DNA from: Sphingorhabdus lacus
GTDB taxonomy: Bacteria; Pseudomonadota; Alphaproteobacteria; Sphingomonadales; Sphingomonadaceae
Reading direction: 5' to 3'
Length of the DNA stretch: 64,000 nt
Assembly: GCF_009768975.1 (NCBI RefSeq)
Contig: NZ_CP035733.1
Coordinates: 248,001 to 312,000, forward strand
Shown here: one piece after another, positions 1 to 64,000 of the stretch
Position numbering within the stretch: the stretch's first letter is position 1
How the letters are laid out: the number at the start of each line of letters is the position of its first letter
Notes under the pieces: model-generated
Seen by the model: the letters and a program-made list of their open reading frames with translations, nothing else
Database searches by the model: none
What the model was told of the DNA's origin: nothing
Translations under genes and position numbers: made by a program

Positions 1-735
1 CTGGCGCATCAGGCGATAGTTTTTGGGGTCCTTGAGCGTGGGTTCGTTATTCAACGAAAGCGTAGCCGCCTCGGCAGCCAGCTTGCCATAGGGCAGCGAA
101 CGGCTGGATTTGGCGTGAATGACGTGGCTGTCTTGCGTCGTCAGTTCCGACGCGGGAACGCCAAGCCGTTTGGCGGCCGTTTCAATCAACGCAAGGCGGG
201 TGGCCGCGCCCACTTTCTGGAAAGTGACTTGTCCTGTAAAACGCAGCGCTGTCGATCCGCCTGTGATCTGCAAATTCATTTGCCGTGCAAGGAACGACAG
301 AAATGATTGCGGGACGCCATTGATAATGCCCGGCTGTCCCGTCATTTCGCCGAGGAATCCCCGGCCGAGACCAACATTGGCAAAAGCGGATTCGGCAGGT
401 GCCGATACTAGCTTTACCAGATCCCAATTCGCGTCCAGCTCTTCGGCCAACATCTGTGCAAGGCCGGTATTCGACCCTTGTCCGATATCGGTGTGCGGGG
501 AATAGATTGTAACAACATTGTCTTCGGAAATTTTCAGCCAGGTTGCAAAGCTATGCTCGCCTTTACCGGCGGTCAATTTCGCGGCTGTTTTGACGGCATT
601 GCTGTCCATGATCGAAATGCCGAACAGACCGGCGCCGACAATCGCGACGCCGCCGATCAAGAAGGCGCGGCGTTTCACGCCCTTGCGCTTTGTGGCGGCG
701 GGCTGTTCCATTTCCAATGTGGGATTATCGGCCAT
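1..735 (-). CDS. Molybdopterin-binding (large) subunit of an isoquinoline 1-oxidoreductase/aldehyde oxidase-type molybdenum hydroxylase, C-terminus outside window
   Basis: Partial: 245 N-terminal residues are visible and the rest lies beyond base 1. The protein starts [11 protein letters not shown] and carries a twin-arginine signal (KRRAFLIGG, Arg22-Arg23) followed by a hydrophobic stretch, so it is probably exported folded with its cofactor. The segment with PHTDIGQGSNTG and the following AEELDANWDLV fits the first molybdopterin domain of the IorB/xanthine dehydrogenase large-subunit family. Its ATG shares one base with the stop of the 2Fe-2S subunit gene (TAATG), so the two are translationally coupled. 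The substrate cannot be told from the sequence. Confidence 0.85.
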   Translation of the reverse strand, partial: MADNPTLEMEQPAATKRKGVKRRAFLIGGVAIVGAGLFGISIMDSNAVKTAAKLTAGKGEHSFATWLKISEDNVVTIYSPHTDIGQGSNTGLAQMLAEELDANWDLVKLVSAPAESAFANVGLGRGFLGEMTGQPGIINGVPQSFLSFLARQMNLQITGGSTALRFTGQVTFQKVGAATRLALIETAAKRLGVPASELTTQDSHVIHAKSSRSLPYGKLAAEAATLSLNNEPTLKDPKNYRLMRQ

Positions 736-1217
736 TATGCAGCTCCTTCGACAGCGGTGGCCGCTTGGCCGGTGGCGGCGTGGATGGCCTTGCGGATGCG
801 GGGGTAGGTGCCGCAGCGGCAGATATTAGTCATTGCCTCGTCAATCTGGTCGTCCGATGGCTTGCCCGTTTTTTCGATTAACGCAACGGCGGCCATGATT
901 TGGCCTGACTGGCAATAACCGCATTGTGGAACTTGTGCCGCGATCCATGCTTTCTGCACAGCATGCAATGTACCATCCGATCCCTTGATGCCTTCAATGG
1001 TCGTAATGGATTTTCCGGCGACTTCGCTTACCGGAAGGCTGCACGAACGGGCAGGCTCTCCATTGACATGGACGGTGCAGGCACCGCAGGCCGCGATACC
1101 GCAGCCGAATTTGGTTCCGGTCAGCCCAAGTTCTTCGCGAATAGCCCAGAGAAGCGGGGAATCCGGTTCCGCATTCAGTGTCACGGCCTTGCCGTTTACG
1201 GTCGTCGATATCGTCAT
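735..1217 (-). CDS. 2Fe-2S subunit of the molybdenum hydroxylase (IorA/XdhA small-subunit family)
   Basis: 160 residues, the usual length for the small iron-sulfur subunit of two-subunit molybdenum hydroxylases; it carries electrons from the molybdenum site of its partner. The N-terminal plant-ferredoxin-like cluster site is CGIAACGAC, and the C-terminal all-helical [2Fe-2S] site has CGYCQSGQ and CRCGTY. I chose the ATG at 1217 because a GGGAG sequence precedes it and the protein then starts MTISTTVNG like its relatives; the frame stays open to 1289. It is the first gene of the pair and is divergent from xdhC, which is the expected genetic context. Confidence 0.92.
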
Positions 1218-1287
1218 GTTGTGAAGCTCCCGCCCTCTGATACGTTTCATATAGCAACCTGTTAAACCCTTTGCTAGGCCCATCCCC

Positions 1288-2226
1288 ATGAAAACAGGCG
1301 CTGCAGACCATCACCGTATTTTGGCGAGTGTGCAGGCGTGGCGCGGCGCACCAATGGCGCTGGCGACCGTCGTTGAAACGTGGAAATCCGCGCCTTGTCC
1401 TGTGGGTACCCACATGTTGGTCCACGCGGATGGGCGCTTTACAGGGTCGGTTTCTGGTGGATGTGTGGAAGGCGATGTCCTTGAGACAGCACGTCAGGTG
1501 ATTGTCGATAACGGCTTTGCCTTGCGCCGGTACGGGGTCGCCGATGGTGCAGCATGGGAGGTTGGCTTGCCCTGTGGCGGCGACATTGTCGTGCTCGTGC
1601 AAAATGTGTCGCCCGATTTCTTCCCCGGTCCTCTGTTCGGCGCGATCATCGACGCACAGGCGGCGGGCGAGGTGCTTCATATCGGCACCAATTTGGACAA
1701 TGGGTCCAGCGCCATTGTGGAGGAGGAAGCGGCAGGACTTTTCATCAACAGTTATTTGCCGCCACGCCGGTTGATTATCGTTGGCGCCGTCGAAATCGCG
1801 TCAACCTTGGCCAATGTTGCATGCGCTATGGGTATTGAAGTGGTCTTGATCGATCCGCGTGCGCGTTTCCTGACGGCGGAGCGCTTTCCCGACACACAGC
1901 TTGATGATCGCTGGCCCGACGACGCAATCCGCGCGCTGGCACCCGATGCGCGGACAGCAATTGTGACGTTGAGCCATGATCCCAAAATCGACGATCCCGC
2001 TCTGCTTGCCGCCCTCGAAACGCCAGCGGCCTATATTGCAGCGCTTGGTTCCAAATCATCGCAGATCAAGCGGAAAGAACGTTTGATCGCGATGGGGGCT
2101 TCAGCCGACCAACTGACGCGTATTGAGGGACCTGCGGGCGTTGCCATCAATGCGATAAGTGCCCCGGAAATCGCCTTGTCGATAGCCGGCGGAATGGTGC
2201 GGGCGTTTAACGATGGATTGCGCTGA
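1288..2226 (+). CDS. XdhC/CoxF-family maturation factor for the molybdenum hydroxylase
   Basis: 312 residues with the two XdhC domains. The N-terminal part has the motif [12 protein letters not shown] around residues 51-62, and the C-terminal part is a Rossmann-like domain starting [15 protein letters not shown]. XdhC proteins bind molybdenum cofactor, promote its sulfuration and insert it into the large subunit of the enzyme. Divergent position to the hydroxylase genes fits this role. The gene overlaps the next reading frame by 14 bases, so translation is probably coupled. I see no good Shine-Dalgarno sequence before the ATG. Confidence 0.88.
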
Positions 2227-2776
2227 CATTGCCCTGATAGTGCTGGCCGCGGGACTTGGATCCCGCTTCGGTGCCGATAAGCTTTCGGTTCCACTTGATG
2301 GCCTGCCGGTCGGCCTGCACATTGCGCACACGAGCAACAGCATCGATTTCGGATGGCGGTTCGCGATATGCAGCCCCGCTTCGTCCTTGACGCCGCGCTA
2401 TGTCGAATATGGTTTTACCGTTATCGACAATGCAAATCCCGAAGCGGGGCAGGCCCATTCTCTGCATTTGGCGATAAGGGCGGCAGAGGACACCGATGCT
2501 AAGGCCCTATTGGTGACTTTGGCGGATATGCCTTTTGTCACCGAGGGCCTGCTGCGGAAAATTGCCGCGTTCCCGACTATGGCAGCGTCCTACAACGGGC
2601 GGAATGCGATGCCCCCTGTGCTTTTCCCACGTACCCATTGGGCCGGCCTGTTAAACATGCAGGGTGATGCAGGCGGCCGTTCACTTTTGCATGCAGCTCA
2701 AAAGGTCGAAGCGTCGGCGGCCGAGTTGCGCGACATTGACGTGCCGGATGATTTGGTTAGACCCGCAGATGCATGA
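2213..2776 (+). CDS. MobA/MocA-like molybdenum cofactor nucleotidyltransferase
   Basis: 187 residues of the NTP-transferase (MobA-like) family. The N-terminal nucleotide-binding signature LAAGLGSRFGADKL is at residues 10-23, and the later LADMPFVTEG matches the conserved metal-binding Asp loop. Such enzymes attach CMP (MocA) or GMP (MobA) to molybdopterin; CMP is the usual form in xanthine-oxidase-family enzymes, so MocA activity is likely, but this is inferred from the neighbours. Start overlaps xdhC; the stop overlaps the next gene by ATGA. Confidence 0.8.
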   Translation: MDCADIALIVLAAGLGSRFGADKLSVPLDGLPVGLHIAHTSNSIDFGWRFAICSPASSLTPRYVEYGFTVIDNANPEAGQAHSLHLAIRAAEDTDAKALLVTLADMPFVTEGLLRKIAAFPTMAASYNGRNAMPPVLFPRTHWAGLLNMQGDAGGRSLLHAAQKVEASAAELRDIDVPDDLVRPADA

Positions 2777-4407
2777 CCGTTGATACCGCACGCCAATCGA
2801 TAGACGCCGCGCTCCGCAATCCGCAGTTGATTGAGGCGGCTCTGGCATTGTCCGAAGACCGTCTGCACGACGCGGAACCGCTGCTGCGCGGAACGTTGCG
2901 AGAAGATCCCACCGATGTGGCGGCCATACGGATGATGGCCGAACTTGCGGCGCGGATTGGACGGTTAAAGGACAGCGAGGCCCTGTTGCGGCGTGCGCTT
3001 GAACTTGCCCCATCGTTCGGCGCGGCGCGTGCAAATCTGGCGACCGTGCTGTATAAGCAAAACCGTTTTCCCGAGGCGTTGGAGCAACTGGATGCCGTTT
3101 TGGCGGTAGAGGGCGACAATCCAGCGCAGCAGAACCTCAAGGCAGCAGCTCTTGGACGCATCGGCGGATATGCCGAAGCAATCGGGCTTTACAGGGACCT
3201 GATCGAACGCTTCCCGGACCACGCCAAATTGTGGATGAGCTTTGGCCATATGCTCAAAACCGTTGGGGAGCAGGATTCCTCAATTGCGGCGTACCGGCGT
3301 GCGCTGAAAGTAGAGCCGACATTGGGGGAGGTGTGGTGGAGCCTTGCCAATTTGAAGACAGTGCAGTTTTCGGACGAGGATATGACCGCAATGCAGGCGG
3401 CCCTTTCAAACGCCGGGTTATCGGATGAAGATAAATTCCATCTGCACTTTGCCTTGGGGAAAGCATCCGAAGATCGCGCTTTTTTCGAGGAAGCATTCGC
3501 GCATTATGCCGCAGGAAATGCCCTGCGCAGCGCGGAATTACAGCACGAACCCGACACTGTCACGGCGCAGGTGGACCATGTGGTCCGAACCGTCACACCC
3601 GAATTTCTCGCGGCGCGGAAAGGGGCGGGGCATCGTGCCGCAGACCCCATTTTCATCATTGGAATGCCGCGTGCCGGGTCCACCCTGATCGAGCAGATTC
3701 TTTCCAGCCATTCGCTGATTGAAGGCACAATGGAATTGCCTGATATTCCGGCCATGGCGATGCGCGAAGCGCGGGAGCTTGAGGGCGGGAAGGGCAAGGA
3801 CGTTGGCGCACCTTGGCTGGCTGCGGTGGCGGATATGGCGCCGGAGCGGCTTACTGCTTTGGGCGCGGAATATATCGAGCGGACACAGATCCAGCGCAAG
3901 ACAGCAAAGCCCTTCTTTATCGACAAGTTGCCGAACAACTGGGCCTATCTCGGGTTCATCCGCTTGATCTTGCCCAGCGCGAAGATCATCGACGCACGCC
4001 GTCATCCGCTGGACTGCTGTTTTTCCAATTTCCGCCAGCATTTCGCCAAGGGACAGGCGTTCAGCTATGACCTGACCCATATGGGCCGCTATTATTCCGA
4101 CTATGTGCGCGCGATGGCGCATTTTGATGCGGTGCTGCCGGGCTATGTCCACCGTGTCATCCACGAAGAGCTACTCGAAGACCCTGAAGGCGAGATCCGG
4201 CGGTTGCTCGCCTTTCTCGACGTACCGTTCGAGGAGGATTGCCTGAATTTTCACGCCAACACACGCGCAGTCCGCACCGCCTCCAGCGAACAGGTTCGGC
4301 GGCCGATCAATCGGGACGGCGTGGATCAATGGAAGCCGTATGAGCACCATCTCGACCCCTTGAAAACGGCGCTGGGCTCCACTTGGATCACTTACCCGGC
4401 ACTCTGA
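2773..4407 (+). CDS. Tetratricopeptide-repeat sulfotransferase
   Basis: 544 residues. The N-terminal part (about residues 30-220) is a run of TPR-like helical repeats; the C-terminal part is a sulfotransferase domain with the PAPS-binding P-loop GMPRAGSTLIEQIL at about residue 296 and the 3'-phosphate site in RRHPLDCCFSNFRQ at about 408. It should move sulfate from PAPS to an unknown acceptor. No signal peptide is visible, so it is cytoplasmic. ATGA overlap with the nucleotidyltransferase joins it to the cofactor genes, while the gene after it encodes a TonB receptor. TPR-sulfotransferases next to TonB receptors recur in sphingomonads and caulobacters. Confidence 0.85.
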   Translation: MTVDTARQSIDAALRNPQLIEAALALSEDRLHDAEPLLRGTLREDPTDVAAIRMMAELAARIGRLKDSEALLRRALELAPSFGAARANLATVLYKQNRFPEALEQLDAVLAVEGDNPAQQNLKAAALGRIGGYAEAIGLYRDLIERFPDHAKLWMSFGHMLKTVGEQDSSIAAYRRALKVEPTLGEVWWSLANLKTVQFSDEDMTAMQAALSNAGLSDEDKFHLHFALGKASEDRAFFEEAFAHYAAGNALRSAELQHEPDTVTAQVDHVVRTVTPEFLAARKGAGHRAADPIFIIGMPRAGSTLIEQILSSHSLIEGTMELPDIPAMAMREARELEGGKGKDVGAPWLAAVADMAPERLTALGAEYIERTQIQRKTAKPFFIDKLPNNWAYLGFIRLILPSAKIIDARRHPLDCCFSNFRQHFAKGQAFSYDLTHMGRYYSDYVRAMAHFDAVLPGYVHRVIHEELLEDPEGEIRRLLAFLDVPFEEDCLNFHANTRAVRTASSEQVRRPINRDGVDQWKPYEHHLDPLKTALGSTWITYPAL

Positions 4408-4532
4408 TAGTTGCGGCATTGCAACACACGATTGCAAAATAGTGCAAAAAAGTGACGTTAACCGAAAATATATTGCGCTGCGGCAAGGAATAGGTGTCTA
4501 TTCACAAGAGTGTAATAAGGGAGGGTCGCTTC

Positions 4533-6974
4533 ATGCGCCAAATGCAAAGTAAATCGAAAGTCCGCACGACTTTGTCCATGCTGCTCGCATCGACAGGGCT
4601 CAGCATCGCAATGCCTGCTCTCGCGCAGGATGCTGCCGACGAAGACAGCGATGTCATCGTTGTTACAGCGGCAAAGCGCGAACAGAATTTGCAGGACGTG
4701 CCGATCGCGATCAATGCCATCGGCAACGAAAAGCTCGACCAGCTGCAGGTCAGTGAACTTCAGGACGTTGTGAAGTTCCTGCCGTCTGTGACGATCCAGC
4801 AGGGTGGCCCCGGCTTTGCACAAGTTTATTTCCGCGGCGTCGCTTCGGGTGAAAACGCGAACCACTCGGCATCGCTGCCGACCGTCGGCACCTATCTGGA
4901 CGAAATGCCGATCACGACCATTCAGGGCGCACTCGATCTGCACGCCTATGACTTGGCCCGCGTCGAAGCCTTGGCCGGACCGCAGGGAACGCTATACGGC
5001 GCCAGCTCGATGGCTGGTACGCTGAAGCTGGTGACCAATGCACCCGATCCATCCGGCTTCTACGGCAGCGCCGGCGTGGAAATCAACAATGTGGCCCATG
5101 GCGACTTTGGTGCGATTTACGAAGGCTTCCTGAACGTTCCCATCAGCGAAGGCGCGGCTGCGCGCTTGGTCGGTTGGTACCGCGATGATGGCGGTTATAT
5201 CGACAATATCTTCGGCGCCCGTACTTATGCATCGTCCGGGATTACCCAGAATAACGGTGCACTGGTCGAGAAAAACTATAACGACGCCGAAACCTATGGC
5301 GCACGTTTGGCCCTCGGCATCGACCTTGACGATAACTGGACGATCAAGCCCACCGTAATGGGCCAGGTTCAAAACACCGAAGGCAGCTACTCGCAGGAAC
5401 GCTCGGGCCAAACAAATGACGAGCTTCAAGTGGTTCAGTACAACCCCGAAGGCAGCCGCGATAAGTGGATCCAGGCCGCTTTGACCATCGAAGGCAAGAT
5501 CGGCAACTGGGACCTCACTGTCACCGGCGGACATCTGCGTCGCAAGACCGAGACCGCAAGCGACTATTCGGACTATGCCTATTTTTATGACGCCTTGGCT
5601 GGATACGGCAATTATTTCTACGATAATGCCGGTAACCTCGTAAACCCGAACCAGTATATTCAGGGGATCGACCGCTATAAAAAGACGTTCGGCGAATTGC
5701 GCATCGCAAGTCCTGCCGACGCTCCGCTGCGGTTTATCGGTGGTTTGTTCTACCAGCGCCAATCGCACAATATCGAACAGAATTACATCATCGATAACAT
5801 CGCTGATGCCATCACCGTCACCGGCACGGACAGCAATATCTGGCTGACCAAGCAGCTGCGCATCGACCGCGACTATGCCGCTTTTGGTGAAATGACGTAC
5901 GACATCACCGACAAGCTCTCGCTGACCGGTGGTCTGCGTTATTACAAGTTCGACAACTCGTTGCAGGGCTTTTTCGGTTTCTCCGACGGCTATTCCAGCC
6001 GGACCGGTGAAGCTGCGTGTCTGAACACCGATGGCACCACGCGCCGCGCCAACCCGGCTGGCACGCCTGTCCCCATTATTGTTGCGGGCAGCCCTTGCAC
6101 CAACGTCGACAAGTCCACGTCTGACAACGGTTTCATTCATAAGCTGAACGCGACCTACAAGTTAAGCGACGATGCGCTCGTTTATGCGACCTGGTCGCGC
6201 GGTTTCCGTCCGGGCGGTATCAACCGTCGCGGTACCTTGCCGCCTTATGGTTCGGACAAGCTGGACAACTATGAGCTGGGCTGGAAAACCACCTTCGGTG
6301 CGTTCCGCTGGAACGGTGCAGTCTATCAGGAAGACTGGAATAACATCCAGCTTTCCTTCCTCGGTGCCAACGGCCTGACCGAAATCCGCAATGCCGGTAT
6401 CGCCCGCATTCGCGGTGTCGAAATGGACGTGGGCTACCGCGCCGGTGGTTTCTCGATCAATGCGGGCTTTAGCTACAATGATGCCGAAATCCGTCGCGAT
6501 TTCTGCCGCATTGCCAACCCGACCTTCGATTGCACACTGCCTGGTCCAGCAGGCGAAGTGAACGCTGTATTGGCTCCCGCCGGATCGCGTTTGCCGGTTA
6601 CCGCAAAGCTGAAAGGCAATGCGATTGCCCGCTACGAATTCCCGATTTCCGATTGGGATGGCCATGTGCAGTTCGCCGTGAACCACATCGGCAGCCGCCG
6701 CAGCGATTTGCGCCCTGCGCAGAACACGCTGAAGGGCAATTTGGGCGCTTACACCACCGTCGACTTCTCTTTTGGTATCAAGAAAGACCAGTGGGATATC
6801 GAAGCGTTCGCGACCAATTTGTTTGACGAGCGTGGCATCGTGAACACCGGCGTGCAATGTCTTGAAACCGTCTGCGGTACAGGTGTGACGCCTGCAACGC
6901 CCACCGGCGGCGCCTTCTACGACACCATCATCAAACCACGCATCATCGGGATCAAATTCTCGCGTGATTTTTAA
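4533..6974 (+). CDS. TonB-dependent outer membrane receptor
   Basis: 813 residues. A signal peptide ends near MPALAQDA; the TonB-box-like DSDVIVVTAAKRE comes next, then the plug domain (VPIAINAIGNEKL, FRGVASGEN, GPQGTLYGASSMAGTLKLVT) and a long beta-barrel ending in the aromatic terminus KFSRDF expected for BAM-mediated insertion. The ATG at 4533 is chosen because AAGGGAGGG lies about 8 bases before it; an in-frame GTG at 4494 would put residues before the signal peptide. Ligand unknown: this receptor type in sphingomonads takes up varied organic substrates as well as iron complexes. A terminator follows. Confidence 0.93.
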   Translation: MRQMQSKSKVRTTLSMLLASTGLSIAMPALAQDAADEDSDVIVVTAAKREQNLQDVPIAINAIGNEKLDQLQVSELQDVVKFLPSVTIQQGGPGFAQVYFRGVASGENANHSASLPTVGTYLDEMPITTIQGALDLHAYDLARVEALAGPQGTLYGASSMAGTLKLVTNAPDPSGFYGSAGVEINNVAHGDFGAIYEGFLNVPISEGAAARLVGWYRDDGGYIDNIFGARTYASSGITQNNGALVEKNYNDAETYGARLALGIDLDDNWTIKPTVMGQVQNTEGSYSQERSGQTNDELQVVQYNPEGSRDKWIQAALTIEGKIGNWDLTVTGGHLRRKTETASDYSDYAYFYDALAGYGNYFYDNAGNLVNPNQYIQGIDRYKKTFGELRIASPADAPLRFIGGLFYQRQSHNIEQNYIIDNIADAITVTGTDSNIWLTKQLRIDRDYAAFGEMTYDITDKLSLTGGLRYYKFDNSLQGFFGFSDGYSSRTGEAACLNTDGTTRRANPAGTPVPIIVAGSPCTNVDKSTSDNGFIHKLNATYKLSDDALVYATWSRGFRPGGINRRGTLPPYGSDKLDNYELGWKTTFGAFRWNGAVYQEDWNNIQLSFLGANGLTEIRNAGIARIRGVEMDVGYRAGGFSINAGFSYNDAEIRRDFCRIANPTFDCTLPGPAGEVNAVLAPAGSRLPVTAKLKGNAIARYEFPISDWDGHVQFAVNHIGSRRSDLRPAQNTLKGNLGAYTTVDFSFGIKKDQWDIEAFATNLFDERGIVNTGVQCLETVCGTGVTPATPTGGAFYDTIIKPRIIGIKFSRDF

Positions 6975-7018
6975 GAGTTAGTCACGACCACGGTTCATCA
7001 CCGTGGGTGACAGGGGGG

Positions 7019-7048
7019 AAAGCCGGGTCTGTTCGGACCCGGCTTTTT
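7019..7048 (+). terminator. Rho-independent terminator after the TonB receptor
   Basis: Perfect 11-bp stem AAAGCCGGGTC / GACCCGGCTTT with a 6-base loop, ending in five T residues. It lies between convergent genes and may also slow transcription arriving on the minus strand. Confidence 0.85.
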
Positions 7049-7057
7049 CATGTGCGG

Positions 7058-8662
7058 TTAGCCGAACAAACGACCCAGAAAGCTGCGGTCCGCCAGTATT
7101 TCGGCGGCGCAATTGTGTCCCGGTGCGCCGGTCACACCGCCGCCCGGATGTGCGCCAGCGCCGCACATATACAGGCCCTTCAATGGCCCGCGATACGCGC
7201 CATGCCCAAGGACAGGCCGCGCGCTCCACAATTGGTCGAGGCTCATATTACCGTGCATGATGTCGCCGCCAGCGAGGCCGAATTTGCGTTCGAGTCCCTT
7301 TGGCGACAATATCTGCCGACCCAGAACCGATGCGCGGAAACCGGGGGCATATTCTTCCACGGTATCGATAATCAGATCGGCTGCCTTGCCTTCTTCGGCA
7401 TCCCAATCCCGCCCATCGGGCAGTTCGGGGGCAAATTGCTGGCAGAATAGCGACGCGACATGCTGGCCTGCCGGAGCAAGGCTGTCGTCGATTGTTGACG
7501 GTATCAGCATTTCCACGATCGGCTTTTGCGACCAGCCATCGCGCTTTGCGTCGAGGAATGCGCGGTCCATATAGTCCAGTGTCGGGGCAATGATGATGCC
7601 GGATTGGTGATGTTCGCCGGGTTCGGGCAAGCAGGTGAATTTCGGCAATTCCGACAAGGCGACGTTCATGCGGAAAGTGCCGCTGCCTGCCTTGAAACCT
7701 TTGATACGGCGCTTGAATTCGGGCTTCAGATCGCCATCACCAAACATGCGTTCGTACAAAATCTTGGGTCCGACATTGGAAATGACGCGGTCGGCCATGA
7801 CTTCTTCGCCGCTTTCGAGCCGCACGCCCGCAACTTTTTCGCCGTCGACCAGAACGCGTGCAACAGGTGCTTCCAGACTGATGTCCACGCCGAGTTCGCG
7901 GCATACCTTGGCCATGATCTGCGTGATGTTGCCCATCCCGCCGACGCTGTGGCCCCAGGCACCCTTGTTTCCGTTCACCTCGCCAAAGACGTGATGCAGC
8001 AGGACGTAAGCGCTGCCGGGTGTATCGGGGCTGGCATAGTTGCCCACCACGGCATCGAAGCCGAACGCGGCCTTTACAGCTTCGCTTTCAAACCAGCTGT
8101 CGAGGAAGCTACGCGCCGATTTCGTAAACAGGTCGAGCACATCACGCTGCTGGCTGAGCGATAACTTCATCAGGCCACGTCCCTGGCGGGCGGCGTCGAT
8201 AAATGTCTTCAGGCCATCGCCGACATTGGGCGGGGATTTCAGGGCCAGGTCGCGCAGGACATCGGCGACATTTTCCAGCATTTCATAATAATCGGGCAGA
8301 ACCTGCGCATCATGTTTGGAAAAACGGGCAAACTCCGCCTGCGTGCGTTCAAGCCCGCCACCCAGCTTCAAATATCCACCATCTTCCTGTGGCAGAAAAT
8401 TGCTGATGGGTCGTTCGATGACGCGATAGCCATGATCGGCCAACCGCATATCGGAAATAACCTTGGGCTGAAGCAGGCTGACGGTGTAGCTTGCCACGGA
8501 ATTGCGGAAACCCGGATGAAATTCCTCGGTCACGGCAGCACCGCCAACGACGTCGCGGCGTTCGACAATCCGGACTTTCAGTCCGGCACGCGCAAGGTAG
8601 AAAGCGCACACAAGGCCGTTGTGGCCGGCACCGATAATCAGGGCATCATATTTTTTGGTCAT
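7058..8662 (-). CDS. FAD-dependent oxidoreductase of the phytoene desaturase/PYROXD2-like family
   Basis: 534 residues. The N-terminus has the dinucleotide-binding motif IIGAGHNGLVCAFYLARAG followed by the acidic IVERRD, and the C-terminus has the FAD-contacting GLYMCGAGAHPGGGVTGAPG. This layout matches the NAD(P)/FAD oxidoreductases related to carotenoid desaturases and to PYROXD2, whose bacterial members have no settled substrate. It is not next to carotenoid genes, so a carotenoid role is not supported. Its ATG overlaps the stop of the Rieske oxygenase (ATGA), so both are made from one transcript running leftwards. Confidence 0.88.
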   Translation of the reverse strand: MTKKYDALIIGAGHNGLVCAFYLARAGLKVRIVERRDVVGGAAVTEEFHPGFRNSVASYTVSLLQPKVISDMRLADHGYRVIERPISNFLPQEDGGYLKLGGGLERTQAEFARFSKHDAQVLPDYYEMLENVADVLRDLALKSPPNVGDGLKTFIDAARQGRGLMKLSLSQQRDVLDLFTKSARSFLDSWFESEAVKAAFGFDAVVGNYASPDTPGSAYVLLHHVFGEVNGNKGAWGHSVGGMGNITQIMAKVCRELGVDISLEAPVARVLVDGEKVAGVRLESGEEVMADRVISNVGPKILYERMFGDGDLKPEFKRRIKGFKAGSGTFRMNVALSELPKFTCLPEPGEHHQSGIIIAPTLDYMDRAFLDAKRDGWSQKPIVEMLIPSTIDDSLAPAGQHVASLFCQQFAPELPDGRDWDAEEGKAADLIIDTVEEYAPGFRASVLGRQILSPKGLERKFGLAGGDIMHGNMSLDQLWSARPVLGHGAYRGPLKGLYMCGAGAHPGGGVTGAPGHNCAAEILADRSFLGRLFG

Positions 8663-9819
8663 TTTTGGCTCCAGCCCGACGCGGGGCGATGTTCGAGACA
8701 GGCTTCAGGAATAAGATGACGGACGCGGCGGCAGAAGCTTTTCAGGCAGACTTCCTTGTCCGACAAAGGGCCCATAGAAAAGCTGCGGCTTTCCATACCC
8801 TGTTGGACACGCGTAATCAGTTCGGTGTCTTCGGCGTTTACCTGCCGGTTGATACGCCAGTTGAGGTACCGCGCCGCGCGCATTTCGCGGCGATCGTCGT
8901 CCAGAACATAGCTGATCTCGCGGATTAGGCAGCTATCGGGGCCGGTCGGAAGCCATTGCATGAAATCGACCTGGTCAGGATAAATGTCGAAGGCGACAGA
9001 TGGCCAAAGCTTGAAATAGAGCCAGCGCTTCTGATTGGCTTCGGGCAGATAGGGGACGGGCGGCAAAAGGCTTTGATAGGCACGCTCCGACCAGTTGGAT
9101 GACGTCCGGTCCACCAGATCCCCCCACATGCGATCAACATGGGGCTCGGCTTCGACGCCATAGCTTTTGCCGAAAAGCCGGGTCAGTCCGGGATGCGCGA
9201 CCGGGATGTGGAGACCATCGGAATAATTGTCGCCGACATTTTTCCAGTTCACGGAACGTGGCCGCAGGGTGACGCGGCCCAGCGCCTTCAATTCTTCAAA
9301 TTTATAAGGCGCGACCTGATCTTCATAGGGGGCCATCATCTCGGCCACCGATGGTCCGCCACTTTCCAATCGAACAAAAATGAAACCGCGCCAAAGTTCC
9401 ATATCCACCGAAACCAGCCCGGACTTGTCTTTGTCGAGTGTGGGATAGGATGCGCTGTCCGGAACACCGGTCAGCCGGCCATCAAGGTCATAGGTCCACG
9501 CATGATAGGGGCATACAAGCTTTTTTGCACAACCACTCGATCCATCGACGAGCCGCGAACCGCGGTGACGGCATACATTGGTAAAGGCGCGCAATATTTG
9601 GTCTGCGCCCCGCACAACGATAATGCTTTCGCCAACATAGTCGAGGCTGTGCCAATCGCCTGCATTGGGAATGTCGCTGATATGGCAAACAACCTGCCAT
9701 GCGGGGCGAAAGATGCGCTCAACTTCAAGTTTCGCAAATTCGGGATCGTTGTACGTCCATGCCGGAAGGCTCCAGCCCTCTAGTGCGTGTGTATGATCCT
9801 GAGCGGTTTGAACGGACAT
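8659..9819 (-). CDS. Rieske-type ring-hydroxylating oxygenase, alpha subunit
   Basis: 386 residues. The Rieske [2Fe-2S] ligands are Cys83-x-His85 and Cys103-x2-His106 (NVCRHRGSR, VCPYHAW). The catalytic domain has NWKNVGDNYSDGLHIPVAH, where His204 and His209 with a nearby Asp form the mononuclear iron site. It would hydroxylate an unknown aromatic or quaternary-amine substrate using electrons from a separate reductase, which is not encoded here. ATG at 9819 is chosen over 9930: it has AAGGGAA in front, and the longer frame would run into the divergent regulator gene. A perfect palindrome lies 11 bases upstream. Confidence 0.9.
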   Translation of the reverse strand: MSVQTAQDHTHALEGWSLPAWTYNDPEFAKLEVERIFRPAWQVVCHISDIPNAGDWHSLDYVGESIIVVRGADQILRAFTNVCRHRGSRLVDGSSGCAKKLVCPYHAWTYDLDGRLTGVPDSASYPTLDKDKSGLVSVDMELWRGFIFVRLESGGPSVAEMMAPYEDQVAPYKFEELKALGRVTLRPRSVNWKNVGDNYSDGLHIPVAHPGLTRLFGKSYGVEAEPHVDRMWGDLVDRTSSNWSERAYQSLLPPVPYLPEANQKRWLYFKLWPSVAFDIYPDQVDFMQWLPTGPDSCLIREISYVLDDDRREMRAARYLNWRINRQVNAEDTELITRVQQGMESRSFSMGPLSDKEVCLKSFCRRVRHLIPEACLEHRPASGWSQK

Positions 9820-9830
9820 GTTGATTCCCT

Positions 9831-9850
9831 TGTTATACGAGTGTATAACA
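9831..9850. promoter_or_regulatory. Probable TetR-family operator, 20-bp perfect palindrome
   Basis: TGTTATACGAGTGTATAACA: 8-bp perfect arms around a 4-base centre, in the 36-base gap between the divergent starts of the Rieske oxygenase (9819) and the TetR gene (9856). It overlaps both likely promoters and the leaders. Size and symmetry are typical for a TetR dimer. Binding is inferred, not shown. Confidence 0.75.
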
Positions 9851-9855
9851 ACAGC

Positions 9856-10455
9856 ATGAGCGCGCGACAAGTCTTTACCCGCGAGAGCGCCGATATCCGC
9901 AAGGAAGCCTTGATTGCGGCCTGTGCCCATTGTCTTGCGACATTCGGTGCGCAGGGCACATCGGTACGCGCCATCTGTGTTGAGGCTGGCGTGTCACCGG
10001 GCTTGCTGCGGCATTATTTCGACGGCATTGATGCGCTGGTCGCGGCAACCTACCGGGCAACAGGAGCGAGGGTTGCCAAGGCGTTGCATGAAGCGGTCGC
10101 AGCGGTGCCCGCCGATAATCCGCGCAGCCGGCTTCTCGCATTTGTAACCGCGAGTTTTCGCGAGCCCATTGCTGATCCCGAGTTGCTCGCCACATGGATT
10201 GCCTTTTGGAGCCTTTCGCGAACAGATCCCGTGATCGGGCAAATCCATGGCGAGATATATGCGGACAATAGGCGCGATATGGAGCAGTTGATCGCAGCCT
10301 GTCCCGGCGCGCCCGATGATCCGCGCCTGATGGCAGTGGCCTTGACGGCTTTGGTCGATGGACTTTGGCTAGAACTCAGTCTGGGCAATGCGCCCTTCAG
10401 TGTCGATGAGGCAGAGGCGCTTGCGGAAAAGTGGTTGGATAGTTTGCTGGCATAG
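9856..10455 (+). CDS. TetR/AcrR-family regulator, BetI-like
   Basis: 199 residues. The N-terminal helix-turn-helix is TSVRAICVEAGVSPGLLRHYF, and the ligand domain with LLATWIAFWSLSR and LTALVDGLWLELSLG resembles BetI-type C-terminal domains. ATG at 9856 gives the usual TetR length; the frame is open to 9787 but that would cover the palindrome. It probably represses itself and the divergent Rieske/FAD oxidoreductase pair by binding 9831-9850. The inducer is not known; similarity to BetI (choline-responsive) is a hint only. The tryptophan dioxygenase gene follows after 27 bases. Confidence 0.88.
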   Translation: MSARQVFTRESADIRKEALIAACAHCLATFGAQGTSVRAICVEAGVSPGLLRHYFDGIDALVAATYRATGARVAKALHEAVAAVPADNPRSRLLAFVTASFREPIADPELLATWIAFWSLSRTDPVIGQIHGEIYADNRRDMEQLIAACPGAPDDPRLMAVALTALVDGLWLELSLGNAPFSVDEAEALAEKWLDSLLA

Positions 10456-10463
10456 TTTCAAAT

Positions 10464-10479
10464 GCAACGTTAATGTTGC
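10464..10479. repeat. Small inverted repeat before the tryptophan dioxygenase start
   Basis: GCAAC-N6-GTTGC in the 27-base gap between the TetR stop and the dioxygenase ATG. It could be a weak hairpin or a regulator half-site pair; the arms are short, so chance is possible. No clear Shine-Dalgarno sequence is seen in the gap. Confidence 0.35.
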
Positions 10480-10482
10480 GGC

Positions 10483-11277
10483 ATGAGCGATGCCCCCATG
10501 ACCTATGCGCGCTATCTCGCGCTCGACGAATTGCTATCCTGCCAGCATCCCCAGTCGGAACTGGACGATGAGATGCTGTTCATTATCATCCACCAGACCA
10601 AGGAGCTCTGGTTGAAGCAGATGATCCGCGAATTGCAACTCGCGCAGTCGCAAATTCGCAGCGATGCGCTTATTCCAGCTTACAAGGCATTAGCAAGAGT
10701 GAGCCGTATTCAAGCAGTTATGACACTGAGTTGGGATGTTTTGTCGACTATGACGCCGTCCGACTACACGCGTTTCCGGCATGTTCTGGGGCCAAGCTCC
10801 GGTTTTCAATCTGACCAGTTTCGTACCGTCGAATTCATGCTGGGCCTGAAAGACAGCGCGCATTTGAAGTTTCAGGAGGATCGTCCCGAAGCGCGCGCGG
10901 CGATGATGACGGCGCTGACAGAGCCAAGCATTTGGGATGATACCATCATCGCTCTGGCGCGTGCCGGTATTGATGTTCCCTTGGGACAATTATCGCGTGA
11001 TTGGGCGCAGCCCCATGTGTTTTCGCCCGAAGTCGAGGCCGGATTTCTGCAGGTTTATCGCGATACCGAACGCTATTGGGAGCTCTATCAGTTGGCGGAG
11101 AAGCTGGTTGATCTGGACGATGCCATGGCGACCTGGCGGCACAAGCATGTGATAACGGTGGAGCGTATCATCGGTGGAAAGCGCGGTACGGGGGGAACCG
11201 CCGGTGTTAGCTATTTGAGCAGCACTTTGAGCAAGCGCGCCTTTCCCGAATTGTGGTCGCTGCGGACCCAGTTGTGA
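10483..11277 (+). CDS. kynA: Tryptophan 2,3-dioxygenase
   Basis: 264 residues. It opens the indole ring of L-tryptophan to N-formylkynurenine, the first step of the kynurenine pathway, using heme and O2. Family marks: HQTKELWLKQM near the N-terminus, LGPSSGFQSDQFRTVEFMLG for substrate binding, the WRHKHV segment with the proximal heme His, and the glycine-rich GGKRGTGGTAGVSYL loop near the end. The stop overlaps the GTG start of the next gene (GTGA), which fits a tryptophan-degrading operon. No formamidase gene is adjacent. Confidence 0.95.
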   Translation: MSDAPMTYARYLALDELLSCQHPQSELDDEMLFIIIHQTKELWLKQMIRELQLAQSQIRSDALIPAYKALARVSRIQAVMTLSWDVLSTMTPSDYTRFRHVLGPSSGFQSDQFRTVEFMLGLKDSAHLKFQEDRPEARAAMMTALTEPSIWDDTIIALARAGIDVPLGQLSRDWAQPHVFSPEVEAGFLQVYRDTERYWELYQLAEKLVDLDDAMATWRHKHVITVERIIGGKRGTGGTAGVSYLSSTLSKRAFPELWSLRTQL

Positions 11278-12392
11278 GTTTCAAGCATCTCTTCAGCCGA
11301 TCGCTGACCGCTGCGCCCGATCGATTGCACTTTGCCGCACATAGCCATCATCTGTGGCCAGATGCGAGCCATGATGGGCAGATGGCGGCATGGGCGGACG
11401 CCGCCCATATGGCGGATCATAAATGGGGCATCATCATGGGCAGCCTCTGGTCAGAGGCGCAGGGTCATGTTGCTTCGGAGCTGGCCTTGCCCGATCCATC
11501 GACGATCAGTTTTTCCCCGAACACGCATGATTTCCTGGTGCGCATTATTTCCGCCATGGACCGCCCAACGCTGCGCATTTTATCTACGGATGGCGAATTC
11601 CACAGTTTCCGGCGGCAGATGGCGCGCTGGGTTGAGAGCGGGAAAATCGTCTGGAGGCAGGTGCCGCCGGATGCTTTGGCGGCCGAAGCGGCCCGAAACG
11701 AATATGATCTGATTTTCGCAAGCCATGTGCTTTTCAATTCCGGCAATGTTGTGGACTTCGGGCCGTTGGCTGCGCTGGCAAAGCCTGAGGGGCCGTGGGT
11801 TGTTGTAGACGGCTATCACGGCTTCATGGCTATCCCTACCAATTTGGTCCATGTTGCCGACAGGATATTCTATCTGTCGGGCGGGTATAAATATGCCATG
11901 GCGGGCGAGGGGGTCTGTTTTTTGCACGCCCCGACAGGGTTTGCGCCGCGGCCGGAGATAACCGGCTGGTATGCCGAATTTGACGATCTGGCCTTACCGG
12001 CAGGTAGCGTCGGATACGCCCCCGACGGGCGGCGCTTTTTAGGGAGCACTTTCGATCCGTCGGGCCTGTACCGTTTCTGCGCCATCCGTTCGATGCTGGA
12101 GATAGAGGGTCTGAAGACCGAAGTTATTTCCGCCCATGTCACACGGCTGCAACAGCAATTTCTTAGCGCGGTGCACATGCCGGATATGCATCTACTCAAT
12201 CCCATGACGGACCAGCCCCATGCGCGTTTTCTGGCGTTCAAGGGTGCACGGGCGGTGCAATTGCATGCGGAATTGGCACGTCGTCAGGTCGTGACGGATG
12301 TCCGCGGCGATGTCTTGCGGTTTGGATTTGGTCTCTATCAAGACCCGGATGATGTTGACCAATTGACTGAAATATTAAAAACAATAGGCTGA
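11274..12392 (+). CDS. kynU: PLP-dependent class V aminotransferase-fold enzyme, probable kynureninase
   Basis: 372 residues from the GTG at 11274, which overlaps the dioxygenase stop by four bases; an in-frame GTG at 11253 is less likely. The PLP lysine lies in LSGGYKYAMAG, comparable to the SYKYL/GYKYL site of kynureninases, with VVDGYHGF supplying the cofactor-ring Asp and NSGNVVDFGPL before it. It is shorter than ordinary KynU (about 410 residues) and the N-terminal HFAAHSHHLWP is not the classical KynU start. Coupling to kynA argues for cleavage of kynurenine to anthranilate and alanine; the exact reaction is inferred. Confidence 0.68.
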   Translation: MSFKHLFSRSLTAAPDRLHFAAHSHHLWPDASHDGQMAAWADAAHMADHKWGIIMGSLWSEAQGHVASELALPDPSTISFSPNTHDFLVRIISAMDRPTLRILSTDGEFHSFRRQMARWVESGKIVWRQVPPDALAAEAARNEYDLIFASHVLFNSGNVVDFGPLAALAKPEGPWVVVDGYHGFMAIPTNLVHVADRIFYLSGGYKYAMAGEGVCFLHAPTGFAPRPEITGWYAEFDDLALPAGSVGYAPDGRRFLGSTFDPSGLYRFCAIRSMLEIEGLKTEVISAHVTRLQQQFLSAVHMPDMHLLNPMTDQPHARFLAFKGARAVQLHAELARRQVVTDVRGDVLRFGFGLYQDPDDVDQLTEILKTIG

Positions 12393-12410
12393 TAAAAAAA
12401 GGAAATAGGG

Positions 12411-14036
12411 ATGTCATTTTTTATAAACCGTCGTGCGCTTCTCGCAACTGCCGGATTTGGTATCGGCGGTCTGATGCTTCCAGGTGGCGCGGCGATGGCG
12501 CAGGCTTTGCTGGGATTGACCGGCTTCACGCATAATGTGGCGAGCGGTGAACCCGGGCCGGATTCGGTTCTGCTGTGGACGCGCTATGTCAATCCGACGG
12601 GCGGGCCATCCAAGGTGCGGGTCGAAATTTCCGAAAGCCGTGATTTTGCGAAAATAGCGGGCGGTGGTCAGATGGTGACTGGCCCATGGCGTGACCATAC
12701 GGTGAAGATTACCGTCGACAATCTCGCGCCCGGCAAGTGGCATTGGTTCCGCTTCATTGCGCCCGATGGCAGCATGTCGCCGGTTGGCCGCACCAAGACG
12801 CTGCCGGTCGGCAAGGCGAGCAAATTCAATATCGCGATCTTCTCCTGCTCCAACCTCGGCTTTGGCGAATTCAACGCCTATGGCCATGCCGCAGCGCGCG
12901 ACGATATCGACATGGTTCTGCACATGGGCGACTATATCTATGAATATGGACGTGGCGGATATGACGGAGGCGCGAAATTTGCGGCCCGGATATTCCCAGC
13001 GGACGAAATCCTGACGCTGGCAGATTACCGCCTGCGCTATGCGAGCTATCGTTCGGACCCGCAGTTGCAGGCCTTGCATGCTAACTTCCCGGTGATTCCA
13101 AATACCGACGATCATGAAGGCGCCAATGATGCTTGGGAAGGCGGAGCCCAAAATCATACCGCGGATGAAGGTGAATACAGTGTCCGCCGGAATGCCGCGA
13201 TGCAAGTTTGGCGCGAATGGTTGCCGGTGGGTGAACAGCCATGGAAAGAATATCCCATTGGCGATCTTGCAACCTATTTCCGCACCGATACCCGCATGGT
13301 TGCGCGGTCCAAGCCGTTTTCGCATGGCGATCTGGCACGCGCGGCGGATCCCGCCAAGGCGTTTGCGGAATTCCATGATGGCGCATGGCGCGACCCGGCG
13401 ATGACGATGTTCGGGACCGAGCAGGAAAGCTGGCTGTTCAGTGCCATAGCGCGAAACAAGGGCACTTGGGCTGTCCTCGGAACGGGCACAAATATGGGGT
13501 ATAATTTCACGCCGGAAGAGGCGATGAACTGGTTCCCTAAGGACGCACCGGAACGCACCAAGAATTTCGTACGCCAGGGTATCGCAGCGGCAAAGGCCGG
13601 CCTTCCCTATAATCTCGACAATTGGGGTGGTTATCCCGTCGCCCGGTCCCGCGTGCTCGCGGCAGCACAGCGGGCTGATGCGAACTTGGTCGTGGTCACC
13701 GGCGACAGCCACAATGGCTGGGCCTTCGACCTTCCCGAAGGCGGCAAACCGGCGGGCGTTGAATTTGGCGGCCATAGCGTCAGTTCGCCCGGCTTTGAAA
13801 GCGCAACGGTGGGCGTCGATCCGGCGGTCATCGCCCGAAACTTGCAAGAGGCAAGCAAGCAGGAACTGCGCTGGGTAGATACCTCGAACCGCGGCTATAT
13901 GCATTTGTCGCTGACCCCGCAGGCCGCAACGAACGAGTGGGTGTTCATGCAAACCGTCAAGGATGTGTCCTTGGCGACCAAAGCAAGCCACCGCATGAAA
14001 GTGCGGCCCGGCCGTAAGGTACTTGAATTAGCTTAA
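12411..14036 (+). CDS. phoD: PhoD-family alkaline phosphatase/phosphodiesterase
   Basis: 541 residues. The N-terminus has a twin-arginine-like signal (NRRALLATAGFGIGG, cleavage near AMAQA), expected for PhoD, which is exported folded with Fe and Ca. The N-terminal Ig-like domain begins GFTHNVASGEPGPDSVLLWTR. Metal-site motifs are CSNLGFGEFNAY, HMGDYIYEYG, NTDDHEGANDAW and VTGDSHNGWAFD. It should release phosphate from phosphomonoesters or diesters in the periplasm. Start ATG has AAAGGAAATAGGG in front. A strong palindrome follows 32 bases after the stop. Confidence 0.92.
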   Translation: MSFFINRRALLATAGFGIGGLMLPGGAAMAQALLGLTGFTHNVASGEPGPDSVLLWTRYVNPTGGPSKVRVEISESRDFAKIAGGGQMVTGPWRDHTVKITVDNLAPGKWHWFRFIAPDGSMSPVGRTKTLPVGKASKFNIAIFSCSNLGFGEFNAYGHAAARDDIDMVLHMGDYIYEYGRGGYDGGAKFAARIFPADEILTLADYRLRYASYRSDPQLQALHANFPVIPNTDDHEGANDAWEGGAQNHTADEGEYSVRRNAAMQVWREWLPVGEQPWKEYPIGDLATYFRTDTRMVARSKPFSHGDLARAADPAKAFAEFHDGAWRDPAMTMFGTEQESWLFSAIARNKGTWAVLGTGTNMGYNFTPEEAMNWFPKDAPERTKNFVRQGIAAAKAGLPYNLDNWGGYPVARSRVLAAAQRADANLVVVTGDSHNGWAFDLPEGGKPAGVEFGGHSVSSPGFESATVGVDPAVIARNLQEASKQELRWVDTSNRGYMHLSLTPQAATNEWVFMQTVKDVSLATKASHRMKVRPGRKVLELA

Positions 14037-14068
14037 GCGCAAGCTTCACGGCACCCCATCCAAAACAG

Positions 14069-14096
14069 GCTCGTTTAATCGCACGATTAAACGAGC
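14069..14096 (+). terminator. 28-bp palindrome: terminator of phoD or operator of the next gene
   Basis: Two 12-bp perfect arms (GCTCGTTTAATC and its complement) around GCAC. The RNA hairpin is followed by TTGATTTCTT, a weak T-run, so termination after phoD is possible. The AT-rich symmetric core TTTAATC-N4-GATTAAA, 58 bases before the acyl-CoA dehydrogenase start, would equally suit a dimeric repressor. I cannot decide between the two. Confidence 0.55.
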
Positions 14097-14153
14097 TTGA
14101 TTTCTTGCACGGCATCGCGTCAAAGAGAATCAAACAAAAGACGGGAGAGTAAG

Positions 14154-15272
14154 ATGCAGATGGCCGGGCTTGGATATAGCGAAGAGCAAATCGAGTTGCT
14201 GGACGTGGCGACAACATTTTGCCGCGACAAATCCCCCATCGACAAGGTGCGCAAGCTGATGGACAGCGACCTTGGCTATGATGCCGACATCTGGGCGGAA
14301 ATGGCCGCACTGGGTTGGTCCGCGATCGCCATTCCGGAAGCGCATGGCGGGGTTGGCCTTGCCTTGGCAGAAGTTGTTCCGGTCGTGGAGCAAATGGGCC
14401 GCCATCTGATGGCATCGCCGTTCGTGGCCTCTACCCTTGCCGCACAGACGTTGATTGCAGGCGGAACGGAAACGCAGAAGGCAGAATGGCTCCCCAAAAT
14501 CGCAGAGGGCTCCATCGGCACGTTGGCTCTTTATGAAGCCCATGGTGATTGGGATCTCGGCAACATCACCGCCACTGCGCGATCTGATGGTGGAAAACTG
14601 CATCTGTCGGGCGAGAAGCTCTTTGCACTCTGGGCTGACTCTGCCGACTGCATCATTGTTTCCGTCATGCTGGACGGCAAGCCCGCGCTCTTGCTTCTGA
14701 CGCGTGCGCAGGTCGAAGGGCGCTTACGCCGCGAAGCAATCATCGACGAGACCAAGCGCAGCTTCGCGCTATCGCTCGACGGTCTCGAAGTCGAGACATC
14801 GGCTCTGCTGGAGGTAGGCAATTGCGCGCAAACACTAGCGCATATCGAACAGGCGGCAACTTTGTTGCAGAGCGCAGAAATGTGCGGTGGGTCGCAAAGC
14901 GTGATCGATTATACGATCAGCTATCTGCAAACGCGCAAGCAGTTCGGTAAAATCATTGGCGAATATCAGGCGCTGAAGCATCCGACGGTCGATGCCTATG
15001 TCGATTATGAAAAGGCACGCTCGCATCTTTATAGCGCTGCTAGCAGCTTCAGCGATCAGGGCCTGGGCGAAATCGCAGTCCGCATGGCAAAGGCGGCGGC
15101 GGATGGTGTCTACAGTTTTGCCGCCGATCGTGCGATCCAGTTCCACGGCGGTTTCGGGTTCACGCATGATTGCGACGCGGGCTTGCATCGCCGTGCCGCC
15201 ATTTTTCAGGCATCGCAATTTGGCGACGCCGCATGGCAGCGCGCCAAACTGAGTCATCTATTGCTCGGATAA
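14154..15272 (+). CDS. Acyl-CoA dehydrogenase family protein
   Basis: 372 residues, flavoprotein family of alpha,beta-desaturation of acyl-CoA thioesters. Visible marks are the N-terminal helical domain (GWSAIAIPEAHGGVGL), the middle beta-domain and the C-terminal helical domain with YLQTRKQFGKIIGEYQALKHPTVD and AIQFHGGFGFTHDCDAGLHRRA. It is more divergent than the isobutyryl-CoA enzyme further on and resembles members acting on bulky or aromatic side chains; the substrate is unknown. ATG at 14154 has GGGAGAG before it. It stands alone, with a palindrome upstream. Confidence 0.85.
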   Translation: MQMAGLGYSEEQIELLDVATTFCRDKSPIDKVRKLMDSDLGYDADIWAEMAALGWSAIAIPEAHGGVGLALAEVVPVVEQMGRHLMASPFVASTLAAQTLIAGGTETQKAEWLPKIAEGSIGTLALYEAHGDWDLGNITATARSDGGKLHLSGEKLFALWADSADCIIVSVMLDGKPALLLLTRAQVEGRLRREAIIDETKRSFALSLDGLEVETSALLEVGNCAQTLAHIEQAATLLQSAEMCGGSQSVIDYTISYLQTRKQFGKIIGEYQALKHPTVDAYVDYEKARSHLYSAASSFSDQGLGEIAVRMAKAAADGVYSFAADRAIQFHGGFGFTHDCDAGLHRRAAIFQASQFGDAAWQRAKLSHLLLG

Positions 15273-15292
15273 GGGGGGATAATTCCCGCCTT
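15271..15292. terminator. Weak hairpin between convergent genes
   Basis: AAGGGGGGA pairs with TCCCGCCTT (one mismatch) around TAAT, exactly in the gap between the acyl-CoA dehydrogenase and ahpF stops. No T-run of useful length follows on either strand. Confidence 0.3.
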
Positions 15293-16842
15293 TACGACCG
15301 GATGAGATAATCGAATGCGGATAGTGCCGCTTTCGTACCTTCGCCCATGGCGACGATAATCTGCTTGTAAGGCACCGTGGTCACATCCCCTGCGGCAAAA
15401 ACACCGGGCAGATTTGTCGCGCCGTGCGAGTCTATTTCGATTTCTCCACGACCGGACAAGGCGAGGGGGCCTTGCAACCATTCGGTGTTGGGGACCAAAC
15501 CGATCTGCACAAAAATACCTTCCAGATCGACCTGATGAAGCTCTTCAGTCGTCCGGTCCTTATACTGCAGACCCGTCACTTTCTCTCCATCGCCAAGCAC
15601 TTCGGTGGTGAGGGCGGAAGTAATGATGGTGACATTGGGCATACTACGCAGCTTGGCCTGCAGCACAGCGTCGGCGCGTAACTGGGAATCATATTCAATC
15701 AAGGTGACATGCGCGACGATACCGGCGAGATCGATGGCGGCTTCCACACCCGAGTTGCCACCGCCAATGACAGCAGTGCGTTTGCCCTTGTACAGTGGAC
15801 CATCGCAGTGCGGGCAATAGGCAACGCCTTTATTGCGATACAGATCTTCGCCGGGCGCACCCATTTCCCGCCAGCGCGCGCCAGTGGACAAAATGATTGT
15901 CTTGGCTTTCAGGCTGGCACCGCTTGCAAGCTTTACTTCGTGCAATCCGCCTGCTTCGCCCGGTATCAAGGCGCTGGCGGTCTGCAGGTTCATGATATCG
16001 ACCTCATAGTCGCGAACATGCTGTTCCAGTTGCGCCGCGAGTTTCGGGCCTTCGGTGTGTGAAACTGAAATGAAGTTTTCGATGCCCATAGTATCCAGCA
16101 CCTGACCACCGAAACGTTCGGCAACCACACCGGTCCGGATCCCCTTGCGTGCGGCATATATTGCCGCTGCGGCGCCGGCCGGGCCGCCACCTATTACCAG
16201 AACTTCAAAGGGCTCTTTCGCAGCAATCTTCTCGGCAGCACGCGCGACCGTGCCGCTGTCCAGTTTTGCCATGATCTGGGCAAGGTCCATCCGCCCTTGG
16301 CCGAATGGTTCGCCATTCAGATAGACCGCGGGAACAGCCATCACCTTGCGTGTTTCGACCTCTTCGCGGAACAGGGCACCATCGATGGCGACGGGGCGCA
16401 CATTGGGATTGAGCGCCGCCATGATGTTGATGGCCTGCACGACATCCGGGCAATTCTGGCAGGTCAGCGAATAGAAGGTTTCGAAGTGAAATTCGCCTTC
16501 CAGCGCCCGGACAGAATCCAGCAGTTCGGCGTCTTCCTTGGGCGGGTGACCACCCATATGGAGCAGCGCCAATACCAGTGACGTAAATTCATGGCCGAGA
16601 GGTAATCCGGCAAACCGGGTTTCGGCGGTACCATCGGCACGGCGAATGGCAAAAGACGGCACTCGGTCTGCTTGTCCGTCGAAGCGGGCGGTCACAAGAT
16701 CGGATTGCGCTGCCACGTCTTCGACCAGCGAACGCATTTCTGCCGCCTTCGGGCTATCGTCCAGTGTCGCCACCAATTCGACCGGCGTGCGCAGGTTTCC
16801 AAGATAGGTTTTCAACTGGGCTGTTGTTGCGGCATCAAGCAT
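15292..16842 (-). CDS. ahpF: Alkyl hydroperoxide reductase subunit F
   Basis: 516 residues, the usual AhpF length. It takes electrons from NADH through FAD and two disulfides to AhpC. The N-terminal thioredoxin-like tandem domain carries CQNCPD; the FAD domain has [17 protein letters not shown]; the redox pair is [11 protein letters not shown]; the NADH domain has [17 protein letters not shown]; the C-terminal FAD motif is [10 protein letters not shown]. It lies downstream of ahpC in the same direction with a strong hairpin between the two. Confidence 0.96.
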
Positions 16843-16917
16843 GGCTGTGTCTCTTCAAAACAAGCGGCATCGTTCCGCAAAAATTGCGGTACGACAAGAA
16901 TGGATTTTTGGGGCAGC

Positions 16918-16943
16918 GCCGCGCCACCCGAAGGCGGCGCGGC
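16918..16943 (-). terminator. Strong ahpC-ahpF intercistronic hairpin (partial terminator or RNA stabiliser)
   Basis: On the minus strand an 11-bp stem (one G-T pair) closed by a TTCG tetraloop: GCCGCGCCGCC, TTCG, GGTGGCGCGGC. It is followed by GCTGCCCCAAAAATCC, without a T-run, so it is likelier to protect the ahpC message or reduce readthrough than to stop all transcription. That would give more AhpC than AhpF. Confidence 0.6.
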
Positions 16944-16959
16944 ATCTGTCACTTACTGG

Positions 16960-17523
16960 TTAGATCTTGCCAACCAGGTCGATGGAAGGTGCAAGGGTTT
17001 CGCTGCCTTCTTCCCACTTGGCGGGGCAAACCTGACCGGGATGTTCGCGCACATAGATGGCTGCCTTGATCTTGCGGACCAGTTCCACGGCATTACGGCC
17101 AACGCCTTCGCAGGTGATTTCGGTAACCTGGATAACGCCGTCCGGATCGACAACAAAGGTCGCACGGTCGGCTAGGCCCTGGCCTTCACGCAGGACGCCG
17201 AAATTGTTGCTGATCACATGATTCTGGTCGCCCAGCATGTGATAGTTGATCTTGCCAATGGCGGGCGAGCTGTCGTGCCATGCCTTGTGGCTGAAATGCG
17301 TGTCGGTAGACACGGCATAGACTTCAACGCCCATGGCTTGCAGGTCGGCATATTGGTCGGCCAAATCTTCAAGTTCGGTGGGGCATACGAAGGTAAAGTC
17401 GGCGGGATAGAAAAAGAATACTGCCCACTTGCCCTTTACGTCCGTGTCGGAAACTTCAACGAACTTGCCTGCCTTATAAGACTGCGCAGTAAACGGCTTA
17501 ATGGTCGAACCTATGATACCCAT
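16960..17523 (-). CDS. ahpC: Alkyl hydroperoxide reductase subunit C (2-Cys peroxiredoxin)
   Basis: 187 residues. The peroxidatic Cys is in [13 protein letters not shown] and the resolving Cys in [11 protein letters not shown] near the C-terminus; the YPADFTF segment completes the active site. It reduces hydrogen peroxide, organic peroxides and peroxynitrite and is re-reduced by AhpF. ATG at 17523 has AAAGGAT before it. Upstream are a good promoter and two palindromes. Confidence 0.97.
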
Positions 17524-17612
17524 ATTCTATCCTTTCGAGTGTGAAGTAATTTCAATGGCAGCCCCAAAGCCGATTGCGCGGCAATCGTCCAGCAACTGTT
17601 TTTGCAAAGAGT

Positions 17613-17629
17613 AATCGATTTGATCGATT
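17613..17629. promoter_or_regulatory. Palindrome in the ahpC leader, possible regulator site
   Basis: AATCGAT-TTG-ATCGATT, perfect 7-bp arms, about 90 bases before the ahpC ATG and downstream of the predicted promoter. AATCGATT-type symmetry could serve a LysR (OxyR-like) or another dimeric regulator. Confidence 0.45.
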
Positions 17630-17645
17630 AAAACCGATTTCGAAG

Positions 17646-17678
17646 ACATATTTTATAAATATGTACGTTCGAAGTCAA
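17646..17678 (-). promoter_or_regulatory. Predicted ahpC promoter with palindrome over the -10 region
   Basis: On the minus strand TTGACT (17673-17678), 17 bases, then TAAAAT (17650-17655) form a good sigma-70-like promoter. The -10 lies inside a perfect inverted repeat, ACATATTT-TAT-AAATATGT (17646-17664), and TTCGAA hexamers lie on both sides. Such a layout suggests a regulator contacting the core promoter. Confidence 0.55.
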
Positions 17679-17709
17679 TTCAAGCTCGCGGGCAGAAATG
17701 TTGGGAAAA

Positions 17710-17786
17710 TGGCGCACCCAAGAGGATTCGAACCTCTGGCCTCTGCCTTCGGAGGGCAGCGCTCTATCCAGCTGAGCTATGGGTGC
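17710..17786 (-). tRNA. tRNA-Arg (anticodon CCG)
   Basis: 77 nt including an encoded CCA. Acceptor arms GCACCCA and TGGGTGC pair. The D-arm has AGCTCAGCTGGATAGAGC, the anticodon arm is CTGCC-CTCCGAA-GGCAG giving anticodon CCG (codon CGG), and the T-arm is AGAGG-TTCGAAT-CCTCT. Confidence 0.97.
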
Positions 17787-17931
17787 GGATGGCGGCCGAG
17801 TAGCAGGGTCCGGCCGTTTTCGCCAAGTGCTTTTTTTAAGACGTGTGGCGGCCGCCTATTGCGATATTCATTCGAAGAGGGAACCCATCGCCTTTCTGAC
17901 CGTTTTTGCGAGACGAAATGAGGTAAGCGAA

Positions 17932-18423
17932 ATGACGGCCAGATTGATATGTGTAGGGGCAAGTTTACTGGGTGTCATGGTGGGCTCTTGTCTGCCGGTC
18001 GCCTCGAAACAGCAAGCTGAAGCCAAAACCGACCCGGTAACGGGCACCGCTTCACCATCCCCAGCAGCGCCCGTAGCAGAGGTGCCGCTTGAAATTGCCA
18101 TCAACCAATTTCCCAGTGGGTATCAGGGGCGGTGGGCAAAAACAGCCTCCGACTGCTCAATCGATCCGGAGCACAGCGAGAATGTCATTTCTCTTCAAGG
18201 GAGGTTGCTGAAATTCCACGAATCGGCGGGAACGATGACAGCCGGTAAACGGATGACCTCCAAAAAGATCCAGGCAGAGTTTGATTTTGTCGGTGAAGGC
18301 GAAAAATGGACCAAAAGCATTGGTTTTGAGATGAGTGAAAACCGCGAAAAACTGACTCGTACGGATGGCGAAAGCGGGGCGACCTATCATTATGTCCGGT
18401 GTCCCAAGCTAATGGCTGGATAA
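17932..18423 (+). CDS. Small lipoprotein of unknown function
   Basis: 163 residues. A short signal sequence ends at a lipobox-like VGSC (Cys20), followed by a Pro/Ala/Thr-rich linker and a compact domain from about residue 60 with SGYQGRWAKTASDCSIDPEHSENVISLQ. The GxWA...DCs pattern and the closing CPK suggest a small beta-rich domain with a disulfide between the two remaining cysteines. ATG at 17932 has AGGTAAG before it. I do not recognise a named family. A hairpin and the valine operon follow at once. Confidence 0.7.
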   Translation: MTARLICVGASLLGVMVGSCLPVASKQQAEAKTDPVTGTASPSPAAPVAEVPLEIAINQFPSGYQGRWAKTASDCSIDPEHSENVISLQGRLLKFHESAGTMTAGKRMTSKKIQAEFDFVGEGEKWTKSIGFEMSENREKLTRTDGESGATYHYVRCPKLMAG

Positions 18424-18432
18424 GTCAAATTC

Positions 18433-18450
18433 GGGGTGCTACGGCGCCCC
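18433..18450 (+). promoter_or_regulatory. Hairpin covering the ribosome-binding region of the isobutyryl-CoA dehydrogenase gene
   Basis: GGGGTGC-TACG-GCGCCCC forms a 7-bp stem (one G-T pair) with a TACG tetraloop and ends one base before the ATG. No Shine-Dalgarno sequence is visible in the 28-base gap, so translation may be coupled to the lipoprotein gene, leaderless, or limited by this structure. Confidence 0.45.
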
Positions 18451-18451
18451 C

Positions 18452-19597
18452 ATGCAGAACCAATTTGACCTTAACGAAGATCAGGTTGCCATCCAGGATA
18501 TGGCGCGCAAATTCACGGCAGATGCCATTACGCCCTTTGCGGCGGAATGGGACGAAAAAAGCCATTATCCGGTCGACGTGTGGAAGGCCGCGGGTCAGCT
18601 TGGCTTTGGGGCTATTTATGTCTCCGAAGAATCGGGTGGTACAGGACTTGGCCGGCTCGAAGCCGCGCTCATAATGGAGGCGATGGCCTATGGCTGTCCT
18701 TCGACAAGCGCGTTTATTTCGATCCATAATATGGCCGCATGGATGATCGACTGCTTCGGCAGTGCCGAGCTTAAGGCTCGTTTCTTGCCAGACCTGATCG
18801 GTATGGACAAGATTGCATCCTATTGCCTGACCGAACCGGGCAGTGGATCGGATGCGGCTGCGCTGAAAACGACCGCGCGGCTTGATGGCGACCATTATGT
18901 GCTGAACGGTACGAAACAGTTCATCAGCGGCGCGGGCTATAATGATGTCTATGTTGTAATGGTCCGTACCGGCGATAATGGCGCAAAGGGGATCAGCTGC
19001 CTTGTCGTGGAAAAGGATACGCCGGGGCTGAGCTTTGGTGCGCCGGAGAAAAAACTGGGTTGGAATTCCTCGCCCACTGCGCAGGTCATTTTTGAAGACT
19101 GCCGCGTCCCTGTTGCAAACCGTGTCGGGGCAGAAGGGGATGGCTTCCGTTTTGCCATGATGGGGCTGGACGGCGGGCGACTGAATATCGGCGCCTGCTC
19201 GCTTGGGGGTGCCCAGCGTTGCCTTGACGAAGCGATCTCATATACCAAGGAACGCCAGCAGTTCGGGCAACCTGTTGCCGATTTCCAGAATACGCAGTTC
19301 ATGCTGGCCGACATGGCGACCGACCTCGAAGCGGCACGCGCGCTGCTTTACATGGCGGCAGCGAAGGTTAGCGCTAACGCCCCCGACAAGTCACGCTTTT
19401 CGGCGATGGCCAAGCGGTTGGCGACGGATAGCGGCAGCGAAATTGTCAACAAGGCGCTGCAGCTTTTCGGCGGCTATGGATATCTCCGCGATTATCCGAT
19501 TGAGCGTTTCTGGCGCGATTTGCGGGTCCATTCGATCCTGGAAGGCACCAATCAGGTCATGCGCATGATCATCGGCCGGGACCTGTTGCGCCAATGA
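18452..19597 (+). CDS. Isobutyryl-CoA dehydrogenase-like acyl-CoA dehydrogenase (valine degradation)
   Basis: 381 residues, the standard acyl-CoA dehydrogenase length. FAD and substrate signatures are YCLTEPGSGSDAAALKT, the middle-domain LGWNSSPTAQVIFEDCRVP, YTKERQQFGQPVADFQNTQF and the C-terminal LQLFGGYGYLRDYPIERFWRDLRVHSILEGTNQVMR (quoted here only as a region, residues about 335-375). The FISIHNMAAWMI segment and the partner gene for 3-hydroxyisobutyryl-CoA hydrolase point to the ACAD8/isobutyryl-CoA type, making methacrylyl-CoA. ATGA overlap with the next gene. Confidence 0.85.
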   Translation: MQNQFDLNEDQVAIQDMARKFTADAITPFAAEWDEKSHYPVDVWKAAGQLGFGAIYVSEESGGTGLGRLEAALIMEAMAYGCPSTSAFISIHNMAAWMIDCFGSAELKARFLPDLIGMDKIASYCLTEPGSGSDAAALKTTARLDGDHYVLNGTKQFISGAGYNDVYVVMVRTGDNGAKGISCLVVEKDTPGLSFGAPEKKLGWNSSPTAQVIFEDCRVPVANRVGAEGDGFRFAMMGLDGGRLNIGACSLGGAQRCLDEAISYTKERQQFGQPVADFQNTQFMLADMATDLEAARALLYMAAAKVSANAPDKSRFSAMAKRLATDSGSEIVNKALQLFGGYGYLRDYPIERFWRDLRVHSILEGTNQVMRMIIGRDLLRQ

Positions 19598-20643
19598 CGC
19601 AGGATATAGCGACGCGGATCGAAGGTCATGCCGGGATAATCAGTCTCAACCGACCTTCGGCATTGCACGCCCTAACGCTGGATATGGTGCATGCCATGAC
19701 CGACGTTCTCGTCAAATGGCAGACGTCGAAAAAGGTGAAGTGCATCATCATCGACCATGCCGAAGGCCGTGGGTTTTGTGCAGGAGGCGACATCGCCTTT
19801 CTCCGCAATTCAGCCCTGAACGATGAGGGGAAATCGGGAAGACAGTTCTTCCACGACGAATATCAACTCAACCATTTGCTGTTTACCTATCCCAAGCCTG
19901 TGGTCGCCTTCATGGACGGCATTACCATGGGCGGCGGTGTGGGCATTAGCCAGCCGGCACGTTTCCGTGTGGCGACTGAAAATACCCGTTTCGCAATGCC
20001 GGAAACGGGTATTGGTCTGTTTCCCGATGTCGGCGGTGGCTGGTATCTGTCGCGGCTTGAGGGAAGGGTGGGGCAGTTCCTCGCATTAACCGGCGCACGG
20101 ATTGCGGGACCGGGTTGCCTCGCGCTTGGTTTGGCCTCGCACTATATCCCGAGTGAAGCATTGGCCGACGCCAAGGCACGTATTGCGGTTGAAGATGTCG
20201 AGCGGATCGACGGTATATTGGGAACATTGGCGGTGACCCCGCCGCCTTCCAAAATTGTGGAAACACTTTTCCAGATAAATCGCCATTTCGCGTCGGATAG
20301 GTTCGAAGAAATACTCGCCAGTCTTGATGCAGATGAAAGCGACTGGGCCATGCGTGAAGCGGCGACATTGCGGTCCAAAAGTCCGCAGACCTGCAAGGTA
20401 GCTTTGCGCCAATTGGCAGAAAGCCTGAAGCTGGACGACTTTGCTGAGAATATGGCGATGGAGTATCGCATCGCCAGCCGCGTCCTGACCCGCCCCGATT
20501 TTGCCGAGGGCGTGCGCGCAGTGATCGTTGACAAGGATAACGCGCCCAAATGGGATCCGGCCCGGCCTGAGGATGTCACCGACGCGCTGCTGGACACCAT
20601 ATTTGCGGCATTGCCCGCTGATGAAGAATGGAAACCCCTATGA
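19594..20643 (+). CDS. 3-hydroxyisobutyryl-CoA hydrolase (HIBCH-like enoyl-CoA hydratase/isomerase family)
   Basis: 349 residues, longer than plain enoyl-CoA hydratases (about 260) and typical for HIBCH. The oxyanion-hole motif is [15 protein letters not shown] and the catalytic region is [20 protein letters not shown], in which Glu and Asp are the HIBCH acid residues. It frees 3-hydroxyisobutyrate from its CoA thioester in valine degradation. It starts with an ATGA overlap after the dehydrogenase and ends with an ATGA overlap before the hydratase. Confidence 0.88.
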
Positions 20644-21413
20644 CCTATGAGACCTTGCTCGTTGAACAACGTGGTGCCGTCACACTCATCACGCTGAACC
20701 GGCCCCAGGCGCTGAATGCGCTGAACAGCCAGCTGCTCGCGGATCTTATAACGGCTTTCGCTGCGTTTGACGCCGATGACAGCCAGCGTTGCGCCGTGCT
20801 CACCGGCAGTGAAAAGGCTTTTGCGGCGGGTGCGGATATCAAGGAAATGGCATCCCAGTCCTTTGCGGACATGTATGGCAGCAACTTCTTCGCCGGATAT
20901 GACAAGGTGACCGCGACCCGCAAACCTTGGATCGCGGCAGTAAACGGGTTTGCGCTGGGGGGTGGTTGCGAACTGGCGATGATGGCCGATTTCATCATTG
21001 CGGGCGACAATGCCAAATTTGGCCAACCCGAAATCAAGCTGGCCGTAACCCCCGGCATGGGCGGATCGCAACGTCTGACACGGGCAATCGGCAAGGCCAA
21101 GGCGATGGAAATGTGCCTGACCGGCCGGATGATGGATGCGGCCGAAGCCGAGCGGTCCGGCCTGGTAGCCAAGGTCGTTGCCGCAGCCGAACTGGTCGAC
21201 GAAGCCGTGAAGACGGCCGAAGCGATTGCCGCGATGGCGCCACTCGCTGCCCTTGCTACCAAAGAGATGGTCAACGCAGCCTTTGAAACAACATTACAGC
21301 AGGGCGTTGTTTTTGAACGGCGCCTGTTTCACGGGTTGTTCGGTTCGGAAGACCAGAAAGAGGGCATGGCCGCCTTTGTTGAAAAGCGGCCAGGCATGTG
21401 GACAGGCAAATAA
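20640..21413 (+). CDS. Enoyl-CoA hydratase
   Basis: 257 residues, crotonase family. Oxyanion-hole motif [12 protein letters not shown], CoA-binding [15 protein letters not shown], and [29 protein letters not shown] with the first catalytic Glu; the second catalytic Glu is in [13 protein letters not shown]. The ATG at 20640 overlapping the previous stop is preferred to 20628. As the third gene of the operon it probably hydrates methacrylyl-CoA to 3-hydroxyisobutyryl-CoA, the step between the two upstream enzymes. Confidence 0.92.
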
Positions 21414-21422
21414 GCGGTTTGC

Positions 21423-21815
21423 TTAAGGCGCGGCGCTGATTTTCTCGACAGGCTGGAACTTTCCAAGCCCGCAACCTGCGCCTTCGGTCAAGCGGCCGCC
21501 ATAATCGTGGAGCACACGCACGATATCCACGCTGCACAACTGGTTTAGGGAGGTGCGGTAGGAAAAGCGGTCCTCAAACTTCAAACCTGGGCAACTGCTG
21601 GGTAAAGAGTTCCGGTAGGTTTTTCCGCCTGCCATTTTGAAATCGATTGTGCTGTTGTCGATGACTTTTGTCGAACGGATCTGGTTCAAGGATACGCAGT
21701 TTACCGGCTCGCCTACGGCGCGTACCGGGGCAGGCTCTTTCTTTGCGGATAGGCCCGCCGTTGCGCCACCTGCCAACAGTGCGAGGGCTGCAACTCCTAT
21801 GATTGATGTTCTCAT
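21423..21815 (-). CDS. Small secreted protein with conserved cysteines, function unknown
   Basis: 130 residues. A signal peptide is visible (MRTSIIGVAALALLAGGATAG). The mature part has NCVSLNQIRSTKVIDNSTIDF, then KTYRNSLPSSCPGL, FSYRTSLNQLCSVDIVRV and GAGCGLG, so four cysteines that could form disulfides. The pattern is one I associate with short periplasmic proteins widespread in sphingomonads (DUF6491-like), but I cannot verify the family. ATG at 21815 has GGGAGAATTGAG before it. Convergent with the hydratase gene, 9 bases apart. Confidence 0.7.
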   Translation of the reverse strand: MRTSIIGVAALALLAGGATAGLSAKKEPAPVRAVGEPVNCVSLNQIRSTKVIDNSTIDFKMAGGKTYRNSLPSSCPGLKFEDRFSYRTSLNQLCSVDIVRVLHDYGGRLTEGAGCGLGKFQPVEKISAAP

Positions 21816-21858
21816 CTCAATTCTCCCGAGTTTATCTAGGCCGCAACATTTTAGTATC

Positions 21859-22527
21859 TCAGTCCACCTGAATAGGGGCTGACTTGCCTTTGGGGGGTAC
21901 GGTTTTTGGTTTGAAGCGACACAAATCGGCAACCGGGCAACGCCAGCATTCCGGTGTGCGTGCCTTGCAAACATACCGACCGTGAAGGATCAACCAGTGG
22001 TGCGCGCCGATCCGAAAGGGATGGGGCGTGCGCTTGTCGAGCGCTTTTTCAACCGCGAGCACGGTTTTTCCGGGCGCCAGACCCGTCCGGTTTCCGACGC
22101 GGAATATATGCGTATCGACGGCAAAGGTCTCTGCGCCAAAGGCGGTGTTCATGACGACATTTGCCGTTTTCCGCCCGACGCCGGGTAACGCCTCCAACGC
22201 ATCCCGGTCGGCAGGAACCTCCCCGCCATGGTCGCGCACTAGTATTTCGGACAATGCGATGACATTTTTGGCCTTGCCGTTGAACAAGCCGATCGTCTTG
22301 ATATGCTCCTTCAGGCCGTCTTCGCCCAATTGGACCATTTGCGCGGGCGTCTTTACTTCTTCAAACAGCCGCCGTGTTGCCTTGTTGACCCCGACGTCTG
22401 TGGATTGCGCCGAACATACGACCGCAACCAGCAGTTGATAGACATTGCCATAGGCCAACTCGGTTTCGGGCGACGGATTGGCATCGGCGAGGCGGCGGTA
22501 AAATTCGAAGATATCGGCCTTTTTCAT
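21859..22527 (-). CDS. nth: Endonuclease III (DNA glycosylase/AP lyase)
   Basis: 222 residues. It removes oxidised pyrimidines and cuts the abasic site. The helix-hairpin-helix LPGVGRKTANVV contains the catalytic Lys, VDTHIFRV has the catalytic Asp, and CKARTPECWRCPVADLC gives the C-x6-C-x2-C-x5-C ligands of the [4Fe-4S] cluster. Length is normal. Confidence 0.97.
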   Translation of the reverse strand: MKKADIFEFYRRLADANPSPETELAYGNVYQLLVAVVCSAQSTDVGVNKATRRLFEEVKTPAQMVQLGEDGLKEHIKTIGLFNGKAKNVIALSEILVRDHGGEVPADRDALEALPGVGRKTANVVMNTAFGAETFAVDTHIFRVGNRTGLAPGKTVLAVEKALDKRTPHPFRIGAHHWLILHGRYVCKARTPECWRCPVADLCRFKPKTVPPKGKSAPIQVD

Positions 22528-22581
22528 GTATCGCCTTGCGGTGTTATGGAATGCAGGGACCCATAGCCGATTTCCGGAAAA

Positions 22582-23667
22582 TCAAAACGCTCCGATGTCC
22601 ATCGCGTCGAGCCATCCGTCGCTATATTTCTCATTCCGGGTGGAGGTTTGTTGCAGGACCGCTTCATCCAGTTCGCCATGGACAGCCATATGCTTCGCAA
22701 AAAATGCCCAGTGCCGATAGCCGAGAAAAAAGGAGCCGATCCCGAGTGTTGCAATGATGATCAAGGCATCGACAAGAAACAGCATGAACCATTCCCCACC
22801 TTCCGCTTCGAACGAGAAACGGAGGTCACCCCACGACAATTGGGAAATCGCGTTACGGAAAAATGCGGCGTAATAGATGACAAAGATCAACGAGATCAGC
22901 GTGTAGATCAGGAAGGCGATCAACAGGAAGAAGGCGAGCCTGATAGCCGGCGGTGCGTCGATAAAGACATAAACACCTTGGATCATCGTACCCTGCACCA
23001 ATATGTAGGTAACGGTGACGATCATCAGCAGGATCGGCGTCAGATAGAGGCAAATGAAGGGCACAAGCACAGGTCGCACCTTTGCCGTAGACCGGAAGGG
23101 GATATTCCCGAAGCTCATCTGGTTCCACTTGTCGTTCCACAATGTTGTCATGGACCATGCAACAGCGGAGCCGAGGCTGAGATAATTTGCGACCCATTTC
23201 CACAAATTGGAAAATCCATAGGCCCATCCCGGTTCGTCAGACCCACCTCTTATCCCTTTCCAGTAAGTGCGGTTTAGGCGGTAACGCAGGGCACGAAAAC
23301 GCGCGACGCCGACGACGAAATTGAAGAAGAGGAGAGTAATGACGCTGACGACGATAGCGGCCGTTCCATATCCCTGGAAAACAAGTGCCTGAATGCCGAA
23401 CTGCAGGATTAAAAGGGGCCCGCCCAGCAGGATCGCGGCAAAGATGAACCCCACGAGCAGTTCTTTTGCTGTGCCGGTCCATTCCAGCCATTCGTCCAGT
23501 AACCAGGTATGGCTCCAGAGATATTCGCGTTCCCGCCTGATGGCCCAGAAACGATAGATTCCCAAAGTAACCAATGTCAGCAATGCATTTGATAAGGCGA
23601 TCGGCGCGAATTCGCGCCAGTTTCCGCTAAAGCCAAAGCGCTGCTCTGGTTCGATTTCTAAATCCAC
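22582..23667 (-). CDS. DUF898 (YjgN-type) multi-pass inner membrane protein
   Basis: About 361 residues with several hydrophobic helices (FAPIALSNALLTLVTLGIYRFWA, LLVGFIFAAILLGGPLLIL, IAFLIYTLISLIFVIYY and a C-terminal one). The repeated motif of the family, F.G....F...LLTL.TLGIYRFW...R.R.YLWSHT, is present at the N-terminus and recurs in degenerate form. The start is uncertain: an in-frame GTG at 23667 with GGGGG before it gives the usual N-terminus, while a TTG at 23709 would add 14 residues. Function of the family is not established. Confidence 0.8.
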   Translation of the reverse strand: MDLEIEPEQRFGFSGNWREFAPIALSNALLTLVTLGIYRFWAIRREREYLWSHTWLLDEWLEWTGTAKELLVGFIFAAILLGGPLLILQFGIQALVFQGYGTAAIVVSVITLLFFNFVVGVARFRALRYRLNRTYWKGIRGGSDEPGWAYGFSNLWKWVANYLSLGSAVAWSMTTLWNDKWNQMSFGNIPFRSTAKVRPVLVPFICLYLTPILLMIVTVTYILVQGTMIQGVYVFIDAPPAIRLAFFLLIAFLIYTLISLIFVIYYAAFFRNAISQLSWGDLRFSFEAEGGEWFMLFLVDALIIIATLGIGSFFLGYRHWAFFAKHMAVHGELDEAVLQQTSTRNEKYSDGWLDAMDIGAF

Positions 23668-23751
23668 AAGACAACCCCCGAAGCCCTTGGCTTTGGGTAA
23701 TGTCTCCAAAACAAATGTCTAGAAGCAATTGGTGTCGCTGGGTCTAACCGG

Positions 23752-24477
23752 TCAGACGCCCAAAACCTCGGGCATGCCATAACGCCCGGCTTTCTGCTGC
23801 TTCAACCAAAGTGCTGCCTTCACGGCACCCTTGGCAAAAATAGCCCGGTTTTCGGCACGGTGGATCAGCTCTATACGTTCATTGTCTGAAGCAAAAATGA
23901 CGCTGTGGTCGCCGGCAACACTGCCGCCCCGCAAGCTGGCAAAGCCGATATTCCCGGGTTCTCGTGCCCCGGTAATGCCGTCGCGACCTCTTTCGCTATG
24001 CGATTTGAGGTCGATCGCACGTCCCTTGGCGGCCGCTTCACCCAGCAGCGTCGCGGTGCCGGATGGTGCATCCACCTTGTGACGGTGGTGCATTTCAACG
24101 ATCTCGATATCCCAATCGTCGCCCAATTGTGCCGCTGCCTGTAGCACCAAAGCCGCAAGCATGGTGACGCCGAGCGATGTGTTGCCGGTCTGCAATACAG
24201 CAATGTCGCGTGCGGCATCATCGATCAGATAATGATGGCGTTCTTCCAAACCGGTGGTCCCAATCACTATAGGCTTGGCTGCCGCGACACATGCATCCAG
24301 ATTGGCTTCGAGAGCATGGGGACTGGAAAAGTCAACGAGCACGTCGGACGCCGCAATCAGTGAAGCCAGATCATCGCCCTTATCAACACCGCCCGCATAA
24401 TCGTGTCCGGCCTCGGTAATCGCTGCCACCAACACTTGTCCCATGCGTCCCGCACTGCCGATTATGCCAATTTTCAT
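23752..24477 (-). CDS. dapB: 4-hydroxy-tetrahydrodipicolinate reductase
   Basis: 241 residues. It reduces the cyclic dipicolinate precursor with NAD(P)H in lysine and diaminopimelate synthesis. The nucleotide-binding motif is IGIIGSAGRMGQVLV, the catalytic region EMHHRHKVDAPSGTA contains the His pair and Lys, and FASLRGGSVAGDHSV is the conserved substrate loop. ATG at 24477 is chosen over 24561 because the longer frame would translate a repeat element. dapE, of the same pathway, is at 41.5-42.6 kb and not linked. Confidence 0.96.
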   Translation of the reverse strand: MKIGIIGSAGRMGQVLVAAITEAGHDYAGGVDKGDDLASLIAASDVLVDFSSPHALEANLDACVAAAKPIVIGTTGLEERHHYLIDDAARDIAVLQTGNTSLGVTMLAALVLQAAAQLGDDWDIEIVEMHHRHKVDAPSGTATLLGEAAAKGRAIDLKSHSERGRDGITGAREPGNIGFASLRGGSVAGDHSVIFASDNERIELIHRAENRAIFAKGAVKAALWLKQQKAGRYGMPEVLGV

Positions 24478-24487
24478 ATCTCTTTTT

Positions 24488-24560
24488 CCCGAACCTGTTT
24501 CACCGCTGGTGATTTCACTCCAAGGTCTTACTAGATTAGCATGCTGAAACAAGTTCAGCA
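24488..24560. repeat. Diverged copy of a sphingomonad intergenic inverted-repeat element
   Basis: The right end is a perfect palindrome TGCTGAA-ACAAG-TTCAGCA (24542-24560). The left part contains AACCTGTTTCACC, GGTGATTTC and CAAGGTCTTA, in the same order as in the complete element at 55044-55142. It fills the gap between dapB and the sirtuin gene. Confidence 0.75.
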
Positions 24561-24565
24561 TAAGA

Positions 24566-25291
24566 ATGGATCATCGGGTGACAGAGATACGCAACATCGT
24601 AATCCTGACCGGCGCTGGTGTCAGCGCGGAAAGCGGTATTGATACGTTTCGCAGCGCGGGTGGATTATGGGAGCAGCATCGCGTCGAAGACGTCGCGACG
24701 CCCGAGGCTTTTGCCCGCGATCCGGAACTTGTCCTCCGGTTCTACGATATGCGGCGTGCCCGTATTCAAGAGGTGCAGCCTAACGCCGCGCATCAGGCAC
24801 TGGCCCGATTGGACGCGGAATGGAAGGGCGGCCTTCTGATCATCACGCAGAATGTCGATGATTTACACGAACGGGCCGGTGCCGGGCGTTTGTTGCATAT
24901 GCATGGCGAACATTTGAATGCGTGGTGTCTTGCCTGCGACGGGCGGCATCGCTGGTACGGGACGCTATTGGATCGTCCTTCCTGTCCAACGTGCGGCGTG
25001 CCCGGGCAAATGCGGCCGGACATCGTTTGGTTTGGAGAGATGCCGTACAGGATGAACGAAATCTATGCTGCATTGAACCGGGCCGATCTGTTTGTCAGTA
25101 TCGGGACGTCGGGGGCGGTCTATCCCGCCGCTGGCTTTGTCCGGGACGCACGCGAGCAGGGTGTTCGCACTCTCGAACTGAATCTTGAGCCGAGCCAGGG
25201 AAGTCATTGGTTCGATGAGGCACGTCATGGCCCTGCATCGGAAGTAGTTCCTGAGTGGGTAGACGAGTTATTGCGCCAGCAATCCGGTTAG
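24566..25291 (+). CDS. cobB: NAD-dependent protein deacylase (sirtuin, class III/CobB-like)
   Basis: 241 residues. NAD site TGAGVSAESGIDTFRSAGGLW and TQNVDDLHERAG; catalytic His in MHGEHLN; zinc ligands CLAC and CPTC; SIGTSGAVYPAAG near the C-terminus. The segment RFYDMRR carries the Tyr-x-x-Arg pair that in SIRT5 and E. coli CobB binds acidic acyl groups, so desuccinylation or demalonylation is likely in addition to deacetylation. The last four bases overlap the convergent MoeB-like gene. Confidence 0.94.
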   Translation: MDHRVTEIRNIVILTGAGVSAESGIDTFRSAGGLWEQHRVEDVATPEAFARDPELVLRFYDMRRARIQEVQPNAAHQALARLDAEWKGGLLIITQNVDDLHERAGAGRLLHMHGEHLNAWCLACDGRHRWYGTLLDRPSCPTCGVPGQMRPDIVWFGEMPYRMNEIYAALNRADLFVSIGTSGAVYPAAGFVRDAREQGVRTLELNLEPSQGSHWFDEARHGPASEVVPEWVDELLRQQSG

Positions 25292-26055
25292 GACGATAAC
25301 GAACCGCAACTGCTGCACGCCGGGTCTTTCGGAAGTTTAATGCTGCGCATGGATGGGGTCATGCCGTCAAAAATGTGCAGCTTGCCACTTTGGCTATCTC
25401 CAAAGCCTGTGAGGACACGTATAGCTTCCATCGCAGCGAAACTGCCCATCAGGCCGCACATCGCCCCCAATACGCCCTGTGTGGCGCAGTCGTCACAATC
25501 GTCAGGGTCGTGCGCATCACCGACAAAGCATCGGTAACAGGGCGCGTCATTCTGCCACCCGGTGAAGGTGCCGATCTGACCATGAAATTGCCCGATGGCG
25601 GCGCTGACGAGCGGAACGCGGGCCGACAGGCAGAGATCGTTGACAGTCAGGCGGGTGGCAAAATTGTCGCTGCCGTCGATAACGACATCGACGCCGTTCA
25701 GAATGTCCGATGTGGTGAGATGGTGGATACGACGCCTGATTGCGTGAAAGCTCACGTCCGGGTTCAGCCGTTTAACGGCAGCAGCGGCAGCCTCTACTTT
25801 GGCCTCGCCAATTTGAGTTTCGCTATACAGAATTTGGCGTTGCAAATTGGACAGCGATATCGCGTCATCATCAACAACGCTGATCGTGCCGACACCGGCT
25901 GCCGCGAGATACTGGATCGCGGGGCTGCCGATGCCGCCTGCGCCAATAAGCAGGACATGGCTCTCTAACAAACGCGCCTGTCCGGCACCGCCAATATCCC
26001 GCAAGACAATGTGCCGCGCATAACGGTCCAGTTGGTGGTCGGAAAGTTCAGCCAT
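25288..26055 (-). CDS. moeB: ThiF/MoeB-family adenylyltransferase
   Basis: 255 residues. ATP-binding motif LLIGAGGIGSPAIQYLAAAGVG with the following VDDDAISLSNLQRQIL, and zinc ligands CYRC and CSSC. MoeB adenylates the C-terminal glycine of the small molybdopterin synthase subunit MoaD; ThiF does the same to ThiS. No MoaD or ThiS gene is near, so the choice of MoeB rests on length and the lack of a rhodanese domain. A working molybdenum cofactor pathway fits the hydroxylase at the window start. Confidence 0.85.
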   Translation of the reverse strand: MAELSDHQLDRYARHIVLRDIGGAGQARLLESHVLLIGAGGIGSPAIQYLAAAGVGTISVVDDDAISLSNLQRQILYSETQIGEAKVEAAAAAVKRLNPDVSFHAIRRRIHHLTTSDILNGVDVVIDGSDNFATRLTVNDLCLSARVPLVSAAIGQFHGQIGTFTGWQNDAPCYRCFVGDAHDPDDCDDCATQGVLGAMCGLMGSFAAMEAIRVLTGFGDSQSGKLHIFDGMTPSMRSIKLPKDPACSSCGSLSS

Positions 26056-26123
26056 TATCGGGGGGTATAGAGCAAAGCGGCAACAAATCTATATGAGAGC
26101 AGGTCAGGCAAATGAGGCGACCT

Positions 26124-26579
26124 TCATACTCCGGTCGAACCGAAACCTCCGGCACCGCGAGCGGTATCGTCCAATTCCTCAACTTCCACCATCGCGGCGT
26201 GAGTGACAGGCGCGACCACGATTTGGGCGATACGGTCACCTTTCGAAATGGGGAAATCATCTTCGCCCAGATTGGCCAGAATGACTTTTACTTCCCCGCG
26301 ATAATCGCTGTCGATCGTTCCGGGCGTGTTGAGGCAGGTGATACCATGTTTAAGGGCAAGGCCAGACCGCGGACGAACCTGAACCTCATAGCCTTCGGGA
26401 ATAGCGAAAGCGAAGCCGGTCGCAACGGCGTGCCGTTTACCCACGCGCAGCGTCAGGCTTTCGGCGGCGCAAATATCCATGCCAGCGGCACCGGTCGTGG
26501 CATAATCGGGCATCGCCAGACCGGCACCATGGTTCAGCCGCTTAACCTGTACTTCAACCTTGGGCGAGCGCATGGGCAA
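26124..26579 (-). CDS. dut: dUTP diphosphatase (trimeric dUTPase)
   Basis: 151 residues. The five dUTPase motifs are visible: [36 protein letters not shown] (substrate-specific loop), [12 protein letters not shown], and the C-terminal GAGGFGSTG that closes the active site. It hydrolyses dUTP to dUMP and keeps uracil out of DNA. Its start lies 26 bases inside coaBC, an arrangement also found in other bacteria. Confidence 0.97.
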
Positions 26580-27819
26580 CCCTTTCCATCAATTTGCGGG
26601 CGATAACGTCCTTCGGGCTATCGGGCCAGCTTTCAACTCCGTCCTTGTTTACGATATGAAAGGCGTTGTTTGCGCCTCCCATAACATCGCCGGATACGTC
26701 GTTTGCCACAATCCAGTCGCACCCTTTTTTCGCCAGTTTGGCTTGTGCATGTTCAATGATCTTTTCGGTTTCCGCAGCAAAGCCGATAAGCAGTCCCGGC
26801 CTGTTCTTATGCTGTGCAAGACTTGCGAGGATGTCAGGGTTTTCGGTTAATGTGAGGGGCGGAATGCCTTTGCCATCTTTCTTTATTTTCTGGTCCGGCG
26901 CTTCGGTGGCACGCCAGTCAGCGACGGCGGCAACCATGATGGCAACATCGCTGGGAAGAGCCTTTTCGACTTCCGACTGCATCTCCAGCGCTGTTTCGAC
27001 ATCAATACGTATGACGCCAGGTGGGGTCACCAAATGGACCGGACCGGCGATGAGAGTAACCTCGGCGCCCATTTCCGCAGCCGCCGCCGCGATAGCGAAG
27101 CCTTGTCGTCCCGATGAGCGGTTGGCAATGTAACGGACGGGATCGATGGCTTCATGCGTTGGACCGGCCGTCACCAGAACGCGCTTTCCAAATAGCGGCC
27201 GGTGCGTGATGTCCGCGAAATCGGGCTGTGCTTCCAATGTTGTAGGCGCGCGTCCGGCCGTGAGGGTTGAATCGAAACTATGCCCAAGCATTGCACAAAT
27301 CCGTTCGGCGATTGCGGGTGGTTCCGGCAGCCGCCCCGGCCCGAATTCACCGCAGGCCATTGCGCCTGAATCGGGTTCCATGATCGTCACGCCGTCGGCG
27401 CGCAATTGTGCCAGATTGCGCTGAGTTGCGGCGTGTTGCCACATGCGGACATTCATGGCGGGAACGGCCAACACCGGTTTGTCCGTGGCAAGCAATATCG
27501 TCGTGGCGAGATCGTCGGCGATCCCTGCTGCCATCTTGGCAAGGATATTCGCTGTCGCTGGGCAAATGACGATAAGGTCGGCCTGACGGCTGAGCTGGAT
27601 ATGCCCGATCTCGCGTTCTTCTTTCAGGTCGAACATGTCGCCATAGACCTGATCTTCGGTCATCACGCCCATCGACAGTGGCGTTACAAATTCCGTCGCA
27701 CTCTGCGTCATGACCGCGCGGACAGCGATTCCCTGCCGCTTGATAAGCCGGACAAGTTCAAGTGACTTATAGGCAGCAATGCCTCCAGACACGATCAGCA
27801 GGATGCGTTTGGTTTCCAT
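26554..27819 (-). CDS. coaBC: Bifunctional phosphopantothenoylcysteine decarboxylase/synthetase
   Basis: 421 residues. The N-terminal flavoprotein domain (CoaC, decarboxylase) has [18 protein letters not shown] and the substrate loop PAMNVRMW; the C-terminal CoaB domain has [25 protein letters not shown] and the later NDVSGDVMG. It makes 4'-phosphopantetheine from phosphopantothenate, cysteine and CTP for coenzyme A. Length and order match full CoaBC. It overlaps dut. Confidence 0.96.
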
Positions 27820-27925
27820 GATTATCCGCTTAATTCCGTATCGGGAACCGTCAAAGCAAATTGTGTATGTAAGGCTGGCTTCCCGGTGCAGCTATGGACC
27901 ATGCGATGGGCACGGCGCGAGGACA

Positions 27926-29467
27926 TTACAGTGCCCACATTCCTGCAGCACCCGTGGCCGCAGCGACTACAGCGACCAAAGCATAGCGCCACCAGCCACC
28001 ACCGGCACGCCGTTCCCAGATAAGTTCGACATGCGGCAGGGGAGGTGGCTCTGGCGCACCGCCTTTTCGCGGCAATTGTTCGTCGAGCCTGCGGATGATG
28101 TCGGGGATCATCTTCAATGTGTCCGCCTGCTTCTTGATGCCGTCGGCGAGCATGGCTTCAGGTCCAAGCTCACCTCTGATCCAGTCTCGGACAAAGGGTG
28201 CGGCTACATCCCACATGTTAATGGCGGGATTGAGTGATGTGGCAATTCCTTCCACCATGACCATTGTCTTCTGAAGTAGAAGCAGATGGGGTTGGGTTTG
28301 CATATCGAAGTCGCGGGTAATAGCGAAAAGACTGTCGAGCATTTGCCCGACCGACAATTCGCTCACGGGCTTGCCGCGCGTCGGTTCCCCGACGGCGCGC
28401 AGTGCGGTCGCAAATTCGTCGACATTGTGGTAGCTGGGCACATATTGCGCCTCAAAATGTATTTCCGCGACGCGCTTATAATTGCCGGTTGTAAGGCCAT
28501 ATAATATTTCAGCGAGCCAGAAACGCGCCTGCCGGTTGATACGCCCCATAATCCCGAAATCTATCGCAACGATTGTCCCATCCGCCCGGACGAAAAGGTT
28601 GCCCTGATGCATATCGGCGTGGAAATAGCCCTCGGAGATTGCTTGACGCAAAAAGGTCAGGACCAGTTTTTCGGCCATTTTATTGAGATCATGGCCTGCC
28701 GCTTTAAGTGCTTCGATATCGGAGATCTTGATTCCGTCCACCCATTCCAGCGTGAGTACCCGGCCCGACGTGCGATCCCAGTCGATTGCCGGGATGGAAT
28801 ATCCATCGACCGCGACCATAGCGTCTTTGAGCTCGGAGGCGCTGGCGGCTTCGCGGCGTAAATCCAGTTCGCGCAAAGTCCATCTCTTCAGATTGGCAAT
28901 GACCAGTTGGGGCCGCAAACGCGCAGCTTCACCACCAAGCGCTTCGAGATGCGCGGCTGCCCATTCATAGGTTTCGATATCGCGTGCGAATTGTTCGCGA
29001 ATACCTGGACGCAAAACCTTGACGGCCACATCCTTGCCGTCGGTGGTTCGGGCCCGGTAGACTTGTGCGATCGACGCAGAACCCACCGCTTCGGGATTGA
29101 TATATTCGAACAATTCGTTGGCAGGTTTATTCAGGCTGGTATCGATCTGCGCATAGACCGCTTCGAAAGGTGCAGGCGGAAGCTGGTCCTGAAGCGTCAG
29201 CAGGTTATGCGCCGCCTCAACACCGATAATATCCGGCCGGGTCGCCAATGTCTGGCCTAGCTTGATGGCCGCTGGGCCGATAGCGCGAAAGGCACCTGCA
29301 TAGTCTGGCACTTTGGGCTGGACCGTTCCGAAACGGGCAATCCGGCAGAGCCGCTTTACCTGTGGCGGCGTGTTGCGGTCCGCTTCGATTGCGCGCAAGG
29401 CGCCGTGGCGGGCGAGTATCCGTCCCCATTTCAATAGACGCAGGATGTGGGTCACCGGACGGGTCAT
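27926..29467 (-). CDS. ubiB: UbiB, ubiquinone biosynthesis regulatory ATPase/kinase-like protein
   Basis: 513 residues. Protein-kinase-like fold of the ADCK/ABC1 group: the KxGQ-like AIKLGQTLATRPD, the Ala-rich loop GSASIAQVYRA replacing the glycine loop, VAVKVLRPG, YFHADMHQGNLFV and AIDFGIMG. The C-terminus has a membrane anchor (YALVAVVAAATGAAGMW). Needed for aerobic ubiquinone synthesis. ATG at 29467 is the family start; GGGAGGGG about 12 bases upstream belongs to a small palindromic repeat (29478-29499) and may act as the ribosome site. Confidence 0.95.
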   Translation of the reverse strand: MTRPVTHILRLLKWGRILARHGALRAIEADRNTPPQVKRLCRIARFGTVQPKVPDYAGAFRAIGPAAIKLGQTLATRPDIIGVEAAHNLLTLQDQLPPAPFEAVYAQIDTSLNKPANELFEYINPEAVGSASIAQVYRARTTDGKDVAVKVLRPGIREQFARDIETYEWAAAHLEALGGEAARLRPQLVIANLKRWTLRELDLRREAASASELKDAMVAVDGYSIPAIDWDRTSGRVLTLEWVDGIKISDIEALKAAGHDLNKMAEKLVLTFLRQAISEGYFHADMHQGNLFVRADGTIVAIDFGIMGRINRQARFWLAEILYGLTTGNYKRVAEIHFEAQYVPSYHNVDEFATALRAVGEPTRGKPVSELSVGQMLDSLFAITRDFDMQTQPHLLLLQKTMVMVEGIATSLNPAINMWDVAAPFVRDWIRGELGPEAMLADGIKKQADTLKMIPDIIRRLDEQLPRKGGAPEPPPLPHVELIWERRAGGGWWRYALVAVVAAATGAAGMWAL

Positions 29468-29477
29468 GTTCTTTTGA

Positions 29478-29499
29478 CCCCTCCCGCATGGGGAAGGGG
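29478..29499. repeat. Short imperfect palindrome between ubiE and ubiB
   Basis: CCCCTCCC-GCATG-GGGAAGGGG, similar in type to the elements at 54824 and 54963. One arm gives GGGAGGGG in front of ubiB. Confidence 0.55.
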
Positions 29500-29519
29500 A
29501 TATCCCGCCAAGTGCATTT

Positions 29520-30251
29520 TCACACTTTCCAACCGCTGTGGATAGCCACCAGTCCACCCATGATCGGTTCGACCTTGGTTTGAACAAATCCGGCTTCGCC
29601 AATCATCCGCTTGAAATTTTGCATATCAGGGAACCGGCGAATCGATTCGACTAGATAGCGGTAGCTGTCTTCATCCCCGGCGATGGCTTTGCCGAGTTTA
29701 GGAACGAGGCGTTCCGAATAGACATCATAAGCCTGCGCCAGTCCGGGCCATTCGACCGTCGAAAATTCCAGACAAAAGAACCGTCCACCGAAGCGCAGCA
29801 CGCGATGCGCTTCTTTCAATGCGGTAGGTATGTCCGTTACGTTCCGGATACCGAATGCGATGGTATAGGCATCAAAATGCTTGTCCGGAAAGGTCAGCGT
29901 TTCCGCATTTTGCGGCGACCAGATCAATGTGTCGATTCCACGTTTCAGCGCGCGACCCATGCCCACTTCCAGCATATCTTCGTTGATATCGGACACTGTC
30001 ACTTGAGCACCCGATTTTTCCATCCGGAAGGCGATGTCACCGGTTCCGCCGGCCATATCCAATATGTCTTCGCCCGCCTGTGGTTTCACCCGTCGAACAA
30101 ATTTGTCTTTCCACAGACGATGCATCCCGCCGGACATCGCATCGTTCATGATGTCATATTTGCGTGCAACATTGGAAAAGACGCCGCCGACGCGTGCAGT
30201 CTTCTCTTCGGGGCTTACCTGTTCGTAGCCGAAAGATACAGTTTCAGTCAT
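29520..30251 (-). CDS. ubiE: Ubiquinone/menaquinone C-methyltransferase
   Basis: 243 residues, class I SAM methyltransferase. SAM motif ILDMAGGTGDIAFRM, UbiE signature KYDIMNDAMSGGMHRLWKD near the N-terminus and IAFGIRNVTDIPTALKEAHRVLRFGG in the second half, ending GGLVAIHSGWKV. It methylates the quinone ring in ubiquinone synthesis. ATG at 30251 gives MTETVSFGYEQV; the frame is open to 30311. First gene of the run ubiE-ubiB-coaBC-dut-moeB and divergent from mutM. Confidence 0.96.
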   Translation of the reverse strand: MTETVSFGYEQVSPEEKTARVGGVFSNVARKYDIMNDAMSGGMHRLWKDKFVRRVKPQAGEDILDMAGGTGDIAFRMEKSGAQVTVSDINEDMLEVGMGRALKRGIDTLIWSPQNAETLTFPDKHFDAYTIAFGIRNVTDIPTALKEAHRVLRFGGRFFCLEFSTVEWPGLAQAYDVYSERLVPKLGKAIAGDEDSYRYLVESIRRFPDMQNFKRMIGEAGFVQTKVEPIMGGLVAIHSGWKV

Positions 30252-30405
30252 CGCGCGAGTCCCTAGCCGATAGTTGCGGATGTCGCAAAGGCTGATGCGT
30301 GCAAAAAGCATCGCTGCGGATGACAGAATTGTTTCTCTATATTCCCTATTCCATCGTTATAAAGACATAGACAGACGGCGGGGTTCGCCTTCATAGCGTT
30401 AGCCA

Positions 30406-31218
30406 ATGCCCGAGCTTCCCGAAGTAGAAACAACCGTTGCTGGTTTACGCAAGGTCCTAGACGGCCAGCGGATAACGCGCGCAGAAGCATTTCGCGCTGA
30501 CTTACGGTGGCCCATCCCGGAAGATTTGCGCCAGCGTTTGACAGGCGCAACAATCACAGGTCTGGGTCGGCGTGCGAAATATGGCCTGATTTACACGGAC
30601 CGCGACGACGTTCTGATTTTCCATTTGGGGATGTCCGGCAGGTGGCGCGTTGATCCCGCCGAGATGGAAAAGCACGACCACTTTCTGCTCGAGACCGCTG
30701 CAGGACGGGTTGTAGCGTTAAACGACCACCGACGCTTTGGGTCGCTTGATATTGTAGCAAACGGAACTTTGGCCGATTATCGTTTTTTCGCGAAAATGGG
30801 CCCTGAACCCCTGTCGGACGAATTTGACGCGGAAGTTCTTCAAAAGGCGCTAAAAGGGCGCAAGGCGCCGATCAAGGCGATGCTGCTGAACCAGAACATC
30901 GTGGCAGGGCTCGGCAATATTTATGTATGTGAGGCGCTGCACATGGCTGGTATTGCTCCTGATGCGTTGTCGGAGAAGATATCCAAGCCGCGGTTGGTCA
31001 AACTGGTAATCGCGATCAAAGTGGTGTTGACCTCAGCTATTGCGGCTGGCGGTTCAACCTTGCGCGATTTTGCGGCGCCTGATGGCGAGCTTGGATATTT
31101 TGCCAAGGACTGGCGGGTATATGGTCGTGAGGGGGAAGTTTGCGGTTGTGGCGCACAGGTCAAACGGCGGGTCGATTCGGGGCGTTCCACCTTTTATTGT
31201 GCGAAATGCCAACGATAA
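30406..31218 (+). CDS. mutM: Formamidopyrimidine-DNA glycosylase
   Basis: 270 residues. It removes 8-oxoguanine and formamidopyrimidines. The N-terminal MPELPEVETT provides the catalytic Pro2 and Glu3; the beta-hairpin Lys is in LGRRAKYG, and NQNIVAGLGNIYVCEALHMAGI is the helix-two-turn-helix. In the zinc finger the first ligand pair reads CGC (one residue between) instead of the common C-x2-C, while the second pair CAKC and the 16-residue spacing are normal. This may alter zinc binding. Forms a triad with nth and mutY in this window. Confidence 0.96.
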   Translation: MPELPEVETTVAGLRKVLDGQRITRAEAFRADLRWPIPEDLRQRLTGATITGLGRRAKYGLIYTDRDDVLIFHLGMSGRWRVDPAEMEKHDHFLLETAAGRVVALNDHRRFGSLDIVANGTLADYRFFAKMGPEPLSDEFDAEVLQKALKGRKAPIKAMLLNQNIVAGLGNIYVCEALHMAGIAPDALSEKISKPRLVKLVIAIKVVLTSAIAAGGSTLRDFAAPDGELGYFAKDWRVYGREGEVCGCGAQVKRRVDSGRSTFYCAKCQR

Positions 31219-31336
31219 GCAGCATTTTTGGGGCTTTTGCAGGTTGACGAATCTGAAACCCGAGGGTAAGGGCGGCACCTTCAACGGGCAAGCATCGCAC
31301 GATGAGGCTCGTATCTAACGAAATTTGAGGACTAAA

Positions 31337-31600
31337 ATGGCCAATACGCCGCAAGCAAAAAAGCGTATCCGTCGCAATGCGCGTCGCACCGAAGTTAATG
31401 GCGCTCGCGTCAGCCGCATTCGTACTTTCGTGAAGAAAGTTGAGTCGGCAATTGAAGCAGGCGACAAGTCCGCTGCCGCCGAGGCATTGGCTGCGGCACA
31501 GCCGGAACTGGCACGTGGCGTGTCCAAGGGCGTTCTGCACAAGAACACGGCTTCGCGTAAGTTCGGCCGTTTGACGAAGGCTGTTGGCGCGCTCGCGTAA
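31337..31600 (+). CDS. rpsT: 30S ribosomal protein S20
   Basis: 87 residues starting [17 protein letters not shown], lysine- and arginine-rich, ending [11 protein letters not shown]. The ATG at 31337 has TTGAGGAC before it; an in-frame upstream ATG at 31325 lies too close to the Shine-Dalgarno. Position between mutM and dnaA is usual in alphaproteobacteria. A strong terminator follows. Confidence 0.97.
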
Positions 31601-31641
31601 ACAGCATTCATCTTCGTCAGAGCGATCTGATGCATCTATGC

Positions 31642-31674
31642 AAAACCCGCCCCAATTGAGGCGGGTTTTTCTTT
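31642..31674 (+). terminator. Rho-independent terminator of rpsT
   Basis: 10-bp stem AAAACCCGCC / GGCGGGTTTT, 8-base loop, followed by a T-rich tail (TTTTTCTTT). Confidence 0.9.
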
Positions 31675-32049
31675 GGGCGGAATGTCATAATCCTAACTCA
31701 AGGATTTCCTGCGATTCGGGGGATCGTTTTCGCGTCACCGAACAGAAAAAACCGCTAAAACAGGTGATTAAAAATTAATTTACGCTTTTGCTTGGCTTGC
31801 AGAGAGTCAACAGCATTTATTTCACTTTTTTTGCAATGCGCCCCTTGCTCGACTCGTTTAGAGACGTCTAAGAAAAGACCTCCAGCATCGCGTGACGACA
31901 GTCGGGCAGTGCCTCACATTGAGATTTGGACACAGATTGAGCTTCATTTGGCGACAAGTGGGCTGGGGTTTTCTGTGGCTTGGTGTGACGGCGGATAGCG
32001 CGCGGTTTCGATGTGCTGGCAAGGGGTGGAAAAGAGGGGCTCGCACAAG
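31675..32049 (+). promoter_or_regulatory. dnaA upstream region, no gene seen
   Basis: About 375 bases without a credible gene. It contains an AT-rich stretch (about 31759-31787, core TTAAAAATTAATTTA) and must hold the dnaA promoter. I see no cluster of TTATCCACA-type DnaA boxes, so I do not call an origin. A 12-mer GATTCGGGGGAT at 31713 recurs downstream of dnaA at 33549. Confidence 0.5.
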
Positions 32050-33480
32050 GTGACCGGTAATATTATTGTATCGCAGAACAGTTCCGGTCAGCAGACAGAC
32101 GGTAACGCCGCAGCTGCCCTGACCGCACGCTTTGAAGCCGACTGGCAGATCATTTCCTCCGGGTTGCGTCGCGACTTGGGCGCACAGATTTATGGCCAGT
32201 GGATTCGATCGATCACATTGGGCGATTTCTGTGACCTGACCGGAACGTTGGAATTGCTTCTTCCGTCCGATTTTTCCGCAAGCTGGGTTTCGGACCATTA
32301 TGCAGATCGCCTGCGTCTCGCTTGGGTGTCGACCAACAAAAGCGTCAAGCAACTTAAGATCCGTACTCGTCCGGGTACCGCGCGCGTTGAGATGCTGCGC
32401 CCCTCGGGTGTAACCGAACGCCCAGCCGCCCAGCATATGGCGGAAGCATTGCCTGTTCGCTCGGCACTCGATCCACGCATGACCTTTGCCAATTTTGTCA
32501 AAGGGCAAACAAATGTACTGGCACTCAGCGCTGCAGAGCGGGTGGCTGCCAAGGACAAGCCACTCTTCAACCCGCTTTATCTTCAGGCAGCGACTGGGCA
32601 GGGCAAAACCCATTTGATGCACGCCATCGGCCACGCCTATGCCGAAGTTAATCCCGACGCACAGATAATCTATATGTCGGCCGAAAAATTCATGATGGAA
32701 TTTGTAACCGCAATGCGGCGCAAAGAAGTTATGGAATTCAAAGCCCGGCTTCGCGCGGTTGATGTTCTTTTGATTGACGATATCCAGTTCATCATCGGTA
32801 AGGTTTCGACGCAGGAAGAGTTTCTACACACGATCGACGCGATCATCGGAGCCGGTAAGCGCCTTGTTGTGGCTGCTGACCGCGCACCGCAGGCCCTCGA
32901 CGGTGTTGACCAGCGGATTCTTTCCCGCCTGTCGATGGGACTCGTCGCCGATATTCAGCCGGCTGATCTTGAATTGCGTCGGTTGATATTGCAGCAACGT
33001 CTGGCCCAGATGCCTGAGGCGCAAGTGGGTGAAGATGTGGTGGAATTTCTCGCCCGCACCATCAGCCGTAATGTCCGTGAGTTGGAGGGCGGTTTGAACA
33101 AGCTTCTTGCCTATGCCCAATTGACCGGCAAGCCTGTGACGCGGACTTTGGCTGAAGAGCAACTGAAAGACATACTTAGTGCTTGCCGTCGGCGCATCAC
33201 AATCGATGAAATCCAGCGCGCCGTTTGCGAATACTACCGCATTGACCGCAGTGAGATGTCGTCCAAGCGCCGCGCACGTGCCGTGGTGCGTCCGCGTCAG
33301 GTCGCGATGTATCTGGCAAAGGTGATGACACCACGCAGCTATCCCGAGATTGGCCGCAAATTTGGTGGACGTGACCATTCGACCGTCATCCACGCCGTAC
33401 GGTTGGTGGAAGATTTGCGGAAGCAAGATAGCGATATGGACAATGATGTGCGTGCTCTCTTGCGTCAGCTTGAGGCGTGA
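32050..33480 (+). CDS. dnaA: Chromosomal replication initiator DnaA
   Basis: 476 residues from the GTG at 32050. Domain I (FEADWQIISSGLRRDLGAQIYGQWI), a variable linker, AAA+ domain with Walker A ATGQGKTHLMHAIGHA and Walker B VDVLLIDDIQF, arginine finger region DQRILSRLSMGLVADI, and C-terminal DNA-binding domain with the signature GGRDHSTVIHAV. It unwinds the replication origin. The start is a choice: the GTG gives a normal N-terminus, an in-frame ATG at 32011 adds 13 residues; neither has a strong ribosome site. Confidence 0.96.
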   Translation: MTGNIIVSQNSSGQQTDGNAAAALTARFEADWQIISSGLRRDLGAQIYGQWIRSITLGDFCDLTGTLELLLPSDFSASWVSDHYADRLRLAWVSTNKSVKQLKIRTRPGTARVEMLRPSGVTERPAAQHMAEALPVRSALDPRMTFANFVKGQTNVLALSAAERVAAKDKPLFNPLYLQAATGQGKTHLMHAIGHAYAEVNPDAQIIYMSAEKFMMEFVTAMRRKEVMEFKARLRAVDVLLIDDIQFIIGKVSTQEEFLHTIDAIIGAGKRLVVAADRAPQALDGVDQRILSRLSMGLVADIQPADLELRRLILQQRLAQMPEAQVGEDVVEFLARTISRNVRELEGGLNKLLAYAQLTGKPVTRTLAEEQLKDILSACRRRITIDEIQRAVCEYYRIDRSEMSSKRRARAVVRPRQVAMYLAKVMTPRSYPEIGRKFGGRDHSTVIHAVRLVEDLRKQDSDMDNDVRALLRQLEA

Positions 33481-33529
33481 TATCGGGCTCCCCGCTTTAA
33501 ACACCGCTTTTCAACGAGAACTCCACAGC

Positions 33530-33538
33530 TTATCCACT
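33530..33538 (+). promoter_or_regulatory. Single DnaA-box-like site downstream of dnaA
   Basis: TTATCCACT differs from the consensus TTATCCACA at the last base. It lies in the 84-base gap before the zinc-ribbon gene. A single box is weak evidence for an origin. Confidence 0.4.
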
Positions 33539-33564
33539 GTCCTATCCGGATTCGGGGGATAATT

Positions 33565-34764
33565 ATGGTCACATTCTGCACATCTTGCGGCACAGCCAAC
33601 CCACCGAACGCACGCTATTGTTCAAAATGCGGGGCAATGTTGGGTGCCGTCGATCAGCCAAGTGCGGAGGCAGCCTCCTCTGCCGATGCGCCGCTTGCGT
33701 CTCCAACGGTGGGCGGTCTAGAAGGGACCCTTAACACCGAGAAGGTCCAAACCATTTCCAGGTCACACACTAAAAAAAGGCGTTGGTTCCTTCCCGCGGC
33801 AGTCGTAGGCGGCGCGCTGGTTGTGGGTGCCTTGTATTTCTGGTTGTTCATTCTGGACGATCTCGGGAGTACCCCTGGACAGAAGACAACGCCAGGCACG
33901 ACGGTCGGCGCGACTTTGGAACCGAAACAGTTATTCGCTATGACTGAGGCGAATATCCGCGATCGTGCGACAACTGTCGGCAGCCAAATTCTCGGAAAAC
34001 TTCCACGCGGCAGTGCAGTCACAGGCGTCGTAAAATTGGGAATGGATGGCAGCAGCGAATGGCTGGAACTGTCGGATGGCAAAGGCTTTATCGCAGTGAT
34101 AAATCTCGCCGAGTTCCAACCGCCAGAAATCACCAAGCCACTGAATGACCGTGTGTGGACAGCGGATGGAGCGCTCGATATTTGGCTTCAGCCAGATACA
34201 GCTAGCGGACTTCTAGAACGGGTAAGCACCGGAACCAGACTGACGCTGGCCGGTTTAACTGCGAATGACTTTATCGAAGTCAAACTTGGCAAAGGCGGCG
34301 TTGGATATCTCGCCGATGGCGCGGCAATTTTGGCGCGGCTGGGTGGCAAGCCTGTGGCGATCCGCTTCAATCCCCAAACCTGCAGCTTCGGCGGCGACAT
34401 TGACGCGGAATTCGCCAAGATCGCTGCCCGTCTCCGTGCCCAATGGGCGGATCTGGAGAATAAGGAGTTTGTCGACGAAGAAGCTCGCGATAAAGCCTAT
34501 GCTGCGGCCGAAGGCAAAAGCACTTATGTCAAACTGCAACGCTCGTTTGAAGGGCTGTCACTGACCGCAATAGGACAGCACTACGAAGCCCAATCGCTTT
34601 ATTTCTCCGATCCGGCTGCCAAGGTTATCGAAACATTTCGCAGCAAGGGATATCGGGTTGGCGCCGACGGAACGTTTACGTCCACCGAGCTCTACGCCGG
34701 TATCAGTGCGACGCGGGGTGAAGGCGCAGCTTACGGCAAGTCAGAGCTCGGTTGCGGCGTTTAA
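33565..34764 (+). CDS. Zinc-ribbon, single-pass membrane protein with SH3-like extracytoplasmic region, function unknown
   Basis: 399 residues. N-terminal zinc ribbon FCTSCGTANPPNARYCSKCGAML (two C-x2-C pairs, residues 5-23 or so), a linker, a basic stretch KKRRWF then one membrane helix (FLPAAVVGGALVVGALYFWLFI), and an outer region. The outer part has two SH3-like beta stretches (ANIRDRATTVGSQILGKLPRGS and the similar ALDIWLQPDTASGLLERVSTG) and a C-terminal domain with Cys in NPQTCSFGG and the terminal LGCGV. It may sense the envelope from a cytosolic ribbon; no function is known to me. Confidence 0.75.
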   Translation: MVTFCTSCGTANPPNARYCSKCGAMLGAVDQPSAEAASSADAPLASPTVGGLEGTLNTEKVQTISRSHTKKRRWFLPAAVVGGALVVGALYFWLFILDDLGSTPGQKTTPGTTVGATLEPKQLFAMTEANIRDRATTVGSQILGKLPRGSAVTGVVKLGMDGSSEWLELSDGKGFIAVINLAEFQPPEITKPLNDRVWTADGALDIWLQPDTASGLLERVSTGTRLTLAGLTANDFIEVKLGKGGVGYLADGAAILARLGGKPVAIRFNPQTCSFGGDIDAEFAKIAARLRAQWADLENKEFVDEEARDKAYAAAEGKSTYVKLQRSFEGLSLTAIGQHYEAQSLYFSDPAAKVIETFRSKGYRVGADGTFTSTELYAGISATRGEGAAYGKSELGCGV

Positions 34765-34768
34765 CAGG

Positions 34769-35428
34769 CTAGCGTTTTTCTTCAGGCGCTATCGAGATAC
34801 GGACGGTCTCGCCGCTGTTTCCAGGAAAACCTGTGAACATGGCTTCGACCAGATTCGGCACCAGATGAGGCAATTTGTTGGAGCGTGATTTCGCTTCAGC
34901 CTTGCCTTCAAACAGGCGCTTGCCGTCATTCGCCCGATCAATTTTCAAATCTATATTGGCCGTATAGACGGTGAAACTATCGACATCATAAGGACGATTA
35001 AATCCGCTGTAGAGAAACGGGTCATAATAGCCGACGACATAACGACCGCCCCGGCGCGTCCGGACCACGTAAGGACGGTATGCGCCGCCAAATCCCCAAT
35101 AGGGATCATAGAACGGGTCTTGGCGAACGATTGTGCGCTCTTTGCCCTGATCTACGGTATAGCCGAGAGTTACCGTCATATCCGCTGATGAACCTGATGC
35201 GGCTGGAGTATATCCAATTTCCTGCAGTTCGGTAGTCACCAAGGAAGCATATTGTCCGAATTCAATGCCACCATTGTTCGCAGGATCGGCTGCGCGAATT
35301 GTGAAAGTTTGTCCTTGGGGCGCGGGCAGTTCCTGAAAGCGCGACACGTCCGCCTTGAATGGAGTAGCGCATGCACTAAGCCCAAGCATGGCGGCAGGAA
35401 CGAAAAGGAGCGACACAAATTTTTTCAT
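34769..35428 (-). CDS. DUF4136-type outer membrane lipoprotein
   Basis: 219 residues. Signal peptide with lipobox LSAC (Cys20). The mature part has the DUF4136 layout: FTIRAADPANNGGIEFGQYASLVTTELQEIGYTPA (residues about 40-75), then a Tyr/Gly/Arg-rich middle (DPYWGFGGAYRPYVVRTRRGGRYVVGYY) and a C-terminal DLKIDRANDGKRLFEGKAEA. Role unknown; probably periplasmic face of a membrane. Convergent with the zinc-ribbon gene, four bases apart. Confidence 0.82.
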   Translation of the reverse strand: MKKFVSLLFVPAAMLGLSACATPFKADVSRFQELPAPQGQTFTIRAADPANNGGIEFGQYASLVTTELQEIGYTPAASGSSADMTVTLGYTVDQGKERTIVRQDPFYDPYWGFGGAYRPYVVRTRRGGRYVVGYYDPFLYSGFNRPYDVDSFTVYTANIDLKIDRANDGKRLFEGKAEAKSRSNKLPHLVPNLVEAMFTGFPGNSGETVRISIAPEEKR

Positions 35429-35549
35429 TTTTAAAATCCTCGACGTTGCACTCAGTCGTTATGATCGTATTTTGTTATCATGTCGATGAACCGTTGTTTA
35501 ACAGCGGTAGAAATAATCCTTCCAAAACCGACGGTGTCGTACTCTTGCA

Positions 35550-35573
35550 ACAGCATCAGAGCGTCGATGCTGT
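35550..35573. repeat. 8-bp inverted repeat downstream of trpS
   Basis: ACAGCATC-N8-GATGCTGT. On the minus strand it follows the trpS stop by 30 bases but has no T-run, so it is at best a poor terminator. The rest of 35429-35602 shows nothing clear. Confidence 0.3.
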
Positions 35574-35602
35574 AACCCACAGTGGAAAGCTATGTTCCGC
35601 GC

Positions 35603-36601
35603 TTAACGCAAGAGTCCGAGGGCCGCATAACTGGCTATTAGCGTCGGAGCGGCCAGTTCGCGAGCTTTCGCCGCTCCCTTGGCGAGGGCGGCGTCAATCT
35701 GCTCGTGGTCGTCTTTCAGTGCCGTAAAACGTTCCGAGATGGGCCTGAAATTTTCGATGACGAGTTCGGCCAATGCGGGCTTGAATGCCCCAAAACCTTG
35801 ACCGCCAAACCGGCCAAGCGTCGCATCGACGCTCTCTTCTGCAAATGCGGCATAAATGCCGATCAGATTTTGCGCTTCCGGACGTCCTTCCAGCCCGGCG
35901 GCATCGGACGGCAGGGGCTCTGGATCTGTCTTGGCCTTTTTGATCTTAGACAGGATTGTGTCTGCATCGTCGGATAAGTTGATTCTGCTCATGTCGCTTG
36001 GGTCGGACTTCGACATTTTTGCCGAGCCGTCACGCAGCGACATGATGCGCGCTGTCGCTTTGGGGATGATGGGGTCAGGCAACGTAAAAATTTCGGTGCC
36101 ATTGCCATAGTCATTGTTGAATTTCTGCGCGATGTCGCGGGCAAGTTCCAGATGCTGTTTCTGGTCTTCACCCACGGGCACATGGGTTGCCTGATACAGC
36201 AAGACGTCCGCTGCCTGCAGCACCGGATAGGTGAAGAGGGCAATGCTCGCGCCTTCGCGGTTCTTGCCGGATTTATCTTTGAACTGTGTCATGCGATTCA
36301 GCCAGCCCATGCGGGCCGTTCCGTTCAGCAGCCACTGCAATTCGGCATGGGCAGGTACTTGGGCTTGATTGAACAAGATCGCTTTGTTGATGTCGAGGCC
36401 GCAGGCAATCAACGCAGCGGCCATTTCCCGGGTGTTTGCGGTCAACTCAGCGGGATTATGCGGCATCGAAAGGGCGTGCAGATCTGCGAGGAAATAGAGC
36501 GATTCCATTTCGTCCTGCATCTTTACCCAATTGCGGATGGCACCCAGATAATTACCGAGATGAAGATTTCCCGTTGGCTGGATGCCGGAAACGACGCGCA
36601 T
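35603..36601 (-). CDS. trpS: Tryptophanyl-tRNA synthetase
   Basis: 332 residues, class I synthetase. The HIGH-type motif is [13 protein letters not shown] at residues 9-21 and the KMSKS loop is [10 protein letters not shown]. The ATG at 36601 starts [11 protein letters not shown]; it is only four bases after the murJ stop, so the pair is co-transcribed with secB. Confidence 0.97.
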
Positions 36602-36605
36602 ATTC

Positions 36606-38192
36606 TTAAGCCTCTCCTGTTGCGGGACCGCTACGCCGTAGCAGGCGATTGACCCGGTCTTTGTCAAGCGCGCCGACAAGATAGCCCACGGCGAAATATA
36701 TCGCCATTCCGCCGCCCACCAAAAGGATGAGGGAGCTGACGCGGGTTAAAATATCGCTCGAAAAATTGGGAAGCAATATGCCCATCATCCACCAAAGCGC
36801 GGCCGACATAGCGGCCGTCGCAATAAGCTGGCGGAAAATTCGGTTGCCCAATTGCGCCGTGAAATGGAACCAGCCCCGCTTGTGGAGGACGGCATAGAGC
36901 AGCAGACAGTTGAGTGTTGCCGAACAGGCTGTAGCACCCGCCAATCCCACAATTCCATAGGAACGGACCACCCACACATTCAGGATGATATTGAAAATCA
37001 GAGAAATGAGTGCGGTGTAAACCGGCGTCTTTGTGTCGGATCGGGCAAAGAAGCCAGGGTTGAGGATTTTGACAATGACATAGGCGGGTAACCCGGCAAC
37101 CAACGCCATTGTAATGTAGGACATTATTACGCCGTCTTCAGGCTTGAATTTTCCGCCGACAAAAAACGCATTTACGAATGCGGGGGCGCAAATCGCCAAA
37201 GCTGCCGCTGCGGGCAATGTCAGCAGCGTTGCCATTTCAAAGGCATCAGACTGCAAATTCTGTGCCTTAGCCTTGTCATCGCTTTGAATGTGGCGCGACA
37301 ACATCGGAAGAATAGCCGTGCCCAAGGCGATCCCGACGATGCCCAACGGCATTTGGTTTAATCGATCGGCCATTTTCAGAAGCGTCAGCGAGCCCTGCGG
37401 CAAGGAGGTCGCGAAGAATGTGTCGACGAATTGACTGATCTGGTAAATGCCCGCGCCAAATGTCGCCGGCAGTATGACCATACCTAGTTGTTTGACCTCG
37501 GGTGTCAGTTTCGGCTTTTTGATACTCAGCTTAAGTCCGGCGCGTCGGACTGCCCACCATAAATAGAGGAACTGGACAAACCCGGATAGCGACACCGCGG
37601 CGCTGAGGGCATAGACGACATACCGGTCATCGCCGCTATCCCCGCGCCAGGAATAGCCCGCGATTATTCCACTGATCAAAACCAGATTGAAGAGCACAGG
37701 GGCAATGGCGCCCGGTGCAAAGCGTGACCGGGCGTTCAGCAACCCGGACAGCATGGCGACAAGGCTGATAAAGAACAGATAGGGGAAAGTGACGCGGCTC
37801 AGGAACACCGACAATTCGAACTTCCCCGGTACCGACTGATATTCCCCCGCCAGTCCGAGGACGATTATCGGCATGGCAATCATTGCCAGAGCGGAGAAGC
37901 CCAGTAAAACCCAGATAAAGACAGACAATACATCGTCGGCAAAGCGCGCCGCGTCCTCTTCGCCGCCTTCGCCCGCCAATTTGCGGGAGTACATTGGCAC
38001 GAAAGCGACTGAAAACGCGCCTTCGGCAAAGAGACGCCGGAATGTGTTCGGCAGGGTGAACGCCAGTTGATAGGCGTCACCAGCCAGTCCCGCGCCAAGC
38101 ACACGAGCTAGCATAATGTCACGAACAAAGCCGAAAATCCGGCTAAGCAGGGTGAATCCAGCGATCGTCGACGTGTGCTTGAGCAGGCTCAA
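36606..38192 (-). CDS. murJ: Lipid II flippase MurJ
   Basis: 528 residues, about 14 membrane helices, MVF/MviN family. The N-terminus [27 protein letters not shown] and [18 protein letters not shown] are the conserved cavity motifs. It moves lipid II across the inner membrane for peptidoglycan synthesis. Start codon is TTG with GGGGAG about 10 bases before it. It lies 24 bases after secB and 4 bases before trpS. Confidence 0.96.
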
Positions 38193-38216
38193 ATCACCGC
38201 TCCCCTAGGTCCGGAT

Positions 38217-38726
38217 TCAGGCTTCGCCAGCCGGTTGGGTTTCCGCCATCTGCGCAGCTTGCGCGATCTGCTGAACGTAGAGAGCGTTGAAATCGATGGG
38301 CTCAAGAACGAGTGGAGGATATCCTGCATCGCGAACCGCATCCGCTACCACGCGGCGTGCAAAGGGGAACATCAAGCGTGGGGCTTCACCAAAAAGGAAC
38401 GGGTGGGCCTGTTCGTCCGACACATTCCGCAGTCCGAACAATGTGCCATATTCGAGCTCGACAGAGAAATGGACGCCCTGATCGCTTTCGGCTTTTACAG
38501 CAAGCTTCAGGCCGACTTCATGGATTTCGTCATTGATCGCATTGACCTGGATATTGACCTGAACATCAATCTGCGGCTGAGCATCCCATTGAAAACTATG
38601 CGGCGCCTGTGGATTTTCGACGGATAAATCTTTGATATACTGATTGAGCATACCGACGGCGGGTGCGGTGTCCTCGCCATTCGCTTTGATGTTTTCCGAA
38701 ACGATGGTGCCTTCTTCTTCGGCCAT
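38217..38726 (-). CDS. secB: Protein-export chaperone SecB
   Basis: 169 residues, acidic. Conserved SecB segments: YIKDLSVENPQAP, EVGLKLAVKAE, FSVELEYGTLFGL, LFGEAPRLMFPFARRVVADAVRDAGYPPL and the end rich in Ala/Glu. It keeps precursor proteins unfolded for SecA. First gene of the secB-murJ-trpS run and divergent from the Tim44-like gene. Confidence 0.97.
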   Translation of the reverse strand: MAEEEGTIVSENIKANGEDTAPAVGMLNQYIKDLSVENPQAPHSFQWDAQPQIDVQVNIQVNAINDEIHEVGLKLAVKAESDQGVHFSVELEYGTLFGLRNVSDEQAHPFLFGEAPRLMFPFARRVVADAVRDAGYPPLVLEPIDFNALYVQQIAQAAQMAETQPAGEA

Positions 38727-38986
38727 GTTCTGTCGTGCTTTCCTGTTTGGGGCCTGAGCCTGATTTTGGATGCGCTACCGCATCCGCGATTGGGTGCAGC
38801 GCCTAGCAGGGGCATGGAAAAAGGGCAATCGCTGTGTTTTGTTGCGGCAGAACGGAAGTTTCTTTGGGTAAAGCCCTTTGAAACTATCCCGTATAATGCT
38901 TATATGCATGACAGGGCGGAGCTGAAACCGGATTTTATGGGTTCAGCGCTAATCATTCGTCCATGTTTTTCGCGCATGGAGGCGTT

Positions 38987-39643
38987 GTGACTTTCACTAT
39001 CGTATTGCTTGCTCTTGTTGCAGCTTTCTTGGGACTTCGTCTCTATTCGGTGCTTGGTAAACGCACCGGACATGAACAAGAACCCGTCGCACGCCAACCG
39101 ATCGAGAGCACACCCACCATGGTGCGCCAACCACTGCCATCTGGCGATTCGGGAGCCGCGCTTCCCAAGAGCGATGTCAGTGTAGCCGACTTGGCTGCGC
39201 AAAGCGGACTTCGTGCCATTGCAAATGCCGACCGTACCTTTGATGCAGGGTTCTTCCTGGAAGGTTCAAAATCAGCTTATAAGATGGTGCTGGAAGCATA
39301 TTGGAAAGGCGACAAGGACGCACTTCGTTTCCTGTGTGATGACGATGTGTACCAAAGCTTCGCCGAAGCCATTGACGGGCGCACCGAACGTGGTGAAACA
39401 TTAGAGAACCGTTTGGTACGGATTGACGAAGCGCGCATATTGGATGCGACGTTTGATCACCCGATGGCCCGCGTGACCGTCCGCTTTGACGCCGATATCG
39501 CAGCACTCGTGAAGGACGCCGACGGAAATATCATCGGCGGTTCGATGACCGATGCCGTTGAAACACATGATATTTGGACATTCATGCGTGATGTGAAATC
39601 GGGCGACCGCAACTGGAAGCTTGACGAAACCGACTCGGTCTGA
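38987..39643 (+). CDS. Tim44-like (TimA-type) membrane-anchored protein
   Basis: 218 residues from a GTG with GGAGG just before it; an ATG at 38963 in frame is possible. One N-terminal membrane helix (FTIVLLALVAAFLGLRLYSVLG), a linker, and a C-terminal Tim44-like NTF2-fold domain (FDAGFFLEGSKSAYKMVLEAYWKGDKDALRFLCDDDVYQSFAEAI, and DIWTFMRDVKSGDRNWKLDET at the end). Bacterial members sit at the inner membrane; role in protein handling is suggested by the mitochondrial homologue. Heads the run with mltA and smr. Confidence 0.85.
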   Translation: MTFTIVLLALVAAFLGLRLYSVLGKRTGHEQEPVARQPIESTPTMVRQPLPSGDSGAALPKSDVSVADLAAQSGLRAIANADRTFDAGFFLEGSKSAYKMVLEAYWKGDKDALRFLCDDDVYQSFAEAIDGRTERGETLENRLVRIDEARILDATFDHPMARVTVRFDADIAALVKDADGNIIGGSMTDAVETHDIWTFMRDVKSGDRNWKLDETDSV

Positions 39644-39655
39644 TTCACCGGCGCG

Positions 39656-40891
39656 ATGAAACGCGCGCTCTGTATTCTCTCGATTTCGGCATTGATGCTG
39701 TCGGCATGCTCCGGTGGTATCATTCCTAATGGCGGTGTCGCATCGCCCTCCACTCCACAACCTACGTCGGCAGACAGGCCTGCAAAGCCGATTCCGTCAA
39801 CCGCTGAGCCCGCGTTACCTGCGGCGGCGCAACCTGGCGATGGTACGACTGCGGCTACTTTGGGTGTCGTTAGGGGCCCCGAAATTGGATCGCTCAAGGT
39901 GGATGCGCGCAAGTCCAAATTGGCCATGGACAGTTTCCGGGCCAGTTGCCCGGGACTTGTGAGGCGTTCGGACAATAGTGGCTTGACCCAAGGCGCGGAC
40001 TGGGCTCCGGCTTGTGACGCCGTCAAAACATGGACCGGCGATGCAATCTCTTTCTTTGCCGCCTATATGGATGCAGTGCAGGTCGGGGATGGCAAGGCTT
40101 TCGCGACTGGCTATTATGAGCCTGAAATTCTTGGGTGCCGCACACGCCAACCCGGCTGCGAAGTTCCCATTTACAAAAGACCAGCAGACTTGATTGATGT
40201 CGATCTGGGACTTTTTAGCGACGATCTAAAAGGCAAGAACATCCGCGGCAAGGTCACCGGATCCAAACTCGTTCAATATGATGATCGCGCCGCTATCGAA
40301 AATGGTTCACTTGTCGGGCGCGGCCTTGAAATCGCCTATGCAAATGACGTGGTCGACTTCTTCTTTCTGCAAATTCAGGGATCGGGGCGCTTGAGGCTGC
40401 CAGATGGCGGTGTGATGCGGATAGGTTATGAAACGCAGAATGGCCGTGGATATACAGGCATTGGTCGTTTGATGAAGGATCGTGGGTTGATCACCGATGG
40501 TTCAATGCAAGGCATCGTCACTTATTTGCGCTCGAACCCCGACGAAGGCCGTAAGATCATGCAGGAAAACAAAAGTTTCGTGTTTTTCCGGGAACTGACC
40601 GGTGCCGGGCCTTTGGGAGCGATGGGCTATCCTGTAGTCGGTGAAGCCAGCGCTGCGGTTGATGTGAAGTTCATACCGCTCGGTGCGCCGCTATGGCTTT
40701 CCATGGATCGCGCAGAACCCAACGGTATCTGGATAGCGCAAGATACGGGTGGCGCGATTAAGGGTGCAAACCGTGTGGATACCTTTTGGGGCGCAGGCGA
40801 CCGGGCGCGTGGGATCGCTGGCGGTATGGCTGCGCGCGGCTCGGCGCTTTTGTTTCTACCCAAGGCCGCGGTCGCCCGGCTCGGTTTGTAA
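39656..40891 (+). CDS. mltA: Membrane-bound lytic murein transglycosylase A
   Basis: 411 residues. Lipoprotein signal with lipobox LSAC (MKRALCILSISALMLSAC). MltA domain: ATGYYEPEILGCRTRQ and DFFFLQIQGSGRLRLPDG; 3D domain at the C-terminus with WIAQDTGGAIKGANRVDTFWGAG, which has the three aspartates of the active site. It cleaves peptidoglycan with formation of 1,6-anhydromuramic acid. It lies 12 bases after the Tim44-like gene. Confidence 0.95.
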   Translation: MKRALCILSISALMLSACSGGIIPNGGVASPSTPQPTSADRPAKPIPSTAEPALPAAAQPGDGTTAATLGVVRGPEIGSLKVDARKSKLAMDSFRASCPGLVRRSDNSGLTQGADWAPACDAVKTWTGDAISFFAAYMDAVQVGDGKAFATGYYEPEILGCRTRQPGCEVPIYKRPADLIDVDLGLFSDDLKGKNIRGKVTGSKLVQYDDRAAIENGSLVGRGLEIAYANDVVDFFFLQIQGSGRLRLPDGGVMRIGYETQNGRGYTGIGRLMKDRGLITDGSMQGIVTYLRSNPDEGRKIMQENKSFVFFRELTGAGPLGAMGYPVVGEASAAVDVKFIPLGAPLWLSMDRAEPNGIWIAQDTGGAIKGANRVDTFWGAGDRARGIAGGMAARGSALLFLPKAAVARLGL

Positions 40892-40899
40892 TCCGTGCT

Positions 40900-41454
40900 A
40901 TGGCCCGGCGGCTGGACAATGTTGAAAAGGCGCTTTGGGGACGGGTGATCGAAACGGTCAAACCGCTGCATATCGTAAAGCCAAACGTAGAAGCCAAGGC
41001 TGCGACGCCTCCGGCAAAGCCTGTGGCAAAATCACAGAAGCTTTCACCGCCCGCTGCAGTTATCGCAAAGGTGGCAACGCCCGATAGACGGAGCGAACGG
41101 AAGCTGCCGCCCCCGCATCATAATCTAGATGGCCATTGGGACCGGCGTATTCATCGCGGGGCGATCGTTCCTGACATCAGCATAGACTTGCACGATGCGA
41201 ATCTATCTCGCGCCTATGCCCGTCTGGATGGTGCGCTTGAGCAAGCTATTGCGCAAAAAATGAAAGTTGTTCTGCTCGTGACAGGAAAACCACGCACCCA
41301 TGACAGGGCCAGTGGAGAGGGCAGGGGTGCCATCGCAGCGGTCGTGCGGGACTGGCTGGGCGCATCCCGTCATGCGCGCCATATATCGGCCGTTCGCAAC
41401 GCCCATCCGCGGCACGGGGGTGCGGGTGCCTTGTATATCATCTTCAAGGGTTGA
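40900..41454 (+). CDS. Smr-domain protein
   Basis: 184 residues. Basic, low-complexity N-terminal half; C-terminal Smr domain with the DLHDANLSRAYARL (LDLHG-like) motif and the TGKP...GAIAAVVRDWL...HARHISAVRNAHPRHGGAGALYI pattern. The family acts as a nuclease or nucleic-acid-binding module. ATG at 40900 is 8 bases after the mltA stop; no Shine-Dalgarno stands out, so coupling is likely. The frame runs upstream inside mltA but that is not coding. Confidence 0.88.
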   Translation: MARRLDNVEKALWGRVIETVKPLHIVKPNVEAKAATPPAKPVAKSQKLSPPAAVIAKVATPDRRSERKLPPPHHNLDGHWDRRIHRGAIVPDISIDLHDANLSRAYARLDGALEQAIAQKMKVVLLVTGKPRTHDRASGEGRGAIAAVVRDWLGASRHARHISAVRNAHPRHGGAGALYIIFKG

Positions 41455-41474
41455 CGGGTTAGTCCCTACAACAA

Positions 41475-42611
41475 TCAACCCAGAATTTTCAGGGCAACCC
41501 GACGATAGATCTCTGTTAGCGCTTCCAAGTCGGCAAGGGCAACGGCTTCGTCCAACTTGTGCATAGTGGCGTTGCACAAACCGAACTCCACAACCGGACA
41601 AACTCGCGTCAGAAACCGCGCATCCGATGTCCCGCCTGTCGTCGATGCTTCGGGTTGGATCCCCGTAACCGCCTCAACTGCTTCCGAAATCGCGGCGGAC
41701 AGTTCGCCAGGCGGTGTGAGAAACGCTTCGCCTGAAATCATCGCCGTCAATGTTCCGCCACCGGCTTCGATGAGCGTGCGGAGACGTTCAACCAGAGCAT
41801 CGCCCTGCTGTAGGTCGTTAAAGCGGATGGACAGGCGCGCTTCCGCTTTTGCGGGGATGACGTTGGTGGCCTTGTTGCCCACCTGCATGTCGGTAATCTC
41901 AATATTGCTAGGCTGGAACCAATCGGTTCCGTCATCGAGGTGGATGGCTTCAATTTCCGCCAATATCTTGATCAGCCTTGGAATAGGGTTGTCGGCAAGG
42001 TGCGGGTAGGCGACGTGCCCCTGCGTTCCCGCCACCGAAATCCACATGTTTACCGAACCGCGTCGTCCGATTTTCATCATATCACCCAGACGATGGACGC
42101 TGGTGGGTTCGCCAACGAGGCAGAAATCCGGAACTGATTGACGTGCGTGCATATGGTCAATCAGCGCACGGGTGCCGTATATGGCAGGGCCTTCTTCATC
42201 GCCCGTAATGATCAGGCTGATAGTGCCGGCGTCTTCTGGAATGCTATGCAGCGCTGCGACAAATGCAGCGATGCTACCCTTCATATCGACAGCACCACGT
42301 CCATGGAGGAGATCACCCCGTATTTCCGGAACAAAGGGATCGCTTCCCCATCCATCGCCGGGTGGAACAACGTCCAGATGTCCTGCAAACGCAAAATGGC
42401 GGCCGGATGACTTGCGTATTGCGAACAAATTTTCGACCGGGGCGCCGTGCGCCGGATTTTGGTCATCTTCACCGGACAGGAAACGGTCAACCGCAAAGCC
42501 GAGGGGGGTGAGCATCTCCTCCAATGCATCAAATACCGCGCCTGTGGCTGGGGTGATGCTTTCGCAGGCGATCAGTTTTCGGGCGTAGGCGAGTGCAAGG
42601 CTGTCAGTCAT
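41475..42611 (-). CDS. dapE: Succinyl-diaminopimelate desuccinylase
   Basis: 378 residues, M20 metallopeptidase family. First metal motif FAGHLDVVPPGDGW, catalytic region RGAVDMKGSIAAFV, ITGDEEGPAIYGTRA with the catalytic Glu pair, and the C-terminal EFGLCNATMHKLDEAV. It removes succinate in the lysine/diaminopimelate pathway. The dimerisation domain is in the middle (MWISVAGTQGHVAYPHLADNP). Convergent with the Smr gene. Confidence 0.95.
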   Translation of the reverse strand: MTDSLALAYARKLIACESITPATGAVFDALEEMLTPLGFAVDRFLSGEDDQNPAHGAPVENLFAIRKSSGRHFAFAGHLDVVPPGDGWGSDPFVPEIRGDLLHGRGAVDMKGSIAAFVAALHSIPEDAGTISLIITGDEEGPAIYGTRALIDHMHARQSVPDFCLVGEPTSVHRLGDMMKIGRRGSVNMWISVAGTQGHVAYPHLADNPIPRLIKILAEIEAIHLDDGTDWFQPSNIEITDMQVGNKATNVIPAKAEARLSIRFNDLQQGDALVERLRTLIEAGGGTLTAMISGEAFLTPPGELSAAISEAVEAVTGIQPEASTTGGTSDARFLTRVCPVVEFGLCNATMHKLDEAVALADLEALTEIYRRVALKILG

Positions 42612-42650
42612 CGGACTGCAGCGTTACGTGCTTATGCGGTGTGAAACAAG

Positions 42651-44000
42651 TCAGACAGCGGTTTTACGCAGTGCCTTTTCCGTCAACGCGGCGTCCGCAT
42701 CAACCGCGCCCACGATCGCAACATTGCCATCTGCATCGCGGCGAGCCACGAGCAGCACAAATTCTTCACCCGAACCTGCAAATTCGCTCAGATCACGTAC
42801 GCGAGCAGAACGGAGGCGAGATCGTGGATCAACGGCAGGTGCGGCAACATGCTGTCCTGCCGCAACCTTTTTCGCGCGGCGCTCGGCGGCAATTATACCT
42901 TTCAAGCCACCATCATGCTTGGAGAGGATATCGGCAAGGCCGCCCATTGGCACGGCATTGCGGTCAGCGAACTGCAGGGCTGTGGCAAATTCTGTGAGGC
43001 GGGTTTTGTCATAGCCGACGCCAAACACTAGCTTCACAATAGGTGTGAAACGGGCGCGCTCTTGCGCAACAAGTCCGGCGTCACTCAACAACTCGGCATA
43101 ATCCGCCGGATATTTTGCAGCCACCAGAGCAAAGTCATGTGCACGGCCAATAGCCTGATACAGGGCATCGCGTGTCCGCATATCCGCGTCGCGGGCGCTG
43201 TCTGCGCTTTGACGGGCGGCATCCAGCCAATCAGCCAGTGATGAATTTTCGTCAGGTTGCGATTCGGCCAGGGCATAGGATTCGCCCAGTTCGAGTTCCT
43301 CTATAATGTGATCAAAGTCTTCGACTTCCTTTTCGTCGTCGAGATGCCCGGCGGTTGGGCCATCGGCCCATACCGGAACATGCTCCTGCCGCGGCGGTGC
43401 GGCGGCCAGTGCTTGTTCGACCTCTAACTGCAACGGTGCGGCGATTTCCACCGCTACCGCCTCTTTCCAATTGATGACGCCGTAAATGAAATCGATCGTG
43501 TCGTCGTCCGAAGAATAGGGCAGCAAAATGCCGCGATACATGATGTTGACGCCGCGATCGTTGATGAATTCCGCTTCAAAGCCGATCGGCGCGCGGTTCG
43601 CTATGATCTGCAGATAATGGTCGGTAATGCGCGAAAGCAAGGATCTGCTGGGGACTTGGTCGAGGTAGGAAACATCATCGCTCAACCCGCATTCGGAACG
43701 CAGTTTCTCGCCGAGATATTCGATAGAAGGGTTTTCAATGCCCGAGGTAAAGTCGAGAAGGACGCTATAATCACGGAAATCTTCCACCGAAGACGGATCA
43801 AGCTCTTCGATTGAGGGATAGTTTTTGTCGTTTAGCTGGGCGGTCCAGAAATTATAGGCGCGCACTTGCATGCGCCGCTCATCGGTCGAAACAACAGGAG
43901 GTGCCTCGATTGCGGCGTCCTCATCGTCGAATACGGCATAACCGGGAACGTCGGGCTGATAGTCCGATCCATATGGCTCAAATCCGCGCAAATTATCCAT
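42651..44000 (-). CDS. PAS-like (PAS_5 type) domain protein, function unknown
   Basis: 449 residues, acidic, no signal peptide or membrane helix. Residues about 45-190 (VRAYNFWTAQLNDKNYPSIEELDP onward, with NDRGVNIMYRGILLPYSSDD) resemble the PAS_5 domain found as stand-alone proteins in alphaproteobacteria. The remainder is a helical region with many Ala/Asp/Glu and a conserved-looking LSEFAGSGEEFVLLVARRDADGNVAIVGAV near the C-terminus. A sensor or adaptor role is a guess. Lies 39 bases upstream of dapE on the same strand. Confidence 0.72.
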   Translation of the reverse strand: MDNLRGFEPYGSDYQPDVPGYAVFDDEDAAIEAPPVVSTDERRMQVRAYNFWTAQLNDKNYPSIEELDPSSVEDFRDYSVLLDFTSGIENPSIEYLGEKLRSECGLSDDVSYLDQVPSRSLLSRITDHYLQIIANRAPIGFEAEFINDRGVNIMYRGILLPYSSDDDTIDFIYGVINWKEAVAVEIAAPLQLEVEQALAAAPPRQEHVPVWADGPTAGHLDDEKEVEDFDHIIEELELGESYALAESQPDENSSLADWLDAARQSADSARDADMRTRDALYQAIGRAHDFALVAAKYPADYAELLSDAGLVAQERARFTPIVKLVFGVGYDKTRLTEFATALQFADRNAVPMGGLADILSKHDGGLKGIIAAERRAKKVAAGQHVAAPAVDPRSRLRSARVRDLSEFAGSGEEFVLLVARRDADGNVAIVGAVDADAALTEKALRKTAV

Positions 44001-44123
44001 CTTTGGGTCCTGTCGATGTACGTCGCGACTTTTCAGTCGGGTACAGAATGCCCAAGGATGGTTAAAATGGCGTAAACTTTTACCGCAACTCCTGTTGTGA
44101 CCGGCGACGTGCCAAAGCTGTCT

Positions 44124-45599
44124 TTACGAAGATGGAGCTAAGACGCGCGACAGTGCATCTCCCCAACCGTTCAATCGTTTTTGCCGATCGGTGTCGGGCA
44201 TGGCCGGCTGGAACCGCGTTACACCCCCGCGCATAGCTGTTGCGGCCTCCAGCGAAGGATAAAGTCCCGCACCTACCGCAGCGAGCATCGCCGCGCCTAA
44301 TGCCGTTGTTTCGATGAACGCCGGACGCTCCACATCAATGGCCAATATGTCTGCCAGATCCTGCGCCATCCAGTCGTTCGCAACCATGCCGCCGTCGATG
44401 CGCAGCTCGGCCCAATCCGCACCATCAGCGGCAAAGGCGGTTTTCAGATCGTGCGTTTGGTGCGCCATAGCCTCCAACGCGGCGCGGGCAATATGCGCTT
44501 TCTTGGCCGAAAAGCTGAGCCCTGCGATGGTCCCGCGTGCATTAGGCTGCCAATGCGGGGCACCAAGCCCGGATAGCGCCGGAACCAGATAAACTCCGCC
44601 ATTGTCGGCTACACTTCGTGCGAGAGGTTCTGTCTCCGCGGCACTGCCGATCAATCCCAAATCATCGCGCAACCATTGTACCAGACTGCCTGCCACAAAG
44701 ACGGAACCTTCCAATGCGTAATGCCGTTCGCCCGCAATCTGGTACAATACGGTCGATAGCAGTCGATGCTTCGATTGCCGCAGCGTCGTTCCTGTTTGGG
44801 TCAGGACGAAAGCGCCAGTGCCGAATGTTGCCTTGGTTTGGCCGATCGTAAAACATCCCTGACCGATTGTGGCGGCCTGCTGATCACCCGCCATCCCTGT
44901 AATGGGAATCGAAGAACCGAACATTTCCGGCGTTGTAGTGCCAAGTTGTCCGGCGCAATCTGTGATTTCGGGTAATATGTCACGGGGAACACCAAATAAG
45001 TCGGTCAGGCCGTCATCCCAACCGCCGCTGCCAATCGCCATCAATGCGGTCCGTGATGCATTGCTTGCATCGCTGATATGCGCGCCTCCGGTCAGGCGAT
45101 AGACAAGATAGCTCTCGATTGTACCGACCCGCAAATGTGCACTGGCCTCGGCCAGTTGCGGCCAATTGGCGAGCGCCCAACCAATTTTCGAACCTGAAAA
45201 ATAGGGATCGAGCAACAACCCCGTTTTCGCCTGCACAACCGGTTCTTCGCCGCGCTCGCGCAGGGCCATGCATTGGTCCGCCGTGCGCCGGTCTTGCCAG
45301 ACGATGGCGGGAGCCAGCGGCTTTCCGGTGCGCGCATCCCAGAACACAATGGTCTCACGCTGGTTTGTAATACCAATGCCTGCGATCTGGTCAGCTCCAC
45401 CGGCCTTTGCTACCATTTCGCGCGCACATTCGAGCGTGAGATTCCAGATTTCCTCCGCATCATGCTCGACTAGCCCCGGGGCGGGATAATGCTGTGTCAG
45501 CGGACGCTGGCAACTGCCGAGAGCCTCGCCACTGGCCGCGAACAGCACTGCGCGGGTTGAAGTAGTCCCTTCATCAATGACCAATATGCTTTTACTCAT
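44124..45599 (-). CDS. glpK: Glycerol kinase
   Basis: 491 residues, FGGY carbohydrate kinase family. GlpK marks: DEGTTSTRAVLF (usually DQGTTS; Glu here), GIGITNQRETIVFWD, APAIVWQDRRTADQC, LDPYFSGSKIGWAL, SDASNASRTALM, GMAGDQQAATIGQGCF and FGTGAFVLTQTG. It makes glycerol-3-phosphate. Its ATG overlaps the stop of the symporter gene (ATGA). No glpD or glpF is near; the partner genes are a sodium symporter and an alpha-galactosidase, which suggests the glycerol comes from a galactosylglycerol. Confidence 0.94.
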   Translation of the reverse strand: MSKSILVIDEGTTSTRAVLFAASGEALGSCQRPLTQHYPAPGLVEHDAEEIWNLTLECAREMVAKAGGADQIAGIGITNQRETIVFWDARTGKPLAPAIVWQDRRTADQCMALRERGEEPVVQAKTGLLLDPYFSGSKIGWALANWPQLAEASAHLRVGTIESYLVYRLTGGAHISDASNASRTALMAIGSGGWDDGLTDLFGVPRDILPEITDCAGQLGTTTPEMFGSSIPITGMAGDQQAATIGQGCFTIGQTKATFGTGAFVLTQTGTTLRQSKHRLLSTVLYQIAGERHYALEGSVFVAGSLVQWLRDDLGLIGSAAETEPLARSVADNGGVYLVPALSGLGAPHWQPNARGTIAGLSFSAKKAHIARAALEAMAHQTHDLKTAFAADGADWAELRIDGGMVANDWMAQDLADILAIDVERPAFIETTALGAAMLAAVGAGLYPSLEAATAMRGGVTRFQPAMPDTDRQKRLNGWGDALSRVLAPSS

Positions 45600-47122
45600 G
45601 CTTCAAGCGCCGCAAGACGGCGTCCCTCCTTGCTCCAGATGAAAACAGCCCTGTTCCCGAAAAGGAACCGGTTGACGGCCAGAGCCATCAAAACACATGT
45701 AACCAAAACAATGGCCATGACATCAATATAATGAAGCCAGCCAATGCCGATATGCTGGTAGAATGTCTCCCCAGCATAAAGCGTGTCTGGAACATAAAGA
45801 ATGAAATTGTGGAAGGCATAAAGCGCAACGCCCCAGATTAAACCCGCGATTGCAGCGCGGGCATCCATATTCCGGAACAGTAGTCCGGCGATGAAAGCCG
45901 ATAAAATGGGCATCGATGACAAGCCGTTAAGTTGCTGCAGCAGGTTGATTATGCTTTTCGCGTTTTCGAAAACCGGAACAAGCAGAATTGAGGTGATTGT
46001 CAGAACCACCGAAACCACCGCCGCCAGCCGCCAATGGTTTGCCACTGGACTAATGAATTTGTCATGAAAATCGACGGAATAGAGCGCGACGGAGCTGTTC
46101 AATATCGCGCTGGTATGGGCTATCACCGCTGCCATCATCATGGCAGCGAACGCGCCTGACATCCACCCGGGCAGGACATGCGCAACAAGTTTGCCATAGG
46201 CTGCATCTCCCAAGCTGCCGAACAGCTTGTAGGCAACAACGCCCGGTATAACCACGATGGCCGGAATGATGAGGATACGGACAATCGCTGCGGCCATCAC
46301 ACCTTTTTGCGCTTCGCGGACGGTGGGGGCGGTCATCGCTTTTTGGGTGATGTTCTGGTTGGTGGACCAGTAGAAAATCTGGATGAAGATCATCCCTGTA
46401 AACAATGTGTGGAAAGGGATGGGGGATTCGATGCTGCCGATCATCGATGTCCGCTCTGCAGGAACGGTGGACAGGTCAAAGTCGACGGCCGCCAAGGCTA
46501 GAATAACCACCAGGAAAGCAATCGCCAGAACGCCAATGCCGGAATAGGTATCCATCACTGCAACGGCCCGGAGCCCGCCGGTAATCGTGTAAATTGCCGC
46601 GATAATCGCCATCGGCGCAGCAAACCACAGCAACGACCAATCGACGCCAAACATGGATTTAAGGAAAAGGCTGCCGGAATAAAGCGCAGCCGGAAGGTAG
46701 ATCAATATGTTGCCAAGGAGAAACAGGGCGGAAATTACGGTTCGAATACTGCCTCCGTTATAACGGCGTTCGAGCAGTTCGGTCACCGTCGTGCAGTTGT
46801 TCCGGTAATATATCGGCACAAAGATGAAGGCGAGGATCAGCAATCCGACAAAACCGGAAATTTCCCACCACGCAAGAAGGAGCATCTGGTTGCCATTCAT
46901 GCCGACCAGCTGTTCGGTCGACAGATTGGTCAAGGTTATCGATCCCGCGACGAAAAGCCATGTAAGGCCGCCGCCAGCGAGAAAGACTTCCTTGGTTGAG
47001 CCTGCTTCATCCGTGCGGTTGGCACCTTTGCCATGAACTTTCCAATAGGTGAGAACAGCGATGAGAATGGTAAGAGTGACAAATATGCCGATCTGCCCCA
47101 CACTGTTTGTGGTTTCAAACAT
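45596..47122 (-). CDS. Sodium/solute symporter (SSS family, vSGLT-like)
   Basis: 508 residues, about 14 membrane helices of the LeuT-fold SSS family. The segment NLSTEQLVGMNGNQMLLLAWWEISG is close in form to vSGLT (NISAEQFIGMSG), and YTITGGLRAVAVMDTYSG and FYWSTNQNITQKAMTAPTVREAQKG follow the SGLT pattern for the sugar gate and sodium site. It should import a sugar or glycoside with sodium. ATG at 47122 has GGGGAGAG before it; the longer frame to 47170 is not needed. First gene of the symporter-glpK pair. Confidence 0.9.
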   Translation of the reverse strand: MFETTNSVGQIGIFVTLTILIAVLTYWKVHGKGANRTDEAGSTKEVFLAGGGLTWLFVAGSITLTNLSTEQLVGMNGNQMLLLAWWEISGFVGLLILAFIFVPIYYRNNCTTVTELLERRYNGGSIRTVISALFLLGNILIYLPAALYSGSLFLKSMFGVDWSLLWFAAPMAIIAAIYTITGGLRAVAVMDTYSGIGVLAIAFLVVILALAAVDFDLSTVPAERTSMIGSIESPIPFHTLFTGMIFIQIFYWSTNQNITQKAMTAPTVREAQKGVMAAAIVRILIIPAIVVIPGVVAYKLFGSLGDAAYGKLVAHVLPGWMSGAFAAMMMAAVIAHTSAILNSSVALYSVDFHDKFISPVANHWRLAAVVSVVLTITSILLVPVFENAKSIINLLQQLNGLSSMPILSAFIAGLLFRNMDARAAIAGLIWGVALYAFHNFILYVPDTLYAGETFYQHIGIGWLHYIDVMAIVLVTCVLMALAVNRFLFGNRAVFIWSKEGRRLAALEA

Positions 47123-47261
47123 TCGCTCTCCCCGCCCTAAATTCGTATGCAAACCTGGTCTTGTCCGCATTATTTGTTTGCGAAACTAGTCTCTGTCTTT
47201 GAAAAGACAATGCGACAAAACAGAAATTGCTACAAACGTTCAAAATACACAGGAGAGTTCT
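47123..47261. promoter_or_regulatory. Divergent promoter region of the symporter/glpK and GH36 genes
   Basis: Shared 139-base gap. An inverted repeat TGTCTT-TGAA-AAGACA lies at 47194-47209, between the two likely promoters, and might bind a sugar-responsive regulator. No regulator gene is adjacent. Confidence 0.45.
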
Positions 47262-49394
47262 TTGCACCATCTGCGCCTCGATGCGGTCGACTGCACCATT
47301 CTGATCGCATGCGCACGCGGAGCAACGCCATCGCTGCTTTATTGGGGGGCTAAGCTTGGCGACGATGTGTCGGGCGATGAGGTTGAACAACTTGCCCTTC
47401 GGCAGGGGATGCATGGGGTCGCCGATGTTTCCCTGCCTTTGTCCCTCGCGATGGAGGCGGGGCTTGGGCACCCGATGGTGCAGGGATTGTCCGCGCACCG
47501 CGAAGGTAAGGACTGGGGTAGTCTTTTTCGTGTGGCCAAAATTGAGACCCTGCCACATGCCGCTAAAATAATTTGCCGCGACGAGCAGACCCGACTGGGG
47601 CTGGAATACAGCGTTGAACTCGACCCCGAAAGTGGTGTGCTGCGCATAGCGTCGACCCTGACCAACTATGGTGCCGCCCCGCTTGACCTGAACGAGATGG
47701 CCACGGCTTGCCTTGAACTGCCGCAAAACATGACCGATATCATCGGCTTTACAGGACGATGGACGCAGGAATTTGGCCTTGAGCGGATTGCCCGGACGTC
47801 GGGTAGCTATGTACGCGAAAATCGCAGCGGACGGACCTCGCATTTTAGCTATCCCGCTCTTTTGCTTGCCACAGCGGATACCAACGAAAGTGCCGGAGAA
47901 GTCTATGGCATGCACTTGGCATGGAGCGGCAATCATCGGCTGCGTGTCGACACGCTGACCGACGGGCGCGTAATTGCGAGCTTGGGCGCGCTGCTTTTTC
48001 CAGGCGAAATCCGCTTGGCGCCCGGCGAAAACTACGCAAGCCCCGAAATCGTCGCCGCCTACAGCGCACAAGGTTTCAGCGCACTTAGCCGGAAGTTCCA
48101 TCAGCACGTCCGCACAAAGCTGTTGCGTACCGACATGCGTGCCAAGCCAAGGCCGGTCCATTATAATACTTGGGAAGCCGTCTATTTCGACCATGACACC
48201 GACAGGCTGAAAGAGCTTGCAACCAAGGCGGCTGCGCTGGGTGTTGAACGCTTTGTGCTGGATGACGGCTGGTTCGGCGCACGGCGCAATGACCTTGCCG
48301 GACTGGGGGACTGGTTCGTTTCGGATGATGTTTATCCAGACGGCCTCGGGCCGCTTGTCGACCATGTCACCGGTCTGGGCATGGAAATGGGCATCTGGTT
48401 CGAACCTGAAATGGTCAATCCGGACAGCGTGCTCTATCGGGCGCATCCGGACTGGGTTCTCGGCGCTGAGGCCGTCGATCAGGTCCCCTTCCGCACCCAA
48501 TATGTGCTCGACATCAGCCGGCCCGAAGTGGCCGACTATCTGTTCGACCGGATGGACGCCGTCTTGCGGGACCATGACATCCGCTACATCAAGTGGGACA
48601 TGAACCGTGATCTCAGTCACCCCGGTGGCGTGGATGGCGCGGTGCGGGCTGTGGCGCAGGTGCACGCGCTTTATGCATTGTTGGACAGGGTTCGCGCAGC
48701 ACATCCCCAAGTTGAAATCGAAAGCTGTTCGTCGGGTGGGGCGCGGGCTGACATGGGCGTGTTGGCGCATAGCGACCGGGTTTGGACTTCCGACAGCAAT
48801 GACGCATTGGACCGCCAAAATATCCAGCGCGGCGCGAGCTTCTTTTTGCCGCCCGAGATTATGGGTTGTCATGTCGGGCCAGCCCATTGTCACGTCACGG
48901 GGCGCCGCATTTCGATGGCGACGCGTGCGGCGACGGCGTTGACCGGTCATATGGGATTGGAATTGAACCTGCTGACCGAGCGGGAGGCGGATCTGATGCA
49001 GCTGAAAGCTGCCATTACGCTGCATAAGCAGCACCGCAGTCTGTTGCATGATGGCGATATCTATCGTCTCGACACCGCTGTGCACCATCTGGCCAGCGGA
49101 GTTGTGGCGCGGGACAAATCGGAAGCCCTCTTTTCGTTCAGCTATATGACCGGTGACCAGCATGTTTTGCCGGGAAGGCTGCAATTTGCAGGTCTTGATC
49201 CGGCGCGCCGCTATCATCTCGCCCTCATCTGGCCTGCGGGATGGCAGGCGGTGAAGGCGCCGTCGCTGATCGAGAAACTTGATCTTTCCGGTTCGGGCGC
49301 TGTGTTTAACGGGGCGGCATTGATACAGGCGGGGATGCAATTGCCCCATGCCCAGCCGGAGACATGCCTGCTGTTCCACTTGAAGGCAGTGTAG
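47262..49394 (+). CDS. Alpha-galactosidase, glycoside hydrolase family 36
   Basis: 710 residues from a TTG at 47262 with AGGAGAG directly before it; an ATG at 47199 in the same frame would add 21 odd residues. Layout is that of full-size GH36: an N-terminal beta-sandwich, a central TIM barrel and a C-terminal beta domain. The nucleophile Asp is in IKWDMNRD and the acid/base Asp in WTSDSNDALDRQNIQRG; VLDDGWFGARR, GIWFEPEMVNP and ESCSSGGARAD are the other substrate motifs. No signal peptide is seen, so it cleaves alpha-galactosides in the cytoplasm, after uptake by the divergent symporter. Confidence 0.93.
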   Translation: MHHLRLDAVDCTILIACARGATPSLLYWGAKLGDDVSGDEVEQLALRQGMHGVADVSLPLSLAMEAGLGHPMVQGLSAHREGKDWGSLFRVAKIETLPHAAKIICRDEQTRLGLEYSVELDPESGVLRIASTLTNYGAAPLDLNEMATACLELPQNMTDIIGFTGRWTQEFGLERIARTSGSYVRENRSGRTSHFSYPALLLATADTNESAGEVYGMHLAWSGNHRLRVDTLTDGRVIASLGALLFPGEIRLAPGENYASPEIVAAYSAQGFSALSRKFHQHVRTKLLRTDMRAKPRPVHYNTWEAVYFDHDTDRLKELATKAAALGVERFVLDDGWFGARRNDLAGLGDWFVSDDVYPDGLGPLVDHVTGLGMEMGIWFEPEMVNPDSVLYRAHPDWVLGAEAVDQVPFRTQYVLDISRPEVADYLFDRMDAVLRDHDIRYIKWDMNRDLSHPGGVDGAVRAVAQVHALYALLDRVRAAHPQVEIESCSSGGARADMGVLAHSDRVWTSDSNDALDRQNIQRGASFFLPPEIMGCHVGPAHCHVTGRRISMATRAATALTGHMGLELNLLTEREADLMQLKAAITLHKQHRSLLHDGDIYRLDTAVHHLASGVVARDKSEALFSFSYMTGDQHVLPGRLQFAGLDPARRYHLALIWPAGWQAVKAPSLIEKLDLSGSGAVFNGAALIQAGMQLPHAQPETCLLFHLKAV

Positions 49395-49404
49395 GCCCAA
49401 GTCA

Positions 49405-50778
49405 TCATCTGTATAAATGCCTCTGTGCGCTCTCCAGGTCGTCCACAAATAGCGCCCGCTCCCTTTCTGCCGCCTCGGCGTCGGGTAGGCGCAGCAAATA
49501 GCTGGGGTGGATGGTAACCAGAACCGGCACACCTTCCAAGCTTTCGAAGACCTGACCGCGGCTGGCGGTGATGGGTAAAGACCGCCCGGTCAGACTGCGC
49601 GCTGCCGTGGCGCCAAGCGCCACAATCAGTTCTGGCTTCACCAGCTCGATTTCGCGTTTCAACCACCAGCGGCAATGGTTGATTTCGCCGACATTGGGCC
49701 GCTCGTGGATGCGCCTTTTGCCTTCGGGCCGGAATTTGAAATGTTTAACCGCGTTGGTCACATAGCTCTGGTTCCGATCCACGCCGGCCTGTGCCAGCGC
49801 TGCATCTAATATCTGCCCTGCAGGGCCCACAAAAGGTCGTCCGGCGCGATCTTCCTGATCACCGGGCTGTTCGCCGACAAACATCAGCCAGGCATCGGCC
49901 GGGCCTTCGCCAAAGACCAATTGAGTGGCAGGGCCATAGAGCGGGCAGCGGCGGCAGCGGTCGGCTTCGGCGCGTAGTGTGGTGAGTGTATCGGCGACCA
50001 TGGGCAGGATATCCTTTTCGATCATTGCCAACTCCCGGTTGCGCGCCGACTGGATTAGCTCGGTCACCAGCGCCGTTTCCGGCATGTTGTGCCAATATTT
50101 CTTGGGCATCTCCTTCAGCATGGCGTTTACCTTGAGCCGGGCTGGGTTGAAGATGGAGCCGTAGTAGGTCTTCCACTGTTCTTCGACGCTATCTTCGGTC
50201 GGGGCGTCGGTTTTTAACTTGGCTGACGCTTCGAGCAGTGTTTGGCGGTCCCAGTGGATCGTCAGGCTGGGGGTCAGGATTGACCATTTCATGCCGGCAA
50301 AGCGGCGGACGAAGAAGGCGGCGTTGGTGCGGACGATGTGGTGTTCGGGTTCGAACCAGGCCACGAAATGCTCCTCGCCCCCGGCCTCCTCGACGCGGCG
50401 GAACCGCAGAAAAGCACGCATTTTGTGGATATCGCGCCGGACATTCTTCGCCATCATCTCCAGCTTGCGGAGCAGGGGGTCGGCCTCGTCCCCCATGTGC
50501 CGCTGCCGCGCCTTCAGGTCGATCAGCAACTGGTAGAGCAGTCCAAAACGCTCCGGGTCCGAATGGCAGATGACCGACCGCGCCAGCTCGGCAAAGCCCT
50601 TGGGCACGCCAATGGGCGCCGCTTCCAGACAGGCCTCCGGGCTCGCAAACAGGTCGGTGCGCTGCTCGCCTACCTGCCAGACCACGTCCGCCGGCCGCGC
50701 ACCGAGCCGCATCAGCCCGCGGCACTGGTTGCGCCAACCGTCAAAATCATCCTCCGCCGCAATCCGTGCGGTAATCAT
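49405..50778 (-). CDS. DUF4130-UdgX fusion: uracil-DNA crosslinking glycosylase-family protein
   Basis: 457 residues in two parts. Residues 1 to about 255 are a DUF4130 domain (LLRKLEMMAKNVRRDIHKMRAF, then HWDRQTLLEASAKLKTD). Residues about 270-457 are a family-4-like uracil-DNA glycosylase of the UdgX type: iron-sulfur cysteines C275, C278 and C369, motif GEQPGDQEDRAG, TNAVKHFKF, and the insertion GKRRIHERP with His358 at the position that in Mycobacterium UdgX bonds covalently to deoxyribose of the excised uracil site, and HPSYLLR at the end. The start overlaps the radical SAM stop by ATGA. Second gene of a likely SOS operon. Confidence 0.93.
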   Translation of the reverse strand: MITARIAAEDDFDGWRNQCRGLMRLGARPADVVWQVGEQRTDLFASPEACLEAAPIGVPKGFAELARSVICHSDPERFGLLYQLLIDLKARQRHMGDEADPLLRKLEMMAKNVRRDIHKMRAFLRFRRVEEAGGEEHFVAWFEPEHHIVRTNAAFFVRRFAGMKWSILTPSLTIHWDRQTLLEASAKLKTDAPTEDSVEEQWKTYYGSIFNPARLKVNAMLKEMPKKYWHNMPETALVTELIQSARNRELAMIEKDILPMVADTLTTLRAEADRCRRCPLYGPATQLVFGEGPADAWLMFVGEQPGDQEDRAGRPFVGPAGQILDAALAQAGVDRNQSYVTNAVKHFKFRPEGKRRIHERPNVGEINHCRWWLKREIELVKPELIVALGATAARSLTGRSLPITASRGQVFESLEGVPVLVTIHPSYLLRLPDAEAAERERALFVDDLESAQRHLYR

Positions 50779-52016
50779 GCGAACAGCTCCAACTGCTCCG
50801 TCTTGGGGGCAACGCTGGCGCGCAAATGTTCAAGATCGGTAAGCGCCCCCGGCGTCCAGCCATCCGCAATCAGGAAAGGCCGGATTTTCGCGATCGACAC
50901 CGTCAACCGCCCCACATCCTCCAGCCGCAGCCTCCGCCAGCGGCGCGCCTTCAGGATCGCCTTCACTGCCTTCGTCCCGAGCCCCGGCACCCGCCACAGC
51001 ATCTCCTTCGGCGCGCGGTTGACGTCGACCGGGAACTGCCCGCGATGCTTCAGCGCCCAGGCAAGCTTCGGATCGATATCAAGCGGCAACATGCCATCGG
51101 CTTGCGCCGCATCGACGACCTCTTGCGGGGCAAAACCATAAAAACGCATCAGCCAGTCCGACTGGTACAGCCGGTGTTCGCGCATCAGCGGCGGGCGTTG
51201 CAGGGGCAGGACCGCGCTCGCGTCGGGGATTGGGCTGAATGCCGAATAATAGACGCGGCGCAGGCCGAAGCGGTCGTACAACCCGTTGGCGCGGCGGACG
51301 ATATCGCTGTCGGTCGCGGCGTCAGCCCCGACGATCATCTGCGTCGATTGACCGGCTGGGGCAAAGTTCGGCGCGCTGCGGTATTTCTTCTTGGCATCGC
51401 GGCCATCTAGGATCGACGTCTTCAACCCGCCCATTGCCCCTTCGATGCGCTCCTCGGACTTTTCGGGGGCAAGGCGGTTCAGCCCTTCGCGCGTCGGCAA
51501 TTCCACATTGATCGACAGACGGTCGGCATGCCGCCCCGCCGCCTCCAGAAATTCGGGGTCGGCATCTGGAATGGTCTTCAAATGGATATAGCCGCGAAAG
51601 TCATGATCCTCCCGCAAGCTGCGCGCGACTTCGACAATCTGCTCCATCGTATAGTTGGAGCTTTTGATGATCCCCGACGAAAGAAACAGCCCTTCGATAT
51701 AATTGCGCTTATAAAAGTTGAGCGTGAGGTCGACGACTTCCTTGGGTGTGAAGCGTGCGCGGCGGACGTTGGAGCTTTTGCGGTTGATGCAATAATGGCA
51801 GTCGAAGATGCAGCTGTTGGTCAGCAAAATCTTCAGCAGCGATATGCACCGCCCGTCGGGGGCATAGGCATGGCAGATGCCCATGCCTTCGGTCGATCCG
51901 ATCCCGCCCGATTTGGAGCTGGACCGTTTTACGGTTCCTGAAGAGGCGCAGGACGCGTCATATTTGGCGGCATCCGCCAAGATGGCGAGCTTCTCGGTCA
52001 CTTGTAATTGGGTCAT
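50775..52016 (-). CDS. Radical SAM DNA-repair-type protein linked to UdgX, with C-terminal HhH domain
   Basis: 413 residues. Radical SAM cluster site CIFDCHYC (C69-x3-C73-x2-C76), then LFLSSGIIKSSNYTMEQIVEV and the rest of a TIM-barrel core. The C-terminal part VNRAPKEMLWRVPGLGTKAVKAIL is a helix-hairpin-helix that should bind DNA. The family (rSAM linked to UDG) is known only from its neighbourhood to the DUF4130-UdgX gene; its reaction is unproven. ATG at 52016 starts MTQLQVTEKLAILADAAKYD, the family start; the LexA box lies two bases before it. Confidence 0.93.
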   Translation of the reverse strand: MTQLQVTEKLAILADAAKYDASCASSGTVKRSSSKSGGIGSTEGMGICHAYAPDGRCISLLKILLTNSCIFDCHYCINRKSSNVRRARFTPKEVVDLTLNFYKRNYIEGLFLSSGIIKSSNYTMEQIVEVARSLREDHDFRGYIHLKTIPDADPEFLEAAGRHADRLSINVELPTREGLNRLAPEKSEERIEGAMGGLKTSILDGRDAKKKYRSAPNFAPAGQSTQMIVGADAATDSDIVRRANGLYDRFGLRRVYYSAFSPIPDASAVLPLQRPPLMREHRLYQSDWLMRFYGFAPQEVVDAAQADGMLPLDIDPKLAWALKHRGQFPVDVNRAPKEMLWRVPGLGTKAVKAILKARRWRRLRLEDVGRLTVSIAKIRPFLIADGWTPGALTDLEHLRASVAPKTEQLELFA

Positions 52017-52018
52017 TT

Positions 52019-52051
52019 GTTCTGTATATGTTCGCGATGTCGCCCCGTCTA
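52019..52051 (-). promoter_or_regulatory. LexA box (GTTC-N7-GTTC) over a likely leaderless promoter
   Basis: Plus-strand GTTC TGTATAT GTTC at 52019-52033 is an exact match to the alphaproteobacterial LexA site. On the minus strand TATACA (52023-52028) lies 17 bases from TAGACG (52046-52051), a plausible -10/-35 pair; transcription would then begin at or next to the ATG (52016). LexA bound here would cover the -10 and block the radical SAM-UdgX operon. Confidence 0.8.
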
Positions 52052-52284
52052 TACCCCATGTATGAAAGTGCGGCAGAACGCGCATTTGGGGAGGAATGCA
52101 TAAGGGAAAAAGCGGTGTTGCGGATTTGCCGGAACCAAGGTGAACCTTCCGGGCTTTTGTCGGTTTGATTTCCACCCACCCGCCACCATATGATCATTAG
52201 AAAAAGGAACGCCCGATCCCCCGCACCGCCGCCCAGCACTGGATAGAACCGCACCCGCACGGCATCTTCGTTCGCCCTGCCGAC

Positions 52285-53223
52285 ATGTGGATTGACCCGT
52301 CGCAGGCGGTGGAGCGCGCTCTTGTGACGCACGGCCATGCCGACCATGCGCGCAGCGGCCATGGCACGGTCTGGGCTACGCCGGAAACGCTAGCCATCAT
52401 GGCGCTGCGCTACGGCACTGAAATGGGAACGCCCGTGCCCTATGGCGATGGGTTTGAGGCCAATGGCGTAAAGATTAGCTTCCATCCCGCCGGTCATGTG
52501 CTGGGTTCGGCGCAGATCCTGCTCGAACATGCAGGCGAACGCGTCATTGTCACGGGTGACTATAAGCGACGGCATGACCCGACTTGCGCGGCCTTTGAAC
52601 CTGTCGCCTGCGATGTGCTAATTACCGAAGCAACATTTGGTCTGCCGGTGTTCAACCATCCGCCGATCGAAGACGAAATCCGAAAGCTGCTCGATGCCCG
52701 CGACGCCCATCTGGATGGCTGCGTTGTCGTGGGGGCCTATGCCTTGGGCAAGGCGCAACGGGTCATCGCCGAACTTCGACGGGCGGGATATGACGCACCC
52801 GTCTATATTCATGGCGCGATGCAGAAAATGTGCGACCTGTATGAGGCGCATGGCGTGCCTTTGGGCGAGCTGATCCCCGCCACGGGTTTGGCCAAGGGCG
52901 AATTGCGGGGCGGAATCGTGGTGGCCCCGCCATCCGCGCTGAACGACCGCTGGGCGCGCCGTCTGCCCGAACCTGTGACCGCCATGGCGTCGGGCTGGAT
53001 GCGTGTGCGCCAGCGCGCGCGGCAACGTAATGTCGAGTTGCCGCTGGTGATTTCCGACCATGCCGACTGGAACGAACTGACGGAGACCTTGCTCGAACTG
53101 CGGCCTTCCGAAACATGGATCACCCATGGCCGGACCGATGCGCTGGGCCGTTGGTGCGAACTGCACCAGTTAAAGGCGCACGCGCTCGATCTGGTCGGGC
53201 GCGAAGATGAGGATGAAGGCTGA
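52285..53223 (+). CDS. Ligase-associated DNA exonuclease (metallo-beta-lactamase, beta-CASP)
   Basis: 312 residues from the first standard start (ATG 52285), but the family N-terminus, here HWIEPHPHGIFVRPADM, is encoded upstream in the same frame back to about 52216, where only ATC or ATA codons are available before the TAG at 52198. The metal motif is THGHADHARSG; GVKISFHPAGHVLGSAQI, VTGDYKRRHDP, and ITHGRTDALGRWC follow. It should trim DNA ends together with the ligase. An ATG at 52190 with AAAAA just after it is one base out of frame; a one-base gain in that A-run would restore a full N-terminus. The stop overlaps the ligase ATG by one base. Confidence 0.88.
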   Translation: MWIDPSQAVERALVTHGHADHARSGHGTVWATPETLAIMALRYGTEMGTPVPYGDGFEANGVKISFHPAGHVLGSAQILLEHAGERVIVTGDYKRRHDPTCAAFEPVACDVLITEATFGLPVFNHPPIEDEIRKLLDARDAHLDGCVVVGAYALGKAQRVIAELRRAGYDAPVYIHGAMQKMCDLYEAHGVPLGELIPATGLAKGELRGGIVVAPPSALNDRWARRLPEPVTAMASGWMRVRQRARQRNVELPLVISDHADWNELTETLLELRPSETWITHGRTDALGRWCELHQLKAHALDLVGREDEDEG

Positions 53224-54791
53224 TGCAGGCCTTTGCCGCCCTTGTCGATGCGCTGGTCTATACCCGTTCGCGCGATGCGAAAATCCGCCTGATTGCCGAT
53301 TATCTGCGCGTCACCCCTGATCCTGACCGCGGCTGGGCCTTGGCTGCACTGGCCGGTACCTTGAGCATCGCGACCGTCAAAGCCTCGGCTATTCGCGCGA
53401 TGGCCGAAGAACGGTTCGACCCGCTCCTGTTCCGGATGAGCCGCGACTATGTGGGCGATACCGCCGAGACCGTAGCGTTGATGTGGCCCGACAATCCCGC
53501 TCGCGCTGCACCGCCCAGCGTGGCCGAGGTCATCGACCTGCTCAATGCCACCAGCCGTGCGCGCGCGCCTTCCGTGCTGGCGGACTTGATGGACAGGCTG
53601 GATGCTGACGGACGTTATGCGCTGTTGAAACTCGCCACTGGCGCGATGCGCGTGGGCATCTCCGCGCGTCTCGCCAAGACGGCCTTTGCGCAAGGATTTG
53701 GCCTGTCGGTCGATGATGTCGAGGAGGTCTGGCACGCCCTCCGTCCGCCTTATGCCGAGCTCTTTGCCTGGGGCGAGGGGCGCGAAGACCGGCCCAATCT
53801 CGCGGACAGCGCATTTTTCCGGCCCTTCATGCTGGCGCATCCGCTGGACGACGGGATTGTCGACCTTTCCGAATTTGCCGCCGAATGGAAATGGGACGGC
53901 ATCCGCATCCAGATCGCCGCTACCGGCGGGGAAACCCGTTTGTTCAGTCGGGGTGGGGACGAAGTGACGGCGGCCTTTCCCGAAATTGCGGCCGCCTTTA
54001 CCGGCCTTGGCGTGGTCGATGGCGAATTGCTGGTCCGCGGCGATGTCCAAGGCGGGGAGGCCGCAAGCTTCAACGCTTTGCAACAGCGGCTGGGACGAAA
54101 GACCGTAACTGCCGCCATGCAGGCCGAATATCCGGTCTTTGTCCGCCTCTACGACATATTGTTCGACGGCACCGAGGATATGCGCGCCCTTGGCTGGACC
54201 CAGCGGCGCGACCGGCTGGAACGCTTTGTAGCAGGGCTGGACCCAGTGCGCTTTGACCTGTCCGCGCTGATCGAGGCGCGCGATTTCGACCATCTTGCCG
54301 AACTGCGCGGTGCAGCGCGCGAGGCGGCGATTGAAGGCGTGATGCTGAAACGGCGGGATGCGCCCTATCTCGCGGGCCGCAAGGTCGGCCTCTGGTATAA
54401 ATGGAAGCGCGAACCTTTGGTCGCCGATTGCGTGATGATGTACGCCCAACGCGGCAGCGGCAAGCGCTCCTCCTATTATTCCGACTATACCTTTGGCTGT
54501 TGGGGCGAGGATGGGACTTTGTTACCGGTCGGCAAGGCTTATTCGGGATTCAGCGATACGGAGCTGAAATGGCTGGACCGTTTCGTGCGGACAAATACCA
54601 TCGCCCGTTTTGGCCCGGTGCGTGAGGTTGAGAAATCCCTGGTGCTGGAGGTTGCCTTTGACGCGGTGCATGAATCGAAGCGGCATAAGTCCGGTATCGC
54701 GATGCGCTTTCCTCGGATTTCCCGATTGCGGCGTGATAAACCGGCGGAAGAGGCGGATAAGGTTGCGACGTTGAAGGCGATGATTGGGTGA
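53223..54791 (+). CDS. ATP-dependent DNA ligase of the exonuclease-associated type
   Basis: 522 residues. A helical N-terminal DNA-binding domain (about 1-190), then the nucleotidyltransferase domain with motif I EWKWDGIRIQ (the adenylated Lys), motif III VFVRLYDILF, motif IV AIEGVMLKRRD, and motif V GLWYKWKRE; a C-terminal OB-fold follows (about 410-520, ending SRLRRDKPAEEADKV). It seals nicks with ATP; the replicative ligase of bacteria uses NAD. Overlaps the exonuclease stop by one base (TGATG), so they are made together. Confidence 0.95.
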   Translation: MQAFAALVDALVYTRSRDAKIRLIADYLRVTPDPDRGWALAALAGTLSIATVKASAIRAMAEERFDPLLFRMSRDYVGDTAETVALMWPDNPARAAPPSVAEVIDLLNATSRARAPSVLADLMDRLDADGRYALLKLATGAMRVGISARLAKTAFAQGFGLSVDDVEEVWHALRPPYAELFAWGEGREDRPNLADSAFFRPFMLAHPLDDGIVDLSEFAAEWKWDGIRIQIAATGGETRLFSRGGDEVTAAFPEIAAAFTGLGVVDGELLVRGDVQGGEAASFNALQQRLGRKTVTAAMQAEYPVFVRLYDILFDGTEDMRALGWTQRRDRLERFVAGLDPVRFDLSALIEARDFDHLAELRGAAREAAIEGVMLKRRDAPYLAGRKVGLWYKWKREPLVADCVMMYAQRGSGKRSSYYSDYTFGCWGEDGTLLPVGKAYSGFSDTELKWLDRFVRTNTIARFGPVREVEKSLVLEVAFDAVHESKRHKSGIAMRFPRISRLRRDKPAEEADKVATLKAMIG

Positions 54792-54823
54792 GCTATGGTG
54801 TTGGGGACAGCGTCAACACTTGC

Positions 54824-54845
54824 CTCTCCCTTTTAGGGGAGAGGA
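54824..54845. repeat. CCTCTCC palindrome, copy 1
   Basis: CCTCTCCC, TTTT, AGGGGAGAGG; first of a pair 139 bases apart and placed 33 bases after the ligase stop, where it may also end transcription. Confidence 0.85.
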
Positions 54846-54962
54846 TACGGAGCCTTGGGCGACAGGCCTAGGCGCAGTTGGTGAGGGGCTCCGACGGTGA
54901 GGGCAATGCACCAACGCCCCCTCTCCACTCCGTCTAATGGCTAAAGCCATAAGACTGCGTAC

Positions 54963-54984
54963 CTCTCCCCTAAAGGGGAGAGGG
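54963..54984. repeat. CCTCTCC palindrome, copy 2
   Basis: CCTCTCCCC, TAAA, GGGGAGAGG; nearly the same as the copy at 54824. Together with the intervening GGTGAGGGGCTCC...CCCCCTCTCC sequence they form one larger inverted element. Confidence 0.85.
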
Positions 54985-55043
54985 CGAGACACGTGGGGTT
55001 GGGGACTGTCCCCAACGCGAGCTTATTACTCCACTAACACCGC

Positions 55044-55142
55044 CCGTCACCCTGAACTTGTTTCACCTTCGGTGACTACGTTCCAGGGTCTTAGTACTGC
55101 GACGTTGAAAAATAAGACCCTGAAACAAGTTCAGGGTGACGG
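55044..55142. repeat. Intergenic element with 22-bp perfect inverted ends
   Basis: The arms (55044-55065 and 55121-55142) are perfect complements with core CACCCTGAACTTGTTTCA. Inside, CAGGGTCTTA (55084-55093) and TAAGACCCTG (55113-55122) form a second inverted pair. A degenerate copy lies at 24488-24560. No open reading frame for a transposase; it is too short for an IS, so either a MITE-like or REP-like element. Confidence 0.88.
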
Positions 55143-55180
55143 TTGCGGAATCGGGTGACGGTTGGGGAATCGGGTGACGG
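55143..55180. repeat. 19-base tandem repeat, two copies
   Basis: TTGCGGAATCGGGTGACGG and TTGGGGAATCGGGTGACGG, one difference. The GGGTGACGG end repeats the end of the preceding element, suggesting slippage growth from its border. Confidence 0.8.
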
Positions 55181-55235
55181 GGCGTGTTTGTTCAGGAGTC
55201 CCAGCACATATTTGCCGGCAACCTGAAAAACGCTC

Positions 55236-56105
55236 TCAAAGAAACGCCTTCACATCCGCCATGAACCGATCAAACTGGTCATGATGCAGCCAATGGCCGG
55301 CATTTTCATATTCGACGACCTTGGCAGTGGGAAAATGTTCAATCCGGCCGTCTTTTTCCGGGTTTGAGGCCCAGCTTTTTTCGCCATAGAGCAAAAGCAT
55401 GGGGCAGGTGATGGATTGCCAGATGCTCAGCAAATCCTCGCGCGGCATATCGAATATGGCCCAGATGTTGAGGTAGTTGTCGAACTTCCAGCTCCAGGTG
55501 CCGTCCTCGTTCCGGCTGATGCCGTGAACGGTCAGGTGGCGGGCCTGCTCATCGGTCAGATAGCTGTTCTCCGCCTTCATCCTGTCATAGGCGGCTTCGA
55601 TGGTGGGATAGCGTTTGGGGGTTCGACCAGCGGCATTGCGCTTGTCTTCGATCCATTGGCGGAACCGTTTCTGGATGCCGATGGCGTCGCGTTCGGCCTG
55701 CATCTTGGGTGACAGGCCCAATCCTTCGATATTGACGAGCTTACGGACATTTTCGGGGAAGATACCGGCATAGCGCGTGGCGATATTGCCGCCCATCGAA
55801 TGGGCAATGATCGATACCGGGGCCAACCCCAACTGATGTATCAACTGGGCCATATCATAGACAAAGGCCGACATTTCATAACTGCCGTCAGGTGACCAAC
55901 TGCTGTCGCCATGGCCACGCAGATCGGGCACGATGATGTGCCAATCGTTACGCAATTCTTCGGCGACCCAGTCCCAGCTGCGCGCATGGTCGCGTCCGCC
56001 ATGCACCAGCAAAAGCGGTGGCGCGTCGGGATTGCCCCAATCGACATAGTTGAGTCGCAGGCGCTGTGAGATGAAGCTGTTGGTGATGGGGCCGTGTAAA
56101 GTCAT
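55236..56105 (-). CDS. Alpha/beta hydrolase
   Basis: 289 residues. Oxyanion strand motif LLLVHGGRDHARSWDWV, nucleophile elbow IIAHSMGGNIATRYA (Ser at about 106), acid near LLLYGEKSWASNPE and catalytic His in ENAGHWLHHDQFDRF. Similar to epoxide hydrolase/haloalkane-type esterases; the substrate is unknown. No signal peptide. Its start overlaps the smc stop (ATGA), so it is at the end of the smc transcript. Confidence 0.88.
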   Translation of the reverse strand: MTLHGPITNSFISQRLRLNYVDWGNPDAPPLLLVHGGRDHARSWDWVAEELRNDWHIIVPDLRGHGDSSWSPDGSYEMSAFVYDMAQLIHQLGLAPVSIIAHSMGGNIATRYAGIFPENVRKLVNIEGLGLSPKMQAERDAIGIQKRFRQWIEDKRNAAGRTPKRYPTIEAAYDRMKAENSYLTDEQARHLTVHGISRNEDGTWSWKFDNYLNIWAIFDMPREDLLSIWQSITCPMLLLYGEKSWASNPEKDGRIEHFPTAKVVEYENAGHWLHHDQFDRFMADVKAFL

Positions 56106-59100
56106 TCCGCGGCCAGTAATTGCTCCGCCCCGCCAAGGTCAACCGAAACAAGTCGGCTGATACCCTGTTCGACCATCGTCACCCCGAATAGGCGGTGCAT
56201 ACGGCTCATCGTCACGGCATTGTGCGTCACGATCAGATAGCGGGTGTCGGTTTCGCGCGTCATGGCGTCGAGCAGGTCGCAAAAACGTTCGATATTGGCA
56301 TCATCGAGCGGCGCATCGACTTCGTCGAGGACGCAGATCGGGGCCGGGTTGGTCAGGAAGAGACCGAATATCAGGGCCACGGCCGTCAACGCCTGCTCAC
56401 CACCCGACAGCAGGGTCAGGGATTGCAGCTTTTTGCCCGGCGGCTGCGCGAAGATTTCAAGGCCGGCCTCCAGCGGATCGTCGCTGTCGATCAATGCGAG
56501 ATGCGCTTGCCCGCCGTTGAACAGGGTCGAGAACAGGCGCCGGAAATGGCCGTCGACCGCTTCGAATGCGTTGAGCAGACGGGCGCGGCCTTCGCGGTTC
56601 AGGCTGCCGATCGAGCCGCGCAACTGGTGGATCGCCTGTGTCAGCTCTTCGCTTTCTTTCAGGCTGGTGCCTTGCTGTTCTTCCAGCTCGGCCAGTTCGT
56701 CGGCGGCAATCAGATTGACAGGGCCGATGCGTTCGCGCTCGCTTTGCAACCGCTCCAGCCGTGTCGATTGCGTGGCGGCATCGCCCAGTTCGGTTTCGTC
56801 AAATTCGAGCTTTTCGGGCAAAACCGGCGGCGGGCATTCGAACCGTTCGCCGGAGATGCGGCCCATCTCGATGCGGCGCTGGTCCTGATTTTCGGCGCGC
56901 GCTTCGGCGCCGGCACGGGCTTCGCGGGCGACTGATAAAGCTTCGGCAGCGGCGGCAAGGTCGCGTTCAAGCGCCTTGAGTGAAGCTTCGCTGTTGCTTT
57001 CGGCCACCTGCAACTGCGCGAGTTTGTCGGCGATATTTTCGCGATCACCCTCCAGTGCGGCGATGTCGCGCGCCAATATTTCGGGACGTCCGGTGAGGCT
57101 TTCCAGCTCTTGCGCGATTTCGGTCGACCGCTTGTTCATTTCGGCGATGCGGCGCTCGGCTTCGCCTGCGCGGTCCTGCCAACCACGAATTTCTGCCATG
57201 GCAACGGCGCGGCGTTCACGCGTTTGCGCCAGCCGCTGGTCATGCGCCGACAGGTCGGCCTGGCTGCGGACGAGCAGTTGGCGGAGCGCTTCATTCTCGG
57301 CCGTCAGCTTGTCGACCAGTTCGCTATGGTGATCACCCGCCGGAAGGGCGGTGCGCGCCTTTTGGGCTTCATCCCGTTCGGCCTGCGCGGTCGCGATGTC
57401 CTGCTGTGCGGTGGCGATGCGTTCCTGCAAAGCGCTGCGCGCCTGCTGAAGCCGGTTCAGGGCATCTTCGGCCTGATCGGCCGCGCGCAGGGCGTGGCGA
57501 AGGTCGGTGTCGGTCTGTTGCTGTTGTCCGGTAGTCGCGCGGTGCCTTTCCTGAGCTTGGGCAATCTGCGCGGCGATCCGCTCGGCGGTTTCGGATTGCT
57601 GCTGCAGTGCGGCTTCGGCGACAGGAATCTGTTGTTCCAATTCGTTCAGCCGGTTCTGGCGTATCAGTTGTTCCGCGGTGGTTGCGCCGTCATCGTCAGC
57701 GGCAAATCCGTCCCAGCGGCGCAGCTTGCCGTCTTTGGTAACCAGCCGCTCGCCGGGCATCAGGGCAGCGCCGTCATCTGTGTCGACGACGCGGATCATC
57801 GACAGGCGGGCGTGCAATTCCTGCGGGGCCTCGACATGGTCGATCAGCCTTGTTCCCGCAATGGACGGCAGTTCGGCGCTGCGCCCCAGCCAGCGACGGC
57901 CCGCTGCGCCACCGATCATCGCGTTGACATCCTCGCCCAATGCCGCGGCGAGGGCGCGTTCATAGCCGGGGGCGGCCTTGATGCGGTCGAGGGCACGGTC
58001 GCCGCTGGTCTTGCTCAATGCTCTCGAAAGCGCGTTTTGTTCGGATTGCAGCGCGGCCAGTTCGGCCTTGGAGCTGGCAAAGGCGCTCTGGATAGCATCG
58101 CGCTCGCCGATCAATGTGGTCCGCTCGGCCTCAATGGCCTCAATGGCGGCGAGACCTTCTTCGGCCTGTTGCTGGAGCCGGACGACGGCCTCCGCTGCCT
58201 CTTGCTTGGCCGCCGCGAATTCGGCTTCGCTGCCTAGCCGATCCTGTTCCTCGGCCAGCCGCGCGGCGTCGCGTTCGGCCCGCTCGACCCGGGCCGCAGC
58301 GGTGGCAAGCGCAGCGTCGGCGACGCGCAGTTCGGCATCCGCCCGCGCCTGCTCGGCCAGCGCCTTGGCCAGCGTAACCTCGCTCTCGCGCACCTGCCGC
58401 TCGGCATTTTCGGCGAGACGGACGAGCGCGGGGCGCTCCTCATCCTGCGTCTTGATCGCCTGGGTCAGGTCCGCATTCTCGCTCTGCAACTGGGCGAGGG
58501 CGTCGGCGGCGTCGTGGGTCAGCCGGTCTTCGCGCGCGCCGTCATCGGCCATGCGTGCCGCTTGTGCCGTAAGGTCCGCCTGCCGCTGGATGATGCGGTC
58601 CCGGTCGCTTTTCAGCTGGACGAGCCTGTTCGACAGATCGCTCGCCGCATCGCGCGCAGCCATGGCGACGGCGCGTGCTTCAGCAAGTTCGCCCACCGCC
58701 TTTTGCTGCGCCGCGCTGAGGTCGCGCTGCTGCGCGCTGGCCTTGTCGACCTCTGCCGTCGCCGCATTGGCTTCGGCACGGGCGGCGTCGGCGGCGGCTT
58801 TCGCCTCTTGCCAGCGCACGTAGATCAACTGCGCCTCGGCCTGCAAAATCTCGCGGCTCAGCTTGCGGTAGCGTTCCGCCTGTTTGGCCTGCCGCCGCAA
58901 TTGCCCGGCGCGCGCGTCCATGTCGGCGAGGATCGTCGCCAGCCGCGACAGGTTGGTCTCGGCCGCGCGCAGCTTTTGTTCCGCATCCTTGCGGCGTACG
59001 TGCAGACCGGAAATGCCCGCGGCTTCCTCGAGCATTTGCCTCCGTTCCTGCGGCTTGGCGGAGATGATCGCGCCGATCCGGCCCTGGCTGACCAGGGCAG

Positions 59101-59515
59101 GGGAATGCGCGCCCGTCGCCGCGTCGGCGAAGATCAGCGCCACATCTTTGGCCCGCACATCGCGGCCGTTGGAGCGATAGGCAGAGCCTGCGCCACGCTC
59201 GATCCGGCGGGTGACCTCCAGCTCATGGTCTTCGTCATTCGCCGCGTCGTCAAAGCCGCGCTCTGCCGAGATGGTTACTTCGGCAAAGTCGCGGGGCGGG
59301 CGGGATGCGGTGCCGGCGAAGATGACATCTTCCATTCCGGCGCCGCGCATGGATTTCGGGCTGCTTTCGCCCATGACCCAGCGGATGGCCTCCAGCAGGT
59401 TGGACTTGCCGCATCCATTGGGACCCACAATGCCGGTAAGTCCCGTTTCAATCTTCAGTTCGGCAGGCTCGACAAAGCTTTTGAAGCCGACAAGTTTCAG
59501 CTTCTTTATACGCAA
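56102..59515 (-). CDS. smc: Chromosome segregation protein SMC
   Basis: 1137 residues. N-terminal Walker A GPNGCGKSNLLEAIRWVMGE; two long coiled coils (about 170-500 and 650-900) rich in Ala/Glu/Arg/Gln; hinge near DVNAMIGGAAGRRWLGR...; C-terminal signature LSGGEQALTAVALIFGLF and Walker B CVLDEVDAPLDDAN. It organises and separates chromosomes with ScpA and ScpB, which are not in this window. High-GC, typical length for alphaproteobacteria. Confidence 0.96.
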   Translation of the reverse strand: MRIKKLKLVGFKSFVEPAELKIETGLTGIVGPNGCGKSNLLEAIRWVMGESSPKSMRGAGMEDVIFAGTASRPPRDFAEVTISAERGFDDAANDEDHELEVTRRIERGAGSAYRSNGRDVRAKDVALIFADAATGAHSPALVSQGRIGAIISAKPQERRQMLEEAAGISGLHVRRKDAEQKLRAAETNLSRLATILADMDARAGQLRRQAKQAERYRKLSREILQAEAQLIYVRWQEAKAAADAARAEANAATAEVDKASAQQRDLSAAQQKAVGELAEARAVAMAARDAASDLSNRLVQLKSDRDRIIQRQADLTAQAARMADDGAREDRLTHDAADALAQLQSENADLTQAIKTQDEERPALVRLAENAERQVRESEVTLAKALAEQARADAELRVADAALATAAARVERAERDAARLAEEQDRLGSEAEFAAAKQEAAEAVVRLQQQAEEGLAAIEAIEAERTTLIGERDAIQSAFASSKAELAALQSEQNALSRALSKTSGDRALDRIKAAPGYERALAAALGEDVNAMIGGAAGRRWLGRSAELPSIAGTRLIDHVEAPQELHARLSMIRVVDTDDGAALMPGERLVTKDGKLRRWDGFAADDDGATTAEQLIRQNRLNELEQQIPVAEAALQQQSETAERIAAQIAQAQERHRATTGQQQQTDTDLRHALRAADQAEDALNRLQQARSALQERIATAQQDIATAQAERDEAQKARTALPAGDHHSELVDKLTAENEALRQLLVRSQADLSAHDQRLAQTRERRAVAMAEIRGWQDRAGEAERRIAEMNKRSTEIAQELESLTGRPEILARDIAALEGDRENIADKLAQLQVAESNSEASLKALERDLAAAAEALSVAREARAGAEARAENQDQRRIEMGRISGERFECPPPVLPEKLEFDETELGDAATQSTRLERLQSERERIGPVNLIAADELAELEEQQGTSLKESEELTQAIHQLRGSIGSLNREGRARLLNAFEAVDGHFRRLFSTLFNGGQAHLALIDSDDPLEAGLEIFAQPPGKKLQSLTLLSGGEQALTAVALIFGLFLTNPAPICVLDEVDAPLDDANIERFCDLLDAMTRETDTRYLIVTHNAVTMSRMHRLFGVTMVEQGISRLVSVDLGGAEQLLAAE

Positions 59516-59568
59516 GGGGTGATCCCCAAGGCAGTATAGTGCATGTCAACCACCCCCCGCGGTCAGTC

Positions 59569-60306
59569 TTAGCGCGCTCCGGCTTCGACCAGTTTGCCCT
59601 TCACCTGATTCCAGGAGCTGGCATCCAGTTTCGCACCGTTGAGAATGAAGAAAGGCGTTCCGGAGACACCGTCATCCTTCGTTCCCTTTTCCGTCGCTGC
59701 GATCAGCGCATCGATAGCGCCCTTGTCGGCAAGGCAGGACTTTGCCTGATCTTCGCTAATGCCGCGCGATTTGACGAAATCGATGAGGCCCATTTTCGTG
59801 CCGAGCAGGGTCGATATCTCGGCAGGTGTCATTTTCTGCATCGCCTGCTGGTCAGCTTCGGTCACCGTGCTGATTTTGCTCAGCCATGTCTGCTGGTCGG
59901 CATAAAGCGCCTCGGTCAGCGGGAAAAAGGCGTCCGGTCCGCTACACGCGGCCAAAAGGAAGCCGGGAATATCCTGAACGCCGTGCACCAGATAAGGGCG
60001 GAATTCCATCGCGACGACGCCGGTGTTCACAATCTCGTTCAACTCTTCGGTTGATTGCACCGAGAACTGCGCGCATCCGGGGCAAGTGATCGCGCCATAT
60101 TCGACAAGCTGCAGCTTCGCATCCGGGTTGCCCATCTTATAGCCACCGGCTTCGGTCTTGGTGACCACATCGGTCCATGCCTTACCGGCAGGGGCCGCAA
60201 CCTTTGCAATGGGCTCGCCCTTTGGCGCGCCAGCGCTGTCGCCCGAACCACAGGCCGCAAGCGCGAGGGCTGCTGCGGCGGTTATGAAAAGTGACTTGAT
60301 ACGCAT
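59569..60306 (-). CDS. DsbA-family thioredoxin-fold lipoprotein
   Basis: 245 residues. Signal with lipobox LAAC (MRIKSLFITAAAALALAACGSG), so membrane-anchored in the periplasm. The redox site is CPGC in VEYGAITCPGCAQFSVQS, and the cis-Pro loop is GVSGTPFFILNG. It should form or shuffle disulfides in exported proteins; the CPGC dipeptide differs from the classical CPHC of DsbA. 28 bases downstream of a paralogue with CGHC. Confidence 0.9.
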   Translation of the reverse strand: MRIKSLFITAAAALALAACGSGDSAGAPKGEPIAKVAAPAGKAWTDVVTKTEAGGYKMGNPDAKLQLVEYGAITCPGCAQFSVQSTEELNEIVNTGVVAMEFRPYLVHGVQDIPGFLLAACSGPDAFFPLTEALYADQQTWLSKISTVTEADQQAMQKMTPAEISTLLGTKMGLIDFVKSRGISEDQAKSCLADKGAIDALIAATEKGTKDDGVSGTPFFILNGAKLDASSWNQVKGKLVEAGAR

Positions 60307-60333
60307 AAAATGTCCTTCATTTTCCCTAGGGGC

Positions 60334-61017
60334 TTATTTCATTTTGGCTTTCAGATCGGCGAAGCTGTGCACATGGTCCTGCAGCACGCCGTTGATCATG
60401 AATGTTGGTGTTCCGGTCACCCCGGCGGCGGCTCCGCCATCGGTCAGGTCCAGAACGGTTTTGAGGGCCGCCTTGTCGGCAAGGCAGGCCTTGGCTTGCA
60501 CAGGTGTAATGCCGCGCTGCTGCATGATCAGGCCAAGGCCGATCTCATTATAGACGCCCGTCATATAGGCGGTGTAATTTTCCGTCTTCAGATGCGCCTG
60601 TGTGGCCGCGGAAATATTCTTCGCTTTGCCCAACCATGTCGCTTGGGTCGCAAAGAGATGCTTTTGATTGCCGAAGAAGCGGTCTTTCCCGCCGCAGCGC
60701 GCCAGCATGGCGGCGGTCAGGTCAATGGGGTTCAGCAGCATGTTGCGGATTTCGAGGCTCGCCTTGCCCGTGGCAACAAATTGCGTTTTGAACGCGGGCG
60801 AATGGTTCATTTCGAAATCGGCGCAATGGCCGCAGGTATAGCTGAGATATTCGACGACCTTATTGGGTGCCGCCGGATTGCCCATGACATGGGCGCCCTT
60901 GTCCGTGACGGAGAAGGTCAGCAACCAGTTCTTTTTGGCAGGCGCCGCCATGGTGCCTGCGGCGAGCGCAAACGCGCCAAGGACTAGGATGCTACCCGAT
61001 TTCATGATGTGCGACAT
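60334..61017 (-). CDS. DsbA-family thioredoxin-fold periplasmic protein
   Basis: 227 residues from ATG at 61017. Cleavable signal (ILVLGAFALAAGTMAAP), redox site CGHC in VEYLSYTCGHCADFEMNH and cis-Pro loop GVTGTPTFMINGVL. The CGHC pair is typical of oxidising or isomerising enzymes. It shares the layout of the following CPGC lipoprotein and probably arose by duplication. Located between the DciA-like gene and the lipoprotein, all on one strand with smc. Confidence 0.9.
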   Translation of the reverse strand: MSHIMKSGSILVLGAFALAAGTMAAPAKKNWLLTFSVTDKGAHVMGNPAAPNKVVEYLSYTCGHCADFEMNHSPAFKTQFVATGKASLEIRNMLLNPIDLTAAMLARCGGKDRFFGNQKHLFATQATWLGKAKNISAATQAHLKTENYTAYMTGVYNEIGLGLIMQQRGITPVQAKACLADKAALKTVLDLTDGGAAAGVTGTPTFMINGVLQDHVHSFADLKAKMK

Positions 61018-61059
61018 GGTTATCCGTTTAGTTGAAAATTGAGGCGCAATCATCTGGAA

Positions 61060-61605
61060 TTACTCGTCGTCTTTGGCAAGGCTTTTTGCGAGGCTTTCCA
61101 GCACGGCGAAGAGTTCGGGGTCACCGATTTCGCGCAAAGAATCGCCCAGTTCGAGCGGGACAGGTTTCAACATCGGTTGCACCGCAGGCTTTGATGCGGC
61201 TGGCTTAACCACAGAGCCCTGCCGTACCTTCACCCGAGCGACAGCACCATAGCCGAAGAAGCGGTTCACCCGTTCGATAATTTCGGGCAAAACATGCTGG
61301 ATCATCGTGGCATGTGCGCCTTCCACCGTCAGTTCCAATGTCCCGTCCGACTTTTTGCCAATGGGGAAACGGATCGATTCGGGCGCCGATACGGCGGCAT
61401 AGCGCGCACCCACGATTTCGTCCCACCGGCTGACGACGGAGCTTTGGACGAAGCCGAATTTGCGGAAGGCGGCGCGTCCGATTTCGGGCATCAGCGCGGA
61501 CACCTGCCGTGCTTCCCCGCCGCGCGGGCGTTGATAGGGTTTGAGCACGCGTGTTTTCTTGTCGCCGCCGCCTGAAGTCTTGCCTTTGTCCATTGCCTCA
61601 TCCAT
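61060..61605 (-). CDS. DUF721 protein, DciA-like helicase loader
   Basis: 181 residues. Residues about 30-130 are a DUF721/DciA domain (RAAFRKFGFVQSSVVSRWDEIVGARYA, then SDGTLELTVEGAHATMIQHVLPEIIERVNRFFGYGAVARVKV), the KH-like fold of DciA, which helps load the replicative helicase DnaB. The tail is variable with Pro/Ala. ATG at 61605 overlaps the divergent mutY start region; an in-frame ATG at 61593 is an alternative. The dsbA-like genes and smc follow on the same strand. Confidence 0.8.
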   Translation of the reverse strand: MDEAMDKGKTSGGGDKKTRVLKPYQRPRGGEARQVSALMPEIGRAAFRKFGFVQSSVVSRWDEIVGARYAAVSAPESIRFPIGKKSDGTLELTVEGAHATMIQHVLPEIIERVNRFFGYGAVARVKVRQGSVVKPAASKPAVQPMLKPVPLELGDSLREIGDPELFAVLESLAKSLAKDDE

Positions 61606-61615
61606 GCCATTTCCA

Positions 61616-62689
61616 ATGCCGAACGTCCAACATTCTGACCAGAAAACTGGGGATATCGCTGCCCTTCTTCTGGCGCATTACGATGTCCATGCGCGGGATT
61701 TACCATGGCGGAAACGGCCGGGGCAGGGGCGTGCCGATCCCTATCACGTCTGGCTGTCGGAAATCATGTTGCAGCAGACGACCGTTATGGCGGTCATTCC
61801 CTATTTTGCGCGCTTCACGGCCAGATGGAAGAATTTCGCCGAGCTCGCCGCCTGCGACGACGCCGACCTGATGGCGGCGTGGGCGGGGCTTGGCTATTAT
61901 GCCCGTGCCCGAAATCTGCTGAAATGCGCGCGTACCGTTGTGGCGGAATTTGACGGCCGGTTGCCGGACAATGAGGAGGCGCTTAAAAAACTACCCGGTA
62001 TCGGACCGTATACCGCCGCAGCGATTGCTTCGATTGCCTTTGGCCGTCGCGCGGTCGTGGTCGACGCCAATATCGAACGTGTCGTTTCCCGCCTGTTTGC
62101 CATTTCCACGCCGCTGCCACAGGCGAAGCCGGAAATTGCGGCGCACATGGACATTATCACGCCTGAAGAGAATTCCGGCGACTTTGCGCAGGCGATGATG
62201 GATTTGGGGGCAGGGATTTGTTCCGTAAGGGCCCCCGCATGTGTCCAATGTCCCCTGCAATCCGTATGTGAGGCCTATCGCGACGGAAATCCGGAGGCCT
62301 ATCCGGTCAAGCTACCCAAAAAGGCGCGGCCGGTGCGGACAGGCACGGCGTTCTGGATACAACGCGGCGATGATGTGTGGCTCGTGCGGCGGAAGGACAG
62401 CGGAATGTTGGCTGCGATGCGTGCCTTGCCCGACGATGGCTGGAACGCGAAATCCGATGGGGATATGGGGCCGCCTTTTCCGGCAAAATGGGACCACCTG
62501 TCGGTCGGCATATCCCATATATTCTCGCATTTTTCGCTCGAAATGCAGATTGCCGTTACGGCATGGCCGGATGGCCACAATCCGCCGCTAGAGGGCGAAT
62601 GGTGGGACGTAAATTTGCTCGACAAGGCGGGGTTGCCAACCCTATTCATCAAGGCAACAAAAGTGGCATTGGCATCAGGAGAGAGATGA
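61616..62689 (+). CDS. mutY: A/G-specific adenine DNA glycosylase
   Basis: 357 residues from ATG 61616 (61604 is possible and would add four residues). Catalytic Glu in LSEIMLQQTTVMAVIPYF, HhH LPGIGPYTAAAIASIAFG, catalytic Asp in VVDANIERVVSRLF, and cluster ligands CSVRAPACVQCPLQSVC (C-x6-C-x2-C-x5-C). The C-terminal Nudix-like domain (residues about 235-345) recognises 8-oxoguanine. It removes adenine opposite 8-oxoguanine, completing the mutM repair path. Divergent from the DciA-like gene; the stop overlaps the next start. Confidence 0.96.
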   Translation: MPNVQHSDQKTGDIAALLLAHYDVHARDLPWRKRPGQGRADPYHVWLSEIMLQQTTVMAVIPYFARFTARWKNFAELAACDDADLMAAWAGLGYYARARNLLKCARTVVAEFDGRLPDNEEALKKLPGIGPYTAAAIASIAFGRRAVVVDANIERVVSRLFAISTPLPQAKPEIAAHMDIITPEENSGDFAQAMMDLGAGICSVRAPACVQCPLQSVCEAYRDGNPEAYPVKLPKKARPVRTGTAFWIQRGDDVWLVRRKDSGMLAAMRALPDDGWNAKSDGDMGPPFPAKWDHLSVGISHIFSHFSLEMQIAVTAWPDGHNPPLEGEWWDVNLLDKAGLPTLFIKATKVALASGER

Positions 62690-63993
62690 TGGAACACAGC
62701 GCAATAATCCGCTCGACTTTAGATAGACGCAGCTTCCTGAGCTGGAGCAGCACTCTGGCGTTGGCGGGCACAGCAACGGCCTTCATGCCGGCAAGCGCTT
62801 GGGCACGTGCCGCGGCAGATAAATATCCCACCATTAAAGCGCAGTTTGAAAACTATATCTCGACCGGAAAGCTCCCCGGCCTGCTCGCCTCCATCGGTAA
62901 AGGCGCGATGCCCGCAGATATCGTCGCCATGGGCACCATTGCACAGGGCGACAAGACGTCCGTCGATGCGGACACATTATGGCGGGTCTATTCCATGACC
63001 AAGCCGATCACCGGAATGGCCGCGATGCTTTTGATTGGCGACGGGAAAATGAAACTCGACCAGCCGATTGCCGATTTCATTCCCGAATTTGCCAATATGA
63101 CCGTGTTGACTGATCCCGATAACAGCATGACTGCCGTGCCTGCGAAAAACCAGATTACGGTTCGGCATTTGCTGACCCATACGGCCGGACTGGGCTACAG
63201 CATCATCACAAAGGGGCCGTTGCTAAAGGCCTATAATGAAAATGGCATCAATCCCGCGGTCATGAGCCGTTTCCCTATCCCGGGCTTTACGGTGCCTGCG
63301 CCGACACCCGATCTGAAGACCTTTGCCGAGCGCGTAGCGAAACTGCCGTTGATTGCGGAGCCGGGCACGAAATGGAGCTATTCCATCTCGCTCGATCTTT
63401 TGGGTCGCGTGATTGAGGTAGCGAGCGGTATGGATTTTGACGCGTTCCTGAAAACGCGCCTGTTCGATCCACTCAAGATGACGAGCAGCTATTTCCAGGT
63501 GCCGGCATCGGAAACCAAGCGCTTTGTCACCAATTATGCGCCTGCGAATGGCATTCTCATCCCGATCGATCCGGGTCCAACCAGCATTTATCTGGACAAG
63601 CCTGCTTTCGCCTTTGGCGGTGCGGGTCTGGTGTGTTCCGCACATGATTATGACCGGTTCCTGCACATGTTGCAAAATGGCGGGGAATTGGATGGCGTCC
63701 GCGTAATGTCACCGGAAACCGCCGCTTTGGCGATGTCCGACCTGTTGCCGTCTGGCGTTAAGACTGAAGGTACATTCATTGCCGGTGCAGGCAATGGTGC
63801 CGGTGGCCGCGTTGGCAAGGGTGCGTTTGAAGGGACTTTTGGCTGGGGTGGAGCTGCGGGAACCGTGGCTTTTGTCGATACCCGCCGCAAAGTCCGCGCC
63901 GTTTGCATGGCGCAGTATGTGCCCAGTAATGTCTACCCGTTCCACGAAGAATTTGCCCAGTGGGTGTTGGCCGATTTGGGCATTCAGGCCTGA
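62686..63993 (+). CDS. Exported serine hydrolase, beta-lactamase (class C-like) fold
   Basis: 435 residues. Twin-arginine signal DRRSFLSWSSTLALAGTATAF. The catalytic S-x-x-K is in YSMTKPITGMAAMLL, the Tyr motif is WSYSISLDLLGRVIEVAS, and the third element lies in FGWGGAAGTVAFVD. Members act as esterases, carboxypeptidases or peptidases; true beta-lactamase activity is unlikely from sequence alone. ATG at 62686 overlaps the mutY stop (ATGA) with AGGAGAG before it. It seems the last gene of the mutY transcript; the window ends seven bases later. Confidence 0.88.
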   Translation: MMEHSAIIRSTLDRRSFLSWSSTLALAGTATAFMPASAWARAAADKYPTIKAQFENYISTGKLPGLLASIGKGAMPADIVAMGTIAQGDKTSVDADTLWRVYSMTKPITGMAAMLLIGDGKMKLDQPIADFIPEFANMTVLTDPDNSMTAVPAKNQITVRHLLTHTAGLGYSIITKGPLLKAYNENGINPAVMSRFPIPGFTVPAPTPDLKTFAERVAKLPLIAEPGTKWSYSISLDLLGRVIEVASGMDFDAFLKTRLFDPLKMTSSYFQVPASETKRFVTNYAPANGILIPIDPGPTSIYLDKPAFAFGGAGLVCSAHDYDRFLHMLQNGGELDGVRVMSPETAALAMSDLLPSGVKTEGTFIAGAGNGAGGRVGKGAFEGTFGWGGAAGTVAFVDTRRKVRAVCMAQYVPSNVYPFHEEFAQWVLADLGIQA

Positions 63994-64000
63994 TTTGGCG

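Follow-up and report, generated by a model that had tools for sequence, protein, structure and literature searches.

A conserved AUC/AUU codon as the probable start of a ligase-associated DNA exonuclease gene in Sphingorhabdus lacus

Introduction

At which codon does translation of the ligase-associated DNA exonuclease of Sphingorhabdus lacus begin? In the stretch of 64,000 nucleotides analysed here (the window), no ATG, GTG or TTG was present in the exonuclease frame ahead of the conserved N-terminus. The initial annotation had pointed out that this N-terminus lacked an ordinary start codon, and the elements that it had named (the TAG, the five A residues, AAGGA, the ATC, the ATA and the ATG at 52285) were all recovered as described. 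To our knowledge, dependence on AUC or AUU for initiation is known from few bacterial genes, and infC is the textbook gene with a start of this type. A literature search of titles and abstracts retrieved no article that addressed how translation of the TIGR04122 exonuclease starts.

Identity and genomic context

The gene lies between a divergent gene and a ligase gene, as follows.

50775–52016, minus strand: divergent radical SAM repair-linked gene (TIGR03916; 568.6 bits, cut-off 343.5), whose 5′ end marks one edge of the intergenic region shared with the exonuclease
52216–53223, plus strand: ligase-associated DNA exonuclease (TIGR04122) with an MBL/beta-CASP fold, 335 codons and a stop codon, as supported by the profile, the clade open reading frames and the structure model
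53223–54791, plus strand: ATP-dependent DNA ligase (TIGR04120; 757.1 bits, cut-off 400)

The exonuclease frame (52201–53220) scored 448.2 bits against TIGR04122 (cut-off 325) and covered positions 1–325 of the 326 in the profile. Its THGHADHA motif was unchanged throughout a 21-sequence alignment and matched HxHxDH, the metal-binding motif of MBL proteins. The structure model (mean pLDDT 81.6, with block means of 88–91 for residues 11–30) matched CPSF73, TTHA0252 and RNase J in a Foldseek search, and a sequence search of solved structures returned distant MBL relatives only. The profile score, the motif and the TIGR04120 neighbour all fit the TIGR04122 identity, and the product is predicted to act as a DNA exonuclease. 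The start of the radical SAM gene was provisionally put near ATG 52016, because in the longest frame the first residue matched by TIGR03916 is number 59.

The start of the ligase gene overlapped the exonuclease stop codon, as TGATG in 24 of the 25 clade copies introduced below and as TAATG in the remaining one (L025). Translation of the ligase is likely coupled to that of the exonuclease through this overlap. The genome is a single contig of 3.46 Mb, in which the ligase-associated helicase (1074.6 bits) and phosphoesterase (217.3 bits) were found close together near 2.63 Mb (G000:C1:2627700-2634215; L187, L189). The distance from these partners to the exonuclease–ligase pair is approximately 2.3 Mb, and the pair should therefore be transcribed separately from them. 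The helicase partner of the ligase-associated set is dealt with in the accessible part of PMC7437997.

Start region and putative promoter

Upstream of the conserved N-terminus, the following elements were located.

52198–52200, plus strand: in-frame stop codon TAG just upstream of the exonuclease; a stop at that distance (codon −6) occurs in 8 of the 25 clade copies
52204–52208, plus strand: Shine–Dalgarno sequence AAGGA, 7 nt ahead of ATC 52216
52216–52218, plus strand: proposed start codon ATC, predicted to be read as fMet, on the basis of ATC/ATT conservation and of coding constraint that starts there
52285–52287, plus strand: first ordinary ATG, an internal Met at codon 24 counted from the ATC, with no AAGGA-type Shine–Dalgarno sequence before it

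Behind the TAG the sequence reads AAA AAG GAA CGC CCG ATC, and the run of five A residues occupies 52201–52205. The spacing of about 8 bases between AAGGA and ATC 52216 given in the initial annotation was close to the measured 7 nt. Its statement that ATC 52216 and ATA 52243 are the sole in-frame candidates was right in that both are present; ATC 52264, the Ile codon of ‘GIF’, was missing from its list. The ATA at 52243 and the ATC at 52264 both lie within the conserved stretch. The ATG at 52190 does not share the reading frame of the exonuclease gene and falls within a promoter-like pair of elements.

52164–52169, plus strand: −35-like hexamer TTTGAT, separated by 17 nt from the −10-like box, recognized from its sequence only
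52187–52192, plus strand: −10-like box CATATG, which contains ATG 52190; transcription is predicted to start at approximately 52199–52201

The arrangement of TTTACA (20 copies) or TTTGAT (3 copies), 17 nt and CATAY occupied the corresponding position in 23 of the 25 clade copies and was absent there in L023 and L025. A promoter scan reported an overlapping register, TTGATT-18-TATGAT (one found, against a mean of 0.2 in shuffled sequences). Since ATG 52190 lies within the promoter-like −10 box, with the predicted transcription start downstream of it, this ATG is probably not transcribed. The leader RNA from the predicted start was less structured than shuffled sequences (z of +1.99 and +2.28), with 198 and 200 of 200 shuffles folding at least as well. 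The Shine–Dalgarno sequence should therefore be open.

Conservation of the start codon

An exonuclease match was found in 28 of 45 genomes of the genus, and 17 had no match. Intact close copies from 25 species, including the genome under study, were taken as the clade set (L002–L026). The 24 relatives shared 86–97% identity with the exonuclease protein of the window, and the 25 formed a compact group. Three genomes were left out: G018 (L027) for a copy of 72% identity with an ATG start, G008 (L029) for a match of 28% identity that was not an orthologue, and G017 (L028/L030) for a gene split over two frames. The two pieces in G017 (G017:C39:27205-28172) could be the result of decay or of assembly errors. 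Ahead of the first piece there seems to be an N-terminus led by an ATG, set apart from it by another change of frame.

Opposite ATC 52216 in the alignment stood ATC in 22 and ATT in 3 of the 25 copies, the A and T being invariant, and the open reading frame from this codon was 335 codons long in every copy. Initiation at the ATC behind AAGGA had been one of the options in the initial annotation, and the agreement on ATC or ATT among all 25 species speaks for it. AAGGA stood 7–8 nt ahead of the codon in 24 copies; the exception, L025, had AGGAG 6 nt ahead and a different leader that contained no A-run, yet it kept the ATC. Two patterns for the 3′ end of the 16S rRNA (the anti-Shine–Dalgarno sequence) were searched in the genome under study and gave no match.

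Ordinary start codons were scarce upstream of the conserved codon. Ten of the 25 copies had no ATG, GTG or TTG between the nearest in-frame stop upstream and the ATC/ATT. Within the 18 nt before it, these codons were missing in frame from 23 copies and in any frame from 22. The two in-frame exceptions were the sister species L018 and L022, in which codon −2 is an ATG that could serve as a start, although it follows AAGGA by no more than 2 nt. The gain of this ATG, near the Shine–Dalgarno sequence and ahead of the conserved ATC, could be a return to an ordinary start. In L009, codon −8 was a TTG, which lies shortly before the point at which transcription is predicted to begin. Apart from the ATG at codon −2 of L018 and L022, the other upstream ordinary starts in the relatives were also rejected as lying upstream of the predicted transcription start; the prediction covers the copies other than L025, whose leader differs.

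Outside the clade, 101 other loci were collected, of which 5 were duplicates and 6 were missed by the motif (L028–L031, L063 and L105). All 90 scorable distinct loci started ordinarily before the conserved Trp, with ATG in 87, GTG in 2 and TTG in 1. The distance from start to conserved tryptophan was within 10 codons in 89 loci and 19 codons in one.

Onset of coding constraint

Among the 25 clade copies, pN/pS was 0.095 for codons 1–22, 0.073 for codons 23–45 and 0.088 for the rest of the gene. The leader codons read in the same frame gave 0.80 (last 5) and 0.89 (last 22). On a tree built from the exonuclease gene after codon 24 (length 2.4 substitutions per site), parsimony changes at the three codon positions numbered 12/8/58 in codons 1–22 versus 98/95/94 in the 66 nt upstream. 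Given this pattern of constraint, the ribosome should read codons 1–22, and AUC/AUU is the sole plausible start for them in most of the species.

At the start codon itself, bases 1 and 2 showed no change on the tree, and the third base showed one. Each of the 13 internal codons with Ile in every one of the 25 copies underwent 2–5 changes versus this single change, a slowness that is only partly telling, as at most one change was also seen at 11 of the 94 fourfold and 17 of the 71 twofold conserved codons. Likewise, G was absent in all 25 copies at 14 of 94 conserved fourfold codons as well.

The window was also surveyed with pN/pS for other genes of this kind. From 56 frames, 16 nested ones were set aside, leaving 40 non-nested frames evolving as coding. 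Nine of the 40 were testable (at least 16 aligned codon pairs before the first ordinary start), and only the exonuclease was constrained there, with an upstream ratio of 0.3 that includes the leader codons. Nine nested frames were flagged too and were taken as shadows of the genes that they overlap. A first version of the survey had been swamped by antisense frames.

Alternative readings of the start

Codon 24 was ATG in all 25 clade copies, and Met was found there in none of 91 other loci scored. The best anti-Shine–Dalgarno match before ATG 52285 was none in the window and 3–4 nt in the relatives, and an AAGGA-type sequence preceded Met24 in none of the 25 copies. The structure model placed two predicted strands (residues 10–13 and 16–19) ahead of Met24. 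The gene might serve twice, yielding the full-length protein by initiation at ATC/ATT and a minor short form by initiation at Met24, and the confinement of Met24 to the group that has the AUC/AUU start would suit such dual use. The same missing Shine–Dalgarno sequence, and the loss of both predicted strands from the short form, argue against it, and we consider it improbable. That one group shares Met24 and AUC/AUU is a coincidence, which could hint at a second, short product.

It is less probable still that the protein truly starts at ATG 52285 (MWIDP), with the preceding sequence as an untranslated leader or relic. Such a start would use the first ordinary start codon and would account for a Met in 25 of 25 clade copies versus 0 of 91 others. 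Against it, the preceding 22 codons show the evolution of protein-coding sequence (pN/pS 0.095; 12/8/58), approximately 15 positions at the beginning of the TIGR04122 profile would be dropped along with the two strands, and the ATG has no Shine–Dalgarno sequence before it. A close homologue starting at MWIDP, which the initial annotation had put forward as evidence against its own view, was not found, and the stretch before MWIDP proved to be under protein-level constraint.

The initial annotation had further suggested that a sixth A would join the frame to ATG 52190. This suggestion failed, as the run comprised 1–5 A residues in the 25 species (four in 17 of them) and never six. The two closest relatives, both with 97% protein identity, had five (L003) and three (L004), and L004 had CATATA in place of the CATATG of the window and hence no ATG there. 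A sequencing error or recent frameshift that removed an A, with ATG 52190 as the real start, would fit the position of that ATG, one base out of frame and just before the five A residues; the run lengths, the missing ATG in L004, the position of ATG 52190 in the promoter-like −10 box and the agreement of 25 genomes on ATC/ATT leave this explanation a negligible chance. A-runs can slip, and this general tendency would favour an event at the run, either −1 frameshifting by the ribosome or slippage during transcription, that joins an upstream start to the exonuclease, an explanation that we dismiss as equally remote in view of the short run (1–5 A residues), the 22 of 25 copies with no ATG, GTG or TTG in any frame of the predicted leader (18 nt) and the same ATC in L025, which has no A-run.

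Proposed mode of initiation

The assignment of ATC 52216 as the exonuclease start is a strong one, made by comparing sequences. For the main reading, in which the gene begins at ATC 52216 with a fixed AUC/AUU codon behind a Shine–Dalgarno sequence and weak, IF3-sensitive initiation is the likely effect, we estimate a probability of roughly 0.87. The promoter just upstream would give a messenger with a leader of approximately 15–17 nt, reckoned from the predicted transcription start, that holds little beyond the Shine–Dalgarno sequence. This sequence would put the ATC in the ribosomal P site, where the initiator tRNA would decode it as fMet although the third base is mismatched. Within the clade the AUC/AUU codon has been retained, most simply since the common ancestor. 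Such a codon would probably keep initiation weak and open to rejection by IF3. Little nuclease would then be made and, owing to the overlap of its stop codon with the start of the ligase gene, perhaps little ligase too. By analogy with known systems, the exonuclease is probably made sparingly and inversely to IF3 activity; for actual control by IF3 we see about even odds.

Possible reasons for a weak start are that it limits a dangerous enzyme or that it wires the nuclease to IF3. The weak start held over 25 species, set against the family copies with ATG, GTG or TTG, offers a natural comparison for why it was selected. Start rules that admit only ATG, GTG and TTG would trim 23 residues, including the two predicted strands, from the exonuclease.

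Comparison with known non-canonical starts

The locus shows the marks of a conserved AUH start, namely no ordinary start in frame within the preceding 18 nt in 23 of 25 copies, a fixed codon, a boundary of constraint and a Shine–Dalgarno gap of 6–8 nt in 25 of 25. From sequence comparison, the exonuclease appears to join a known set of genes with conserved non-canonical starts: infC, sigR, rnhC, cvfC1 and ccpN. In the accessible text of PMC4611024, AUC and AUU are described as ‘non-canonical’ starts that are discriminated against by IF3. The exonuclease resembles infC in having an AUH start behind a Shine–Dalgarno sequence, fixed across many species. In contrast, infC encodes the discriminating factor itself (autoregulation), whereas the product here is a DNA nuclease, and the trait of the exonuclease was limited to one species group among the copies read.

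According to the accessible portion of PMC5472188, the GTC start of Streptomyces sigR is conserved over the genus (GTC in 32 and GTT in 2 of 34) and IF3 represses sigR. As there described, sigR shares with the exonuclease a genus-wide non-canonical start, a strong Shine–Dalgarno sequence and the position of first gene in a translationally coupled pair. The two differ in codon, protein and phylum, and the IF3 effect, proven for sigR in that portion of the article, is deduced for the exonuclease. The ATC start of Listeria monocytogenes rnhC is reported as experimentally confirmed in the accessible section of PMC13068326. This gene likewise has a fixed ATC start and encodes a nuclease (RNase H by name), but of another family, and its start is confirmed by experiment as far as that section goes, whereas the start of the exonuclease was assigned by sequence comparison.

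In Staphylococcus aureus, cvfC1 (AUU) and ccpN (AUA) gave approximately 10% of the output of AUG in poor medium, and ccpN gave up to 30% in rich medium (PMC13009471, accessible part). As presented in that part, these are also conserved AUH starts carried by strong Shine–Dalgarno sequences; theirs are extended, however, whereas the exonuclease has AAGGA with a spacing of 7–8 nt and a presumed rather than recorded output. The window gene shares its profile score, catalytic motif and neighbour gene with the TIGR04122 genes beside TIGR04120. It differs from them in its start, as the other copies read use ATG, GTG or TTG (90/90 scored), and in the helicase and phosphoesterase of its own genome being approximately 2.3 Mb away.

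infC in the same genus

Forty-three genomes of the genus had an infC match, and 30 of these loci were read (L112–L141; that of the genome under study is G000:C1:2804795-2805289, L129). ATC stood at the equivalent place in all 30 and was taken as the infC start because of the behaviour of infC known from the accessible part of PMC5472188. In the 29 loci parsed, GGAG was found 8 nt before the ATC, within AAGGAG (22), CAGGAG (6) or ACGGAG (1). The exonuclease with its coupled ligase, which has AUC behind a comparable Shine–Dalgarno sequence, may tentatively be proposed as a second transcription unit besides infC that IF3 governs in the genus, although we lean against this proposal. If IF3 governs these two DNA end-processing genes, the supply of their products would rise when the fidelity of initiation relaxes, for example under ribosome stress, and repair capacity would be coupled to the condition of the translation apparatus. 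As a minor observation, codon 9 or 10 was an ATG in many infC loci of the genus.
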